Shown here: positions 1-64,000 of the stretch, piece by piece
Numbering within the stretch: position 1 is the stretch's first letter
Layout of the letters: each line of letters starts with the position of its first letter
Source: Methanobacteriota archaeon
GTDB taxonomy: Archaea > Undinarchaeota > Undinarchaeia > Undinarchaeales > Undinarchaeaceae
NCBI GenBank assembly: GCA_002687935.1
Contig: NZBN01000002.1
Location: 102,592 to 166,591, forward strand
Direction of reading: 5' to 3'
Length of the DNA: 64,000 bases
Translations under genes and position numbers: made by a program
Notes under the pieces: generated by a model
The model's database searches: none
What the model was told of the DNA's origin: nothing
What the model saw: the letters and a program-made list of their open reading frames with translations, nothing else

Positions 1-497
1 CTTTCAGGATCCATCGCACCAGTTTTCTCAACTCTGAAATTGAAATTGTTTTTATCTATACTGTATGAAGCTATCGCAGCCTGCCACTTGGCGTGGTCCT
101 TTCCAGTTCCTAGGCTTGCTGTAGCTTCCAGTTTGATGTTCTGACCTTCGAGTAGTTTTACTAGAGGTATTTTGTCATCAGAAGGTGCAAGTTTGGAATC
201 AGAAGATTTTATGTCCCCAGAATATACAGTGCAGGGACCTTTCTTTACAAGGGTGTATTTAACTTCTGTATCGGGCTTCAATCTTGCAGGTGTCTTCAAA
301 GGAACTAGACCAAGTCTGTGTGAAAGAACCTCATCATAAAGGGCTGAACCATTGTCAATAAAAGTTACATCCCTTATAGCAAGGACTGGAATTTCTGAAA
401 GAATAATTCTTCGTAGAGTGTTGGCAAAAGCAGCTGTACTTTCCTCAAGAGTAAACTCGAGAACATCTCCCTCTTTTTTTACATTGCTAATTTTCAT
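1..497 (-). CDS. rpoD: DNA-directed RNA polymerase subunit D (partial, runs off the window)
   Basis: Manual reverse translation MKISNVKKEGDVLEFTLEESTAAFANTLRRIILSEIPVLAIRDVTFIDNGSALYDEVLSHRLGLVPLKT...; archaeal Rpo3/D signature and operon position after S11. Confidence 0.95.
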   Translation of the reverse strand, partial: MKISNVKKEGDVLEFTLEESTAAFANTLRRIILSEIPVLAIRDVTFIDNGSALYDEVLSHRLGLVPLKTPARLKPDTEVKYTLVKKGPCTVYSGDIKSSDSKLAPSDDKIPLVKLLEGQNIKLEATASLGTGKDHAKWQAAIASYSIDKNNFNFRVEKTGAMDPE

Positions 498-498
498 C

Positions 499-891
499 TT
501 ATACCCTCCTCCCTCTCTTTCCGCCCTTCTTCCTGAGATGACCATGCTGAACCGGTGTTGAATCTTCTATTTTATTTATTTTAAGACTGCTTCTTGTAAG
601 AGTTCTTATCGCTGTTTTTGCACCCGGGCCCTGTGATCGGGACTTGTTTCCCCCTGGCGCTCTTACATGAACATCAGCTGAGGTGAAACCTTTTGCAACT
701 ATTTCCTCAGAAATCTGAGATGCCATTTGAACAGCAGCGTATTGTTTTGACTTGTCTTTACCAAGCCTGACAACCATCCCACCAGACATAGATGAAATTG
801 TTTCAGCTCCGGTAACATCAGTTGCTGTTATATGGGTGTTGTTAAATGATGAGTATATTCTGATTATTGCCTTCTTTCCTTCTTTTGCCAT
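499..891 (-). CDS. rps11: 30S ribosomal protein uS11
   Basis: IRIYSSFNNTHITATDVTGAETISSMSGGMVV...; operon S13-S4-S11-RpoD. Confidence 0.97.
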   Translation of the reverse strand: MAKEGKKAIIRIYSSFNNTHITATDVTGAETISSMSGGMVVRLGKDKSKQYAAVQMASQISEEIVAKGFTSADVHVRAPGGNKSRSQGPGAKTAIRTLTRSSLKINKIEDSTPVQHGHLRKKGGKRGRRV

Positions 892-1592
892 TATTCTGAG
901 TCTCCTTTCTTTTCTTCTGAAGCTTCTTCTTTTACTTCTGCGGGTGCTTCTTCTTTCTTTTCCTCATCCTGAGAAGATTCAGTTTTTACTTCTACGGGTG
1001 CTTCTTCTTTCTTTTCCTCATCCTGAGAAGATTCAGTTTTTTCTTCTGCGGGTGCTTCTTCTGTTGCATTTTCTTCGCTTGATTCTTCAGCTTTCTTAGG
1101 TTTCTGAACTTTCTGCTCTCTTGAAGGACCAACATAAGCTATTGAATCTTCTTCATCAAGAGACAAAAGAGAACCAGGAACCCTTCGCCTTTCGCCGTCT
1201 ACAGTAACAAAGCCGTGTAGAACAATCTGCCGTGCCTCTTTTGCAGTGCTCGACATTCCCTTTTTGTGAACTATAGTCTGAAGACGCCTTTCAAGGAAGT
1301 CTGTGGCATCCAGAGCAAGTATATCACTTAGTTTTGAATCCTTGCTAATTACGCCCATTTTAAGTAATGTTCCAAGAAGTCTCTCCTGTTCAGCAGATGA
1401 ATCACCCTTAATTCCTGCTATTTGTCTTGCCAGAGACCTGAACTTTTTAACGAGTGATTCTGCTCTCCAGATTTCCTGCCTCTTTTTTAGGCCATACTGT
1501 CCTGAAAGTTTTGTTTCACGAGTTATTCTTTCCTGAATCCACATATGAGAAGGTGTGGAATACTTTTTTCGTGTTTTGATTGGATCACCCAT
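891..1592 (-). CDS. rps4: 30S ribosomal protein uS4 with long acidic/Lys-Glu repeat C-terminal tail
   Basis: S4 core (KYSTPSHMWIQERI...VHKKGMSSTAKEARQIVLHGFVTVDGERRRVPG) followed by an EEAPVEVKTESSQDEEKK-type repeat tail. Confidence 0.95.
   Translation of the reverse strand: MGDPIKTRKKYSTPSHMWIQERITRETKLSGQYGLKKRQEIWRAESLVKKFRSLARQIAGIKGDSSAEQERLLGTLLKMGVISKDSKLSDILALDATDFLERRLQTIVHKKGMSSTAKEARQIVLHGFVTVDGERRRVPGSLLSLDEEDSIAYVGPSREQKVQKPKKAEESSEENATEEAPAEEKTESSQDEEKKEEAPVEVKTESSQDEEKKEEAPAEVKEEASEEKKGDSE
941..1065. repeat. 54-bp tandem repeat (two full units plus partial third) in the rps4 3' coding region
   Basis: cgggtgcttcttctttcttttcctcatcctgagaagattcagtttttacttcta recurs at 941, 995 and (partial) 1049; period 54 bp = 18 codons. 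Confidence 0.9.
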
Positions 1593-1594
1593 TA

Positions 1595-2038
1595 TTAACT
1601 CTTAGAAACCCCCATTGACGTTCCCTTTCTCCCTGTTGAGCGGGTTCTCTGACCTCGGACTTTCAAACCGAACATATGTCTTAGACCGCGATAATTCTTT
1701 AGCTTCTTATATTTGATAAGATCATCCCTGTTTGCAAACATAAGATTTGTGTCAAGAAGATGAAGGTCCTTTCCGGTTTCATTGTCCTTCCTTCTGTTTC
1801 TCATCCAAACTGGAAGATTTAGTGTATCAGTTGACTCCAAAATATTGTTAAGCTCCTTTAACTGCGCGTCACTTAATTCAGAAAGCCTTATACTTCGAGG
1901 AAGTCCCAGTTTAAGGCGGACAGCACTGGCAATTGAGAAACCAATACCATTCACACGAGTAAGCGCAGTCTCTATAGTAAGCTCCCCTGGAACATCCTTT
2001 CGCAGGAGCCTGATAATTGTCTTTGCTTCATCTGCCAT
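1595..2038 (-). CDS. rps13: 30S ribosomal protein uS13
   Basis: TALTRVNGIGFSIASAVRLKLGL...LRHMFGLKVRGQRTRSTGRKG. Confidence 0.96.
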   Translation of the reverse strand: MADEAKTIIRLLRKDVPGELTIETALTRVNGIGFSIASAVRLKLGLPRSIRLSELSDAQLKELNNILESTDTLNLPVWMRNRRKDNETGKDLHLLDTNLMFANRDDLIKYKKLKNYRGLRHMFGLKVRGQRTRSTGRKGTSMGVSKS

Positions 2039-2117
2039 ATATCAAAACCATGCGTTGTTATAAGAAGAACGCACTCTATTTAGACAGTTAATCTCTTATT
2101 TAAAGGTTACGCGGGAC

Positions 2118-2708
2118 TTATGAAGGCATAGGCTTGAGCTTAAGTTTAAGTTCATGTAGACGCTTGTGAATCTCAGGCCAGTGCTCAAATTCCAATTCAT
2201 TAAAAGAAATAGTTAGATTTGGAAGCTCCTCTTCGAAGATTATAGTCTCAAGATATGAAAGCTGACTATCCAGATTAGAAAGAACTGTTCCGGCTTTTAT
2301 GTGGAGTTCTGATTTTTTCAAAATATCTGAAATTATATCCCGTATCAAGGTGTGGAGGTTGTACAGAAGATTTATCTGGTGGTCAATTGCCCGAGATAGT
2401 TCTTTCTCCTTTCCAAGTAAAAACTCCCCTTTCTTTCCGAAATGTGCGAGCTCTTCCTCAGACTCAATTGATTCCAAAAGACGGCGAGTCTCAACTTCCA
2501 CTGCAAGAAGAGCCGCCCTGAGTTCTTCCTCATCATCCTCAAGTGTGTTGACTAAATCAAGAAGGATATCAAGTTCTTTTTTTGGATTGTTTGCAGGCTG
2601 AGTAAGACCTTTAAAATTTCCTGATAGCCAGTCCTTCTTTTTATTTATTGCAACAAGAACTTCTTTAAAGTGCTTGTCCGCTTTTTTAGATAAAGCATTC
2701 TTTGCCAT
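2118..2708 (-). CDS. Hypothetical helical/coiled-coil protein
   Basis: Intact 196-aa ORF abutting the next gene (shared boundary 2708); charged helical composition. Confidence 0.7.
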   Translation of the reverse strand: MAKNALSKKADKHFKEVLVAINKKKDWLSGNFKGLTQPANNPKKELDILLDLVNTLEDDEEELRAALLAVEVETRRLLESIESEEELAHFGKKGEFLLGKEKELSRAIDHQINLLYNLHTLIRDIISDILKKSELHIKAGTVLSNLDSQLSYLETIIFEEELPNLTISFNELEFEHWPEIHKRLHELKLKLKPMPS

Positions 2709-4309
2709 TATAGTTTCTTCCTGTGCCTCTTAGCTTTCTTGTAGAGTCCCCTGACTTTCTTTCCTCTTACTTTGTGAAGGAGCTTCTTCTCCCTCTTTGT
2801 CAGCTTACCTTCTTCATCAAGTATTTCAAGAGACCTCATTGCATCCTTTGCATCGTGTATGGGTTTGAGGATTCTATCATATCTCTTCTTTGTCATCTTT
2901 GGATGTGGATATGCAGGGTCAGGATATTTCCTGAGATAATCCTGGATAAGATAGAGGAAGGCATAACCTGGACCAAGGAAAATCATAATCATTAGAAGAC
3001 CAAGAACGACACCAAGACCCCAGCTTGCAGTGATGAAGGCATACATTGTTCCCGCTGTTACAAGCATAAGCATTCCCCAGATATAGCCTGGTTTTATGAC
3101 AAGTTCATAGTTCCACCACATTGAAGCTATACCGTAAGTAACTTTCCGCATGAAGCTTACATACCTGTCACGACCAAGGAGACGCAGAAGAGACTTCTCC
3201 ATATAGTAGTAAATTATGTCTCTCTTGAAATGATAATTCTTCCACTGATTGAATATATCCCCAAATACTGCAGTCATTTTGATTCCGTAAAACTCTGTAT
3301 CTTCCCAGGCGTTTTTGACTATAGGTCTGTAGAAATAGAAGAACTTCCACCAAGGAGCGTAGATAAGCTCACGACTTGTTATGACAACATCTTCAGGTTT
3401 GACATCCTCAACATATGAAACCCACTGCATGGCCGCAAGCTTAGCTTCGTGTTTTTCCATAACAGGGCGAAGAACCTCGAAATGGACACCCACGGGAAGT
3501 TTTGGTTTCTTTATCTTTGTTCTTGGAGCCATATGCAGACTTTCAATCTGATAAATAATTTCATTATCAAAAATCGCCTCCTTCTTACTGCCTTTAATCT
3601 CTGCCCAGAGTTCCGGGTCAATATCTCTCCAGAGATCCAACTCACCAGTAACAGCATTTATGGCGAAGGTTCCCTCCTTCATATGACCATGGCTGGAAAC
3701 AGAATAGGAGAACTTCCAGTATGGCTCATAAACCAGCATCTTGGTCATAAACCAAATGGTATTGAAATTTATGAAAAGCATTTTCTCGAAGAACCATTTA
3801 AGCTTCCATCTTACCTTCTCATAATCCCACAATACAGGGAAGGCAGGAGCATTATGCCACCACTGTTCCTTCACCATTGCTTTTCCAAGAAGCTGTTGGA
3901 GCTTCTTGGGACCCATAAGAGTTACTGTACCAAGTGAGTCAGCAGCTTTTTTTGCAGCCTCTGTAAAACCTGTTGTTGAAAGAAGTATAGCAGAATAACC
4001 CTGTGCAGCCTTCATTACAGCATTTATATGATTTACATCTCCAGCGTCAGCCGGATCAGTTCCACGTGTATAGCGAACAACTACACGCCCAAAGGGCCTT
4101 TCAATATCTTTTTTCTCTGCAAGAATATCTACTTTGTAAAGAACACCAGCTTCTTCTTTTGCAGGAATAACTTCGCCTTCTCTTCCGGTTTCCTTTGCAA
4201 GCTCGGAGGTTAAAATTTTGCCTCCACGAACCCCGACACTCCTTCGAGTAACATAGCCATACATACTCAAAAGTTCGTCCGAGAAATCAAGAAGTGTGTT
4301 TACATCCAT
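2708..4309 (-). CDS. Hypothetical membrane protein with N-terminal restriction-endonuclease-like (Mrr-type) region
   Basis: N-terminal VDILAEKK...FGRVVVRYTRG...AILLSTTGFTEAAKKAA resembles a Mrr-like fold; W/Y-rich middle; two hydrophobic segments near the C-terminus. Confidence 0.65.
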   Translation of the reverse strand: MDVNTLLDFSDELLSMYGYVTRRSVGVRGGKILTSELAKETGREGEVIPAKEEAGVLYKVDILAEKKDIERPFGRVVVRYTRGTDPADAGDVNHINAVMKAAQGYSAILLSTTGFTEAAKKAADSLGTVTLMGPKKLQQLLGKAMVKEQWWHNAPAFPVLWDYEKVRWKLKWFFEKMLFINFNTIWFMTKMLVYEPYWKFSYSVSSHGHMKEGTFAINAVTGELDLWRDIDPELWAEIKGSKKEAIFDNEIIYQIESLHMAPRTKIKKPKLPVGVHFEVLRPVMEKHEAKLAAMQWVSYVEDVKPEDVVITSRELIYAPWWKFFYFYRPIVKNAWEDTEFYGIKMTAVFGDIFNQWKNYHFKRDIIYYYMEKSLLRLLGRDRYVSFMRKVTYGIASMWWNYELVIKPGYIWGMLMLVTAGTMYAFITASWGLGVVLGLLMIMIFLGPGYAFLYLIQDYLRKYPDPAYPHPKMTKKRYDRILKPIHDAKDAMRSLEILDEEGKLTKREKKLLHKVRGKKVRGLYKKAKRHRKKL

Positions 4310-4374
4310 AAACGGGCATCACCAAGGGAATTCATTGCATTTATTACTAACTTAGTAGTTATTTATATTTGTTT

Positions 4375-5442
4375 ATGGTCGCAAATAAGACAGAAATAAA
4401 GGAGAATGGAGCAAAAATCCTGGTTCAGGAAGGAGCGCACACGCCAGAAAAGACTGTTGGTTTCTATAATGCCCGTATGGAATTTAACAGAGATTTCACC
4501 ATAGCAACGCTTTCAGCAGAAGCTCAAAAAGGCTGGAAAGTACTTGATGCATTCGGAGCTTCAGGAGTAAGAGGGATAAGACTTGCCCAAGAAATAGAAG
4601 ACATTGAACTTACAATAAATGACATAAGCAAGGGAGCTGTTGAGCTGATAAAAAGGAATGTAAAACGAAATAAAGTAAGTGCTGAAATTCTTCAGAGAGA
4701 TGCCGCAGCTCTGATGAATGAGAGAAAGTTTGATTTTATAGACCTTGACCCCTTTGGAAGTCCCTCTCAATTTCTTGAACCGGCATTCAGGAGTATTCGC
4801 AATAAAGGAATTGTTGGAATGACCGCAACGGATATGACAGCACTCTGCGGAGTCTATCCAAAAGTGGCAGAACGAAATTATGGAGGAAGAAGTTTAAGAA
4901 CAGAATACTGCCATGAACTTGGAGCCAGACTTGTTATAGCTGCTACTGCCAGAGCAGCTGCCAGATTTGAAAAGAGAATAGAAGTATTGTCAGTTCTGAA
5001 TGCAGACCATTATTTGAGAATAACATTGCGGGCAAGAGATGGTGCAGAGGGTGCAAACAAGTGTTTGACAAATATAAAACAAGGATACCACTGTTTCAAA
5101 TGTAATGAGCATGGTTTTGAGAAGAAATGTAGGTGCAGACAAAAAATAACAGAATTCGGACCAGTATGGAGCGGTCCAATATTTGAAAAGAAATTTATTA
5201 ATGAATCTTTAAAAACTGTAAAAAGGAAAAACTTTGGAACAGAAAAAAGACTTCTAAAAACCTTGGAAGTGATGAAAGAAGAAATTAGGAGTCCGGCATT
5301 TTACTACGACCTTCATAAGCACTACAAGGGAAATGTTCCGAAAATTTCCGAGGCAATAGAAAAGCTAAAAAAACAGGGAATAAAGGCAACAAGAACTCAT
5401 TTCAGCCCGACGGCAATAAAATCAGAAAAATTCAAAAAATGA
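4375..5442 (+). CDS. trm1: tRNA (guanine(26)-N(2))-dimethyltransferase Trm1
   Basis: GAHTPEKTVGFYNARMEFNRD..., DAFGASGVRGIR, DLDPFGSPSQF; ATG at 4375 preferred over the track start. Confidence 0.93.
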   Translation: MVANKTEIKENGAKILVQEGAHTPEKTVGFYNARMEFNRDFTIATLSAEAQKGWKVLDAFGASGVRGIRLAQEIEDIELTINDISKGAVELIKRNVKRNKVSAEILQRDAAALMNERKFDFIDLDPFGSPSQFLEPAFRSIRNKGIVGMTATDMTALCGVYPKVAERNYGGRSLRTEYCHELGARLVIAATARAAARFEKRIEVLSVLNADHYLRITLRARDGAEGANKCLTNIKQGYHCFKCNEHGFEKKCRCRQKITEFGPVWSGPIFEKKFINESLKTVKRKNFGTEKRLLKTLEVMKEEIRSPAFYYDLHKHYKGNVPKISEAIEKLKKQGIKATRTHFSPTAIKSEKFKK

Positions 5443-6363
5443 TTACTCTTCTTTTGCTGAAGCTTCACTCATTTTATCTGCTATACCCAGCTCATCTATA
5501 AGTTCCTTGTAACGATTTCTTATTGTAACTTCAGTAACACCAGCAACCTCGGCGACTTCTCGCTGGGTCCTCTTTTCATTTGACAAAGTTGAAGAAACAT
5601 AAATTGCGGCTGCGGCAACACCGGTTGGACCTCTGCCCGAAACAAGGTCATGTTCCTGTGCCTGTTTTAGGATTTTTATTGCCTCTTCCTGAACAGAAGG
5701 AGAAAGTTTTAGGGAAGATGAAAATCTTGAAATGTAATCTATAGGTGAAGTCGGAAGAAGTTTTATTTTCAGCTCTCTTGTTATGAATCTGTAAGTTCTT
5801 CCTATCTCTCTTTTCTTGACATTTGAAGCCTCGGCAATTTCATCAAGAGTTCTTGGAACATTGTGCTTTCTGCAGGCTGCATAGAGTGCGGCGGCAACAA
5901 CGCTTTCCATTGAACGTCCGCGAACAAGACCCTTTGTAACAGCCTTTCTGTAAATAAGCGCTGTAGTTTCCCTGATGTTCTTGGGCAAACTCAGAGTGCT
6001 TGAAATTCTGTCTAATTCACTCAGAGCAAAGCGGAGGTTCCTTTCAGTAGCTGTTGAAACTTGCTTATGCCATCTCTTAAGCCTGTAGAAAGATGCCCTC
6101 TTAGAGGGAGATAGTTTATACAAGTCACTGTATCCCTGATCTCCGATAGAAGTTGAAAGTCCCTTGTCGTGCCTTGTGTAAGTGAGAAATGAACCGGTCC
6201 TGTCACGCTTCTTCCTCTGCTCATAATCAAAAGCGCGCCATTCCTGAGTTGTATCAATTTGTCGCTCATCTATAACAATTCCACATTTATTGCAGACAGT
6301 CTCCGCTCTCTTTGAGTCAAAGGACACATTTTCTGAATTGCACTCAGGACATTTTTCCGACAT
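5443..6363 (-). CDS. tfb: Transcription initiation factor IIB (TFB)
   Basis: Zn ribbon [26 protein letters not shown] plus two cyclin-like repeats. Confidence 0.96.
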
Positions 6364-6611
6364 TATACATACACCATTTTACCGAGCAAAGTATCATTAT
6401 CTTTTTTTACGGGCTTCACTGAAATATATGGGCTTGAAACAGGACCAAAAACTTCTGAAATCTTGCCAACAGTATTCCTGTCAGAATCGAAAGTTTTTGC
6501 ACCAGTTCTTGGCAGTTTTCTTATTTTTGAAGAACTGACAATTATATTTCCACTTTTTGACAAGTGAAGAACTTTTCCAAGTAATCCCATAGACTTAAAT
6601 AGTAGCATCAA
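6363..6611 (-). CDS. gar1: H/ACA RNA-protein complex component Gar1
   Basis: [18 protein letters not shown]...[19 protein letters not shown]. Confidence 0.85.
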
Positions 6612-6634
6612 AGGCAGTATATAACCTTTTCTAA

Positions 6635-6859
6635 CTAGTTCTTATAATAAATAAGCCAAACAACGGCCCCAAGAAGGACGGTTACAGAGGCAAGAACGAC
6701 TGCATACAAGCCACCTGCAGGACCTAAGGATTCTGAAATTGAGAGGCCGCTAGTTGAATTTCCAGTATATACGAACATAAATAGAAGAAGTGAAAGTGCT
6801 GTTGCACTCAGGAAAAGTTTTACTAACCTTTCTTTTGAACTGGGTGTAGATTCTGACAT
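6635..6859 (-). CDS. Small membrane protein (74 aa)
   Basis: MSESTPSSKERLVKLFLSATALSLLLFMFVYTGNSTSGLSISESLGPAGGLYAVVLASVTVLLGAVVWLIYYKN; two hydrophobic segments; ATG at 6859 chosen over the longer track start. Confidence 0.55.
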   Translation of the reverse strand: MSESTPSSKERLVKLFLSATALSLLLFMFVYTGNSTSGLSISESLGPAGGLYAVVLASVTVLLGAVVWLIYYKN

Positions 6860-6899
6860 AGATAAATTGTGGATTACCAAATATAAATAGCTTGGCAAA

Positions 6900-7502
6900 T
6901 CAGTATTCCACACCCCAGCGACCCATAACACCGCGGTCAAATGGATGTTTTTCTCTTTGAAGAACTGTAACATAATCTGCCTCAGCTCGGATTTCTTCAG
7001 GAGCACCCCTACCTGTAAGAACTAGCTCAGTGGACTTGCTTTTGTTCTTTAACATTTCCAAAACATCCTCAGTTTTGATATATTTGAAACTGAGAGCAAC
7101 ATTTATTTCATCAAGAATAACAAGTCCAGAGTCTCCAGAGGATGTGACTTCTTTTGCGAGCTCAAGTGCGTCCTTGGAACTACTCACCATTTCAGTGCTA
7201 GTCATAAAACAATCTCTGCAGCTTCCACATGAATAATCCTTGTCCTTTTTGTACATCTCAGAGTAAGTACATTTTTTTCCAAATTGTTTTATTGTAAAAT
7301 TAGGCATAAAAGTCTCCGACGCCATGTACTCCCCAACATAAGTTCCCCCTTTCAGAAACTGTATCATGTAAACTTTTATGCCGTGTCCGATTGCACGTAA
7401 TGCCAATCCGAGAGCCGCAGTTGTTTTTCCCTTGCCATCTCCAGTATACACATGTACTAAACCAAGCCCAGTTTTTGCATCGCCTGTTTCCCCAAACCTC
7501 AT
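6900..7502 (-). CDS. cobO: Cob(I)alamin adenosyltransferase (CobA/CobO/BtuR type)
   Basis: GLVHVYTGDGKGKTTAALGLALRAIGHG...VILDEINVAL...ELVLTGRGAPEEIRAEADYVT. Confidence 0.92.
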   Translation of the reverse strand: MRFGETGDAKTGLGLVHVYTGDGKGKTTAALGLALRAIGHGIKVYMIQFLKGGTYVGEYMASETFMPNFTIKQFGKKCTYSEMYKKDKDYSCGSCRDCFMTSTEMVSSSKDALELAKEVTSSGDSGLVILDEINVALSFKYIKTEDVLEMLKNKSKSTELVLTGRGAPEEIRAEADYVTVLQREKHPFDRGVMGRWGVEY

Positions 7503-9550
7503 AGACTGTCGCCGGCAGATAAAACTTGATTCTGGTGACTTCCCTCCCGATATACGGTGATTCCCTTACATCCACTCTTCCATGCAAATACCAGAGAATC
7601 ATTTATTTCCTTCAGTGTTGCTGTGTTTTTCAAATTTGCCGTCTTTGAAACTGAATTGTCTACATATTTTTGAAGGGCTGCCTGAATTTTGATATGCCAT
7701 TCAGGGGGTATGTCAAGAGAACTAACAAAAACATCGTGAACCTTTTTTGGAACTTCGGTGAAATTTTGGATTGAGCCAGTCTTTGCAATCTCGGCCATCA
7801 AGGCAGGAGAATAGAAACCGCCATCCATAGCAATCTTCTCGAAGATTGGGTTCGTATATACAAAACGACTGTCCCCAAGAACAGTCATAACATATGAAAT
7901 CGCAAAATTTGGTTCACAGCCGGAAGACACACCTGCAAGAATACTGATAGTTCCCGTAGGTGCAATTGCAATGCAAGTTGCATTCCTCATACGCCTCTTA
8001 TTTTTATGATGAATAGAGCCTTCCCAGGCCGGAAAGGTTCCACGATCCTTTGCCAGTATTTCTGATGTATTATACGCAGTGTCTTTGATATATTTCATAA
8101 GTTTCTCAGCCATTGCAAGACCTTTTTTCGAATCGTATTTTATGTCAAGCATATAGAGCATGTCAGCAAACCCGAAGATGCCAAGACCTATCTTTCGTGT
8201 ACTCTTTGTCGCGAATTCTATGTCGTGATTTGCATAGCTGGCAACATCTATGGAATTGTCAAGGAATCTAACTGCTGTCCTGACTGTCTGCCGGAGAAGA
8301 CTCCAGTCAATATCACTCCAGTCAGACTTCACCATTGCAACCAAATTTATTGAACCCAGATTACAACTTTCATTGGGAAGAAGGGGAACCTCCCCACAGG
8401 GGCTTGTTGCTTCAATCTCCCCGAGGTGTTTGCAAGGATGTTTCTTATTTATCTGATCTATAAAAACAATGCCGGGATCCCCTGTGAGCCAGGCACTGTG
8501 AACTATTAAATCAAAAAGGTCCCTTGCCCGGACCTCTCTGTGCTTCTTTTTTGTGTTAGGGTCAATAAGGTTGAATTTTCCATCCTTCATAACAGCCTTC
8601 ATAAAATTGTCAGTTATAGCAACAGATATGTTAAAATTGCTGAGCCTTCCAAAGCGGTTCTTTGAGCTTATGAAATCGAAAATATCTGGATGGTCAATGC
8701 GGAGAATTCCCATATTGGCTCCTTTTCTTCTACCACCTTGTTTTATGGCATTTGCAGAACTGTCAAAAACATCCATAAAGGCAAGGGGACCAGCTGCAGT
8801 ATCTGCACCGCCTGCAACCATACCCCGTTTTCCACGAAGCCTTGTAAATGAGAAGCCAGTACCCCCACCATTCTTGTTTACAAGAGCAGCAGTCTGAAGA
8901 GTTCCGAATATACCGTTAATCGAATCCTCTATTGGAAGAACAAGGCAGGAAGATAATTGATTCATCTGAGTTCCTGCGTTTGTTATAAGTGTACTACTTG
9001 GGAGAAAGTAGAGATTTTTCATCATCTCATAAAATTCCGTCTCAGTTTTCTTTATAGATTTTGAGCCATATTCTTTTTCAGCCCCTGCAACGGCTTTTGA
9101 AACACGCTTGAGAAGCTGTTGAGGAGTCTCTGTAATTTTTCCTTTATAATCTTTGAGAAGACATCTTCCTTTAAGGACTTCGAGAGCGTAAGTTGAAAAG
9201 TTAAGATTGCTTTCCTTGAAACTCTCACCAAGAACAAATTCATGTTCAGTTCTTTCTTTCTCTCTCTCATGTCTGAAAAGAATATATGCCTTTGCCGTTC
9301 TGTAATGACCGCCCTCAACGAGAGCTTTCTCAACAACATCCTGTATAGCCTCAACACTTAGGACTTTTCCAGAATACTTAGTTCGAAGAGATTTTACAAC
9401 TTCCTGACCTATTGAATAGGCCATCTCCCGGTCTTTGCCGGCAACAGACTGTGCGGCATTCCAGATAGCGTCCTTAATCTTCCCTGGCTTAAAAGGGACA
9501 AGCTCCCCAGTTCTCTTCTTTACTCTGGATAACTTAGAAGTTTTTGCCAT
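7499..9550 (-). CDS. nrdJ: Adenosylcobalamin-dependent (class II) ribonucleotide reductase with N-terminal ATP-cone; C-terminal Cys tail absent
   Basis: ATP-cone KKRTGELVPFKPGKIKDAIWNAA; catalytic NGGGTGFSFTRLR, PCGEVPLLPNESCNLGSINL, IAPTGTISILAGVSSGCEPNF; ends GITVYREGSHQNQVLSAGDSL without CxxC. Confidence 0.92.
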   Translation of the reverse strand: MAKTSKLSRVKKRTGELVPFKPGKIKDAIWNAAQSVAGKDREMAYSIGQEVVKSLRTKYSGKVLSVEAIQDVVEKALVEGGHYRTAKAYILFRHEREKERTEHEFVLGESFKESNLNFSTYALEVLKGRCLLKDYKGKITETPQQLLKRVSKAVAGAEKEYGSKSIKKTETEFYEMMKNLYFLPSSTLITNAGTQMNQLSSCLVLPIEDSINGIFGTLQTAALVNKNGGGTGFSFTRLRGKRGMVAGGADTAAGPLAFMDVFDSSANAIKQGGRRKGANMGILRIDHPDIFDFISSKNRFGRLSNFNISVAITDNFMKAVMKDGKFNLIDPNTKKKHREVRARDLFDLIVHSAWLTGDPGIVFIDQINKKHPCKHLGEIEATSPCGEVPLLPNESCNLGSINLVAMVKSDWSDIDWSLLRQTVRTAVRFLDNSIDVASYANHDIEFATKSTRKIGLGIFGFADMLYMLDIKYDSKKGLAMAEKLMKYIKDTAYNTSEILAKDRGTFPAWEGSIHHKNKRRMRNATCIAIAPTGTISILAGVSSGCEPNFAISYVMTVLGDSRFVYTNPIFEKIAMDGGFYSPALMAEIAKTGSIQNFTEVPKKVHDVFVSSLDIPPEWHIKIQAALQKYVDNSVSKTANLKNTATLKEINDSLVFAWKSGCKGITVYREGSHQNQVLSAGDSL

Positions 9551-9579
9551 ATTTTGTATAGGCAATATTGATATTTAAA

Positions 9580-9807
9580 CTAAGAGTCGCACTTGCTCAT
9601 TCCACACTCAGGATTTGTACAGGAAGAACAGCCCTGTTCAACTTTTAGAGTATTTTTTCCACAATTTGGACATTTTGCAAGGGAAGCTTCATCAGTAGAC
9701 TCTTCTCCATCAGCAGAATCTGTATCAGAAGTCACTTCTTCTATTTCAGAGAGACTTTCCACTTCCTGTAGAGAAATTGTAGCTTGTCCGAATTTAATCA
9801 CCATCAC
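9580..9807 (-). CDS. Free-standing Cys-rich (zinc-ribbon/redox) tail typical of class II RNR
   Basis: ...AKCPNCGKNTLKVEQGCSSCTNPECGMSKCDS; lies between two NrdJ ORFs that lack such a tail. Confidence 0.75.
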   Translation of the reverse strand: MMVIKFGQATISLQEVESLSEIEEVTSDTDSADGEESTDEASLAKCPNCGKNTLKVEQGCSSCTNPECGMSKCDS

Positions 9808-12314
9808 TTAACACCCCCTAAGTCAATCTTTCCAGATTTTACTGCATGATAAACTGTAGTCAGCCGACCATCTGCAAGAGATATTATACTGTCTCCTTTG
9901 AGAGTCTGCTTCTTGCCATCTTCAGAAGCTATTTTGAAGATCTTGTTCTTGAAATCCTGGAATTCTGAAGATTTGCTTCCAATACTGAGAATGGGGTAAC
10001 GACTCCCTTCCCTGTATATTGTTATACCTTTGAGACCCTTTCTCCATGCCTCAAGATACATGTTTGAAATCACCTCAGGCTCTATATCCTCAGGAAGATT
10101 ACAAGTGGATGAAATGCTGTGGTCTATGTATTTCTGGCAAATGGACTGAACCTCTATTCTCTTCTGCGGAACAATGTTATGAGCTGTTCTAAAGAAATGT
10201 TCAGGAAGTAGCCCCTTCAGAGAATCATCCGATTCCAGATTTTCAACTTTGTCAGAAAGTCCTTTAATATCCAAATAAGCCTGAACAGTTCCATGAAATA
10301 CTTTGAAAATTTTATTTCCGAAGGATTCTGAACGTCTTGTATAGTAGAGAGCAAAGATTGGCTCAACTCCGCCACTTACACCCATATAGTTTTTATCTCC
10401 GTCTTTAAAACCAAGAACTATATTTGAAATTGAACCAGTGGGGGCTATTGAAAGAAGTGCAATATTTCTAAGACCTTTTTCCTTAATGATTTGTTTTGTT
10501 TCTTCATCCAAGCTTTCCTGGAAAAAGGGATTTTTAGAATATTTCTCATAGTCATAAATAGCTGAGCTTCCTTTTTCCTCTGCGAGATGTGCAGAAGTTC
10601 TGTAAATTGTATTTGCGATGCGGCACATAACTTTCTCTATAATTTCAAGAGCTTCATCAGAATCATATCCAAGGCCAAGCTGATTCAAAAGGTCTGCAAT
10701 CCCCATAACACCGATACCGAGTCTGCGGGTTTCTCCGGCGGCAATTCTCTGACTCTCGAGAGCATTGAGGCTCTCATTCCATGTAACAACATTGTCAAGG
10801 AATCTTGTCAGATTTTTTGCAGAATGGTCGAGTCTCTCAAAATTAATTGAGGCATTATCAGTATATCCCTTGTCCACCATTCTTGAGAGATTTATAGAAC
10901 CTAAGTTGCAGGCACCTCCATCTTCAAGAGGAACTTCGCCACAAGGATTCGTTGAGCTTATGGGACGTTCGACATAGTTTGAAGGAGAATACTTAGTCAT
11001 AGAAGACCAGAAAATAAGTCCTGGTTCAGCAGTCTGATAATTTCCCTCAATGAAAAGATCCCAGACTTCTCTTGCCTTAACCAAATTTCTTACTTCCCCT
11101 GTATCATCTGATGCAAAATATAGTAAGAAATCACCAGAGTATTTGACAGCCAAGTCATAATCTTTGTTTGTTTCTAGCGAGTAATCACCATAAATATCTC
11201 TCTTTTTGATATCTTCAAGATCTGAAACATTTACCTTAAGGTCGTAATCACTGTGCAGTTTTTCATTGAGTGAGTCTATAGAGTCGAAATCCCCGAGTAG
11301 CTCGTATTCAGAAACATCTTTTGAAGGCACCCCATGGGAATAATTAAGAGCAAGAGTCTGAGGAGCTTTCATAACCGTTCCCTTCGGCTTTTTATAAAGA
11401 AGTAATTTATCAGAATCATGACTTGTTTGCTCGTCAACTGCCTGCATAAATTCATCTGAAACTTTTATACTTATATTTGCGAAACGGATTTGAGTATTGT
11501 CACGGACTTGTTTCTCAATTATTTCCAGCTGAGCATCAGTAAACTTGCCTGACCAGCTACACTGCTCAACAATTTGCTTAGTAACCCAGTTAGAAACCTT
11601 CTTTACTTTTAGGAAGTCCATAATGTCCGGATGCTTGACATCCAGAGTAAGCATAAGAGCACCTCTTCTTCCAGACTGACCAATTAGACCAGTAGTTAGT
11701 GAATAAATATCCATAAAAGAGACTGCCCCTGTAGATGTGTCAGCGGCGTTGTGGACCACAGCTCCCTTTGGACGAAGGGTGGATACATCAATCCCGATTC
11801 CCCCTCCATAAGATTCAGTTCTCGCGCACTGATATGCGGCATCATATATTGACTCTATACTGTCTTTTTTAATGAGAGCAACAAAGCAATTTGCAAGTGT
11901 TTTCAGGCGATAAAGATCTCCGGCTCCTGCGAGAACTCTCCCACCAGGAACATAATAACCATTATATAAATCATTGTAAAATTCAGACGCCCATTTTTCT
12001 CGCCCCTCATCAGAATCTTCAAGGGAAGCAATGAAGGCAGAAAGTCTTGCATAAACATCCTCTGGCCTCTTATCAACAAGATTTATGTCCAAATCCTTTA
12101 GATAATATTTTTTCTCGAATATGTTTTTTGCAAGTTCATTTCCGCAAAGATAGTCTGTAGAGTGGAGGGGAAGTGTCCCGTCTGCCTGTTTTTCCTTGAC
12201 ATATGAAAGAAGTTTTTTATAAGTCTGAACCGGTTCTTCACCAACTTTTTTAGCAAGATTGCTATCAAAATCAAACATATTAGCATAGCCATTAAGTGTT
12301 TCAGATTTTTGCAT
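9804..12314 (-). CDS. nrdJ: Adenosylcobalamin-dependent (class II) ribonucleotide reductase, no ATP-cone
   Basis: GGGIGIDVSTLRPKGA, NPCGEVPLEDGGACNLGSINLSRM, IAPTGSISNIVLGF, GITIYREGSR, LADGRLTTVYHAVK. Confidence 0.92.
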   Translation of the reverse strand: MQKSETLNGYANMFDFDSNLAKKVGEEPVQTYKKLLSYVKEKQADGTLPLHSTDYLCGNELAKNIFEKKYYLKDLDINLVDKRPEDVYARLSAFIASLEDSDEGREKWASEFYNDLYNGYYVPGGRVLAGAGDLYRLKTLANCFVALIKKDSIESIYDAAYQCARTESYGGGIGIDVSTLRPKGAVVHNAADTSTGAVSFMDIYSLTTGLIGQSGRRGALMLTLDVKHPDIMDFLKVKKVSNWVTKQIVEQCSWSGKFTDAQLEIIEKQVRDNTQIRFANISIKVSDEFMQAVDEQTSHDSDKLLLYKKPKGTVMKAPQTLALNYSHGVPSKDVSEYELLGDFDSIDSLNEKLHSDYDLKVNVSDLEDIKKRDIYGDYSLETNKDYDLAVKYSGDFLLYFASDDTGEVRNLVKAREVWDLFIEGNYQTAEPGLIFWSSMTKYSPSNYVERPISSTNPCGEVPLEDGGACNLGSINLSRMVDKGYTDNASINFERLDHSAKNLTRFLDNVVTWNESLNALESQRIAAGETRRLGIGVMGIADLLNQLGLGYDSDEALEIIEKVMCRIANTIYRTSAHLAEEKGSSAIYDYEKYSKNPFFQESLDEETKQIIKEKGLRNIALLSIAPTGSISNIVLGFKDGDKNYMGVSGGVEPIFALYYTRRSESFGNKIFKVFHGTVQAYLDIKGLSDKVENLESDDSLKGLLPEHFFRTAHNIVPQKRIEVQSICQKYIDHSISSTCNLPEDIEPEVISNMYLEAWRKGLKGITIYREGSRYPILSIGSKSSEFQDFKNKIFKIASEDGKKQTLKGDSIISLADGRLTTVYHAVKSGKIDLGGVK

Positions 12315-14134
12315 TATTTTTTCCTCCCCTCAAATTTGATATATTTTGAACCTGATTTCTGCGCCTTATCCAAAAGATTCTGAAGACCACCAGATTCTGG
12401 AACTGGAAGTGACTGTAAAGCTCCCCCCTCGAGAAATGGAAGTAAGCTAGACTCAGATAAAAGCTTATTGGATGCATCGAGCTCCGAGGAAGCCCAAAAG
12501 GAAGGAGTGTAAGCACCAATTTTTGATGCGGCATTATAATTTATTGAATCCACTTTAAAAAATCTCTCCAGAATTTGTGTAGCCGGGCACCCTGCTATTT
12601 GAAAATCCAGACCGCTTTGCGCTCTGTATTCTTCGGCATTTTCCTTCATCCTTCCAAGAACTTTGCGACCGAAGTCTTGGGCAGTTTTTTCAGATAACTG
12701 AGAACCAGTTACAAGTTCTACAAATTCATTCATCCCAGTTATTCCAAGTGAAAGTGGTTGGATATCCGGAATCAAATAAGACTCGTCGTCAAGAATTTTT
12801 TGCTGAAGAAACGGTAGAAGATTTCCTTCCATACTTCGATGAACGACTTCTCTTTTTAGGAAAAGTATGTCCTTTGCCGCCGCCATTCTCTGATCCAGAA
12901 TAGTAAAAATCCTAGCCTCATCACTGCCAGAATCATATGCAATTTTAGGAAGATTGAGAGTGACAGTTTGAAGAACTCCTCCACGTGAAACTTCACTCTT
13001 AGGATAATTGAAAACATACGATGAGTTTTGATATGTAAGACCTTCCTGATTTCCAAGAACGAAATGAGGAGTCTGGAATTTTTCTGCAAGTTCAAGTGCC
13101 TTGGAAAGTAAGTCCTCAGAAGGAGAATCCCCAAGGAAGAGATTAAGTTGAGGATAGTCAAAGGGCTTTCCTGCATAATCTCCCTGAATATAAATATCCA
13201 GGACAGCCATAGCAATGGATTTTGACTCTTCAGAATAGTCAGAGTAAACACCTTTAGTGGAACCGCCTGAAGAAACTGCATCAGAAGAGGCAAGATTTTT
13301 AGGAATCTCAAAATGCAAATCAATTGTAGAAGTCATAGTCTGACCCCCACGAGTTACATACATGTGGCTCATTTCAAAAACGAACATCTGAACCAGTTGT
13401 TTTATTTTTGTATAATCGAGACCTTTGACATATGGCGCAAGAAGAACATTGAAGGCTATGAGACCCTGACTCCCTGAGCAATTTATCTGTGCAGCAGATA
13501 GAACTCTAGAAGCCTGGAGGAAGGCCACATCAGAAGCCTTTGCAGGACCAGCGACAGGAGCGAAGAGTCCAAGTCCGTCAACTTTGAGACCATTTCTTAG
13601 GAAGGGTCTGAGATCATGTGAAAGGCAGTAAGGTCTTGTTGCAAAATAATTCAGCCGATGAATATGTAAATTCCCACTCATGTGGTCATCAACGCGAGTT
13701 GGCGGAAGTATATTCACATAGGTATATTCTCTTGAAACAAGGTCCGCCATCATTTTATGAACTGTTTCAGGATTATGTGGAATTTTTTCAGTCTCAGATG
13801 GACCTGTAAAAATTAGCTCACGGACATCATAGACAGGCATTCCAAGACGAGTGTACCTCATTCTGGCGGATTCGTAACCGTGTTCAAGAAGCTTCACGTT
13901 GACTATCTCCCTTATCAGAGGAGCAGTTAGATACTTTAAGTGCATTCTAGAGACATCGTGCTCAACTTCCTGAGAGATTGACTTGGCGATTGACTCATCT
14001 ATACTTGTCTCCTCCACCAGAGACCTTACAATCTTCTCCTTACTAAAGGGAACGAGAATATTTTGAGATGTCCTGACACGTACGGATTCAGGTTTTTCTA
14101 TTGAAGAGGAAACTTGCGCAGTCATTTCTACCAC
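12314..14134 (-). CDS. NrdD-like (class III RNR-like) protein with N-terminal ATP-cone, lacking a visible glycyl-radical C-terminus
   Basis: ATP-cone VRVRTSQNILVPFSKEKIVRSLVEE; NrdD-like NCSGSQGLIAFNVLLAPYVKGLDY...VTRGGQTMTSTIDL; C-terminus QSLPVPESGGLQNLLDKAQKSGSKYIKFEGRKK has no CxxC...RVxGY-type motif. Confidence 0.8.
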   Translation of the reverse strand: MVEMTAQVSSSIEKPESVRVRTSQNILVPFSKEKIVRSLVEETSIDESIAKSISQEVEHDVSRMHLKYLTAPLIREIVNVKLLEHGYESARMRYTRLGMPVYDVRELIFTGPSETEKIPHNPETVHKMMADLVSREYTYVNILPPTRVDDHMSGNLHIHRLNYFATRPYCLSHDLRPFLRNGLKVDGLGLFAPVAGPAKASDVAFLQASRVLSAAQINCSGSQGLIAFNVLLAPYVKGLDYTKIKQLVQMFVFEMSHMYVTRGGQTMTSTIDLHFEIPKNLASSDAVSSGGSTKGVYSDYSEESKSIAMAVLDIYIQGDYAGKPFDYPQLNLFLGDSPSEDLLSKALELAEKFQTPHFVLGNQEGLTYQNSSYVFNYPKSEVSRGGVLQTVTLNLPKIAYDSGSDEARIFTILDQRMAAAKDILFLKREVVHRSMEGNLLPFLQQKILDDESYLIPDIQPLSLGITGMNEFVELVTGSQLSEKTAQDFGRKVLGRMKENAEEYRAQSGLDFQIAGCPATQILERFFKVDSINYNAASKIGAYTPSFWASSELDASNKLLSESSLLPFLEGGALQSLPVPESGGLQNLLDKAQKSGSKYIKFEGRKK

Positions 14135-14137
14135 CTT

Positions 14138-14205
14138 AAAACTTTCTTATGTGTATTTTGTGATAATTCAAAAAGCTTTAAATACATTTTTAAACCATAC
14201 ACACA
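14138..14205. promoter_or_regulatory. Shared divergent promoter/operator between the RNR cluster and the TrmB-like gene
   Basis: tatgtgtat ... atacacacat imperfect inverted repeats flanking a TTTAAATA box at 14177-14184. Confidence 0.4.
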
Positions 14206-14220
14206 TTAAACCGATTAAAG

Positions 14221-15114
14221 GTGGGAAATATGCTAGACCCTGAATTCAGAACACTACTCAAAGAAGAATATGGTTTCAGAGAAAACCACTTAATTTTGCT
14301 AAGCCATTTTATGTCTAATAAAAAAAAGAAACTTTCAGCAGAAAGTCTTTGGACTGAAACTGAAGTTCCTAAAGGAAGGATTTACGAATTTTTAAACGAC
14401 CTTGTTGACTGGGGATTCCTTGAAGTTGAATACAAAAAACCAAAAACCTACTCAATACTAAACCTGAAGGAAGCTCTACAAAACGCCATAAGTAGGAAAG
14501 AACGAAAATTAACTGAGACAGAAAAAAAGACTCTTGAAATGGCAAACAAAATAGAAAAAAGCTGGCGTACAGAAGTCGGAGAAAAAACAGGGAGCATACA
14601 AATTATAAGCAGTCCTGAGGAATTTTACATAAAAGCCCGTGAAATGTTAATGGACAGTACAGAGGCGAAGGTTTCAGAAAGAACACCTCTCCTCTTCCTT
14701 TCTACAGAAAGGAACTCAACATGGAGGAGGAGAACTTATGAGAGCATGATAGATATGACAGAAGCAAAGCGCCTAGATTTGAAATATATATTCTCTCTTG
14801 AAAATATAATAAAAATTGCATCTGAAAATGAAAACGCAGATGAAGTAATAAACAGTTTAAAGGATTCTCTTGAAAACGGCAACCTAACATGCAGATATGT
14901 AGCAGGAACCGGAATTGAGAGCATGCTTATTGTAAAAGACAGAGCACTTCTTGGAATTGTTTCTCCTAAAAGCGGATCTGTGGAAAATGGATTATACACT
15001 GAATCGAAGGAAATGGTGGATTCACTCCACAAGATGTATGACCTTGTATTTGATGAAGCTGAAACCCTTGGAATTAAAACTCTGCAGATATTAGGAAAGG
15101 CCCTGGAAGAATAA
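14221..15114 (+). CDS. TrmB-family-like transcriptional regulator
   Basis: N-terminal wHTH (SAESLWTETEVPKGRIYEFLNDLVDWGFLEVEYKKPKTYSILNLKEALQNAI) plus coiled coil and C-terminal effector-like domain; GTG 14221 or ATG 14230 start. Confidence 0.8.
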   Translation: MGNMLDPEFRTLLKEEYGFRENHLILLSHFMSNKKKKLSAESLWTETEVPKGRIYEFLNDLVDWGFLEVEYKKPKTYSILNLKEALQNAISRKERKLTETEKKTLEMANKIEKSWRTEVGEKTGSIQIISSPEEFYIKAREMLMDSTEAKVSERTPLLFLSTERNSTWRRRTYESMIDMTEAKRLDLKYIFSLENIIKIASENENADEVINSLKDSLENGNLTCRYVAGTGIESMLIVKDRALLGIVSPKSGSVENGLYTESKEMVDSLHKMYDLVFDEAETLGIKTLQILGKALEE

Positions 15115-15126
15115 ATTTATCTGGAT

Positions 15127-17973
15127 TTAATTATTTTCAGGGAAGGATTCTGAAAGCTCAATCTTTCTAAGCTTGCCCAGTTTGTATGTTTTAATTAGAC
15201 CCCTTCTTTCAAGGGTGTCGACCCAGCGAGACAGACTTGTAGTTGGAATGCCAGTTGCGTGGTAGATTTTTGCCTGAGTTGTTTTACCATCATTTTGTAA
15301 AATAAATTCTAGAATCTCCTTTGCCCGTGGATTGAGCATGTTCATCACTGAACTTGCTTCCTTTGACACAGTAATTTCGGACATGTTTGGCTTTGAAGGT
15401 TTCACCGAATCCTGAGATATCTTTCTGGAGAATTTTAGAGGACGTGGAATCTTTAACTCAGGAAGACCAGTTCTCATAACATAGGTAGATATTAAGAGAA
15501 ACATAAGAATTCCGCCAATCGACATAGTTGCGACACCTTTGTGGGCTCCTGACCAGACAACAAGACCGGAAACCCAGGAATTTGAATTGTCCTGCTCAGC
15601 ATCAACAGGGATATTTATCTTGTGAGTTTCTGCATCAGAAGAGTAGGAAAGTGAAGTATTATCTGAAATTAAATTTTCAGAAGAATTGACTTGCTCTTCT
15701 ACAGATACAGGTGCTTGTGCAGGAGCTGAATTAAAGCTTCCGCCACCTCCACCGCCTCCGCCGCCTCCAGCAGAGGAGCTTTGAGCTGGCTCATCTTTTT
15801 GGTATCTAAGGATGAAGATGAGGCTCTCATTTGAATCCATGTTTCTTGTGAAAGTGACTACACCTGAAGAGTGGGTGACACCATTAAGAGAACTATTATT
15901 ACCTGACTCAGAAACATTAAGTGAATCGTTGTGAGCATCACTAAGAGTAAATGAGATAACAACAGAATAGGACAGCAAAGAATCGGAATTTACAACGCTG
16001 AGATTCCTTGCAACAGAGAGAGTATCGCTTGGAGCTGAAACTGAAGTGGTGTATTCACTACCGAGTTCGAGGGAAACTAGATTGGACTTCATACAGGACT
16101 CTATATTCGATATATTAGACCAGTTCCCGGAATCAAGTGTAGTCTGATTTTGTGAAAGTGTACAATTCCAACCTGTTCTTCCAGTAAGAGGAATGGCAAT
16201 ATTGGAAAAGTTTGTAGAGCCAGTATTAAGGATACTAATATCTCTTGAAATTGATGTAGAGCCACCGGCGACGACGGAAGCTGAAGCCTGCCAAGCAGAA
16301 TAGGACTCATCGAGAGCATCTCCGGACCAGTTTGCACTGATTGTATAAGAAGTACCTGAATTAAAGGAAGACAAATTTCCAGAACAGAGAGTGCAGTTTA
16401 AAGAATCAGAAAAAGACCAGGAAATATTCGAATAATTTACTGAGCCACTATTGTTCAGAAGATAAGACAGAGAGGCATGCTGGACTGAGATGCTAGAAGT
16501 CCTGTTTAATTCCTGACTTGAGTTTAGAATTGATTTTGAGAGATGATTTGTTAGAAGATATGTTGTATTTGGAAGAGAGCTATTTGAAGGAAGTAGAATA
16601 CTTGAGTTTACTGAACAGACCTTTCTATTATTCAGTGTTGAAACAGTTCCGCTTATTCCACTGATACTGCAGGAGCTTGTTCCGCCGTCGACATAGAACT
16701 TAGTTATATTAAGTGAAAGTGAGGGAGACGAAGTAAAGGAGATTGCTTCTTCTAAGTTTGCAGTACTTCCAAAGGAGTTTGACAAGGAAATAATGTAAAC
16801 TGAGGAAATTGCACCACTGTGATTGTAAGTCAGATTGACATCCAGACGGTTCAGCTCCAGTATGGCTTCTGCTTCAGAATAAAATCGGAGAGGAACTTGG
16901 CAAGACGAATTCAAATAAGTACAGCTTCCAATATAGGAATTAATTGCAGATGAAAAATCTCCTGTTGAATTATTATCAGCGGCGTAAAAACCTGAGACAG
17001 ACCAGACCTGGGTGCTTCCAGCACGCAGATTTGGATTTTTTGGGGTCTTTGGAATTAAAACTGTGCTGGCGCCACCTTTTGTAAACTGGAAATAGTCCAT
17101 ATCCGCAAGAGCTGAGCCTCCGGAAACACCGAATTTGAACTCAGAAAAGGTTTGCCCTCCGCAGTTTGAATTCATACAAGTCATATGACTTGTCTGGAGA
17201 ACCTGCTTCCCATCAACATATATTGTATTCACTTTGCCGTTTTCTAGATAGGTATAACGATAAGTGTGCCACTCAGTAGCATCAAGACTGTAATTGTCCG
17301 TATGTGTGTATACGTCCCCTGGAGCATTAGCAGAATCTTTGAATTTTACATGATCTGTGTATATTTCCATTGCATTTCCTTTGAAATTATTATAGGAACC
17401 GCCACCTGCAAATTCTGAACCTCTGTGGAAACTAAAAATCATTTGTCCTGAAGAACTGTTAGAAATGCGGGCTCTGAACTCAACCGTAAAATTATCAAAT
17501 TGATCTGGTCTGTACTGAGAATTCAGATTCCAATAGCCACTTGAACCATTCATATTCAATATACCGGAACTTATTGAAGAACGTGTATTTCCACTTTCAG
17601 ACCAATTATAGAAAGTCTCATTAGGAAGCTGGCTGGCAGAGTAAGTCCAGTCCCAGTTCTCCCCTGCAAGAGACTGATGACCAATTAACCAGAGCTGTGC
17701 CCCTGAAACTGAGGTTCCGTTTGGAATACTGATATTAGAATATGTATAAATTGACTGGGAAAATGTATGATTTACGGGAAGATAGGAAGAACTTAGTGAA
17801 TTTTCATAAAAGGAAAACACAGGATTCTCCGTGTCAAGTGTAAAGCTTGTTTGGACAAGAGCAAATGAAGATGTTGAGAAAATGCACAAAAACACGAAAG
17901 ACATAGAAAATAATAGTCCATATCTAGCGAGTGCAGAACTTTTGTATATGTTTTTGTCCAAAAAACTGGACAT
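15127..17973 (-). CDS. Secreted/surface protein with lectin-like ectodomain, poly-Gly hinge, TM and cytoplasmic winged-helix domain
   Basis: Signal-like N-terminus; LamG/ConA-like FDNFTVEFRARISN...EWHTYRYTYLENGKVNTIYVDGKQVLQ; GGGGGGGGGG; TM GVATMSIGGILMFLLISTYV; C-terminal MNMLNPRAKEILEFILQNDGKTTQAKIYHATGIPTTSLSRWVDTLERRGLIKTYKLGKLRKIELS. Start set at ATG 17973 behind ggtgg. Confidence 0.8.
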   Translation of the reverse strand: MSSFLDKNIYKSSALARYGLLFSMSFVFLCIFSTSSFALVQTSFTLDTENPVFSFYENSLSSSYLPVNHTFSQSIYTYSNISIPNGTSVSGAQLWLIGHQSLAGENWDWTYSASQLPNETFYNWSESGNTRSSISSGILNMNGSSGYWNLNSQYRPDQFDNFTVEFRARISNSSSGQMIFSFHRGSEFAGGGSYNNFKGNAMEIYTDHVKFKDSANAPGDVYTHTDNYSLDATEWHTYRYTYLENGKVNTIYVDGKQVLQTSHMTCMNSNCGGQTFSEFKFGVSGGSALADMDYFQFTKGGASTVLIPKTPKNPNLRAGSTQVWSVSGFYAADNNSTGDFSSAINSYIGSCTYLNSSCQVPLRFYSEAEAILELNRLDVNLTYNHSGAISSVYIISLSNSFGSTANLEEAISFTSSPSLSLNITKFYVDGGTSSCSISGISGTVSTLNNRKVCSVNSSILLPSNSSLPNTTYLLTNHLSKSILNSSQELNRTSSISVQHASLSYLLNNSGSVNYSNISWSFSDSLNCTLCSGNLSSFNSGTSYTISANWSGDALDESYSAWQASASVVAGGSTSISRDISILNTGSTNFSNIAIPLTGRTGWNCTLSQNQTTLDSGNWSNISNIESCMKSNLVSLELGSEYTTSVSAPSDTLSVARNLSVVNSDSLLSYSVVISFTLSDAHNDSLNVSESGNNSSLNGVTHSSGVVTFTRNMDSNESLIFILRYQKDEPAQSSSAGGGGGGGGGGSFNSAPAQAPVSVEEQVNSSENLISDNTSLSYSSDAETHKINIPVDAEQDNSNSWVSGLVVWSGAHKGVATMSIGGILMFLLISTYVMRTGLPELKIPRPLKFSRKISQDSVKPSKPNMSEITVSKEASSVMNMLNPRAKEILEFILQNDGKTTQAKIYHATGIPTTSLSRWVDTLERRGLIKTYKLGKLRKIELSESFPENN

Positions 17974-18180
17974 TTTACCACCCCCAAGTGCTCCGTGAAG
18001 GAGGCTGTATATAAATATTCGGATATTGTTGTATATTGTTCCAAATTGGCTCAAATTACTGAACATTTCTCCACCTCTGTACTAAAATGTGTGTTTGACC
18101 TATTTAAAAAAAATCCCGCGAAGCCAAGGGAAGAACGCTTTAACAATATATAAAAAGGACAATTATCATCAAAGCCAGTT

Positions 18181-19359
18181 ATGACAGAGAGAACAAATTG
18201 GCTCAAAGACGAAGTACAAGGACTGAAAGACCAGAATCTTTTTGGAGAACTCCCTGTAATGGAAACACCAGCAGGTCCACGGATAAGAATCAATGGAAAG
18301 GATGTAATAACGCTTTCCTCAAATAATTATCTTAATTTTACAAATCACCCAAGAGTTATTGCCGCTGCAAAGAAGGCAATAGATGACTGGGGTTTCGGAA
18401 CCGGTGCTGTAAGACAGATAAACGGAACAATGCCAATACACAACGAGCTCGAGAAAGAGCTTGCTGAGTACAAGGGAACTGAATCTTCACTAGTTTTCGT
18501 CGCAGGAATTGCCGCAAATCGCGGGACAATACAGGCACTTATGGGACCTGAAGACGCGATTATATCCGACGAACTAAACCATGGCAGTATTATAGACGGA
18601 GTGCGACTGACGAAATCAGACAGAAAGATTTTTCCCCACAATGACATGGAGGGCCTGAGAAAGGCACTCCAGGAAACAAAAAATGCTCGAAGGCGACTTG
18701 TAGTTGCAGACGGAGTATTCTCAATGGACGGAGATATTTCTCCTCTGGACCAGATTGTCGAGCTTGCAGAGGAATTTGATGCGATGGTAATGGTTGACGA
18801 CGCTCACGGTGATGGTGTTCTCGGAAAAGAGGGTCGTGGAATTGTTGACCACTTCGGGCTTCACGGCCGCGTAGATATTGACATGGGAACTCTCTCGAAA
18901 GCTTTTGGATGTGTTGGAGGTTATATAGCAGGCGATCAGGAACTTAGAGATTATCTGACAAACAGAGCCCGCTCCTTCATTTTCACAACAGCTCACCCGC
19001 CGGCGATTGTACAGGCTTGCAGAGAAGCGATTAAGATTGTCCAGGAAGAGCCTGAGCATCACAAGCGGCTGTGGGATAACACTAAGCATTTCCAGGAGCA
19101 GATGAAGGACCTTGGCTTCAACACAGGAAGAACCCAGACACCAATAACTCCTGTAATTGTTGGAGAGGCCTCGAAGGCACAGGAACTTTCGAAGAGAATG
19201 TGGGACGAAGGAGTCTTCGTTAAACCAATAGTATTTCCTTTAGTTGCGAAGGACATGTCAAGAATCAGAGCAAACGTTACAGCAGGTCATACAAAGGAAG
19301 ATTTGGATGAGTGCGTAGAGAAGTTCGCGAAAGTCGGAAAGAGCATGGGACTAATATAA
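18181..19359 (+). CDS. PLP-dependent alpha-oxoamine synthase (Kbl/BioF family)
   Basis: SSNNYLNFTNHPRVIAAAKKAIDDWGFGTGAVRQINGTMPIHNELEKELAEYKG...DDAHGDGVLG...GTLSKAFGCVGGYIAG. Confidence 0.9.
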   Translation: MTERTNWLKDEVQGLKDQNLFGELPVMETPAGPRIRINGKDVITLSSNNYLNFTNHPRVIAAAKKAIDDWGFGTGAVRQINGTMPIHNELEKELAEYKGTESSLVFVAGIAANRGTIQALMGPEDAIISDELNHGSIIDGVRLTKSDRKIFPHNDMEGLRKALQETKNARRRLVVADGVFSMDGDISPLDQIVELAEEFDAMVMVDDAHGDGVLGKEGRGIVDHFGLHGRVDIDMGTLSKAFGCVGGYIAGDQELRDYLTNRARSFIFTTAHPPAIVQACREAIKIVQEEPEHHKRLWDNTKHFQEQMKDLGFNTGRTQTPITPVIVGEASKAQELSKRMWDEGVFVKPIVFPLVAKDMSRIRANVTAGHTKEDLDECVEKFAKVGKSMGLI

Positions 19360-19380
19360 TCCTACTTTAATCTAGGATTA
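19357..19380. terminator. Hairpin between convergent genes
   Basis: TAATCCTA-ctttaatc-TAGGATTA perfect 8-bp inverted repeat right after the stop of the Kbl-like gene. Confidence 0.45.
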
Positions 19381-19392
19381 GTTCAAAACCAC

Positions 19393-19566
19393 TCACTTCA
19401 TATAATGACTGGCAACTATTAGTCCACCGGCGATTATTTGAATTATCGAATGTATCTGCACCTGGTCCTGAGGTAGTCCCTTTAGCAGAGTAAAGATGTG
19501 CAACCCTATAACTGCGACTACTCCAATCCAGAACAAATACTTTGATGTCTGTGCTTCCTTTGCCAT
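19393..19566 (-). CDS. Small membrane protein (57 aa)
   Basis: MAKEAQTSKYLFWIGVVAVIGLHIFTLLKGLPQDQVQIHSIIQIIAGGLIVASHYMK (manual translation; not in the ORF track). Confidence 0.55.
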   Translation of the reverse strand: MAKEAQTSKYLFWIGVVAVIGLHIFTLLKGLPQDQVQIHSIIQIIAGGLIVASHYMK

Positions 19567-19601
19567 AAAAGTGGATAGGGAAGTTTAGTATATAATAGTA
19601 A

Positions 19602-20288
19602 TTATTTCAGCTTCTTCTGCTCTTCCAGTTTCGGAGTCTCCGCATAACAGCGGTCTTCATACTCACAAAATCTGCAGATATACCCTTTGTCCTCAATGCG
19701 CGCTTCAGGAACCGGAATAATATTATTTGTCAGACTTGTATGGAGAATTTTGAAACGCTCAATTATTTTATTTGCCATTTCTTCATCATAAGTAAGTGGG
19801 AAAACTTTTGACTTGAGATTTTGTTTGTCAATATACAGAATAACACCATCTTTTATATCAAGAGAATTCATATAAAGCTGTAACTGCATTTTGTGCTCAG
19901 GCTTCGCATCATCGAGACCATTGAGCTGTTTTATTGATTTTACCTCAATTAAGAGCTTCTTGCTGTCTTCCTTCAAAAGAATTAGATTGTCAATTCTTCC
20001 CGAGATTATGAAATCTTCCACTTCTCTGGTGAACGGAATTTCATCACCGATTGAATCTATATGTGCGTTTTTGTCGCTTTCCAGGACCTTGACAACAAAG
20101 TCATGAATCATATCTCCAAGTGCAAAAATCTTTATCAAGTCCTTGTCCTTTTCTTCGCTCGGGAAATTATAGCTGTACCAAATCTTGCGGAGACAGCTGC
20201 CTATCTCCGACGGATAGTAACGCCCAATTGTCTTCTTCTTACTTTCGCGCTTGAGGAAATTGTCCACAAGTTCATCAAAATCAATCAT
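19602..20288 (-). CDS. PD-(D/E)XK nuclease, Cas4/RecB-like, with putative Fe-S cysteines
   Basis: YYPSEIGSCLRKIWY...ISGRIDNLILL...LLIEVKSIK...MQLQLYMNSL...CRFCEYEDRC. Confidence 0.82.
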   Translation of the reverse strand: MIDFDELVDNFLKRESKKKTIGRYYPSEIGSCLRKIWYSYNFPSEEKDKDLIKIFALGDMIHDFVVKVLESDKNAHIDSIGDEIPFTREVEDFIISGRIDNLILLKEDSKKLLIEVKSIKQLNGLDDAKPEHKMQLQLYMNSLDIKDGVILYIDKQNLKSKVFPLTYDEEMANKIIERFKILHTSLTNNIIPVPEARIEDKGYICRFCEYEDRCYAETPKLEEQKKLK

Positions 20289-20350
20289 AAAAATAGCATT
20301 ATCTGAGCTAGGATATATAATTTTAATTAGCTGAGACGAGTTAATGAATT

Positions 20351-20734
20351 TTATTTCTCAAGAAGAACTGCATTGATGTAGCCTTCTTGTCCAGGTCTGT
20401 TAGTAACTTTTGCAGAACCTGCGCTTGTTTCAAGAACTGCACCCTTTGTTATTGTGTTTCGGCGGATATAGTGCTGATTAGCTTTATTATCACTGACAGA
20501 CAAAATCTCAGCCTTCTTGAACTTCTTAGTCTTCAAATCAAGAACATTGACTTCCTTTACAGTAATTGCCCGAGATTTTATGTTTCCGCCACATCCTCGG
20601 ACAGACTGTGTCTTGCCTGCACCGATTCGGACCTCAATTTGATCACGTCCAAGAGCGTGAAAACGCTTCTTTCGGTAGGCGATATACCTTCCGCCTGTGT
20701 TCTTCCTCTTTGGTCTTTCCTGTAGTCTTGCCAT
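20351..20734 (-). CDS. rps8e: 30S ribosomal protein eS8
   Basis: RPKRKNTGGRYIAYRKKRFHALGRDQIEVRIGAGKTQSVRGCGGNIKSRAI. Confidence 0.92.
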   Translation of the reverse strand: MARLQERPKRKNTGGRYIAYRKKRFHALGRDQIEVRIGAGKTQSVRGCGGNIKSRAITVKEVNVLDLKTKKFKKAEILSVSDNKANQHYIRRNTITKGAVLETSAGSAKVTNRPGQEGYINAVLLEK

Positions 20735-20865
20735 TTGCCTTCTTATAGGAAACTTCTTGCTTTAAATAATTATCTAAGTCCTCCTGACAGCGTTTAAAAG
20801 AGGCTCCAGCAAGCAATAATTATAAATAGTCGTTTATGGGTAGAGAAGGCACTATGGGAGAAAGA

Positions 20866-21081
20866 CCTTTTGATTCTCTGAATCAATCATTGGGAAATCC
20901 GGTTATTTTGCGTCTTAAAGACGGAGGAGAAATCCGCGGAATTTTGAAAGCTTTCGATGTTCACATGAATGTCGTGCTTGAAGATACAGAGGAGACAGAC
21001 TCAGAGAGCACAAAGAGATTTGGAACCCTCATTGTCAGAGGAGACAATATTATTTTCATAAGCCCGAACAACAAGAAGTGA
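20866..21081 (+). CDS. LSm (Sm-like) RNA-binding protein
   Basis: RPFDSLNQSLGNPVILRLKDGGEIRGILKAFDVHMNVVLEDTEE...GTLIVRGDNIIFISP; exact start uncertain (track start 20836). Confidence 0.9.
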   Translation, partial: PFDSLNQSLGNPVILRLKDGGEIRGILKAFDVHMNVVLEDTEETDSESTKRFGTLIVRGDNIIFISPNNKK

Positions 21082-21087
21082 GGAAAG

Positions 21088-21249
21088 ATGGGAAAAGGAA
21101 CACCTTCAAGGGGAAAACATAACAAAAGAACGCACATTCGCTGCAGACGCTGCGGAAAGCATGCATACCATGCAACGCATGAAGTCTGTGCCAGCTGTGG
21201 CTTCGGAAAGAGTTCAAAACTCAGAAGCTTCGCCTGGCAAAATAGGTAA
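21088..21249 (+). CDS. rpl37e: 50S ribosomal protein eL37
   Basis: Manual translation [53 protein letters not shown]; LSm-eL37 pairing. Confidence 0.93.
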
Positions 21250-21279
21250 ATTTATAACCGCAGTACCTTATTCCTACTT

Positions 21280-22848
21280 GTGAAAAGATTAATTATCATC
21301 TTGATTGCGCTGATTTTGATAGCCCCTGGTGTTTATGCTCACCACAGCAGTGTAAATTTGGAGAGTATAACAGATAACTCAAAGATTGTGGAAGAAGGAG
21401 AACTTGTTGAAGAAACAGATGACAATGATTCTGATGATGACCCACTTACAAGAGGAGAAGTGGCGAAGAAGATGGTAGATGAATTAGGGATGATTCCTGA
21501 ATACGATGACACTGGTTTTGAAGACACAGAAATTGATTGGGATGCAGATTCTATAGAAGCTCTTGATGACGCGGGAGTAGTCAAGGGTTATGATGATGAG
21601 GGTATATTCAAACCTGAAACAGAAACTGCCCTTAAGGAGTTAAATTTAATTTTGACGGATTTTGGAATGGCTGAGAAAACCAGCGGAATTATAAGAGATT
21701 TGAGTTCCTCAATTGATGCAAGTTCCGAAGGAATATCAGAATTTGAGAAGGAGATGCAGATGAGGAATTTGGAAGACCTGCGAAGCCTGATTTCTAACTC
21801 CAGAGAAAGTGATGAAGAAAGGGAAAGTGCTCTGGCCCTTGTTGAGCAGGTGCGGATATTTTTTATTGCCATTCCATCAATTTCAGATGACCTTTCTCAA
21901 GCCTTGCAAGAACCCCGTGAGACATTTCGTGGAATACAAGAAGTAGACTCTGTGCAGAGAATAAGGCAGGGAATTTCAGAAGTCAGACAGATTCTAGATC
22001 AGATAAATTCCGAGAACAAGGAAGCCACACAGTTTGAGGCAATGTCACTTTTGAAAGAAATAAAAAGTTTTACAGATTCGGCAAAGCTTGACGAGGAGGA
22101 GAGGGAAAGTTTTGATAGCCAGATAGAGAAACTAAAATTCCTGATAAGAAGCGCAGAAAGTCCTGATGTAAAGAAAGCAAGACTGATAAAAAAGAAGGCT
22201 ACAGTACTTTCAACAGACGAACTCAAAGTAATAAAGAGGAAAATAAGGGATATTTCTGAAGATGCAGATTGTGAAGAAAGTGATGACCGAGAAGAAAGAA
22301 TACGTTGTAGACTCGCGGTTGTAAAGGAACATGGAACTTACCTTGTTTCAGAAGAAGAGTATGACAGTGATGAGTGCCGGGATCTGAAAGGAGAGCAAAA
22401 AGAATCCTGCAACCTGAAGTATACCTCATATAGAAAATGTTCTGAAATTAATGAAGAGAGGGAAGAAGTCCTATCTTGCGTTAGGAAAGCACTTGGAACC
22501 GAAAATAATGTTAAAGAAGATGTTTCTGAATGCAAACAAATGGAAGGCGAAGACAGAACAAAGTGCGAGATTGAAGTAAAGGATAGAGTTTATGACACAA
22601 TAAAAATAAGACTTCAAGGACTGCAAGATAAGGCCGAGGAATATCTTTCACGAGGATATGTAAGTGAAGAGCTGGCTTCGAGACTCATAAATTCAATTGA
22701 ATTAAAGAAGGGAGAATTTGACTCTGCTGAAACTCTTTGGGAAAAGAGAGAAATCATTAATCAGGTGAAGCGGATTTGGAGCGCATTTGTTGAAACTGGA
22801 AAAGCAGAATACCAAAAACAGCAGGAGGTCGGAATAAATGAAATATAA
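21280..22848 (+). CDS. Secreted acidic coiled-coil protein with N-terminal SLH-like region
   Basis: Signal peptide MKRLIIILIALILIAPGVYA; LTRGEVAKKMVDEL...DWDADSIEALDDAGVVKGYDDEGIFKPETE resembles an SLH repeat. Confidence 0.65.
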   Translation: MKRLIIILIALILIAPGVYAHHSSVNLESITDNSKIVEEGELVEETDDNDSDDDPLTRGEVAKKMVDELGMIPEYDDTGFEDTEIDWDADSIEALDDAGVVKGYDDEGIFKPETETALKELNLILTDFGMAEKTSGIIRDLSSSIDASSEGISEFEKEMQMRNLEDLRSLISNSRESDEERESALALVEQVRIFFIAIPSISDDLSQALQEPRETFRGIQEVDSVQRIRQGISEVRQILDQINSENKEATQFEAMSLLKEIKSFTDSAKLDEEERESFDSQIEKLKFLIRSAESPDVKKARLIKKKATVLSTDELKVIKRKIRDISEDADCEESDDREERIRCRLAVVKEHGTYLVSEEEYDSDECRDLKGEQKESCNLKYTSYRKCSEINEEREEVLSCVRKALGTENNVKEDVSECKQMEGEDRTKCEIEVKDRVYDTIKIRLQGLQDKAEEYLSRGYVSEELASRLINSIELKKGEFDSAETLWEKREIINQVKRIWSAFVETGKAEYQKQQEVGINEI

Positions 22849-23035
22849 AATAATTGCACTTGTTCTTGCAGTTTTCGTAAGTGGGTGCACAGCGATAGAT
22901 GGTGGAGCAGGAGAAATTTCTGAAGAGGAAAAACAGGAACGTCAGGATGTCGAAGAACTCTTTGAAGATGACTTAGATGAGGCTCATGAAGATTTGGATG
23001 AGCTTGAAGAACTCTTTGAAGATGACTTAGATTAG
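22838..23035 (+). CDS. Small acidic lipoprotein, apparently truncated by an in-frame TAG within a tandem repeat
   Basis: Lipobox-like VSGC; 18-aa repeat EELFEDDLDEAHEDLDEL; TAG at 23033-23035 with the frame open again to TAA at 23090-23092. Confidence 0.6.
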   Translation: MKYKIIALVLAVFVSGCTAIDGGAGEISEEEKQERQDVEELFEDDLDEAHEDLDELEELFEDDLD

Positions 23036-23066
23036 GTTCATGAAGATTTGGACGAGCTTGAAGAAC
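22952..23066. repeat. 54-bp tandem repeat in the lipoprotein gene
   Basis: gaagaactctttgaagatgacttagatgaggctcatgaagatttggatgagctt at 22952, 23006 and partial at 23060. Confidence 0.9.
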
Positions 23067-23119
23067 GAGAGTATATCAGCAAACTTAAATAAAAGGAAGT
23101 TTCTATAAAGCTCTACTGC

Positions 23120-23193
<74 letters not shown>

Positions 23194-23210
23194 TTTTTTA
23201 TTATTGTATA

Positions 23211-23504
23211 TTATGATGAGGCACGTGTAGCTTTGTAAATGAGATCACTCATTTCTCTGAACTGAGTTCTTTCCATACTATCGAGCTTGCTCAATATATC
23301 TAAAATGGATAGCCTCTCACCATCAATATCAAAACACATTGCCCCAACTGTGCTCTCTTTTTCAATTAATCTTCGAAGTTTTTTAGTACTGGAATCGTAT
23401 TTTTTCCAGCGTGGCGCCCCGTGTTTATTTTTAGCAGTAATGGCAGAGTACATATCTATAAATAAATGCATGACTTTTTTACTATGGTCTTTTTTCCAGA
23501 ACAT
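23211..23504 (-). CDS. Hypothetical protein (97 aa)
   Basis: Intact ORF, plausible composition; no family recognised. Confidence 0.45.
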   Translation of the reverse strand: MFWKKDHSKKVMHLFIDMYSAITAKNKHGAPRWKKYDSSTKKLRRLIEKESTVGAMCFDIDGERLSILDILSKLDSMERTQFREMSDLIYKATRASS

Positions 23505-23588
23505 CTTAACAATAACAATATAATTTAATTTTATTTAAAACTTAGGCTGTCCGATTTATTTATAAGAGAGGTAAGCATCTTATCAAGA

Positions 23589-24044
23589 ATGTTCACCCAA
23601 GTCATAACATTGATTGGCATTGTAATATTGGGATCCTTCATAAGCATAGGCGCCAGAAGAGCTGACCTACAGGGAATCGAACTATGGCTGCCTTTCGGAC
23701 TGCTTATATCATATGCATATTCACCACTCTGGGGTTTCCTCATCGCCTTTCTGATGCTTTTGATATCCTGGATTGTATTCCCCTATGGAGTACAATACCT
23801 AGCTCTGACTTCAGCATTCCTTATTCCAACTTTCGCGATAACTAATTTCTTCCCGATAAGTGAGGCAAGCTTCTTTAGCACAATAATGGGGATTGTTGTA
23901 GCCTACAACATAATTTCAAATGTAGCCTATGTATTGTTCGGGGCAAATATAGTCCGAATAATAAAGTTCGCAGTTTTCTCTGTGGCATTTAACTGGATAA
24001 TAATGTATTATTTTGGATGGACCTTCATCCAATGGCTAGCTTGA
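23589..24044 (+). CDS. Hypothetical polytopic membrane protein
   Basis: Several hydrophobic segments across 151 aa. Confidence 0.65.
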   Translation: MFTQVITLIGIVILGSFISIGARRADLQGIELWLPFGLLISYAYSPLWGFLIAFLMLLISWIVFPYGVQYLALTSAFLIPTFAITNFFPISEASFFSTIMGIVVAYNIISNVAYVLFGANIVRIIKFAVFSVAFNWIIMYYFGWTFIQWLA

Positions 24045-24095
24045 GGAAGATTAATATAAGCACATATTCAAGAAAATTGTAAACAGGTGAGGAGA

Positions 24096-24200
24096 ATGGC
24101 AGAAAAAACAACAGGTGATCCAAGTGACGCGGGTGGAGAACCAAACCATAGGTATGAAGTTCCTGCTCAGCTTCATATACGAGAACACGAAAGAGCTTAA
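24096..24200 (+). other. Possible 34-aa leader ORF overlapping the start of the MgtE-like gene
   Basis: ggtgaggag RBS then ATG 24096: MAEKTTGDPSDAGGEPNHRYEVPAQLHIREHERA*; different frame from the downstream gene. Confidence 0.35.
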
Positions 24201-25365
24201 GGAGAGCTCAGCTGCACTTTTTTTATCCATATTTGCTTCTGCTGTAGCAGGTGCCTTTCTGAGCAGTTCAAAGGAAATGCTCCTAATTATACCTGGACTT
24301 ATAATTCTGGTTCCAGGCGCAACGAATATGAGAGGGGCAATTTTTGGCGCTGTTGGTGCAAGGCTTGGCTCGGCATTTCATCTCGGACAAATAAAATCCT
24401 TTGGTCTGAAAAATGATGTAGTAAAAACCAATGTTCTTTCTTCTGCGTATCTGAGTATTATTTTTCCAGTAATACTTGCATCACTTGCCTCTCTCTTCTC
24501 CACCGTTCTTGGCTTAGAAGGTGCAACAATATCAACTTTCATAACAATAGCCTTCATGGGAAGTATATTTGCAGGCTCAATCCTGCTTCTTGTAACATTC
24601 TTTATAGCATTTACAGCATATGGAAGGGGCTGGGATCCAGACAATGTTACGTCTCCACTAATTGCTTCAATCGGAGACATAATTACCCTGCCTTCACTTC
24701 TTGCTGCTGCCTGGCTGACACTTCGTTTTTCAAATTTTTCTGATTATTTTTCACTTGGAGTTATTGGACTCCTAATTATATTGATAATAACAATCATTCT
24801 CGGAAAAGACTCTAAAACACGTGTAATAGTTGTACAGAGTTCTGCAGTCCTTTTAGTAACAACACTTCTGAACACAATATCAGGTCTTCTTCTACAAGAC
24901 ACCCTCGGAACTCTGATTGCAATACCTAGTGTTTTGGTTCTTCTACCGGCCTTTCTCTCACAAGGAGGAAATATCGGAAGTATATTCGCATCGCGTTTCA
25001 CAACAAAACTGCATCTTGGAATAATTCATGAAGAATATAGGGGAGGATTTGAAACACTTAAAGAAATGTTTGGAGCTTACACATTTGCACTTTTAATATT
25101 CCCAGTAGTAGGTGCAATTTCAATTGGAATTTCAGGATTTATTGGAATACCAAATATACTTGGAACTAAGCTTATTCTGATAAGCCTCATTGGAGGATTG
25201 ATTGTTACAACAGTTGTGGTTCTTTCTTCCTTTTTCATCTCCATATTTTTCATGCGACGCTCAATTGACCCGGACAATGTGATAGTGCCAATAATAACCA
25301 GTATGGCAGATATATTTGGAGTAATTTCTCTTGTAATTGTCCTGACACTTTTCGGAGCAGTATAA
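24154..25365 (+). CDS. MgtE/SLC41-like divalent cation transporter
   Basis: VPGATNMRGAIFGAVGARLGSAFHLG...DPDNVTSPLIASIGDIITLPSLL...DPDNVIVPIITSMADIFGVISL; two repeated MgtE membrane domains; GTG 24115 also possible start. Confidence 0.85.
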   Translation: MKFLLSFIYENTKELKESSAALFLSIFASAVAGAFLSSSKEMLLIIPGLIILVPGATNMRGAIFGAVGARLGSAFHLGQIKSFGLKNDVVKTNVLSSAYLSIIFPVILASLASLFSTVLGLEGATISTFITIAFMGSIFAGSILLLVTFFIAFTAYGRGWDPDNVTSPLIASIGDIITLPSLLAAAWLTLRFSNFSDYFSLGVIGLLIILIITIILGKDSKTRVIVVQSSAVLLVTTLLNTISGLLLQDTLGTLIAIPSVLVLLPAFLSQGGNIGSIFASRFTTKLHLGIIHEEYRGGFETLKEMFGAYTFALLIFPVVGAISIGISGFIGIPNILGTKLILISLIGGLIVTTVVVLSSFFISIFFMRRSIDPDNVIVPIITSMADIFGVISLVIVLTLFGAV

Positions 25366-25416
25366 ACACAAGAAATAAAAAGAGTTGAATTCAAACATAG
25401 AGAGCCAGACACAAGT

Positions 25417-25555
25417 GCCGGCGTAGCTCAGTCTGGTTAGAGCGCTAGACTCATAAGCATCTTATGAGTGATGATCCTTTCTTGAGCAAGAAGGGAAGTG
25501 ACTTATGTGGCGCTAAGACATCTAGAAGTCGCGTGTTCAAATCACGCCGCCGGCA
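25417..25555 (+). tRNA. tRNA-Met (CAT) with about 64-nt intron after position 37
   Basis: GCCGGCG...CGCCGGC acceptor; anticodon arm ctaga-ctCATa|intron|a-tctag; T-arm gcgtgttcaaatcacgc; intron about 25456-25519. Confidence 0.88.
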
Positions 25556-25587
25556 CTCATATTTATCACGCAATACAATAAGTCCCG

Positions 25588-26379
25588 ATGAAACTGAAGA
25601 TACTATCCTGGAATGTATGGGTTGGAAATAGGAAAGCACAGGAAGTTGTTGATTTTATTTTTTCGCAAAAGGCCGATATAATATGCCTTCAGGAAGTTCC
25701 TTCAGATATATTTGAGCTTCTTCAAACGAGTTCACTACAAGAAAACTACTATTTTTATCAGGCAGTGGACCACCTGGAAGTGAAGAAACATGGGACTGCA
25801 AGTCACCTAGTAACTATGTTTAAGAAGGATTTTAGGAGAGGACGATCAAATACCTTTGAACTTGGGGAAGGAGGTATCAGAAGAATTTACCAGAGAATAA
25901 TGAAATGGCACGAGAGTGTTGAGGGTTCGTTTGTAGATATAGAAAGAAGGAGAAGAAAATACAGAATTTTCAATGTACATCTGGAGGCTGTTGCCCCGCC
26001 AAGAAACCGAGAGAAGCAATTTAAAAAAATGTTGAAACAGAGAGAGCCAATTGGAGTAAATATTGTGTGTGGAGATTTTAATATAATAGGTGGAGGAAAA
26101 ATTAAAAACTTCTTTCTTGCACCACTTTTTACAGTAATTTATGGTTTCAGGGGAAGAGACCTTGTAAAAAATGAAAAAAAAGAATTCAAAGAAGTATGTA
26201 GGAAATATGGTTTGAAAGATCCTTTTCTAGGAAAGAAAACTTACGCAGCTTTGGGACATACAAAATCTTTGGACAAAATATTAATCCCAGATAGTTTTGA
26301 AGTACTTGAAAAGGAGGTTATTAAAAAACTCTATGGCTCCGACCACTATCCTATTATTCTGGAAGTAAAAGAAAAGTAG
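25588..26379 (+). CDS. Endonuclease/exonuclease/phosphatase family protein
   Basis: MKLKILSWNVWVG...DIICLQEV...NIVCGDFN...GSDHYPIILEV. Confidence 0.88.
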   Translation: MKLKILSWNVWVGNRKAQEVVDFIFSQKADIICLQEVPSDIFELLQTSSLQENYYFYQAVDHLEVKKHGTASHLVTMFKKDFRRGRSNTFELGEGGIRRIYQRIMKWHESVEGSFVDIERRRRKYRIFNVHLEAVAPPRNREKQFKKMLKQREPIGVNIVCGDFNIIGGGKIKNFFLAPLFTVIYGFRGRDLVKNEKKEFKEVCRKYGLKDPFLGKKTYAALGHTKSLDKILIPDSFEVLEKEVIKKLYGSDHYPIILEVKEK

Positions 26380-26424
26380 CCTATAGCAAGAAATAAAAAG
26401 AGATTATTTCATCAATACTTTTAT

Positions 26425-26509
26425 GCCTCGGTAGCTCAGATGGCAACCTGCAAACAGGTTGATCATTTTGACTACATGAGCCCATCTAAAGAGGGGCTAA
26501 ATAGGCAGA
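26425..26509 (+). pseudogene. tRNA 5'-half-like sequence (displaced copy of the tRNA-Thr 5' end), possibly a structured RNA
   Basis: gcctcggtagctcagatggca matches the first ~20 nt of tRNA-Thr 90 nt downstream; no T-arm or matching acceptor 3' strand follows. Confidence 0.6.
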
Positions 26510-26514
26510 ATACC

Positions 26515-26586
26515 GCCTCGGTAGCTCAATGGCAGAGCGTCTGTTTTGTAAACAGAAGGTTGGGAGTTCAAATCTCCTCCGAGGCT
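26515..26586 (+). tRNA. tRNA-Thr (TGT)
   Basis: GCCTCGG...CCGAGGC acceptor; anticodon arm tctgt-ttTGTaa-acaga; T-arm gggagttcaaatctcc. Confidence 0.93.
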
Positions 26587-26662
26587 TTCCCCTTTTAGTT
26601 CAAATCACCTACTAACTCTATATATACTCGCCAAAATGCAAGTATACCATATAGGGACACAT

Positions 26663-26779
26663 ATGAACAATCTATACCCAACAAAAAGGGCATACAAAAG
26701 TGCAAAAGAGAAGCTAAAGAATAATAAAAAGATTATTCCTGAGAATAAAGAGAAAATATTGAATTATGAGAAAAATTAA
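26663..26779 (+). pseudogene. Possible N-terminal stub of a tyrosine recombinase/integrase
   Basis: MNNLYPTKRAYKSAKEKLKNNKKIIPENKEKILNYEKN*, resembling archaeal integrase N-termini, just downstream of tRNA-Thr. Confidence 0.4.
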
Positions 26780-26986
26780 ATGAAACAAAAACAACTAATT
26801 CAGATTGAGGATATTTGGAAAGTATACCAAATAGGCAGCATTAAGGTAGAGGCATTGCGGGGGGTGACCCTCTCAATAAAACAGGGAGAGTTTGTGGCAA
26901 TAACTGGCCCCAGCGGCAGCGGCAAGAGTACAATAATGAATATGGTCGGGGCTTTGGATATTCCTTCTAAAATCTATTTATACTAA
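26780..26986 (+). pseudogene. Truncated ABC-transporter ATPase (LolD/MacB-type), N-terminal part only
   Basis: [58 protein letters not shown] then KIYLY*; Walker A present, signature motif and Walker B absent. Confidence 0.85.
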
Positions 26987-27003
26987 GATTAATTATTCTA
27001 ATT

Positions 27004-27282
27004 ATGACCAAAGTAACAATTTATACAACTCCAACTTGCGCTTACTGCGCAACGGCGAAGGACTTTTTTGACAAAAATAATATTGAATATGAAGCAATTG
27101 ATATAACAACAAATGTTGAAGGAATGAAGTGGATGCAGGAACGCGGTTTCCAGGGAGTCCCAGTTATTGTGTTAGGAGAAGGTGACAAAGAAGAAATACT
27201 CCAAGGATTTAATGAGGAAGTGCAGGCACAGATAGAAGAAGAACTGGGAATGCGGGGTGACTCAGGAAAAGGATATGGCTGA
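27004..27282 (+). CDS. Glutaredoxin-like protein
   Basis: VTIYTTPTCAYCATAKDFFDKNNIEYEAIDITTN...QGVPVIV. Confidence 0.9.
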   Translation: MTKVTIYTTPTCAYCATAKDFFDKNNIEYEAIDITTNVEGMKWMQERGFQGVPVIVLGEGDKEEILQGFNEEVQAQIEEELGMRGDSGKGYG

Positions 27283-27478
27283 AGGAATAATAACTTGCCC
27301 GAAGTGCGGGCACAAGCAAGGGGCAGAAATACCGGAGGCAGTATGTCAATTTTCCTACCTTTGCTTCGGATGTAAGGAAACAATTTTATCAGAAACAAAG
27401 TGCTGTGTTTTCTGTGATTATGGTGACAGGTCCTGCCACACTGAGAAGAAAGAAACTGAAGTGACGATAGTAGAATGA
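27275..27478 (+). CDS. Small Cys-rich metal-binding protein
   Basis: ITCPKCGHKQGAEIPEAVCQFSYLCFGCKETILSETKCCVFCDYGDRSCHT; overlaps the glutaredoxin stop. Confidence 0.7.
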   Translation: MAEGIITCPKCGHKQGAEIPEAVCQFSYLCFGCKETILSETKCCVFCDYGDRSCHTEKKETEVTIVE

Positions 27479-27744
27479 AGAGAGTTCATTTATTTATATC
27501 GGGAAAGGTCCAAGGTGTCTATTTCAGAGCTTTTGTAAAAGAAAACGCAGAAAATATGGATGTAAAGGGGTGGGTTCGGAACACAGACAAGGGAGTGGAA
27601 GTTCTGGCAGAAGGAACTGAAGAGAATATTGAAGTTCTCTTAAAAAACTGCGAAGAAGGTTCACCCACCTCTCTTGTTGAAAACCTTGAAATCACAGAGG
27701 GGAAATATACAGGTGAATTCAACAAATTTGCAATACTGCGCTGA
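27475..27744 (+). CDS. acyP: Acylphosphatase
   Basis: VHLFISGKVQGVYFRAFVKENAENMDVKGWVRNTDKGVEVLAEG. Confidence 0.93.
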   Translation: MKRVHLFISGKVQGVYFRAFVKENAENMDVKGWVRNTDKGVEVLAEGTEENIEVLLKNCEEGSPTSLVENLEITEGKYTGEFNKFAILR

Positions 27745-27755
27745 AAGGAGGGAAA

Positions 27756-27902
27756 ATGGACGAAGAAGAAAAGGCACGAAGATATGTGAAGAAGCTTGAG
27801 TCGGGAGAAGAAGTGGGCGAGCACACTGAAAAGCTTGAGATACGCGACTCGATTGAAGACAAAAAGCCAAAGAAAGCCAATAAAGAAAGAATACAAGACT
27901 AA
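27756..27902 (+). CDS. Small charged protein (48 aa)
   Basis: aggaggg RBS then MDEEEKARRYVKKLESGEEVGEHTEKLEIRDSIEDKKPKKANKERIQD*. Confidence 0.5.
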   Translation: MDEEEKARRYVKKLESGEEVGEHTEKLEIRDSIEDKKPKKANKERIQD

Positions 27903-27982
27903 ATTTTACTCTGAACGCCATAAAGCTTAATAAGATAGCAAGCTTATGGAAAGTAGACTTCTTAGACTGGGAATTATTTTGT

Positions 27983-28450
27983 ATGAAAAAAGACCTTGAA
28001 AAGATTGAAGAAGAGCTTAAAGAAGGTGCTGACCTCGAGGCAATACTTGAAAAATATGACTGGAAGGATTTTGAAAGCCTTGTAGCATCTATATTTGCTG
28101 AGAAAAATTACAGAGTAAAGACTGCTCACAGATTTAAGCACGATGGAAGACATCAAGTTGATGTTCTAGCCCAGGGATTCGGAGAAGTTTTTTGTGTAGA
28201 TTGCAAAAAGTGGTCTGACAGAAAAGGAAAAGTATCTGCCTTGAAAAAATCTGTTCTTGAGCAGAAACTGAGAACACAGGCTCTGAAAAATAGTGAAGGG
28301 CACAAAACTGATGTCTACCCCCTTATAGTAACCTTACTCCAGGAAGAAATCGAGACACATGGAAATATTCCTGTGATTCCTGTGTGGAAGCTTAACAGCT
28401 TTCTTGATGAGTTTCCTCAAAATAGAAAGAACCTGCACAAGGCAGATTAG
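27983..28450 (+). CDS. Mrr-like PD-(D/E)XK nuclease domain protein
   Basis: DWKDFESLVASIFAEKNYRVKTAHRFKHDGRHQVDVLAQGFGEVFCVDCKKW. Confidence 0.75.
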   Translation: MKKDLEKIEEELKEGADLEAILEKYDWKDFESLVASIFAEKNYRVKTAHRFKHDGRHQVDVLAQGFGEVFCVDCKKWSDRKGKVSALKKSVLEQKLRTQALKNSEGHKTDVYPLIVTLLQEEIETHGNIPVIPVWKLNSFLDEFPQNRKNLHKAD

Positions 28451-28494
28451 GAGCGCGAAACATTATTATAAGAACTTAGGCATTTTTACCCGAT

Positions 28495-31335
28495 ATGTTT
28501 GAGAAGGAAAACCTGGAAGAAGAAGTCCGAAAATTTTGGGATAAAAACAAGACTGACAAGAAGGCACTTTCGCTCAATAACGAGGCTAAACCCTATTATT
28601 TTCTTGATGGTCCCCCATATGCAACAGGGCATATTCATATGGGAACTGCCTGGAATAAGATACTGAAGGATTTCTACTTAAGATATAATAGAATGCTTGG
28701 AAAGAATGTCTGGGCAAGACCAGGATATGACTGCCACGGATTACCAACTGAGCTAAAAGTTGAAAAAAAACTCGGAATACGAGATAAAAAGGAGATTGAA
28801 AGCCGTGTTGGAATTGCAAAGTTCAACGAGGAATGTTACAAATTTTCTACAGAATTTATAGGAACGATGAACGAGGAGTTCGAAAACCTTGGAGTCTGGA
28901 TGGATTGGGACAATCCTTACAGAACTCTGGACAAAGGATATATTGAAGCAGGTTGGTTTACTTTCAAAACAGCATATGACAAAGGTCTGGTTTACAAAGA
29001 CAAGTACACAGTACATGTATGTTCAAGCTGCGAGACTGTTGTTTCAAATAATGAAGTTGAATATCAAAAAGTAAGTGATGAATCTGTTTATGTTAAATTG
29101 AAAGTGAAGGGAACAGACAATGAGTACCTGATTATATGGACAACGACTCCATGGACACTGCCGAGCAATGCAGGTGTAATAGCACATCCTGATTTTGACT
29201 ATGTAAAGGTTGAGCTTAATAATGGTGAAAAATGGATTCTTGCAAAAGACTTGGTTGAAAATTTGATGGGAAAAATAGAAGCCAGTTACAAAACTCTTGA
29301 AGAATTTAAAGGGAAAAAGCTCAAGGACCTTGAATATGAAACACCCTTCAGTGATCTTCCACTACAGGAAGGTGTAAATGCGAAAGTCGTTCTCAATGAA
29401 GAGTATGTAAATCTTGAACAGGGGACAGGACTCGTTCACTGTGCCCCCGGCCATGGAACTGAAGACTTTCTTGTTGGAAAGGAAAACAAACTCTCAACGC
29501 TCTGCCCTCTGACAATGACAGGGGAATATACGGAAGAAGCTGGAAAATACGCAGGAAAATACGTAAAAGATGCTGACAGTGAGCTCACAGAAGAACTCAG
29601 GGAAAAGAGTCTTCTTGTAACGACAGAGAAAATAAAACACGATTATCCTATGTGCTGGCGCTGCAAAACACCACTACTTTTCATGGCAATGCCACAATGG
29701 TTCATAAAAGTCAGTGCAATAAGAAAGAAGATTATAGCTGACAATAAGAAAAATGTTAACTGGCCTTATGATTGGGCAGGCAAGCGTTTTGAAGACTGGC
29801 TTCAGAATATGGGAGACTGGCCAATTTCAAGGCAGAGATATTGGGGAATTCCTGTTCCAATATGGGAATGTCAGAAAGAAGATTGCGACGAAGTAAAGGT
29901 TATTGGCTCAATAAAGGAGCTTGGAAAAGACACAGAGAATCTGCATCGCCAGTTTGTTGACCCGATAGAATTCGACTGCAAATGCGGCGGAAGAATGAAA
30001 AGGATAGAAGATATTCTTGATGTCTGGTTTGATTCAGGAATAGCACCTTGGGGCTCTGTCGGCTATCCACAGAAAGAAGAGCCTTTTAAGACTTTGTGGC
30101 CTGTTGATTTTATATTGGAGGGTTCAGATCAGACAAGGGGTTGGTTTAACTCACTTGCAGTTTGTGGAATGCTAACTTTTGACAGAATTCCCTACATAAA
30201 TGTTGTTCAGCACGCATTGGTTCTTGCAGAAGGTGGACTTAAAATGAGCAAGTCTCTCGGAAACATAGTTTCTCCAGATGAAGTTGTTGAAAAATACGGA
30301 AGAGACCATATACGACATTATCTGCTCTACTACGACCCTGCCGAGGACTTTGTATTCTCCTGGGAAAAAATGAATGATGTAAAGAGATTTTTCAATACCT
30401 GGAAAAACACAGTGAAATTCCAGGAACTTTACGGAAGCAAGAAGGAACTCCCAAGTAAAATTGCGCTGGAGGACAAGTGGGTACTCTCCAAATTAAACTC
30501 ACTTATAGAAAAAGTCAGGGAATCTAATGAAAAATACTATGGATTCAAATCAGTTCAGGCAATACAGGAATTCATTGTAAATGACCTGAGCAGATGGTAC
30601 ATCAAACTAATACGAGAACGATTGTGGCCAACTTATACTGGTGAGGACAAAGAAGCAGCCCAAGCAACCTTGTACCACGTTCTCGACAGTGTAAACACAC
30701 TGATGGCACCCGTTCTTGTTCATATGTCTGAAGCAGCATATCAGGACATTTTCAAAGGAGATGGGGATGAAGAAAGCGTACATTTCAGAGAATTTCCAGA
30801 CTTTAATAAGAAGGGCATAGACAAGAAGCTAGAGGAAGCAATGACAGAAGTCAGAATGATTACAGAAGCATCAGCCTCGGCAAGACAGGAAAGTGGTATA
30901 AAGTTAAGATGGCCGGTGAAGAAAATAAGTATTTCAACAAAAAATGACTATCTTAAAAAGAATTTTGATAAAATCCTTATGTTTGTTCTCAATGCAAAGG
31001 AAATTAAATTTGCAGATTCGGCAAAGGGTTCAGTAAAAGCAGAACATGTAAAAGGAGCAATTTTCCTCGACAGTAGTGTGGATGATTCCCTGGAGAAGGA
31101 GTGGCTGATAAAGGAACTTGGAAAGCACGTACAAGGACAGAGAAAGAAAGCCGGTTTCAATATTGAAGATAAAATAAACCTAAGTGTAGACTCTGATATA
31201 AACAGCCAACTTGAAAATGCCGACGAATTGCTTTCTGAAAAGATAGGAATTGGAACATACAGCCTTGGAAAGCTTACAGGAAAGAACAAAAGTGAGTTTG
31301 AATTCCGCGGAAAGAAAGTAAGAATCGCATTCTAG
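28495..31335 (+). CDS. ileS: Isoleucyl-tRNA synthetase
   Basis: DGPPYATGHIHMGTAWNKILKDFYLR...KMSKSLGN; full length. Confidence 0.96.
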   Translation: MFEKENLEEEVRKFWDKNKTDKKALSLNNEAKPYYFLDGPPYATGHIHMGTAWNKILKDFYLRYNRMLGKNVWARPGYDCHGLPTELKVEKKLGIRDKKEIESRVGIAKFNEECYKFSTEFIGTMNEEFENLGVWMDWDNPYRTLDKGYIEAGWFTFKTAYDKGLVYKDKYTVHVCSSCETVVSNNEVEYQKVSDESVYVKLKVKGTDNEYLIIWTTTPWTLPSNAGVIAHPDFDYVKVELNNGEKWILAKDLVENLMGKIEASYKTLEEFKGKKLKDLEYETPFSDLPLQEGVNAKVVLNEEYVNLEQGTGLVHCAPGHGTEDFLVGKENKLSTLCPLTMTGEYTEEAGKYAGKYVKDADSELTEELREKSLLVTTEKIKHDYPMCWRCKTPLLFMAMPQWFIKVSAIRKKIIADNKKNVNWPYDWAGKRFEDWLQNMGDWPISRQRYWGIPVPIWECQKEDCDEVKVIGSIKELGKDTENLHRQFVDPIEFDCKCGGRMKRIEDILDVWFDSGIAPWGSVGYPQKEEPFKTLWPVDFILEGSDQTRGWFNSLAVCGMLTFDRIPYINVVQHALVLAEGGLKMSKSLGNIVSPDEVVEKYGRDHIRHYLLYYDPAEDFVFSWEKMNDVKRFFNTWKNTVKFQELYGSKKELPSKIALEDKWVLSKLNSLIEKVRESNEKYYGFKSVQAIQEFIVNDLSRWYIKLIRERLWPTYTGEDKEAAQATLYHVLDSVNTLMAPVLVHMSEAAYQDIFKGDGDEESVHFREFPDFNKKGIDKKLEEAMTEVRMITEASASARQESGIKLRWPVKKISISTKNDYLKKNFDKILMFVLNAKEIKFADSAKGSVKAEHVKGAIFLDSSVDDSLEKEWLIKELGKHVQGQRKKAGFNIEDKINLSVDSDINSQLENADELLSEKIGIGTYSLGKLTGKNKSEFEFRGKKVRIAF

Positions 31336-31369
31336 GAAAGTAATTAAAGACAGTAGGATATTTTATTTT

Positions 31370-31534
31370 ATGGACTGTGCAAAATGCAAAGAGCAGACTG
31401 ATGATGGATTTCAGTGCGAGAGTTGTGACTCAAGTCTGCACAGAAAGTGTGGAAGAAAGTACGGTGGACGATTCCTCTGCAAAAAATGCCTCAAAAATGC
31501 CCGTTTTGAAACAACAATGTCCTCAGGATTCTGA
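31370..31534 (+). CDS. Small zinc-binding (PHD/zinc-ribbon-like) protein
   Basis: MDCAKCKEQTDDGFQCESCDSSLHRKCGRKYGGRFLCKKCLKNARFETTMSSGF*; TGATG overlap with next gene. Confidence 0.6.
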   Translation: MDCAKCKEQTDDGFQCESCDSSLHRKCGRKYGGRFLCKKCLKNARFETTMSSGF

Positions 31535-31863
31535 TGGGGAAAAGGCAGAAAAAGGGAGATAAACTTGTTGTACAGGAACGTATAAGTCGCCTTTTTAGTT
31601 TATCTAGACGAGTGTTCAAAGAAAGTCCTGAGCTTTCTAATAGATATGTAAAACTGGCACGAGACTTGGGAATGCGTTTCCGTGTTAAAATACCGACAAA
31701 ATATAAGAAAGAGTATTGCAAGAAATGTCACACATATCTAAAACCAGGAGTAAGCTCAAAAATAAGACTTAGCCAGAATAGGCAATCAAAGGTAATGGTA
31801 AGCTGTCTTGCATGTGGAAATATAATGCGCTACCCATATTCCAGAGAGAAAGAAAAAGCTTAA
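31534..31863 (+). CDS. rnp4: RNase P protein component 4 (Rpp21/Rpr2)
   Basis: RISRLFSLSRRVFKESPELSNRYVKLARDLGMRFRVKIPTKYKKEYCKKCHTYLKPG...CLACGNIMRYPY. Confidence 0.92.
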   Translation: MGKRQKKGDKLVVQERISRLFSLSRRVFKESPELSNRYVKLARDLGMRFRVKIPTKYKKEYCKKCHTYLKPGVSSKIRLSQNRQSKVMVSCLACGNIMRYPYSREKEKA

Positions 31864-31883
31864 TAAAGCAATTATTCATAGAG

Positions 31884-32411
31884 ATGTCCGTTCAAATGGT
31901 AAGCACACTTGATATAAACACAAACGCCTTGATTGATGCAGCAAAGGAAGAGCTGAAGACAGTTGAAGCACTAAAAAAGCCTGAGTGGGCACACTATGCA
32001 AAGAGTGGGGCTCACAAAGAAAGACCACCTCAGAATGACGATTTCTGGCAAATTCGCGCAGCTGCTTTAATGAGAAAGCTATACAAGAAAGGACCTATCG
32101 GAGTTTCAAGACTAAGAAAGGAATATGGCGGAAGGAAGAACAGAGGAGCAAAGCCAGAGAAACACTACGATGGTTCAGGAAATGTTATAAGAACAATTCT
32201 TCAGCAGCTTGAGACTGCAGGTTATGTAAAGAAAGTAAAAAGTGGGAGAGAACTTACCGCAACAGGTATGAAATTTTTGGACGGAATATCGCACAAAGTA
32301 GAGAATTTAGAGCAGGATTCTGAAAAGGCTCCAATAGAAAACAAGAAGGAAGTAGCAGAAGAAAAGATTGAAGTTCCGGAAGCAAAGGAAGACAAAACTT
32401 CTGAAGAATAA
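31884..32411 (+). CDS. rps19e: 30S ribosomal protein eS19 with acidic C-terminal extension
   Basis: KPEWAHYAKSGAHKERPPQNDDFWQIRAAALMRKLYKKGPIGVSRLRKEYGG. Confidence 0.93.
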   Translation: MSVQMVSTLDINTNALIDAAKEELKTVEALKKPEWAHYAKSGAHKERPPQNDDFWQIRAAALMRKLYKKGPIGVSRLRKEYGGRKNRGAKPEKHYDGSGNVIRTILQQLETAGYVKKVKSGRELTATGMKFLDGISHKVENLEQDSEKAPIENKKEVAEEKIEVPEAKEDKTSEE

Positions 32412-32440
32412 TTTATACAGAGCAGAGTAGTAGACTAATT

Positions 32441-32770
32441 ATGAACGATTCTGAACTTGATAAAATAAGAAAGAAAAAGCTTGCTGAGATGCAGACAGCG
32501 TCAGAGCAGGAAGAAGCTAATGCACGACAGGAAGCTCAAGCAAAAGATCAGGTCGAATCAGCCCTGAAATTAATACTAACAAATGAAGCCTGGGACCGAT
32601 GGAACAATGCGAAGGTGGCAAATCAAAATATTGCTTACTCGGCGGCGATGGCATTGCTTCAGCAGACAGGTGGAAAGGTTTCCCAAAAAATAACTGAGGA
32701 ACAATTGAAGCAAATACTTTCACAAGTAGCTAGCTCGCAGAGACGTGAATTTAATATACGAAGAAAATAA
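32441..32770 (+). CDS. PDCD5-family DNA-binding protein
   Basis: LDKIRKKKLAEMQ...LTNEAWDRWNNAKVANQNIAYSAAMALLQ...RREFNIRRK. Confidence 0.9.
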   Translation: MNDSELDKIRKKKLAEMQTASEQEEANARQEAQAKDQVESALKLILTNEAWDRWNNAKVANQNIAYSAAMALLQQTGGKVSQKITEEQLKQILSQVASSQRREFNIRRK

Positions 32771-32775
32771 TTGAA

Positions 32776-33930
32776 CTAAAACAGCTTCCTTTGTTTGCTG
32801 AACATTTGACCGACAATTCTTTCTAAATCTTCTTTTGAAATTACGCCACCCCTTAATTCACGGTCACGGAATCCTGAGCTGATTTGGTGGAAATTTTCTG
32901 CTAGAAAACTACCTTCATCATAATAAATATGGAATTTTGCTTTTTTTGATTTTCTGAAAACTGCATCTTCGAGAACGTCCCTTGTATCACGTGGACCTTT
33001 GAGTTTGAATAAAACCAATTTATTTGTTGCCGTAGGAATACCATAAACAGGGGACTGTCTACTTCCAATGGAAGTCAAAATGTTGCCGACAGTGCAGTTG
33101 TTAACAACAATATCATTTGTCAGAAGAGTAGCCGCCGAAAAAAGTCTGTCTGCAACAAGATCTTTTATATAGATTTTTCCCTTCACGAGAGCGACTACGA
33201 ATGCTTCAGAAATTTTTGAATTTTTTATTATAACACTGACATCGACATCTTTTCCTCCATCTAGAGTTCCAAGAACTGCCCTCTTGAACAGCACAGGAGA
33301 TCTGCGCTTGTAATCAGAAATTTCTGTGATTTCTACACGGCCAGATACATGAGCACGTTCAAAGGCAATTGAGATAGAGCTGTTCTCAATAGTAGCTCCT
33401 TCTATTTGGGAGACATTTTGATTTGAACCAGTTGCACTGAATAGGGTTTCACACTCTACATTTCTGAGAATCATTTTTCTCAGGTAAGAACTGTCGCCAA
33501 TAGACTTGCAACGGACTCCACTGATTGTATATGAGCCTGCAAGCTGTGTTCCTTCGAGAGCATGAGAGCCTTTGAGAAGTTCACAGTTTTCAATAAGTTC
33601 ATTGAATGTGTTGCGTTGCTGTCTAGTCCAGTTTGAGACATTCAAGAGTTCCACAGGACCGGAGCTTCCTTGACTGAGTAAGAACTCAGACTCTATTTCA
33701 AGGAGAGCGCTTATGTACACACCTCTTAAAAGTAGTGTTTGATTCTCAAACGAACGCAAATCTGAGAAGAAGTTTCTCTTGTTGTCAACTCTGTCACGTT
33801 TAAATTCACCCCAGTCTTCGTGGCGCAAAATTCGCTTTACCTTCTGAACTTTCTTGTTAAACTCTACAGAGTTTGCAAAACGCCGGTCAGTGGCCCTTTC
33901 GAGAACTTTTGGGATGATAGAATCTACCAT
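32776..33930 (-). CDS. Hypothetical beta-rich (possible beta-helix) protein
   Basis: Periodic N/V/I-rich short strands; no signal peptide or TM. Confidence 0.6.
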   Translation of the reverse strand: MVDSIIPKVLERATDRRFANSVEFNKKVQKVKRILRHEDWGEFKRDRVDNKRNFFSDLRSFENQTLLLRGVYISALLEIESEFLLSQGSSGPVELLNVSNWTRQQRNTFNELIENCELLKGSHALEGTQLAGSYTISGVRCKSIGDSSYLRKMILRNVECETLFSATGSNQNVSQIEGATIENSSISIAFERAHVSGRVEITEISDYKRRSPVLFKRAVLGTLDGGKDVDVSVIIKNSKISEAFVVALVKGKIYIKDLVADRLFSAATLLTNDIVVNNCTVGNILTSIGSRQSPVYGIPTATNKLVLFKLKGPRDTRDVLEDAVFRKSKKAKFHIYYDEGSFLAENFHQISSGFRDRELRGGVISKEDLERIVGQMFSKQRKLF

Positions 33931-33940
33931 GAGTATGAGC

Positions 33941-33985
33941 GGGGGCAGATTTTGCCCCCAGAGTCAATTAAGGTTCTCCCTTAAT
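33941..33985. promoter_or_regulatory. Two adjacent perfect hairpins upstream of the 32776-33930 gene
   Basis: GGGGGCA-gattt-TGCCCCC (33941-33959) and ATTAAGG-ttctc-CCTTAAT (33967-33985). Confidence 0.6.
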
Positions 33986-34100
33986 CACCTCAGAAAATGT
34001 TTAGCATTAAGATTATTTAAGTTTTGAAGAAACATGATTTACTCACTCAGAAAGCGCCCTTCCAAGAAGGTTGGCTACAGGGGATTTATAATATAAATAG

Positions 34101-34745
34101 ATGAAGAACAACAATATTCGCATGGAACGCAAGTACATTTCTATATGGATTGTTGCAATAACTTCAGGAGCATTTTTGCTGCAAATGAATGCCCCGATAA
34201 CAGACAGTTTTGCTCTTATTTCTAGTCAGGTCGCCATTCACCCATGGACCCTCATAACACATATGTTTATGCACGGTGGAGCGACACACTTACTTTACAA
34301 TATGTTCGCCCTGGCTCTGTTCGGAACAATTCTTGAAGTAACAATTGGATGGAGAAAATTCTTGGTCATATATTTTGTTGGGGGATTAGTTGCCGGGCTT
34401 GCAGCAATACCATTTTACAATGCGTCAATAGGAGCGAGTGGTGCAGTTTTCGCAGTAATGGGAGCACTTGCTGTCCTGAAGCCAAAAATGATAGTTTACG
34501 TTGGCTGGATACCGATGCCGATGGCAGTTGCTGCTGCAGTATGGGCGATGGGAGATCTAATCGGAATGTTCGCCCCAAGTGGAATAGCAAATGCGGCACA
34601 TCTTGGAGGTCTTGTTTTTGGACTTGGCTATGCATTTTTACTCTTGAAGGAATTCCACGAGTGGGGAAATAAAAACAAGCGTCACAGCGCAGAAGACGAA
34701 TGGGAAGATTCCTATTTTGATAAGGATGAGATGCGCTGGTACTAG
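34101..34745 (+). CDS. Rhomboid family intramembrane serine protease
   Basis: HPWTLITHMFMHGGATHLLYNMFALALFG...GASGAVFAVMGA...NAAHLGGLVFG. Confidence 0.92.
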   Translation: MKNNNIRMERKYISIWIVAITSGAFLLQMNAPITDSFALISSQVAIHPWTLITHMFMHGGATHLLYNMFALALFGTILEVTIGWRKFLVIYFVGGLVAGLAAIPFYNASIGASGAVFAVMGALAVLKPKMIVYVGWIPMPMAVAAAVWAMGDLIGMFAPSGIANAAHLGGLVFGLGYAFLLLKEFHEWGNKNKRHSAEDEWEDSYFDKDEMRWY

Positions 34746-35410
34746 GAAGAATTTACAAGTCCGTTTTTTGGACATATTTTTTTGAAAGGACATTCAGAAC
34801 ATTTTGGTTTTCTTGCAGAGCAAGTGTCCCTGCCGTGATAAATAAGAAGTAATGAAAATTTGTCCCAGTCGGCTTTTGGAATTAATTTTACCAAGTCCTG
34901 TTCAATTTTTACAGGATTTTTATGCTCAGTCAGACCAAGCCTGTAGGAAACACGTTTAACATGAGTGTCGACAGCAATTCCATCATTTATGCCGAAGGCG
35001 CTGGAGAGAACTATATTCGCTGTTTTTCTCGCGACTCCGGGCAAAGTTATCAAGTCCTCCATTGTTTGAGGGACCTTTCCTCCGAAATCTGAAATGATTT
35101 TCAAGGAGGAGCCTTTAATGTAATGAGCCTTACTCTTGTAAAACCCTGTACTTTTTACAAGGTTCTCGAGCTCCGTCTGCTCAGATTCAGCAAAATCTTT
35201 TACTGTTCTATATTTCTTAAATAAAGCAGGAGTAACCTTGTTTACCTGCTTGTCTGTACACTGTGCAGAAAGAATTGTTGCAACAAGAAGTTGGAGAGGA
35301 TTTTTATGACGGAGTGCAGTTCTGCTGACAGGATGTATTTTATTAAGAGTTTTATAGACTTTTGAGGCTCTTTTTTTAATAATCTGAAGAGAATCTTTTT
35401 TTCCTTCCAT
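34742..35410 (-). CDS. nth: Endonuclease III
   Basis: LLVATILSAQCTDKQVNKVTPALF...LPGVARKTANIVLSSAF...VDTHVKRVSYRLGL...CSARKPKCSECPFKKIC. Confidence 0.94.
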   Translation of the reverse strand: MEGKKDSLQIIKKRASKVYKTLNKIHPVSRTALRHKNPLQLLVATILSAQCTDKQVNKVTPALFKKYRTVKDFAESEQTELENLVKSTGFYKSKAHYIKGSSLKIISDFGGKVPQTMEDLITLPGVARKTANIVLSSAFGINDGIAVDTHVKRVSYRLGLTEHKNPVKIEQDLVKLIPKADWDKFSLLLIYHGRDTCSARKPKCSECPFKKICPKNGLVNSS

Positions 35411-35464
35411 CTTAGCACTTATGACTCCCGCGAATATTTATACATAGGGAAACATAAGCAAGAT

Positions 35465-36319
35465 ATGTTTGGACGAAAGATTACGAAGCTCACAGGAGGA
35501 GTTGGAGTTCAGGAATATCCATACATAGATGGGCGGCTCAGAACGCTTTTCAGGGAAAACGGAGTTTTGGACACAGGAGATAATAGAATACGGAATGTTC
35601 TTCTCGTTGACCCGTGGTGGAATGATGATGCAGACACTATTTTTGGAACACCTTTTCTACTGAATCATTTGCTTCAAGGACAGACCAACATATACGCACT
35701 TTATTCCAAGCCAGTTGATATGAAATATTTTGAAAATCTGAAGAAAACTGCAAATAAAGGATATAATGACGAGAACGCAGGATTTGACGCTGAAAATATT
35801 TTCGTTGCCGGAGGCGTTAATCCTGAAGACGGAAGAAGGGGTTTTGGAAAAACTGGATGGCGCCTCGAAGAAAACTCTTTTCAGCTGGTTTTCAAACCAA
35901 AACAGCAGAACCTCATAACAAATGGGGCATTCGAACTCTATAATTATATTCTCGAAGAAGGTGGAGTTCTCTTCGCAACCTTGGAAGGTGGTATTGTAAG
36001 AAGAACTGAAAATATAATGTGCGGATGGAACTATAGGAGGCGAAGGGCAGAGCCTGAAGAGAGGCTGGAGCCAAGAGAAAGAGCATTCAGAGTGGCGCCG
36101 GAGCTGTCAGAAGTGGAGAGGTATGCAGGAGGACCATTCGCTGGAGATGAGAGAAATTTCATACAAAGAGCAAGACATTGGAAAATTTATGTAAAGTGTG
36201 ACAGAAGACGGCTGAGAAGAGGAAATGAGGAAATATGGAGATTTTTGCGAGATAAGAGAACAGAATTAAAACCCCTGAGGATACTTCCACCTCAAAATTA
36301 TCCAGGTGGAGAAAACTAA
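35465..36319 (+). CDS. Hypothetical protein
   Basis: Intact 284-aa ORF with good spacing; no family recognised. Confidence 0.6.
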   Translation: MFGRKITKLTGGVGVQEYPYIDGRLRTLFRENGVLDTGDNRIRNVLLVDPWWNDDADTIFGTPFLLNHLLQGQTNIYALYSKPVDMKYFENLKKTANKGYNDENAGFDAENIFVAGGVNPEDGRRGFGKTGWRLEENSFQLVFKPKQQNLITNGAFELYNYILEEGGVLFATLEGGIVRRTENIMCGWNYRRRRAEPEERLEPRERAFRVAPELSEVERYAGGPFAGDERNFIQRARHWKIYVKCDRRRLRRGNEEIWRFLRDKRTELKPLRILPPQNYPGGEN

Positions 36320-37510
36320 CTACTTTTTTGACTTACAGAAATCCTCAAGTTTATCAAATGCATTTTCAAGGGTTTCCATTGGAGGCAAAAACACAATACG
36401 GAAGTGGTCTCCTCCGTACTGCTCACCAAAGCCAGAGCCGTGAACGGTTAGGACGTGCTTCTCTTCAAGAAGGTCGAGGACGAATTTTTTGTCTCTTCCT
36501 TTATAGGAGTCTAGCTCGATTTTAGGGAACATATACATCGCGCCGTGGGCCTCTGTTACCGAAATTCCCTCAATTTCATTGAGCCTTTTAAAACTGAATT
36601 TTGCCCTTTCCTTAAGTTTTGATAAATAGCCCTCAAGATAACTATGATCTGACTCCATTGCTGTTTTCAGAGCCAGTTGTGCAGGAGTATTTGTACTGAG
36701 ACGGCCACGGGCCATTTTGTAGCAGGCTTCTTTCAGTTTATTTATCTCATCATCCGGACCTTTGAAACCCATGTAACCTATTCTCCAACCAGGGGCAAAA
36801 TAGACTTTTGAAAGACCACCAATAACAATAAAGTTGACATCATCTGCAAGACTTGCAGTGCTCACGAATTTTCTGTCAAAGGTTATCAAATCATATATCT
36901 CATCACATATTATTGGAACATCATTCTCAGCAGCGATGTCAGTTATTTCCTTCAGAGTCTTTTCAGGATAAAGTGCCCCAGTTGGATTGTTGGGATTTAT
37001 GACAACAATAGCTTTGGTGTTTTCGTTCACCTTGCTTCGAATATCGTCAATATCAGGTTGCCAACCTTCCTCTTCAATAGTTCTGTATTCAACAGGACTT
37101 CCACCGTAGAAATTTGTCAATGAAATATAAAGAGGATAAGAAGGTCCGGGCATCACAACATCATCCCCTAAACCGACAAGGGAGGCGAAAACCATATTCA
37201 TCCCCTCAGACGCTCCGGATGTCGGAAGATACTGCTCAGGTGCAATGTCTATATTCTTGTACTTTTTTTCGCGATTCGCTATAGCCTCACAAACGGCAGG
37301 AATACCTTCAGAATCGCCATAGTAATTGTTTCCATTAAGGGCTGCATCGGAGAGGGACTGTTTAAGAAAATCAGGTGTATCAAAATCATATTTGTTTGGG
37401 TCTCCGATGTTTAACTTCAGAACTTCGTGACCCTGTTTTTCGACTTCACGTGCGTTGACAACAATTTCTCGAATTGCATAAGTCATACCCTTAGTTCTCT
37501 TGTTTATTTC
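36320..37510 (-). CDS. PLP-dependent class I/II aminotransferase
   Basis: VLKLNIGDPNKYDFDTPDFLKQSL...NPNNPTGALYPEK...GGLSKVYFAPGWRIGYMG; internal MEINKRTKGMTYAIRE start likely; track extends to 37567. Confidence 0.9.
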   Translation of the reverse strand, partial: EINKRTKGMTYAIREIVVNAREVEKQGHEVLKLNIGDPNKYDFDTPDFLKQSLSDAALNGNNYYGDSEGIPAVCEAIANREKKYKNIDIAPEQYLPTSGASEGMNMVFASLVGLGDDVVMPGPSYPLYISLTNFYGGSPVEYRTIEEEGWQPDIDDIRSKVNENTKAIVVINPNNPTGALYPEKTLKEITDIAAENDVPIICDEIYDLITFDRKFVSTASLADDVNFIVIGGLSKVYFAPGWRIGYMGFKGPDDEINKLKEACYKMARGRLSTNTPAQLALKTAMESDHSYLEGYLSKLKERAKFSFKRLNEIEGISVTEAHGAMYMFPKIELDSYKGRDKKFVLDLLEEKHVLTVHGSGFGEQYGGDHFRIVFLPPMETLENAFDKLEDFCKSKK

Positions 37511-37606
37511 CATGCAACCCTGCCTCTTTTCGAACTTATTCTCGAAGATATATAAAGATTCGCGCAAGGAGAATAGCTTATATATTGGTAAATGTTAGAG
37601 CAAGAT

Positions 37607-38230
37607 ATGAGTAAAAGACTCAAAATTAATCTGAATAATATTATACTTTTAGCCGTCGTTTTTGGGGCGCTTTCTGGGGCTCTAACGACCTACTATATTA
37701 CAAGTGTACAGACACCGACACAGGAAGATTTGATAAAATCACATTACGATACAGAAACTGCAGTTCTTGTAAGCCCCCATGGACTAAGGAAACACTTAGG
37801 AGACGGAACAACAGTTCTTGTGGATGTTAGAAGTCAGGAAGAATATGAGGAAGAGCATATAACTGGGGCACTTAATGTCCCGGCTTATAAAGATAGAGAC
37901 CATTCAGACTACGGGGCTGTTGAAAGAATAGCCACATCTTTTGCAGAAATTAAAGCCGACAATCCGAACAAGGATATTATAATTTATTGCTACAGCATGC
38001 CATGTATGACTGGAAGAAAGGTTGGTAAGATGCTCGCTGACAGAGGAATATTTGTAAAGGAACTTGGAATCGGCTGGAATGAATGGAGATACTTTTGGAC
38101 GCTCTGGAATCACGCGCATGAGTGGAATCAGACCAAACCAGAAGACTTCATAACATCAGGTCCTGAACCAGGAGAAATGCTGATAGAAAGTGGGACAGGA
38201 TGTCCGATTGAAGGCGACTTTGGCTGCTAA
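37607..38230 (+). CDS. Membrane-anchored rhodanese-like protein
   Basis: N-terminal TM; VLVDVRSQEEYEEEHITGALNVPAY...IIIYCYSMPCMTGRKVGKMLADRG. Confidence 0.87.
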   Translation: MSKRLKINLNNIILLAVVFGALSGALTTYYITSVQTPTQEDLIKSHYDTETAVLVSPHGLRKHLGDGTTVLVDVRSQEEYEEEHITGALNVPAYKDRDHSDYGAVERIATSFAEIKADNPNKDIIIYCYSMPCMTGRKVGKMLADRGIFVKELGIGWNEWRYFWTLWNHAHEWNQTKPEDFITSGPEPGEMLIESGTGCPIEGDFGC

Positions 38231-38613
38231 TGAAAATATTAACAAGCACACTCGTATTGGCCACAGTAATATTGATTAGTGGATGTACAGGCTCAGTTGA
38301 AACTGCGCCTTCCGAGCTAGACAGTTTTGCTGAATGTATAGACAATAATGAAGTCAAGATGTTTGGAGCCTATACTTGCTCTGTTTGTGCAAAACAAAAA
38401 GCACTTTTTGGTACATCTTTTGAAAAAATAGAAGAAGTTGAGTGTCATCCCCGTGGAGAAAACGCACAGACTGATTGGTGCCTTGAACTCAACATTGAGA
38501 AAACTCCGACTTGGATGATGTTTGAAAATGGAGACTTAGTAAAAACCGCAGTAGGATTCCAGACACTGGAAGAACTTTCTGAATTTTCCGGTTGCCCGCT
38601 GGAGGTAGTATAA
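38230..38613 (+). CDS. Thioredoxin-like lipoprotein
   Basis: Lipobox LISGC; FGAYTCSVCAKQKALFG; TPTWMMFENG. Confidence 0.82.
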   Translation: MKILTSTLVLATVILISGCTGSVETAPSELDSFAECIDNNEVKMFGAYTCSVCAKQKALFGTSFEKIEEVECHPRGENAQTDWCLELNIEKTPTWMMFENGDLVKTAVGFQTLEELSEFSGCPLEVV

Positions 38614-39320
38614 TGGCAAGCCAGCTGACCATAGGAATAGTTATTGCGGCCGCCCTTGCAGACAGTATAAATCCCTGTGTTTTTGGAGTTCTTATTTTCC
38701 TGATGGGATATATGCTGACCGCCTTCAAAAGTAAGGCGCGGCTTTTGGTAGGAGGATTAATCTATATAGCAACTGTGTATGTGACCTACTTTTTGATAGG
38801 TCTTGGAATTTTGTCCGCGGCTTACAGTGCGAATCTTACAAACACATTATACACCATAGCCGCAGTAATAGCAATATTTGCAGGAATTCTTGAAGTAAAG
38901 GATTTCTTCTGGTATGGTAAAGGACCAAGCCTTCAGATTATACCCGGAGGCGCGGAAAGGATAAAGAAATACACTTACAAGTTTAGTGAATTCAATAACA
39001 AACATCCTGCGTTCAATATGGCTCTTGCAGTTGGCCTCGGAGTTCTTGTAGTATTCGTTGAACTGCCCTGCACTGGAGCTCCCTACCTTGCAATAATCGG
39101 TCTACTTGCAGCAGGAGAATATTCAAACGGAGTTCCACTTCTACTCTTCTATAATTTGATATTCATACTTCCTCTGCTTGTAATCCTGGGACTGGTTTAC
39201 ACTGGAAAAGCTTCCAAGCAACTTGAAGCCTGGAGAAAGAAGCACAGAGGACTTATGAGATTATTCATAGGAATATTCCTGCTGACTCTGGGAACTTATA
39301 TGTTCTGGTTAGTTTCTTAA
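38613..39320 (+). CDS. CcdA/DsbD-like membrane thiol-disulfide transporter
   Basis: ALADSINPCVFGVLIFLMGYML...VVFVELPCTGAPYLAIIGLL; polytopic. Confidence 0.88.
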   Translation: MASQLTIGIVIAAALADSINPCVFGVLIFLMGYMLTAFKSKARLLVGGLIYIATVYVTYFLIGLGILSAAYSANLTNTLYTIAAVIAIFAGILEVKDFFWYGKGPSLQIIPGGAERIKKYTYKFSEFNNKHPAFNMALAVGLGVLVVFVELPCTGAPYLAIIGLLAAGEYSNGVPLLLFYNLIFILPLLVILGLVYTGKASKQLEAWRKKHRGLMRLFIGIFLLTLGTYMFWLVS

Positions 39321-39378
39321 AGTTGCTTGCAAAAACTTTTTAAATCAGAAGGGTTTAGAGAAGCTGTAAGGAGGAAAA

Positions 39379-39816
39379 ATGGCAATAATAAGTACAAGAT
39401 TAACAAAGATATCGGCTAGTGTTAACAAGCCAAAGAAGGGTAAGTCAGACTCTATAGAGATATCAAACAAAAACAGTATAGAGAGTGTAAAAAGGGAAAC
39501 GATAAAGGGAATTGGAGATGTTATTGAAGTTGATTTTTCCCTTGAAACTCAATATGAACCAAATATCGGAAATATTGAAATAGAAGGAACTGTTGTTTAC
39601 CACGACAAGGATTTGAAAAAACAATACGAAGAAAAGGATGGAAAAATAGTTCTTCTTGAAGACGCTTTTTTGGAAGTCAACAACACAATACTGGCAATAG
39701 GCTCAGTGCAATCACTTCTTATGGCAAAGGAGATGAATCTCCCCTCACCAATACAACTGCCAATGGTTGAAGCCAGCAAAAAGGCAAAGGACAAGGGCGG
39801 AAAGGGCTACGCTTAA
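39379..39816 (+). CDS. Hypothetical protein, possibly SecB-fold-like
   Basis: ISASVNKPKKGK...EVDFSLETQYEPNIGNIEIEGTVVYHD...PIQLPMVEAS; general resemblance only. Confidence 0.5.
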   Translation: MAIISTRLTKISASVNKPKKGKSDSIEISNKNSIESVKRETIKGIGDVIEVDFSLETQYEPNIGNIEIEGTVVYHDKDLKKQYEEKDGKIVLLEDAFLEVNNTILAIGSVQSLLMAKEMNLPSPIQLPMVEASKKAKDKGGKGYA

Positions 39817-39835
39817 TTAAGAAAACTTTCTGAAA

Positions 39836-40669
39836 TTAACCAAGTATAACAATACTTTCTACGAAGGCGCCTGCAAATATAAAGGCTATTCCGAAGACTA
39901 TTAGGTAGAGGCTATCCGTTATTGTCTGCCAGAATTGTTCAGAGTGCCAATCTACTCGAAGGAATGCTATTGAGAGGAGACCTCCTGCCACCGCAGCCAG
40001 GAAAAAGCCTGTAAACTCTATAATTATGTGTGGTATTGAGGACACCAAGAGACCTGCTCTGGAAAAGAGTGAGGTCACAAAGACACCGAGAACTGATGCA
40101 TTCCAGACAAGAATTATCATAGAGCCTGCTCCATATATGACTGAGAGAAGCATTAGAGTGAAAAGAACACGCATATTATTCATGAATATTGACTTGAAAA
40201 CACTAGTCCCCATAACAAACTGCCCAAGCGTTGTTGTATATGTTCCGCCTGAGAAGGCTGCAAACTGTTTTGAGAATACCAGACCAAGCATCCAATCAGG
40301 AAGAATTAGTGCCCAAACAAGATAAGAAGCCGCCATCCCCATAAAGAACATGAAAAATATAAGCATAAGGTGGGCGTTCCTCTTAATGAAGGACTCTGTG
40401 CCTGACATATAGGAGCCGACCTGCTGCTCTATTCGCATTATCTTGTGGAGAAATGGAAGACCTGCAATAGTCGTTAAAAGAACACCGGCAAGACTGGCGT
40501 CATTTGGGAAAATCATGGGTCCAAGGAAAATTCCAATCGTCGAGATACAGGCTCCGAGTACGAAGCCGTACAGTGGATTTTTTTCAACCCACTCAGGACG
40601 TATTATGTTTTCAATGACCATAAACGCTGTAGGGAGGGAGAGTATAAAAGTTATATAGGTCGAAGGCAA
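39836..40669 (-). CDS. SpoIIM/DUF95-like membrane protein
   Basis: FFMGMAASYLVWAL...ILVWNASVLGVFVTSL...SIPHIIIEFTGFFLAAVAGGLLSIAF. Confidence 0.8.
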   Translation of the reverse strand: MPSTYITFILSLPTAFMVIENIIRPEWVEKNPLYGFVLGACISTIGIFLGPMIFPNDASLAGVLLTTIAGLPFLHKIMRIEQQVGSYMSGTESFIKRNAHLMLIFFMFFMGMAASYLVWALILPDWMLGLVFSKQFAAFSGGTYTTTLGQFVMGTSVFKSIFMNNMRVLFTLMLLSVIYGAGSMIILVWNASVLGVFVTSLFSRAGLLVSSIPHIIIEFTGFFLAAVAGGLLSIAFLRVDWHSEQFWQTITDSLYLIVFGIAFIFAGAFVESIVILG

Positions 40670-40692
40670 CTAAGACCTTAACAAAAGTAATT

Positions 40693-40767
40693 GCGGAGGT
40701 GGCAGAACCCGGTTAATGCGCGCGCCTGCAAAGCGTGTTTTTGTGAGTTCAAATCTCACCCTCCGCT
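40693..40767 (+). tRNA. tRNA-Cys (GCA)
   Basis: GCGGAGG...CCTCCGC acceptor, T discriminator; anticodon arm cgcgc-ctGCAaa-gcgtg; T-arm gtgagttcaaatctcac. Confidence 0.92.
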
Positions 40768-40780
40768 TCGTTTTTGGAAT

Positions 40781-42811
40781 TTAATCAGATTCTTCCCAGA
40801 TTAGATGTGACATTCTTCGAGGATATTCAGTATAGCTAGTCTCTGTATACTCTCCCCTGAAATTCTGGATATAGCAATAATCACCAGGCCATTTTATGTG
40901 AGTCCATTCAAGTTTTTCGAGGAAAAATTTTAGTCTTTCAACAAAATTCCATTTAGGAAAACGCTTGAATTTCAACTGATTAAGAAAATCAGGATAATTT
41001 ATTTTGTCAAGAGAATCGAGTTCGATGGCTTTCCCGTATGAATTCTTGACATCATCCACAAACCACTGTCTTCCGCTTATGTAGTCATCAAGAACCACCT
41101 TTTTGAAGCCACATGCTTTTGCATACGTTATAATGGCAGACATAACACTCTCCATAGTTCCTGTGCGATAAGGAAATTTGGGAGATATTTCAACAGAATC
41201 TATCAAGAGGACCGGCTTCTTCTTTTCAAACATTGCATTCAGATAAATAATTCCAACTGGTTTCAGTTTGTTGCCTAGGTGCATCAAAAGTCTGCAATGT
41301 CCTGCGTCCAGATTATGAGAAAGTGCAGTAACAAAATGAGCTCCGTGCTCCGCACTAAGACAATCCTCAACGCAGTCACTCAGAAAGAGATTAGCCGGAA
41401 GTTTTCTCTGCCATATCTTGAAACGCAGGTCAACTTTCTCATACTCTCCTGAGCCAATAATTTTCAGGTTTTGAAGTTCTTTTATGCGGCGTTTATAGAA
41501 TCCTTCAAGAATTTTACTTCTACCATATCTATCTGGATCACCATAATATTCCAGCATTACAGAATGGGATTTAGAAAGAGCTCCTAAATCAGCTCGGCGA
41601 ACCATACCTTCTACATACAAAGAGGACTCCCCAAGGTAGCCTTTTCTGCCATTAATGAAGCTCCCGCGATAATATACATCAACAATATTTCTCATTTTTG
41701 AGAGATGTCCCTTCAACCTTGAAACATAATCATAGAAAGGTCCTTGTATATTTCCGAGATCTTCTACAGATACGCCATAAGCAGAAGAAAGTTGTTCGTC
41801 GAAGTTTTTTTTCCACTTCCTCCTCTCTGCAGGTCTCAATCTCCTTTCAGAGCCATTTTCAGAAATTGTTTTTGGGGCAGTTGGACTTATGAGACCTTCA
41901 TCTATCAAAAGTTCAACCGACTCACTGACAGCTTTTGAAATAAGTTGCAAATATATTGGAGGACTTTTGTTTGCAACATCAAGCTCCTGTATTTTTGCCT
42001 TAACTTTTGCAAATGTACCATCAGGAGCAAGAAGACGTCTTCTCGACTGAATAGATACAGACGGAGGAAGCTCAGAAAGCTCATCCACTATATTTTCAAG
42101 ATCCATTTGCCTTTTTATTACCTGAAAGCGACCGTAAAGTGTGGGTTTGTTTATAGATTCTGTAGGATAAAAATCACCCATAGTGGAAAGAAGTCGTTCC
42201 TTTTTACTTACTCTTCTTCCCCTGAAATTAACTTTTGCATCACTGAGTTCAGAACGGGGCATCCCAAGAAGATGTGACTGAAATTCACTGTTAAACTCCT
42301 TTGGCTTGTAGTGGAAATTATCCCAGATATCAAGATCTATTCCTATCTTTTCGAGTTTTTCATTAGTTTTTGCTGTGGCAGGATTTTTTGAAACGGCATT
42401 ATTGAATGATTTTTCCTTTGTATAGCCTGAACGAACAAGAAACTCATAGAGCAATATACCATAGACACTGGCATTTTCTATTGCCTCTCTTTGCTCCTTT
42501 GAATTTAATATTGAACATCGTGCAAAAACAGCTGTCAAAAGTTCCACATGAATATCAAGGTTCTTATCATTAGAAGAAAGAATGTAATCCAGACCCTCTG
42601 TAATGTGAGATTTGAGTTTCTTAGCTCTTCTTGGATTCAAATGGTCAACCAAGAATTCTGCTGCCTTTGTAAGATATATCAATTTGTCACTGTCTTTGAA
42701 AGTTTTTTCCCGAGTAGATGCGGCAAGATATCGCTTCCCAGCAAGAAGTTCATTTCCAGCCTCTGCGGCCTCTTCAGCAGACTTGGCCAACTCTTCAGGA
42801 CTTTTAACCAT
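40781..42811 (-). CDS. Large hypothetical protein with possible GNAT-like C-terminal region
   Basis: 676-aa ORF; PVGIIYLNAMFEKKKPVLLIDSVEISPKFPYRTGTMESVMSAIITYAKACGFKKVVL suggests an acetyltransferase-like fold; Cys/His-rich DCVEDCLSAEHGAHFVTALSHNLDAGHC. Confidence 0.65.
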   Translation of the reverse strand: MVKSPEELAKSAEEAAEAGNELLAGKRYLAASTREKTFKDSDKLIYLTKAAEFLVDHLNPRRAKKLKSHITEGLDYILSSNDKNLDIHVELLTAVFARCSILNSKEQREAIENASVYGILLYEFLVRSGYTKEKSFNNAVSKNPATAKTNEKLEKIGIDLDIWDNFHYKPKEFNSEFQSHLLGMPRSELSDAKVNFRGRRVSKKERLLSTMGDFYPTESINKPTLYGRFQVIKRQMDLENIVDELSELPPSVSIQSRRRLLAPDGTFAKVKAKIQELDVANKSPPIYLQLISKAVSESVELLIDEGLISPTAPKTISENGSERRLRPAERRKWKKNFDEQLSSAYGVSVEDLGNIQGPFYDYVSRLKGHLSKMRNIVDVYYRGSFINGRKGYLGESSLYVEGMVRRADLGALSKSHSVMLEYYGDPDRYGRSKILEGFYKRRIKELQNLKIIGSGEYEKVDLRFKIWQRKLPANLFLSDCVEDCLSAEHGAHFVTALSHNLDAGHCRLLMHLGNKLKPVGIIYLNAMFEKKKPVLLIDSVEISPKFPYRTGTMESVMSAIITYAKACGFKKVVLDDYISGRQWFVDDVKNSYGKAIELDSLDKINYPDFLNQLKFKRFPKWNFVERLKFFLEKLEWTHIKWPGDYCYIQNFRGEYTETSYTEYPRRMSHLIWEESD

Positions 42812-42876
42812 ACTAGACAGTGGTTCCTGTTGAATAAAAATGTTTGGAAGCTGGAAAATCTCTTAACTAAAAAAAA

Positions 42877-43023
42877 TTACGAACAGGAACACTCACTTGG
42901 TTCGAGCTCCTCTAAAAGAACGCCTTTCCTGTATTTTTTCAGTTCCTTTGAGACCTCCTTGAAGGGGTCTTTGGAGCTCTTTGACTTCTTGTCTCCCTTT
43001 TTTTTCTTTGAGTTTTCAGCCAT
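42877..43023 (-). CDS. Small Lys-rich protein with CSCS C-terminus (48 aa)
   Basis: MAENSKKKKGDKKSKSSKDPFKEVSKELKKYRKGVLLEELEPSECSCS* (manual translation). Confidence 0.45.
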   Translation of the reverse strand: MAENSKKKKGDKKSKSSKDPFKEVSKELKKYRKGVLLEELEPSECSCS

Positions 43024-43101
43024 GTAAAAAGGGATTCTACTTTTCCAGCTATAAACTTATCTAAACGCAATATAGTTATATTACTCAGAATTAGGAACAC
43101 T

Positions 43102-43296
43102 ATGGAAGCCAAGACTGTAGAAGAAATCACTGCACTTGCTTTGTCGCTTGTGGTTTTTGTTCACGTAATTAGGGCAATAATGGGAATACCAGTAAGCATT
43201 GGAAGTGTAGAAATTCCAATCTGGGCGAGTATTGCCGCAGCAGGAGTAGTAGGATATTTAGCATACCTTAACTGGAATGTATACAGAGAAAATTGA
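43102..43296 (+). CDS. Small membrane protein (64 aa)
   Basis: MEAKTVEEITALALSLVVFVHVIRAIMGIPVSIGSVEIPIWASIAAAGVVGYLAYLNWNVYREN. Confidence 0.6.
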   Translation: MEAKTVEEITALALSLVVFVHVIRAIMGIPVSIGSVEIPIWASIAAAGVVGYLAYLNWNVYREN

Positions 43297-43309
43297 ATAG
43301 AGAGAAGCA

Positions 43310-44794
43310 ATGGCACAGAGAATATACAATACTTTAAGCGGAAAGAGAGAGAATTTAGAATCTAGAGAGAAAGGGAAACTCCACATCTATGTCTGTGGAC
43401 CGACTGTATATGATTACTCCCATCTTGGTCACGCCCGCGTATATGTAGTGTTTGATGTGATAAGGCGCTATCTTGAGCACAGTGGGAATGAGGTAATTTA
43501 TATCAATAATTTAACGGACGTAAACGACAAGATAATTAAAAGAGCTGAAGAGACTGGAGATACTCCAGAATCTGTAGCAGAACGCTTCTCGGAAGAATTT
43601 TTTATAGATATGGACTCATTGGGGGTAAAGCGAGCAGACTTCTACCCTAAAGTTAGTGAACACATCACAGAAATAACAGGAATGATTGCAGGTCTTGTTG
43701 AAAAGGGCTATGCCTATGAATCGGCAGGAGATGTCTATTTTAACACGAGTAAAGTAAATGAGTACGGAAAACTTTCAAGACAGAATCTGGAAAAAATAAT
43801 TGCAGGAATAAGAGTTGACGCAAATGAGAAGAAGAAAAATCAAGAAGATTTTGCACTTTGGAAAAGCGCCGGTGATAATGAACAGGGCTGGGACAGTCCT
43901 TGGGGGCGGGGAAGACCAGGCTGGCATATTGAGTGTAGTGCTATGGCGATGAAGTATTTTGGAGAAAGTCTTGACATACACGGTGGAGGTCAGGACCTTG
44001 TTTTCCCACATCATGAAAATGAAATAGCACAAAGCGAGGCATACAGTGGAAAGGAATTCGCAAAATACTGGATGCACAACGGCTTTGTAACTGTCGACAA
44101 AGAAAAAATGGGAAAATCACTTGGAAATTTCTTTACTGTAAGAGAGATACTAAAGAAACACAGACCTGAAGTTGTTCGCTACTTCCTGCTTTCAACGCAG
44201 TACAGGAAGCCAATAGACTTCACAGAGGAGGCGATAAACGAGGCAAAATCTTCTTTGGAAGGAATAGAGAATTCTCTCTCGAATCTGAAGCATGCAATCA
44301 CAGTAAAAGAAGGAACAGAAAAAACAAAAGATGACAAAGAGGTTCTGAAGAAAATAGACTACTATAGAACACAGTTCTTTGCGGCGATGGATGACGATTT
44401 TAACACACGTGAGGCAATAAGCTCGGTCCACCAGATGTGCACAGTCCTCAATTCATATATCGTAGAAAATCCAAATAATGAAGTCCTTCGGGAGGCACTG
44501 GACAATTTTGAAGAATTCAGCCAGATACTCAATCTTTTCGAGGAGCAAGACATAGACCAGAATGAGGAAATAATTGCCCATCTTAGAAAACTTATGAGAG
44601 AGTTAGAAGTCAAAAAGCTAAAGGACGACTATACTGTTTCCGGTCTGATGAGGCTTGTTCTACTAGAACGTGAGAAAGCGAGAAAAGAAAACGATTATGA
44701 AAAATCTGATAAAATAAGAGAGGGTCTGAGCCACATGGGAATAGTGATTGAAGATACAGAAGAAGGACCACGCTGGCAGTTCAGACGAAGTTAA
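43310..44794 (+). CDS. cysS: Cysteinyl-tRNA synthetase
   Basis: [30 protein letters not shown]...GWHIECSAM...[12 protein letters not shown]. Confidence 0.96.
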
Positions 44795-44846
44795 GACCAG
44801 AAAAGTTAAGCAAGGTTTATATAGCTAGGAGGAGAACAGAAGCAGC

Positions 44847-45665
44847 ATGGCTAAGGGAGACAAGACAATTACATTGAAATTCAAGGAGGCAACTTTGTGG
44901 AAAGTTGCAACAGCGGTTCTCGCAATAATATTACTCTTTTCATTCCAAGGTGGCGAAGTTGAAGTGCAGGAAGAAGGAAGTGTTGCCGCAGCGACAATAA
45001 AAACAATTGACCTCAGCATCGATGACGACCCAGTTCTGGGAAATGATAATGCAGAAATAACTGTAATAGAATTTTCTGATTTCCAGTGCCAATTCTGTAA
45101 CAGACTGTGGGCAGATGCAGTAAATGGAATAAAAACGAATTTTGTTGAGGACGGAACTGTGAAATTCGTATATCGTGATTTCCCGCTTAATTTCCACCCA
45201 AGCGCTGCAAAAGCAGCAACAGCTGCCAACTGTGCAGAGGAACAAGGACAGTACTGGGAAATGCACGACAAACTCTTTGAAAACCAGCAAAGTGACTGGG
45301 GATATTACGTACAGGAAGAGCGAAAATATCTCGCTCTTGAAGATGCCATGCCTTTCTTCAGGCAATACGCTTCTGAGCTTGGACTGGACACAGACAAGTT
45401 TAATGACTGCCTTGACTCTGACAAGTATGACAGCGAGATAAGCAAGGACCTTGTTGATGGCCAGACCGCAGGAGTTACCGGAACTCCATCAGTATTTGTT
45501 ATGATGAGCAAGAAGAAGGCTCCAAAAGCAGAGCTTCAGGCTCTTGATGACGGAAGCAACATATTCTACTTTGAAACTTCAGACGGCAAGTACGCAGGTA
45601 TACAGGTGGCAGGTGCTTTGCCATATGGAGCCTTTGAGCAAATTATAAACATAATGCTTACATAA
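44847..45665 (+). CDS. DsbA-family thiol-disulfide protein with N-terminal membrane anchor
   Basis: TVIEFSDFQCQFCNRLW...VKFVYRDFPLNFHPSAAKAATAANCAEEQGQYWEMHDKLFENQ...GVTGTPSVFV. Confidence 0.9.
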   Translation: MAKGDKTITLKFKEATLWKVATAVLAIILLFSFQGGEVEVQEEGSVAAATIKTIDLSIDDDPVLGNDNAEITVIEFSDFQCQFCNRLWADAVNGIKTNFVEDGTVKFVYRDFPLNFHPSAAKAATAANCAEEQGQYWEMHDKLFENQQSDWGYYVQEERKYLALEDAMPFFRQYASELGLDTDKFNDCLDSDKYDSEISKDLVDGQTAGVTGTPSVFVMMSKKKAPKAELQALDDGSNIFYFETSDGKYAGIQVAGALPYGAFEQIINIMLT

Positions 45666-45673
45666 TAATTATT

Positions 45674-46294
45674 ATGTCTGATAAAGAAATTGAAGTCCAG
45701 GTTGATAAGCAGAGTCTAAAAAGTGGAATTTTTGGAGGTTTAATAGCATCTATGTGCTGTATCAGTCCTCTAGTTATAGTCATGTTCAGTCTCGGAAGCG
45801 TGACTTTTGCCCTGGCGATTGCGACGTATAAAATATGGTTTATTGTTGCAGGAGCTCTGTTTTCAGGAACTGTCATTTTGTACCAGCTTCAGAAAAGAAA
45901 TAGCTGCAATATAAAAGGAATCAAACGAAATAAGTCACTAATAATAACAGCATTTTTGACTTTTGCAGTGGTGTATTCAATTTCCATTTATGGTATTGTA
46001 CCTGTTGTCGCTCCACTTGTTTTTGAATCAGGAGGAGTTGAATTAGATAAAGAAAGTGGTGAGCTCTATGAGATGACATTCACAGTAGGAGAACTGAATT
46101 GTGCAAGTTGTGAGTCAGGAATCAAGTGGTATCTTGAAAATCAAGTGGATGGAGTCTTCAGTGCAGAAGTGACACCTTCAGGAGCAGTTAAGGTAATCTA
46201 TGATTCAGAGACAATTGATGCAGAAGGAATAATTGAATCTGAAGTCTTTGACAATTACCCGCCAATGGAAATAAATGAAAACAAAAGACTATAG
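45674..46294 (+). CDS. MerT-like membrane domain fused to HMA-like domain
   Basis: IFGGLIASMCCISPLVIVMFSLG plus TM helices; GELNCASCESGIKWYLENQVDGVFSAEVTPSGAVKVIYDSETIDAEGI. Confidence 0.78.
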   Translation: MSDKEIEVQVDKQSLKSGIFGGLIASMCCISPLVIVMFSLGSVTFALAIATYKIWFIVAGALFSGTVILYQLQKRNSCNIKGIKRNKSLIITAFLTFAVVYSISIYGIVPVVAPLVFESGGVELDKESGELYEMTFTVGELNCASCESGIKWYLENQVDGVFSAEVTPSGAVKVIYDSETIDAEGIIESEVFDNYPPMEINENKRL

Positions 46295-46514
46295 TGGAAC
46301 AGAAAGGCAGTGGCTTGTTTTAGCTGCTATTTTTTCTTTATCTGTTTTTTCTCTTCATTTTTTTACCGGAGTTCCGTCCTCCTTTGAAGCAGAATCCATA
46401 GATGATGCTCTTTTTATGAGCGAAAACTGTCCAGCTTATGAAAGGTTTTTCTATGAGGAGAGTAATATAAAGTGGCAGGAAAGTGAACGCAAAAATATAC
46501 CGCAAATCTCTTGA
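46275..46514 (+). CDS. Small single-TM protein
   Basis: WLVLAAIFSLSVFSLHFFTG; overlaps both neighbours. Confidence 0.5.
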   Translation: MKTKDYSGTERQWLVLAAIFSLSVFSLHFFTGVPSSFEAESIDDALFMSENCPAYERFFYEESNIKWQESERKNIPQIS

Positions 46515-47454
46515 AGAGTACAAGATAAAGAAATTCTTTGATACTCTGGAGAGATATGAAAATGATACACATCTTCTTCCAATTGGGGAAAGAATAGAAA
46601 ATCTTCAGGAACTCAGTAGAGTTGGAAGCGTCTCGCTTGAAGTTCTCAAAGGAGAAAAAAACTGGAAAGGATATTTACGAGAAACACGAGGAAGAGGAAG
46701 GAAGTATTACAAACATTTCCCGCGGATAAAAAGATTTTTGAATATAGAAAAAGTTGCATACAGGCTTAAAAAATTTCTCTTGGAAATAGAAGAGGAACTC
46801 AAGCTAGCAAACGAGATTCTGGAGGATATGGAGCGTATTTTTTTGAAATATGGAGCAAGACTTAAGAAACGGAAAATAGAAGAAATAACTGTTCCGCCTT
46901 CTCTCAGGTCGGTAAAACTTCCTATAGGAAAACACCTGCCACAGAGCGAATTGGTAAAGAGGAACATACTGTGCCTTTCCAGTAAAGATACCGATGAGTG
47001 GTACGAGAAGGTTATAAAAAAGTTTGAGACGAATATGAGGAAAACTCATGGGAGATTTTCACTTTCTTCTTCAAAGATTCCACTGACAGATATTGAGCAT
47101 AGACACGTTAAAGAACACAAAGCCTTCGCATTCACACAATACGGAATTGCCAAAAAACTTATGACTGTAGATTATATTCAGCTTGTAATATATTACTTAA
47201 AGGGAGTAAAACCGTCAAATACAGGGTACCTTTACGCTGGCTCAAGATCACCAAGAAAAGCGAATATTCACAAAGCAGAATTATTGCTTCTGTATCATTT
47301 ATTAAAAATTGCTGAGGAAGGCAAAGTAAAGGAAATTAAAATAAGCCTGCATACAAGAAGAGAAGGGCAGGGGGAAGGAATTTTTCCTGTGTACGAGGAA
47401 GTAAAAACAGCCGCTACAGAGATAGAGGGAAATTGGGTAATTTTTAGGACCTGA
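46483..47454 (+). CDS. Hypothetical protein (323 aa)
   Basis: Intact ORF in operon-like overlap; basic helical N-terminus; no family recognised. Confidence 0.6.
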   Translation: MNAKIYRKSLEEYKIKKFFDTLERYENDTHLLPIGERIENLQELSRVGSVSLEVLKGEKNWKGYLRETRGRGRKYYKHFPRIKRFLNIEKVAYRLKKFLLEIEEELKLANEILEDMERIFLKYGARLKKRKIEEITVPPSLRSVKLPIGKHLPQSELVKRNILCLSSKDTDEWYEKVIKKFETNMRKTHGRFSLSSSKIPLTDIEHRHVKEHKAFAFTQYGIAKKLMTVDYIQLVIYYLKGVKPSNTGYLYAGSRSPRKANIHKAELLLLYHLLKIAEEGKVKEIKISLHTRREGQGEGIFPVYEEVKTAATEIEGNWVIFRT

Positions 47455-47490
47455 GCAAAGCATTATAAATTATATCACTTTAGTCCAGAT

Positions 47491-47610
47491 ATGACAGGAA
47501 AGCATTATGTCTGCGAAGACTGTGAATATCAAGGAGACGGTCCCGGAGATTGTGCAAAATGTGGAAAGTCCCTGCAAGAAAAGAAAGGGGAAATCTGCGA
47601 ATTTTGCTGA
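47491..47610 (+). CDS. Small zinc-ribbon protein (39 aa)
   Basis: MTGKHYVCEDCEYQGDGPGDCAKCGKSLQEKKGEICEFC* (manual translation). Confidence 0.5.
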   Translation: MTGKHYVCEDCEYQGDGPGDCAKCGKSLQEKKGEICEFC

Positions 47611-47690
47611 AGGAGCTTCACTAAAGCCAAATAAAGGCTATTCTTAATTTAAGGCGTAATTAATATAAAACTCAAATTCTTAGTGGATTT

Positions 47691-47942
47691 ATGGAAGAAA
47701 CTGAAAAAGTAACTGAGCCGACAATGTTTGTCGAGGTAGAAGTAAAGTGCAAGAACTGTAATCATCTCGACAAGGTTCACGTGCCAGTAGTTTGTGGAGT
47801 CGATAAAACAAGTAGTGACAAAACTCTGTACTGTGATTTAGCCGGAGATTTGAAAGACTATGCACCTAAGTGCACAGAATGTGGCAAAAGGGATTACGCA
47901 GTAGAGAAAGAACCTATATTTATCGGAGCAGGCGGCTCCTAA
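47691..47942 (+). CDS. Small zinc-binding protein
   Basis: VKCKNCNHLDKVHVP...CTECGKRDYAVEKEPIF. Confidence 0.55.
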   Translation: MEETEKVTEPTMFVEVEVKCKNCNHLDKVHVPVVCGVDKTSSDKTLYCDLAGDLKDYAPKCTECGKRDYAVEKEPIFIGAGGS

Positions 47943-48370
47943 TCCCGAACTATAAGAGTTCCACTCATTCCGCCGTGACCAGAGCCACAGAATACTGAGC
48001 AACGGAATGTGAACTCCCCAGATTTGTCAGCGATAAATTCGACACTTAGTGTTTCTCCGGAAGGAATTTGCTCATTTACACCAAAATCGGGCAGACTGAA
48101 ACCGTGTGTTGTGTCCTCACTTGTTATTGTGAGACGAACTGTATCTCCTTTCTTGATGGTTATTTCTCCGGGGGTGAAACTAAACTTCTTTGCAGTCAGT
48201 GAAAACTCTTTTACTTCTCCTTGGAAAGTTGCTTCTTCAGACGGTGAATCTGAAACAGGCGCAACTTCTTGTATATTTTGAGTACTTTGTGACTCCGTCG
48301 AAGAGCCAGTACATCCGCTTACAATAAGTACAATAGAAAGAATAAGAACCATTAATATTTTATTTGCCAT
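47939..48370 (-). CDS. Cupredoxin lipoprotein with CuA-like ligand motif
   Basis: Lipobox IVSGC; KKFSFTPGEITIKKGDTVRLTITSEDTTHGFSLPDFGV...FRCSVFCGSGHGGMSGTLIV (CxxxCxxxHxxM). Confidence 0.85.
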   Translation of the reverse strand: MANKILMVLILSIVLIVSGCTGSSTESQSTQNIQEVAPVSDSPSEEATFQGEVKEFSLTAKKFSFTPGEITIKKGDTVRLTITSEDTTHGFSLPDFGVNEQIPSGETLSVEFIADKSGEFTFRCSVFCGSGHGGMSGTLIVRD

Positions 48371-48405
48371 AAATTTTGAAATACAGCATAGGTTTAGATA
48401 ATTAA

Positions 48406-48573
48406 CTACTTGTTCCCGCGCTTCTTTGGCCTTAATTGCTTTCTCTTGCATTCCCTGCACTTTGCCTTTCCAAGCCTGAAGCGTCTTATATCAACACGGT
48501 TAGTTGCATTGCAATTCATGCATATGTAGACATTGTCAAAAAGGGCTTTCATAGCCTCTGGGAACTTTGCCAT
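48406..48573 (-). CDS. rpl40e: 50S ribosomal protein eL40
   Basis: Manual translation MAKFPEAMKALFDNVYICMNCNATNRVDIRRFRLGKAKCRECKRKQLRPKKRGNK. Confidence 0.9.
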   Translation of the reverse strand: MAKFPEAMKALFDNVYICMNCNATNRVDIRRFRLGKAKCRECKRKQLRPKKRGNK

Positions 48574-48616
48574 AACTCTATTTTACTGTAAGAGGAGCCT
48601 TTTAAAGCTTTCTGAC

Positions 48617-51051
<2,435 letters not shown>

Positions 51052-51111
51052 CTATAAGATGCCTACAAACAAAACTACCACTCCCACGCATATAATTAAG
51101 AGTTCAGAGAG

Positions 51112-52605
51112 CTATTTAAGTTTAGTGGCTTTTCTGTTGAAAGGAAGTGACATTATAGATTTGAAAAGGTCTTTTTCCTTCCTGTTAAAAACACCGATTA
51201 CATATGCTGAAGCCCCAAACACTGCACAGCCAAGTAAGATTGTCAGAAGTTTTGAAACTACATTAACAGGGTGTATGAAAGCGATAGATAGTGCCATTAT
51301 TCCTGCAGAAACAAGTATGTGTGGAATTTTCATATACTTATAGTCAAATCTTACCAAGGTCCTCGAAGGATAAAAGACCAAGACCGCTATTACGAAATAG
51401 CTGATTACTGTCGCAATCGCAGCACCATGCATTCCATAGAGAGGTATCAGAAACAAGTTAAATGCTATATTGAGAAGAGCTCCAAAGGTATATGCAAGAC
51501 CTATAAATTTCGTCCTGCCATTTATCATCAAAACATTGGTTCCGATTGCTCCGATAAGAGCGAATAGAGGGAAGGCCATCAGACTTGCAACAAGCGGTAC
51601 AGAGGCGAGGAAGGCTTTTCCGGAAAGAAGTGTTATAAGTTCAGAACCGAGTAGGTAAGCTCCGACAGTTCCAGGAACGAGAACGAGAAGTCCATATTTC
51701 AGCGCAGCACTTACATAGAGGGCATATTTTTTCCCATTTGTAACTCTACTCTCAGAAAAATAAGGGAGAAGAACATTATTGGGAGCATTTCCGAGATTGA
51801 ATATCAGACTGAAAAGCGCATAAGGAACTGCATAGAGTCCGACGAGCTCAACTGAGCCAAGATAATTCAGTATGTATCTGTCACTCGTCATTATGACCCA
51901 GGTCATAACAGACATCAGTATCAGAGGCATACCGAAAAGGAAACCTTGTTTTGCAGCGCCAAAATTAATTCCACCATCTCCGATAAATAAAGCAATATCT
52001 GAACGGCTTTCCCATATAAAGATAAAAAGTACAGCCAGATTAGAGAAGAGCCATATCATAAGGACATCTGTCAAAGAAATAGACCTGTATACGGCAAAGA
52101 AAGCCAAGAGGAAAACAACCCATCCTTTTCCTCGCATAAAACCCAGAAAATTTGAGAAATTTATTCTTTGTTTTGCCTTGAAATAGAATTCATATACAAC
52201 AATAAGAGTTGCAGTGAAGGTGATGAAAAGACTGAGTGAGAATAGTTCGGAATGCCCGCTCAGTTTGTTAAATTCAAGGAACCAGGACCGGAGAGGAGTA
52301 AAATAGAAGACCAGCAGAACCGAAGATAGGAAAAGAAGTTCAAACGCCAGAATTGAATGAAAAACCTGTGACCACTTCTTTTTTGGCAGTTCCGGAAGAC
52401 GCGCGACAAGATATTGAGACAATCCCGGCTGAAGCAAAAGAGAAAGCAGGGAAATTAGAGCAACAAGGAGCATGAAAACTCCATAGAGCTCAACCCCAAG
52501 TGTCCTTGTTAAAAGGATTATTAAAATTGGACTTAGAACAAGATTGAGAGCTATGATAAAATAGGAAAAGGCAACTTCTCCGCTTATTTTTTGGGATTTA
52601 CTCAT
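51112..52605 (-). CDS. Polysaccharide flippase (Wzx-like, MOP superfamily)
   Basis: 497 aa, about 12-14 hydrophobic segments, LTRTLGVELYGVFMLLVALISLLSLLLQPGLSQYL. Confidence 0.87.
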   Translation of the reverse strand: MSKSQKISGEVAFSYFIIALNLVLSPILIILLTRTLGVELYGVFMLLVALISLLSLLLQPGLSQYLVARLPELPKKKWSQVFHSILAFELLFLSSVLLVFYFTPLRSWFLEFNKLSGHSELFSLSLFITFTATLIVVYEFYFKAKQRINFSNFLGFMRGKGWVVFLLAFFAVYRSISLTDVLMIWLFSNLAVLFIFIWESRSDIALFIGDGGINFGAAKQGFLFGMPLILMSVMTWVIMTSDRYILNYLGSVELVGLYAVPYALFSLIFNLGNAPNNVLLPYFSESRVTNGKKYALYVSAALKYGLLVLVPGTVGAYLLGSELITLLSGKAFLASVPLVASLMAFPLFALIGAIGTNVLMINGRTKFIGLAYTFGALLNIAFNLFLIPLYGMHGAAIATVISYFVIAVLVFYPSRTLVRFDYKYMKIPHILVSAGIMALSIAFIHPVNVVSKLLTILLGCAVFGASAYVIGVFNRKEKDLFKSIMSLPFNRKATKLK

Positions 52606-52697
52606 CGCAAATTGTTAAGGAAGCGTAGTATAAAAATGATAGGATACCGTAGCCTCGCGGGATTTCGTTTAAAATATTTAGGATGCCACATATCAAT

Positions 52698-53810
52698 ATG
52701 AAGCTAGTGTTATTGTTGCTACTCGCCATTGTTGCAGTCAGTGGCTGTATATCTTATTCAGAAGATATTGAAAATGCAGAGCAAGAAATTGCCTTAGTCC
52801 TTGAAGAAATTGACATCAGTATAGATGTAGGTTCTTGTTGGAAAACAGAGGAAAGTTTGGAAGTAAGTTATTTTGGAAAGTACGCAATTATTGAAGAGGA
52901 AATAAACCTATATTTTAAAGGAGAGCCTGCGAACAACAATTATATTGATATTCTTGAAAAGGAGGAGAGATTGGAAAATATACTGCTCAAAGAGATAGCA
53001 AAGAAAGGATTTTTTGGATTGGGGCTAAAAAAAGACTATGAGATATATGGAAAGACTGAACATTATATTGACCTGGAACAGGGGAAATTTGTAACAAAGT
53101 CAGGAGAATTTTTAGAAAATAGCCCAAAGAAAGGTGAATTAGGAAAGGAAGATTGGAGACCTATGTTCTCCCTACTTCTTGGATGTTATGATCTTTCAGA
53201 ATGTTCTCCGAAAAGAAACGCAAGGTGCGTAGATGCACTTTTGAATGATAGTTTCTTTGTAAACAAACTTGAAATTATTGAGCCAAATTATAAAAAAATA
53301 TTAAATAAGCCATTTGGATGTTGGACAGATGACGAATGCAAAGGAGGAGAGACCTGCATAAGCAGGGCAGATTCTATGTGGCTTTATGGAAAGTGTAAGG
53401 AAATAAAAAAACAAAGAGGAATAAGAAATCCTGTTAAAGGTCAGAGTAAAATTGAAGAATGGATATACAGCACCGGAGAGCTCACAGCAAACAGTATGCC
53501 TTTGCTTGAACTCTATGTAGATGACAGAGATATAATTGAATGTGACTCACTTGAAAATCAGACTTCGGCAGAAAGGCTTTATTGTGGAATTGCCCGCTTT
53601 GCAGGAGTATACGACGTACTTGGAACCACCCTATCTGTCCTTACACTTGGGCACAGCACAGGTCCTGTCGAACTCATCGACGGACTCCTATCTAAAATAA
53701 AGATATTTACAAAACAACGCGCTAAGCAGAGCAGAAGTCATCAGAATCAAACTAAGAGCAATCATAACTTTCAGAATTATCGAAAAACCCTGCAATTTCA
53801 TAATGTGTAG
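52698..53810 (+). CDS. Hypothetical lipoprotein
   Basis: Signal/lipobox MKLVLLLLLAIVAVSGC; start at internal ATG 52698. Confidence 0.65.
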   Translation: MKLVLLLLLAIVAVSGCISYSEDIENAEQEIALVLEEIDISIDVGSCWKTEESLEVSYFGKYAIIEEEINLYFKGEPANNNYIDILEKEERLENILLKEIAKKGFFGLGLKKDYEIYGKTEHYIDLEQGKFVTKSGEFLENSPKKGELGKEDWRPMFSLLLGCYDLSECSPKRNARCVDALLNDSFFVNKLEIIEPNYKKILNKPFGCWTDDECKGGETCISRADSMWLYGKCKEIKKQRGIRNPVKGQSKIEEWIYSTGELTANSMPLLELYVDDRDIIECDSLENQTSAERLYCGIARFAGVYDVLGTTLSVLTLGHSTGPVELIDGLLSKIKIFTKQRAKQSRSHQNQTKSNHNFQNYRKTLQFHNV

Positions 53811-54390
53811 AGAAGTCGCACCCTTCCTCAATACATCTGTAAATTGAGAACATATCATTTGTAGTTGGATCCAGCTGTAGCCAGTATCCATCTATATTTA
53901 CAGACACCCATGCATGACTGTAATCATCGATTTCATTTCCATAAACAACATAAGATTCGAAACCTGCTCCCTTAAGAAGGGAAACAAGAGCAACTGATTT
54001 GTCAGCACAGTCTCCATCCATAGACTTTAAAATATCCTCTGTTTCTCTCCACTCTGAATATCGTACGTAGGGCATGTTTGAAATATAGTCAAACATACCT
54101 TCCACATTCTCCATCTGAGAGCCTGTTGATAGTTCAGATGCGACCATTAATGCAGTTGGTCCTGAAAGATGGATATTTTTTGTTCTTGAGCGGAATATGC
54201 CGCCAGACTCACAGTCCTCTGTCTGTTCAAGATAAAGTGAACTAAAGGCCTCTTTGTTTGCAGACCATTCATATTCCGCTTCTGATACTGAATTTGTAAT
54301 TGGTGCTATAGCTGCCGATTTCTCCACAGAAATTCCAAAAAACAACATAGGAGCTACCAATAAAGCGACGATTAACAGTATATTCTTCAT
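53752..54390 (-). CDS. Secreted transglutaminase-like protein
   Basis: SMDGDCADKSVALVSLLKGAGFESYVVYGNEIDDYSHAWVSVNIDGYWLQLDPT (Cys-His-Asp order). Confidence 0.87.
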   Translation of the reverse strand: MKNILLIVALLVAPMLFFGISVEKSAAIAPITNSVSEAEYEWSANKEAFSSLYLEQTEDCESGGIFRSRTKNIHLSGPTALMVASELSTGSQMENVEGMFDYISNMPYVRYSEWRETEDILKSMDGDCADKSVALVSLLKGAGFESYVVYGNEIDDYSHAWVSVNIDGYWLQLDPTTNDMFSIYRCIEEGCDFSTHYEIAGFFDNSESYDCS

Positions 54391-54454
54391 TTGTTACTAC
54401 TCCAGAGTGATTAATACCTTATAAGCATTTCTATAAAGGAAAAATAGAAGAAAA

Positions 54455-55369
54455 TTATTCCAAAAACTCAAGAGAATCCACAGTTCCGTCGGAGTCGGCA
54501 TCTATGCCCTCTACGACTTTTGCGAAAATTTTCGGCTTTGAGGCATTGCCTTTTTCTATTGTTTCAAGATGCTCAACAAGTGCAATAGTTGCGGCTCTTG
54601 TTCCAGAATATCGCTTTCCTGCAAGAACAAGAACATGCTTATCTTTCTTATAGGGGTTGGGAAAACGGACTATCAGACCTGTTTCATCTGCAGAATATTT
54701 TTTCTTTGTTATTGATGAATAGATATCCTTTGTCTTGAAATCGAATCTTATTGGCATTTTTGCATTGAAACGCTCCGTTATTTTATTGACTACAGGACCT
54801 CCAAGGAGAATAAGATTTTTCCGCAAATCCTCTGACCGAAGTTCAGTATCCAGACGGACATTTGTCTTGCTGGCATAATTAAGGAAGGTCCCCAAAAAGA
54901 GAGCCACATCTATTCCGTAAAAACCGTCTCGGCTCCGTGACCTTTCAGGACCGTGTGCGTGTGGGCTACCGATTATTATATTGGCATTTAGAGAACCATC
55001 TTTGATGAAGGGTTCGAGAAATTCGCTTTTGCGTTCTTCTGAAAGCTTTCCAGTCCGAACTGGATCCTTGAAGCGAACAAAAAAGGAAGGGCGAGATAGA
55101 GTATAGTACTTTGCAGTTGCACCCTGACGAGATTCTTCACCACTTACATCAACAACTCCATTTTTAAGAAAATTCTTTATATGGTAGTAAACTTTTTGCT
55201 CGTGAACGCCAAGGCGCTCCGCTATTTCCTTTGGATAACTGGAACCTTCAGAGAGAAGGTTTAATATTTTAGACGCTAGAGGGGAGCCCATTACCTTCAG
55301 ATTTTCACAACTGAGCTCCTTTGCAGGAAGCGTATAAAGGCCCCCATCTTTCTTTTCTACAAGGTACAT
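54455..55369 (-). CDS. ArsR-like wHTH protein with C-terminal S-layer/CWB2-like domain
   Basis: MGSPLASKILNLLSEGSSYPKEIAERLGVHEQKVYYHIKNFLKNGVVDV; NLILLGGPVVNKITERFNAKMPIRFDF; VLVLAGKRYSGTRAATIALVEHLE. Confidence 0.7.
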   Translation of the reverse strand: MYLVEKKDGGLYTLPAKELSCENLKVMGSPLASKILNLLSEGSSYPKEIAERLGVHEQKVYYHIKNFLKNGVVDVSGEESRQGATAKYYTLSRPSFFVRFKDPVRTGKLSEERKSEFLEPFIKDGSLNANIIIGSPHAHGPERSRSRDGFYGIDVALFLGTFLNYASKTNVRLDTELRSEDLRKNLILLGGPVVNKITERFNAKMPIRFDFKTKDIYSSITKKKYSADETGLIVRFPNPYKKDKHVLVLAGKRYSGTRAATIALVEHLETIEKGNASKPKIFAKVVEGIDADSDGTVDSLEFLE

Positions 55370-55463
55370 GAAGGCTATATTTCAGAAGTAGTATATAAAT
55401 TTTTTAGTGGTGTTATAAATTTTTTAATAATGCTTATAAGGAGCCCCAGAGTAAGCTAAGAAT

Positions 55464-57185
55464 ATGTGCGGAATAATAGGCTATATTGGAAAGAGGAAGG
55501 CTTCAGAATTGCTTCTGAAAGCTCTGGAGCGCCTGGAATACCGCGGTTATGATTCCATAGGGATTGCAGTGGTGGGAGAGGGCTTGGAAATACTTAAAGA
55601 CCGAGGAGAAGTCTCAGAGGTTTCCAAGACCCTCAATTTCACCACATTAGAAGGTAATTCAGGGATAGGTCATACAAGGTGGGCCACACATGGAGCACCG
55701 ACACAGGAAAACGCACACCCACTAACAGACTGCAATGAAAAAATTGCAGTAGTTCATAATGGGATTATAGAGAATTACTCTGAATTGAGAAAAGAACTTG
55801 AAGATAATGGTCACAAATTTAAATCAGAAACAGACACGGAAGTAATTGCGCACCTTCTTGAAAATAAGAACTTGCCAGAAGTTCTCGATATGTTAAAAGG
55901 TTCTTATGCAATCGTTGCAATTAAGAAAGATGAGCCCGATAAACTTCTTTTCGCAAGAAACAGGTCACCCTTAATAATAGGCTTAGGAGCTGGAGAAAAT
56001 TTCATCGCCTCAGACATACCAGCTTTTCTGAAGGAAACTAATAAAGTAGTGGTACTCGAAAATGGTGACTATGGATATGTCAAGAAAGAGTCCTATGAAA
56101 TAAATAATGTAGAAGGTTCAGCAGACAGGAAAGTTCAGGAAATAAACTGGAATTCGGAAGCTGCAGAGAAGGAGGGGTATGAGTATTTTGCCCTCAAGGA
56201 AATTCACGAAATACCGAGAACTACTGAAAACACTATGAAAGCACTGGAGGATTTGAAACCATATGCTGAAGAAATACGAAAATACAGCAGAATTATGTTT
56301 ACTGCATGTGGAACTTCCTACCACACGGCTCTTTATGGAAAATATCTTTTCAACAGTATTGGAATCAGGACGGAAGCAGTCATAGGTTCTGAATTTTCTT
56401 CTGTGACGATTGGAAAAGATGACCTAGTTATAGCAATATCACAATCAGGAGAAACCGCAGATACACTGTCTGCAGTTGAAAAGGCAAAACAGAGAGGCGC
56501 CAAAATTTTGTCCATATCTAATGTTCTTGGAAGTTCTCTTGAGCGAGAGGCAGATTTTTCAATACATACTCTTGCAGGTCCGGAAATAGCAGTTATAGCA
56601 ACGAAGACTTTCTCTGCACAGATGCTTAGTCTATACTTACTCTATAAAATGATAAAGGGAGAAAAACCTGAAACAGGACTTGAAAAAATGCAGAGAACTG
56701 TTCTGAAACTCGACGCTGAAATCAAGAAAATTGCAGAGAAAATACAGAAAAAAGAAAATGCATATTTCATAGGCAGGGGAATTGGTTATCCACTCGCTAT
56801 GGAAGGTGCGCTTAAACTAAAAGAAATCAGCTATATGCATGCGGAAGGAATGCCGGCAGGAGAACTGAAACATGGGACGCTTTCCCTCATAGAAAAGGGA
56901 ACACCTGTAATTGTCCCACTTCTCCCCGAAATGTATGACAAAACGATTTCAAATATGGAAGAAGTTAAGGCACGGGGAGGACTTATAATAGCACTCTCCT
57001 GGGAAGGGGATGAAAGAGTAGGAGATGTGGCCTCAGAAGTTCTCAGAGTTCCCAAAACAGGGAACGAAGAATATCCGCTTCTTTATATTCTGATTCTGCA
57101 ACTGCTTGCATACCACGTAACTGTCTTGAGAGAGCTGTCGCCGGACAAACCAAGAAATCTTGCCAAATGTGTAACAGTGGAATAA
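55464..57185 (+). CDS. glmS: Glutamine-fructose-6-phosphate aminotransferase (isomerizing)
   Basis: MCGIIGYIGKRKASELLLKALERLEYRGYDSIGIA; two SIS domains. Confidence 0.96.
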   Translation: MCGIIGYIGKRKASELLLKALERLEYRGYDSIGIAVVGEGLEILKDRGEVSEVSKTLNFTTLEGNSGIGHTRWATHGAPTQENAHPLTDCNEKIAVVHNGIIENYSELRKELEDNGHKFKSETDTEVIAHLLENKNLPEVLDMLKGSYAIVAIKKDEPDKLLFARNRSPLIIGLGAGENFIASDIPAFLKETNKVVVLENGDYGYVKKESYEINNVEGSADRKVQEINWNSEAAEKEGYEYFALKEIHEIPRTTENTMKALEDLKPYAEEIRKYSRIMFTACGTSYHTALYGKYLFNSIGIRTEAVIGSEFSSVTIGKDDLVIAISQSGETADTLSAVEKAKQRGAKILSISNVLGSSLEREADFSIHTLAGPEIAVIATKTFSAQMLSLYLLYKMIKGEKPETGLEKMQRTVLKLDAEIKKIAEKIQKKENAYFIGRGIGYPLAMEGALKLKEISYMHAEGMPAGELKHGTLSLIEKGTPVIVPLLPEMYDKTISNMEEVKARGGLIIALSWEGDERVGDVASEVLRVPKTGNEEYPLLYILILQLLAYHVTVLRELSPDKPRNLAKCVTVE

Positions 57186-57222
57186 GACAAGTTATTTAAC
57201 ATAAACGAGTTTATGCAATTTT

Positions 57223-58425
57223 ATGGCAACCGACCTACTGCTAGCGGTAACTTATTTCGCAACCCTTCTTGGATTTGGAGTATTTGTCATGGGATATGCA
57301 GAACGCTGGAAAATACCTCCTGCCTTTTTTCTGCTTCTTGTGGGACTGTTTTTTGGACCGACAATTCTGAATCTTGTCAGCGTCCCGAAGATGGGAGATG
57401 TACCTGACTTTCTGAGAATTCTTTCCTTGGTAATAATAGTCTTTGCTGGAAGCTTCCATCTTAAATTGAGCACTTTTAAAAAAGTGTCCAGAATGGCAAT
57501 AAAATTGGCATTTGTAGGATTTGTAGTATCTGTAATATCTCTTGGAGCTGCCGCGCACTGGATATTTGATATGAGCTGGGCGTCCAGCCTCATTTTGGCT
57601 TCAATAGTAGGAGGAACCTCATCCGCTGCTATATTTACATTTAAGAAGGCACTTGGGGGTTCTGAAGCACTTTCCATACTAACGGTTGAATCCATATTCA
57701 CAGACCCACTTACAGTTCTTGTTCCTGTACTTCTAATGAATGCATTTATGTCAGGTGCAATACAGAGCTCGACACAATTCCTTGGCAGTTTCTGGCAGAT
57801 GATTTCAGCAGGAATTGGAACAGGAATAATTATTGGTTTCCTTGCAGCAGAGCTCTTCAAGCGAGAGGAGCGGGAGCTTTCACCAATATTGAGCTTCGCT
57901 ATAGCAATGATAACTTATTCTCTGGCAAGAAATGTTGGAGGCTCAGGAATACTTGCTGTCGCAATATGTGCAATAATACTCGGTAACAGGAATATACCAT
58001 TCAAAAAGGACATACTGAAATTTGAAGACTCTATGTCTACAATACTGACAATATCTGTATTCACCTTACTTGGAGCTCAGATAGACCTGATTTTAGAGAG
58101 TGCTATTTTACTGAAGAGCCTTCTGTTCATAATTATAACAATATTCGTAGTCAGACCAATTATGACCTATACAATACTTTACAAAGACAAAGTTCCGAAA
58201 CGAGATCTTTTCCTGATAGCATTTACAGGTCCAAGGGGAGCGGCTTCAGCGGCCGTCGCTGCAATGCCAATAGCATATGCAGCCCAGTATGGAGCAGAGG
58301 CTTTTGTAACTGAAGCCCAGACCATATTACTTGTGACCTTCCTTGTGATACTGGCGACACTATTTTCAAGCACAGTGGTTGATTATGTTTATTCAAAAAT
58401 TTTCGGACACAGGACTAAGCCCTAA
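57223..58425 (+). CDS. Cation:proton antiporter (CPA1/NhaP-like)
   Basis: Polytopic; FVMGYAERWKIPPAFFLLLVGLFFGP; FTGPRGAASAAVAAMPIAYA. Confidence 0.88.
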   Translation: MATDLLLAVTYFATLLGFGVFVMGYAERWKIPPAFFLLLVGLFFGPTILNLVSVPKMGDVPDFLRILSLVIIVFAGSFHLKLSTFKKVSRMAIKLAFVGFVVSVISLGAAAHWIFDMSWASSLILASIVGGTSSAAIFTFKKALGGSEALSILTVESIFTDPLTVLVPVLLMNAFMSGAIQSSTQFLGSFWQMISAGIGTGIIIGFLAAELFKREERELSPILSFAIAMITYSLARNVGGSGILAVAICAIILGNRNIPFKKDILKFEDSMSTILTISVFTLLGAQIDLILESAILLKSLLFIIITIFVVRPIMTYTILYKDKVPKRDLFLIAFTGPRGAASAAVAAMPIAYAAQYGAEAFVTEAQTILLVTFLVILATLFSSTVVDYVYSKIFGHRTKP

Positions 58426-59239
58426 GTAATGATTTAGCTTTTTCAACAAGCTCTTCTGCGCGTGACTTTTTAAGACCGGTCTTTTTACTTAGAGAGTCCG
58501 GTCTGCAGGAAGCAAGCTCTTTGACAAGAAGTATATTATTAGCCATTATGAGCTTGCGCTCTTTTGCACTCATAGAAATAATATTTGCAGGATAAGCCTG
58601 TGTTTTTTCAATTAGTTCGGGAAGAGAGCCACCTTTAGGAAAATTCCAGCCAATTAATTTCATTTTCTTAGCGGCAGAATATTTTTTTGCGTGATTTGAA
58701 AATTTTGTATTGTTAACAAGCCAGATGTTGTTGTAAGGATTTGGACCTTTTCGAATGTCGTCGAGAACTGCCCAAGTAGTCAGAACAGTTCCGAGACCGG
58801 TAAGACGGTGGGGATTTATGTGATGTTTACACTCTATCAGAAGTTTTCGCCCATCCTTTTCAAGAAGAGAATCTATCTGATGCTCAATAACTTCCCCCTG
58901 AACAATTACATTCCATCGAGTTTTATAGCCGAGCTCTCTGAAAAGATGTGTAACAAATCGTTCAAACTGACTGTGTTCAGGATCGAGTTCTGCTATTGCC
59001 TGCTTCAAATTATATTTGTATTTATGTTGTTTAGATTCGTGCTTGTCAATAAGAGTCAGTGTCTTTTTCAGAATTTCTCTGGTTCGCATCCCCTCATAAA
59101 CACCACGAGCAACTTCATCCGCGATTTTGACTGCTACATCTTTTGAAAGACCTGAACGAAGGCAGGTCCCGACGATTTTGCTTTTTTTGAAAACTGCGCG
59201 ACTTCCATCCGCCTTTGTAATCTGAACCATACTAGCCAT
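58415..59239 (-). CDS. ATP-cone plus Mrr-like endonuclease plus C-terminal helical domain
   Basis: ITKADGSRAVFKKSKIVGTCLRSGLSKDVAVKIADEVARGVYEGMRTREILKKTL; FERFVTHLFRELGYKTRWNVIVQGEVIEHQIDSLLEKDGRKLLIECKHH. Confidence 0.85.
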   Translation of the reverse strand: MASMVQITKADGSRAVFKKSKIVGTCLRSGLSKDVAVKIADEVARGVYEGMRTREILKKTLTLIDKHESKQHKYKYNLKQAIAELDPEHSQFERFVTHLFRELGYKTRWNVIVQGEVIEHQIDSLLEKDGRKLLIECKHHINPHRLTGLGTVLTTWAVLDDIRKGPNPYNNIWLVNNTKFSNHAKKYSAAKKMKLIGWNFPKGGSLPELIEKTQAYPANIISMSAKERKLIMANNILLVKELASCRPDSLSKKTGLKKSRAEELVEKAKSLLRA

Positions 59240-59310
59240 AGGAAATTGAACTTAAAAGCTTTAGTGCAGAAACGTTTTATAGGGATATTGCAATAAGATA
59301 GCCACAACGT

Positions 59311-59384
59311 GGGACTGTAGCTCAGCCTGGGAGAGCACCAGACTGAAGATCTGGGTGTCGCTGGTTCAAATCCGGCCAGTCCCA
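59311..59384 (+). tRNA. tRNA-Phe (GAA)
   Basis: GGGACTG...CAGTCCC acceptor; anticodon arm ccaga-ctGAAga-tctgg. Confidence 0.93.
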
Positions 59385-59441
59385 CTTTTATTCACAGAAG
59401 CAAAGCTTATATATCAAAATTATCACTGCAAAGTAGTGAAT

Positions 59442-61565
59442 ATGAAAGGCATTAAAATCGTGGGAATGGTGGTCTTGTTTTTTGCACTTATAGCAGCGCC
59501 TGCTCACGCTTTTGTTGATATAGAAATTACTTCCTTATCTATCAATAACTCTGAAATACGCTCAGGTGAGCCTCTTGAGGTTCAGACAACGCTGAAAAAC
59601 CTTGGAAATGAGACAGTTGGAAATATCAGTGTTTATTTCAATATAGTAAATTCAAATTCATCAGTAAACTGGACAAAAACTGATGACAATAACGGTTTTT
59701 CAGCAGGAGAAAGCAGAACATACTCACAGAGCTGGACAGCCGGAATCCCCGGAGATTACACTTTTACAGCATCCTACAATATTAATGATACTGGCAACAG
59801 CATAAATGACACTAATCTAAGCAACAATGAGCTTCAGATGAATTTTTCGGTACTCAAGGACCTTGAATTTGTAAACCTTGACATATATCCACGAAATATT
59901 ACATTCGGAGCAGACAGTAAGGCAGAACAGAGCATTTCAATAACCGGATATTTGAAAGAGAACGGAACAGGGGCGAATTACAGTATTCTTGTATATCTAA
60001 ACGAGGCTTTGAAAGAATACTTGATTCCAGATACCAATGACAGCGGAAGATTTACAGCAACTCTTACACCGGACGAGCTCGGTTTCCTTCAGGAGGGCAA
60101 TTACACCCTAAGCCTGAATGTCACAGAGGGGGGCACAGTTCTTCTTAATCACAGTGAAACCATCAAAGTTGAAAGCTCCTATCTTTATCAGGTTGATACA
60201 GCAGGTGCAGGTTCTGCGAACTATGACGACATAGAACTAAGAAACCCTTCTGTTGATTCTGATAAAACACGCAGTACAATGGGAGAAGAAATGTTATTTT
60301 CAGTAGATGTGTACTTCAGAGATTTTCAGAATGACTATCCTACAAATGCTAAAGTTTATCTTAATATAAATGGTGAAAGAGCTGCAGAGCAAAATGTCAC
60401 ATTGGTAAGCGGTAAAACCAAGAAACTTGATTTCCCGATAAAAACGGATAATGATAAAATACAGGACAAACTTGGAACATACAGTGTTCGTTTTGAGGCA
60501 GAAGTTATCGGCTCATCTGAAAGGGACGTAAGCAGTGAAATAAACTTCATTGTAGTTGAGAAGCAGGGAGAATTTTCCCCTGAAATTGACACACTTACTC
60601 CTGAAGTATTTATCAATGGAATAGGCTCAGTTAACATTAGCCTCAGAGTGTACAACAAGGACACAGTTACGAAAACTTTCAGCATCTATATTGACAAAAT
60701 AAATGCAACGATTAGCCCTGAGAATGTAACACTCGGATTCGGACAGGAAGCGGATATAACAGCAACCATAAGTTTCGGAAACAACACGATTGGAAACCAC
60801 ACAATGAGAGTCTATATCAAGAGCTCTGACGGAGACTACGATTACACAAATGTAAATGTAGATGTTCGCTCTGAAACGGGAGAAGGCGCGTCCCCAGGAG
60901 GGTTTGTTACAGGACTCTTCACATTTATGAAGGGTGGAAAGGGACTGCTTTCTGTGATAGTTGGAATATCAATTCTTGCACTCATAATGACATATTATAT
61001 AAGGTCTCAGAGAGGAGATAGGCAGAATATGAAAAGTGAAAAGGAATCTGAAGACTCAGAAGAAATGGCAATAATTAAGGAAGCTTTGGAACTGGCTGAT
61101 ACAGAGCAGGGCGAAAATGAAAGAAAATCACATTTCGCAGGAATTTCTAAGATTCTAGATCCAGGCGAAATGCAGAAAGGGGAAAATGAGGAAAGTCAAG
61201 GAAGAGGTAGACTTGATCTAAGCAGAATAGAAGTGAAGAATTTCGAGAAGAATATTGAGTCATCTAAAACTGGTGACAAGGAAGACACAAAAAACACATC
61301 CCCTGAAGAAGTTGAGACACTGATTAATAATCTTGAGGAAGTGATTTCCTCCTTTAACAAAACTCACAGTGAGGCTCTTGAGCTCAGGAAGGTTATGGAA
61401 GGCCTGACCGGAAAAGTTCAGGGCTTTGAAAAGACAGAGGAAACCAAAGCAGTGGAGACTGGCAAGAAAGTTGCAAAGGCAGGAAGGGCCAGGAAAAAGG
61501 CTAAGAAGACGAAGAAACCTGAGAGCGATTATATAGAAAGTGTCATTGACACAATAGACGAGTAG
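59442..61565 (+). CDS. Surface protein with CARDB-like repeats, C-terminal TM and cytoplasmic Lys-rich coiled coil
   Basis: Signal MKGIKIVGMVVLFFALIAAPAHA; CARDB-like VDIEITSLSINNSEIRSGEPLEVQTTLKNLGNETVGNISVYF; TM GLLSVIVGISILALIMTYYI; start at ATG 59442 (track start overlaps tRNA-Phe). Confidence 0.8.
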   Translation: MKGIKIVGMVVLFFALIAAPAHAFVDIEITSLSINNSEIRSGEPLEVQTTLKNLGNETVGNISVYFNIVNSNSSVNWTKTDDNNGFSAGESRTYSQSWTAGIPGDYTFTASYNINDTGNSINDTNLSNNELQMNFSVLKDLEFVNLDIYPRNITFGADSKAEQSISITGYLKENGTGANYSILVYLNEALKEYLIPDTNDSGRFTATLTPDELGFLQEGNYTLSLNVTEGGTVLLNHSETIKVESSYLYQVDTAGAGSANYDDIELRNPSVDSDKTRSTMGEEMLFSVDVYFRDFQNDYPTNAKVYLNINGERAAEQNVTLVSGKTKKLDFPIKTDNDKIQDKLGTYSVRFEAEVIGSSERDVSSEINFIVVEKQGEFSPEIDTLTPEVFINGIGSVNISLRVYNKDTVTKTFSIYIDKINATISPENVTLGFGQEADITATISFGNNTIGNHTMRVYIKSSDGDYDYTNVNVDVRSETGEGASPGGFVTGLFTFMKGGKGLLSVIVGISILALIMTYYIRSQRGDRQNMKSEKESEDSEEMAIIKEALELADTEQGENERKSHFAGISKILDPGEMQKGENEESQGRGRLDLSRIEVKNFEKNIESSKTGDKEDTKNTSPEEVETLINNLEEVISSFNKTHSEALELRKVMEGLTGKVQGFEKTEETKAVETGKKVAKAGRARKKAKKTKKPESDYIESVIDTIDE

Positions 61566-61636
61566 TGCGGACAAAAGCTTAAATATCTCTTCCGTAATCT
61601 AAGAGAGTTTTCAGAAATAAACAAAGGTGAATTGTA

Positions 61637-62404
61637 ATTACAAAATACATAGTAGTTTTATCAGGAAAAGGTGGAGTCGGAAAGACCACAACAGCAGTTA
61701 ATCTCGCGGCCACATTAAATGATATTGGACAAAAAGTAGTCGTGATAGATGCCAATATAATAACCCCGAATGTTGCTCTGCAGTTGGGACTTCCGCCAAG
61801 ACCGAACAACAATCTTAACGGAGCTTTGAAGCACGATTATAGTATATTTGATGCAATATCCCAGCACGCCTCAGGACTTGATGTAATACCTGCAGGCCTT
61901 TCTATATTCGGAACAAAGAATGGATTCTCAGGAAGTATGCGAGATGCTCTGACTCCGCTTGAGGAAAAGTATGAAATAGTCATAATGGACTGTGGAATTG
62001 GATTATGGGGAAGCGACATCAAGACATTGAATGCGGCAGATGAAGTTCTTATTGTTACAAATCCGGAGCTTCCTGCACTTATAGATTCACTAAAGGCACT
62101 AAAAATGGCGGAGAAAATGAGCATCCCAGTTAGAGGAATAATACTTAATAAGGTAACCGGCTCAAGTTATGAACTCAAGGATGAAACAGTCAAGGGAATA
62201 CTTAACAACTATCCGATTATTGCAAAAATACCCTTCGACAAGAATGTAAGCAAAAGCCTTGGAGCCAGAAACCCAATAGTTCTTAATAAACCCAATTCCC
62301 CTGCCGCTCATGCCTTCAAGAGACTTGCTGGCGATTTAATTGGAGAAAAGTACAAAGAAAATATTTTCTGGAAAACTGTAAATAAATTCAGAGGCGTCGC
62401 CTAA
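61637..62404 (+). CDS. MinD/ParA-like P-loop ATPase with putative ATT start
   Basis: In-frame upstream of the track ORF: (ATT)-TKYIVVLSGKGGVGKTTTAVNLAATLNDIGQKVVVIDANIITPNVALQLGL...; RBS aaaggtga at 61623-61630. Confidence 0.88.
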   Translation: MTKYIVVLSGKGGVGKTTTAVNLAATLNDIGQKVVVIDANIITPNVALQLGLPPRPNNNLNGALKHDYSIFDAISQHASGLDVIPAGLSIFGTKNGFSGSMRDALTPLEEKYEIVIMDCGIGLWGSDIKTLNAADEVLIVTNPELPALIDSLKALKMAEKMSIPVRGIILNKVTGSSYELKDETVKGILNNYPIIAKIPFDKNVSKSLGARNPIVLNKPNSPAAHAFKRLAGDLIGEKYKENIFWKTVNKFRGVA

Positions 62405-62442
62405 ACCTAAGCTTTATAATAAAGACAATACAGTAATTGACT

Positions 62443-62976
62443 ATGCCATCTAACAAAGCTGCAAGCGGTACGCTTGTAGGAGGGAATATAGTTGTCTCCA
62501 ATCAGAAGGAGGCAAGTACCCTGAATCAGAAGGGTTATTTCGGGGAAATTGGAAAAGGGGGGAAGCTCGTAATTCCATTAGTCGAAGCTCTTTATCTTGT
62601 GGAAAATGGGAAACTGAAAGTTAAGAAAGGCAAGAAGGAAATTGATTTTGATTCTCTTCTAGCTCACGCTGAGGAGAGAGACCCTGGAAGTTTTGTACAG
62701 TATGTCGCTTTCAGTGATATCAGAGACCGCGGTTACATTGTAAAATCCGGATTCAAATTTGGAGCACATTTTAGAATATATGAAAGAGGTTGTGTCCCCG
62801 GTGATGACCATGCAAAATACCTTATCCACGCACTCCCCGAGAATTTCAGCATGACGCTGACAGAATTCTCCAGGCTTGTCAGACTTGGACACTCTGTAAA
62901 GAAAGAGCTTTGGATTGCAGTAGTGGACAACGATAATGGAGTAACATATTACACACTTGGGAGAGTAAAACCCTGA
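62443..62976 (+). CDS. endA: tRNA-splicing endonuclease EndA
   Basis: FVQYVAFSDIRDRGYIVKSGFKFGAHFRIYERGCVPGDDHAKYLIHALPE...SRLVRLGHSVKKELWIAVVDNDNGVTYYTLGR. Confidence 0.94.
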   Translation: MPSNKAASGTLVGGNIVVSNQKEASTLNQKGYFGEIGKGGKLVIPLVEALYLVENGKLKVKKGKKEIDFDSLLAHAEERDPGSFVQYVAFSDIRDRGYIVKSGFKFGAHFRIYERGCVPGDDHAKYLIHALPENFSMTLTEFSRLVRLGHSVKKELWIAVVDNDNGVTYYTLGRVKP

Positions 62977-63410
62977 TGGCAAAAAGACCAATAAAAGAAA
63001 AGGGATTTGTTATTTTCGGAGTAAGAATGAACTCTCAGGCATGGGTTCTTTTCGGTCTCGTGGCAATGTTCCTCTTCGCAACACTTGGGTATTATGTAAC
63101 TGGCGCAGGCAATGCAGAAGAAACGAACCAGGACTTTGTTCAGGCTTCAGTAGTATTTGGAATTGAAGGAAGTATAACAAGAGTAGTCACACTGGAAGAA
63201 GGAGAAAGTGCTATTGATTTATTCAGAGAAATTGCTTCAGTAAGCGCTGACCTCTCCACAATAACGATTGGTAATGTTAGTAAATCATCAAACAATACTC
63301 ACGCCTGGAAATATTATGTAAACGGTGCCCTAAGACTGGACAACCCAGCATCTCACTTCCCAGCAAGTGGAGACTATTTAGAACTCAGAATGAGCGAGAG
63401 ATTTTACTAA
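62976..63410 (+). CDS. Hypothetical single-TM protein
   Basis: NSQAWVLFGLVAMFLFATLGYYVTGAG; tight overlaps with neighbours. Confidence 0.6.
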   Translation: MAKRPIKEKGFVIFGVRMNSQAWVLFGLVAMFLFATLGYYVTGAGNAEETNQDFVQASVVFGIEGSITRVVTLEEGESAIDLFREIASVSADLSTITIGNVSKSSNNTHAWKYYVNGALRLDNPASHFPASGDYLELRMSERFY

Positions 63411-64000
63411 TGGGCGAAAAAACTTCCTATTCAAAGCCGGTCAAAGACATATGTATTGAAGCAAATGAGGGGGCAGACAGCATAGTGAGGCAGATGTTTG
63501 AATCTGGTGGTTTCGTTGCGAAAAAGATGGCAGTAGGAGTCGATATACTTGAAACAATGAGCCGTGAAGAAGGGTGTGTAAAGTTCTTCTCCAGTCCTTC
63601 ATCACCAGTATCTACTGGCTGCAGAGGAATTTACAAGGTCCTTGTAAAAAACAAATTTATTGATGTTTTCATAACAACCAGCGGAATGGTTGACCACGAT
63701 TATGCAAGAGTATGGAGAGATTACTATCACGGAGATTTTGAAATGGATGATGCAAAACTCTACAAAGAGGGAATAAATAGGGAGGGTAATGTTCTGATTC
63801 CGAATGAGTGTTATGGAGAAATACTTGAAGACCGGATACAACCACTTCTTGAAAAACTCTACAAGGAAAAAAAGGAATACAGCACGAAGGAACTCTGCTG
63901 GGCACTCGGAGAGAGCCTGAAAGACGAAGAAAATAAAGAAAGCTCAATACTTTACTGGGCATGGAAGAATAAGATACCAATATATATACCGGGACCTACA
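63410..64000 (+). CDS. dys: Deoxyhypusine synthase (partial, runs off the window)
   Basis: Manual translation MGEKTSYSKPVKDICIEANEGADSIVRQMFESGGFVAKKMAVGVDILETM...SSPVSTGCRGIYKVLVKNKFIDVFITTSGMVDHDYARVW...YWAWKNKIPIYIPGPT. Confidence 0.88.
   Translation, partial: MGEKTSYSKPVKDICIEANEGADSIVRQMFESGGFVAKKMAVGVDILETMSREEGCVKFFSSPSSPVSTGCRGIYKVLVKNKFIDVFITTSGMVDHDYARVWRDYYHGDFEMDDAKLYKEGINREGNVLIPNECYGEILEDRIQPLLEKLYKEKKEYSTKELCWALGESLKDEENKESSILYWAWKNKIPIYIPGPT

Follow-up and report, generated by a model that had tools for sequence, protein, structure and literature searches.

The window, a 64,000-nucleotide stretch of DNA, encodes a 948-residue protein that is probably a type I single-pass membrane one-component regulator, in which a long ectodomain would sense a surface or a glycan while a membrane-anchored winged helix (wHTH) would bind DNA. 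The window derives from GCA_002687935.1, a marine Undinarchaeales genome of 0.67 Mb in 11 contigs (PMC7414124), and genome-wide checks over its 666,542 bases were done by family search. The initial annotation had taken the source for a possibly host-associated archaeon, in agreement with its assignment to the DPANN archaea (PMC7414124). It had placed the reading frame correctly at 15127–17973; the strand, which it did not give, is minus. The ortholog in the second genome of the genus, SRR5007147.bin71, is intact and 89% identical, and has the same flanking genes. The gene comprises the following features:

15127–17973, minus strand: whole gene, 948 residues
17974–18066, minus strand: in-frame upstream extension to an alternative ATG at 18066 (979-residue reading)
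17860–17973, minus strand: signal sequence, residues about 1–38
17662–17859, minus strand: N-terminal ectodomain scaffold
17038–17661, minus strand: LamG/ConA-like segment
15769–17037, minus strand: Ser/Asn-rich ectodomain with many N-glycosylation sequons
15739–15768, minus strand: Gly10 hinge, residues 736–745
15472–15540, minus strand: transmembrane helix, residues about 812–834
15364–15471, minus strand: basic cytoplasmic linker, predicted to be disordered
15154–15321, minus strand: DUF7343 wHTH, residues 885–940

Both candidate ATGs are preceded by a Shine-Dalgarno-like sequence. The 31 codons of the upstream extension differ from the ortholog by 3, 2 and 2 substitutions by codon position (n = 7, which is weak evidence), compared with 68, 50 and 213 in the whole gene, and have a dN/dS of 0.67. 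Because the substitutions are even across codon positions, unlike those of the whole gene, the stretch more likely represents a 5′ leader than protein. The conservation upstream of the gene (191 of 207 bases) was considered as a special signal and rejected, as the upstream gap of the neighbouring TrmB gene is similarly conserved (82/86). This TrmB-type regulator gene (14221–15114, plus strand), which also shows a weak TbsP_N match below the cut-off, is convergent with the receptor gene across a gap of 12 bases. The arrangement is kept within the genus and absent at the UBA543 and Naiadarchaeum loci; no operon was therefore inferred, and the neighbourhood was dropped as a clue to the targets. 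Two adjoining reading frames at 9804–14134 (minus strand) appear ribonucleotide reductase-like by eye and are followed at the ortholog locus by a third, similar one. Directly upstream of the large receptor of Naiadarchaeum lies a 1064-residue secreted protein (L040:2453–5647), apparently with FG-GAP/VCBS-like repeats, again by eye.

The signal sequence, the ten-glycine hinge and the single transmembrane helix described in the initial annotation are all present. A hydrophobic segment at residues 14–32 follows K/R residues at the N-terminus; beyond it, hydropathy shows one transmembrane segment only (residues 814–832), which is also a helix in the AF2 model. The Gly-rich stretch is found as well in all four orthologs. 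The flank after the transmembrane helix is basic, with K+R at 18% inside versus 4% outside, and 39 of the 40 N-glycosylation sequons fall within the ectodomain. Together with the signal sequence, these features predict that the C-terminal wHTH is cytoplasmic; an inverted topology, named beforehand as a refuter, was looked at, and sequence rules put the C-terminus inside. The linker between the helix and the wHTH has pLDDT values below 50 at residues 836–866.

This organization suggests how the receptor might work. The ectodomain, including its LamG/ConA-like segment, would touch a surface or a glycan, held away from the membrane by the Gly10 hinge and the stalk. Contact with the putative ligand would alter the spacing or pairing of receptors, and the change would be transmitted via the single transmembrane helix and on through the flexible, basic linker, reaching the DUF7343 winged helices in the cytoplasm. 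These would bind DNA at candidate target genes while still anchored in the membrane, as in CadC/ToxR.

The initial annotation had instead raised the possible release of the wHTH by proteolysis. In a scheme of regulated intramembrane proteolysis, a ligand would trigger shedding, after which a rhomboid or site-2 protease would free the wHTH as a soluble regulator. The rhomboid protease and HtpX that the annotation had placed elsewhere in the window are both encoded there:

34101–34742, plus strand: rhomboid gene
48623–49513, minus strand: HtpX-like gene

The genome has a pair of rhomboid genes and at least two genes of the M50 (S2P) type, and the transmembrane helix contains the small residues SIGG. 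However, Pfam rhomboid and M50 matches occur in 14 of 14 control genomes, and their presence is therefore uninformative; the protease genes do not adjoin the receptor gene, and ToxR-like receptors such as CadC signal via the transmembrane helix and linker (PMC5430869). Nothing specific thus speaks for proteolytic release, which we consider unlikely. A separately started soluble wHTH was also considered, and nothing was found in its support. By analogy, signalling in place appears more likely than proteolysis, because the parts of CadC map onto this protein, in the reverse order along the chain.

The C-terminal domain scores 31.7 bits for DUF7343 (PF24034), above the gathering threshold of 27.6, and 36.6 bits in the genome search. 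The MarR_2 and HTH_IclR models score slightly under their cut-offs, so that the earlier description of the domain as MarR/IclR-like was accurate. The AF2 model computed from five sequences displays a complete winged helix (H-H-β-H-H-β-β) with pLDDT values of 79–89. A Foldseek search against the PDB returned wHTH regulators as best matches, some of them solved with DNA (best E 9e-4), among them Pyrococcus 1ub9, HlyU, MftR-DNA and RosR. The modest E-values are perhaps caused by the inclusion of the transmembrane helix and linker in the model. A lack of support for the wHTH fold had been named as a second refuter; Pfam, AF2 and Foldseek all support the fold.

Winged-helix folds can also act as chromatin proteins. 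The domain could accordingly be a structural tether, binding DNA without sequence specificity and fastening the chromosome to the envelope or to sites of adhesion without any switching of genes, a possibility in line with the basic character of the linker and wing and with a weak match, far below the cut-off, of the UBA543 tail to the Sso10a chromatin family. Against this, the Foldseek matches are mostly ligand-responsive regulators, DUF7343 genes are few in most genomes, and the family resembles regulators rather than bulk DNA binders. We regard such a tether as quite improbable.

Conservation across 75 relatives bears on the predicted DNA-binding function of the anchored regulator. Gln900 occurs in 72 of the 75 rows, and a basic residue (K/R) occupies wing position 934 in 92% of them and positions 931 and 924 in 84% each. 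The window protein keeps Q900, R916, the near-invariant G933 and the basic residues at 924, 931 and 934. In the recognition helix, residues 911 and 913 are T and S, where most relatives have K; the specificity or the strength of DNA binding may therefore differ from that of the relatives.

The gene is under purifying selection, as measured by dN/dS between the window gene and the ortholog of the second genus member. The value is lowest in the wHTH (0.035), followed by the LamG-like region (0.09) and the other main ectodomain regions (0.11–0.21), and rises to 0.50 in the hinge and stalk and 0.70 in the cytoplasmic linker. With the tightest constraint on its putative DNA-binding end, the fusion is unlikely to be decaying or decorative. 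The idea that the wHTH is a protein–protein interaction module without DNA binding, the protein being no more than an adhesin attached to machinery in the cytoplasm, could draw on the two missing recognition-helix lysines, but is very doubtful given the retained basic wing residues, R916 and G933 and the strength of purifying selection on this domain.

The ectodomain of the predicted regulator comprises 781 residues with 20% Ser and 10% Asn, in agreement with the Ser/Asn-rich segments noted initially; a Pfam search found no family in the region at 15769–17037. The N-terminal scaffold is common to the UBA543 ortholog (35.5% identity, E 1.6e-5). For the LamG/ConA-like segment, comparison by hhalign with two Pfam-confirmed Laminin_G_3 sequences gave a probability of 82% over about 70 residues (core match at residues 223–297; 17083–17307) and of 96.5%, again over about 70 residues, after two further relatives were added, both values being soft because the query consisted of only two near-identical sequences. 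No LamG model matched the segment in the Pfam search, no match was returned by a PDB sequence search, and no relative was found among the viral contigs and plasmids searched. The AF2 model of the ectodomain, computed from three sequences, has a pLDDT of 29 and is unusable. The ConA/LamG-like region of the initial annotation is thus weaker than the wHTH, being supported by profile similarity, but neither by a Pfam match nor by a structural model. ConA/LamG putative adhesins have been reported independently in Undinarchaeales, and none in Naiadarchaeales (PMC7414124). A PDB search with the full-length protein gave most of its matches at residues 692–792, near the Gly-rich hinge, and these were dismissed as low complexity.

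Matches to DUF7343 were found in 241 of the 297 archaeal genomes searched (~80%). Among the best 30 proteins, a transmembrane segment precedes the wHTH in 29 and an N-terminal hydrophobic segment is present in 27. Membrane anchoring, as predicted from these sequences, is the rule for the family, and the window protein conforms to the usual context, with a transmembrane helix ahead of a wHTH at the C-terminus. Devices of this basic kind are therefore common in archaea. The one-protein outside-in device proposed initially is still the best reading, but its layout is less exceptional than it had seemed. In five proteins (L043, L045, L047, L056 and L059; archaeal family f25), the segment between the transmembrane helix and the wHTH is longer, and that of L043 has sub-threshold matches to Pfam models of the coiled-coil type, a hint that the wHTHs may pair in another manner there.

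The Undinarchaeota tails stand apart within this family. In a profile search with the Undinarchaeota tail, five large Undinarchaeota proteins score 167–176 bits and the next best match 79.5 bits; their frames measure 806–985 residues, and the longest other frame among the matches listed has 538. All four Undinarchaeota families sampled have a large adhesin-like protein with the same wHTH subfamily. In a wHTH tree of 78 columns, with only moderate support, the five large proteins have tails that fall into a single clade (88/97), in which those of S016 and Naiadarchaeum are sisters (99/85) and are joined by that of UBA543 (93/82). The tree includes three long-branch rows (L023, L052 and L065) that are probably products of automatic domain cutting; the profile scores show the Undinarchaeota grouping too.

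The ectodomains above these tails differ. The window and UBA543 proteins have a common scaffold on both sides of the LamG-like segment, which is itself largely gapped in their alignment. The ectodomain of S016 is Ig-like with a weak DUF2341 match, and that of Naiadarchaeum has weak Fn3 and PGF-pre-PGF matches; these two proteins have a different N-terminal region in common (E 2.6e-7). The pattern is explained if the ectodomain was replaced once while the tail was kept, and if the LamG-like segment was inserted or lost. A receptor whose output is fixed while its input changes should show just this combination of tails from one clade and differing ectodomains.

The initial annotation had suggested searching for the same kind of tail on other surface proteins, and the genome does encode two such proteins. 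The second (L002/L003) has 319 residues with CWB2 repeats (38.4 versus 24.9 bits), a transmembrane helix and DUF7343 (61.2 bits):

G000:C3:27704–27928, minus strand: second signal–ectodomain–transmembrane–DUF7343 protein, with CWB2 cell-wall-binding repeats outside

The other two genomes of the genus also have DUF7343 matches of 319 residues (L052 and L053). A Naiadarchaeum protein of 291 residues (L033; G003:C5:1762–2070) consists of a signal sequence, an ectodomain of ~130 residues that matches no Pfam family, a transmembrane helix and DUF7343 (43.4 bits).

A broader and more tentative reading is that the adhesin of Undinarchaeota doubles as the transcription factor. It might be a lineage-wide contact receptor whose conserved output is carried on exchangeable LamG-like, DUF2341/Ig-like and Fn3/PGF-pre-PGF modules, with each lineage possibly sensing its own partner cell or surface. 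In these small, probably host-dependent archaea, a single chain with both an adhesin and a DNA-binding domain would allow partner-cell sensing to be tested directly, and since DUF7343 occurs in ~80% of the archaeal genomes sampled, the result would generalise.

Among known systems, CadC and ToxR resemble the window protein in logic. CadC has a periplasmic sensor, a single transmembrane helix and a disordered linker, and apparently signals without chemical modification (PMC5430869). In such ToxR-like receptors an external sensor, a single transmembrane helix, a disordered linker and a cytoplasmic winged helix are united in one chain (PMC5430869), as they are here by prediction. The ToxR-like wHTH, however, is N-terminal, whereas that of the window protein is C-terminal, behind a signal peptide, and matches DUF7343/MarR/IclR models; no OmpR-type DNA-binding domain was found in the protein by Pfam or Foldseek. 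It is therefore not a member of the ToxR-like family.

ArnR and ArnR1 of Sulfolobus acidocaldarius are likewise archaeal membrane-bound one-component HTH regulators, and control surface structures (PMC6396743). ArnR has an N-terminal HTH, HAMP-like and sensor domains and two C-terminal transmembrane segments, without a large ectodomain (PMC6396743); the window protein, by contrast, has a single transmembrane helix and a C-terminal wHTH, and does not belong to the ArnR type. The authors of that work described it as the first biochemical study of such membrane-bound archaeal regulators (PMC6396743), which as a class are scarcely studied. Our literature searches, whose coverage left out most subscription journals, returned only the ArnR work on archaeal membrane-bound wHTH regulators and no experimental paper on DUF7343.

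Within the lineage, the arCOG07813 LamG/ConA putative adhesins of Undinarchaeales are comparable surface proteins (PMC7414124); the main text of that report does not contain the term 'transcriptional regulator'. The nearest counterparts in layout are the archaeal DUF7343 membrane wHTH proteins, some with a DUF7345 ectodomain, which have the same order of signal, ectodomain, transmembrane helix and C-terminal wHTH. Typical members measure about 200–540 residues among the matches listed and have short ectodomains, whereas the window protein combines an adhesin-sized ectodomain, a LamG-like segment and a Gly hinge with a wHTH of a separate clade. The archaeal membrane wHTH receptor is thus known, and the adhesin-sized, exchangeable ectodomains are new.
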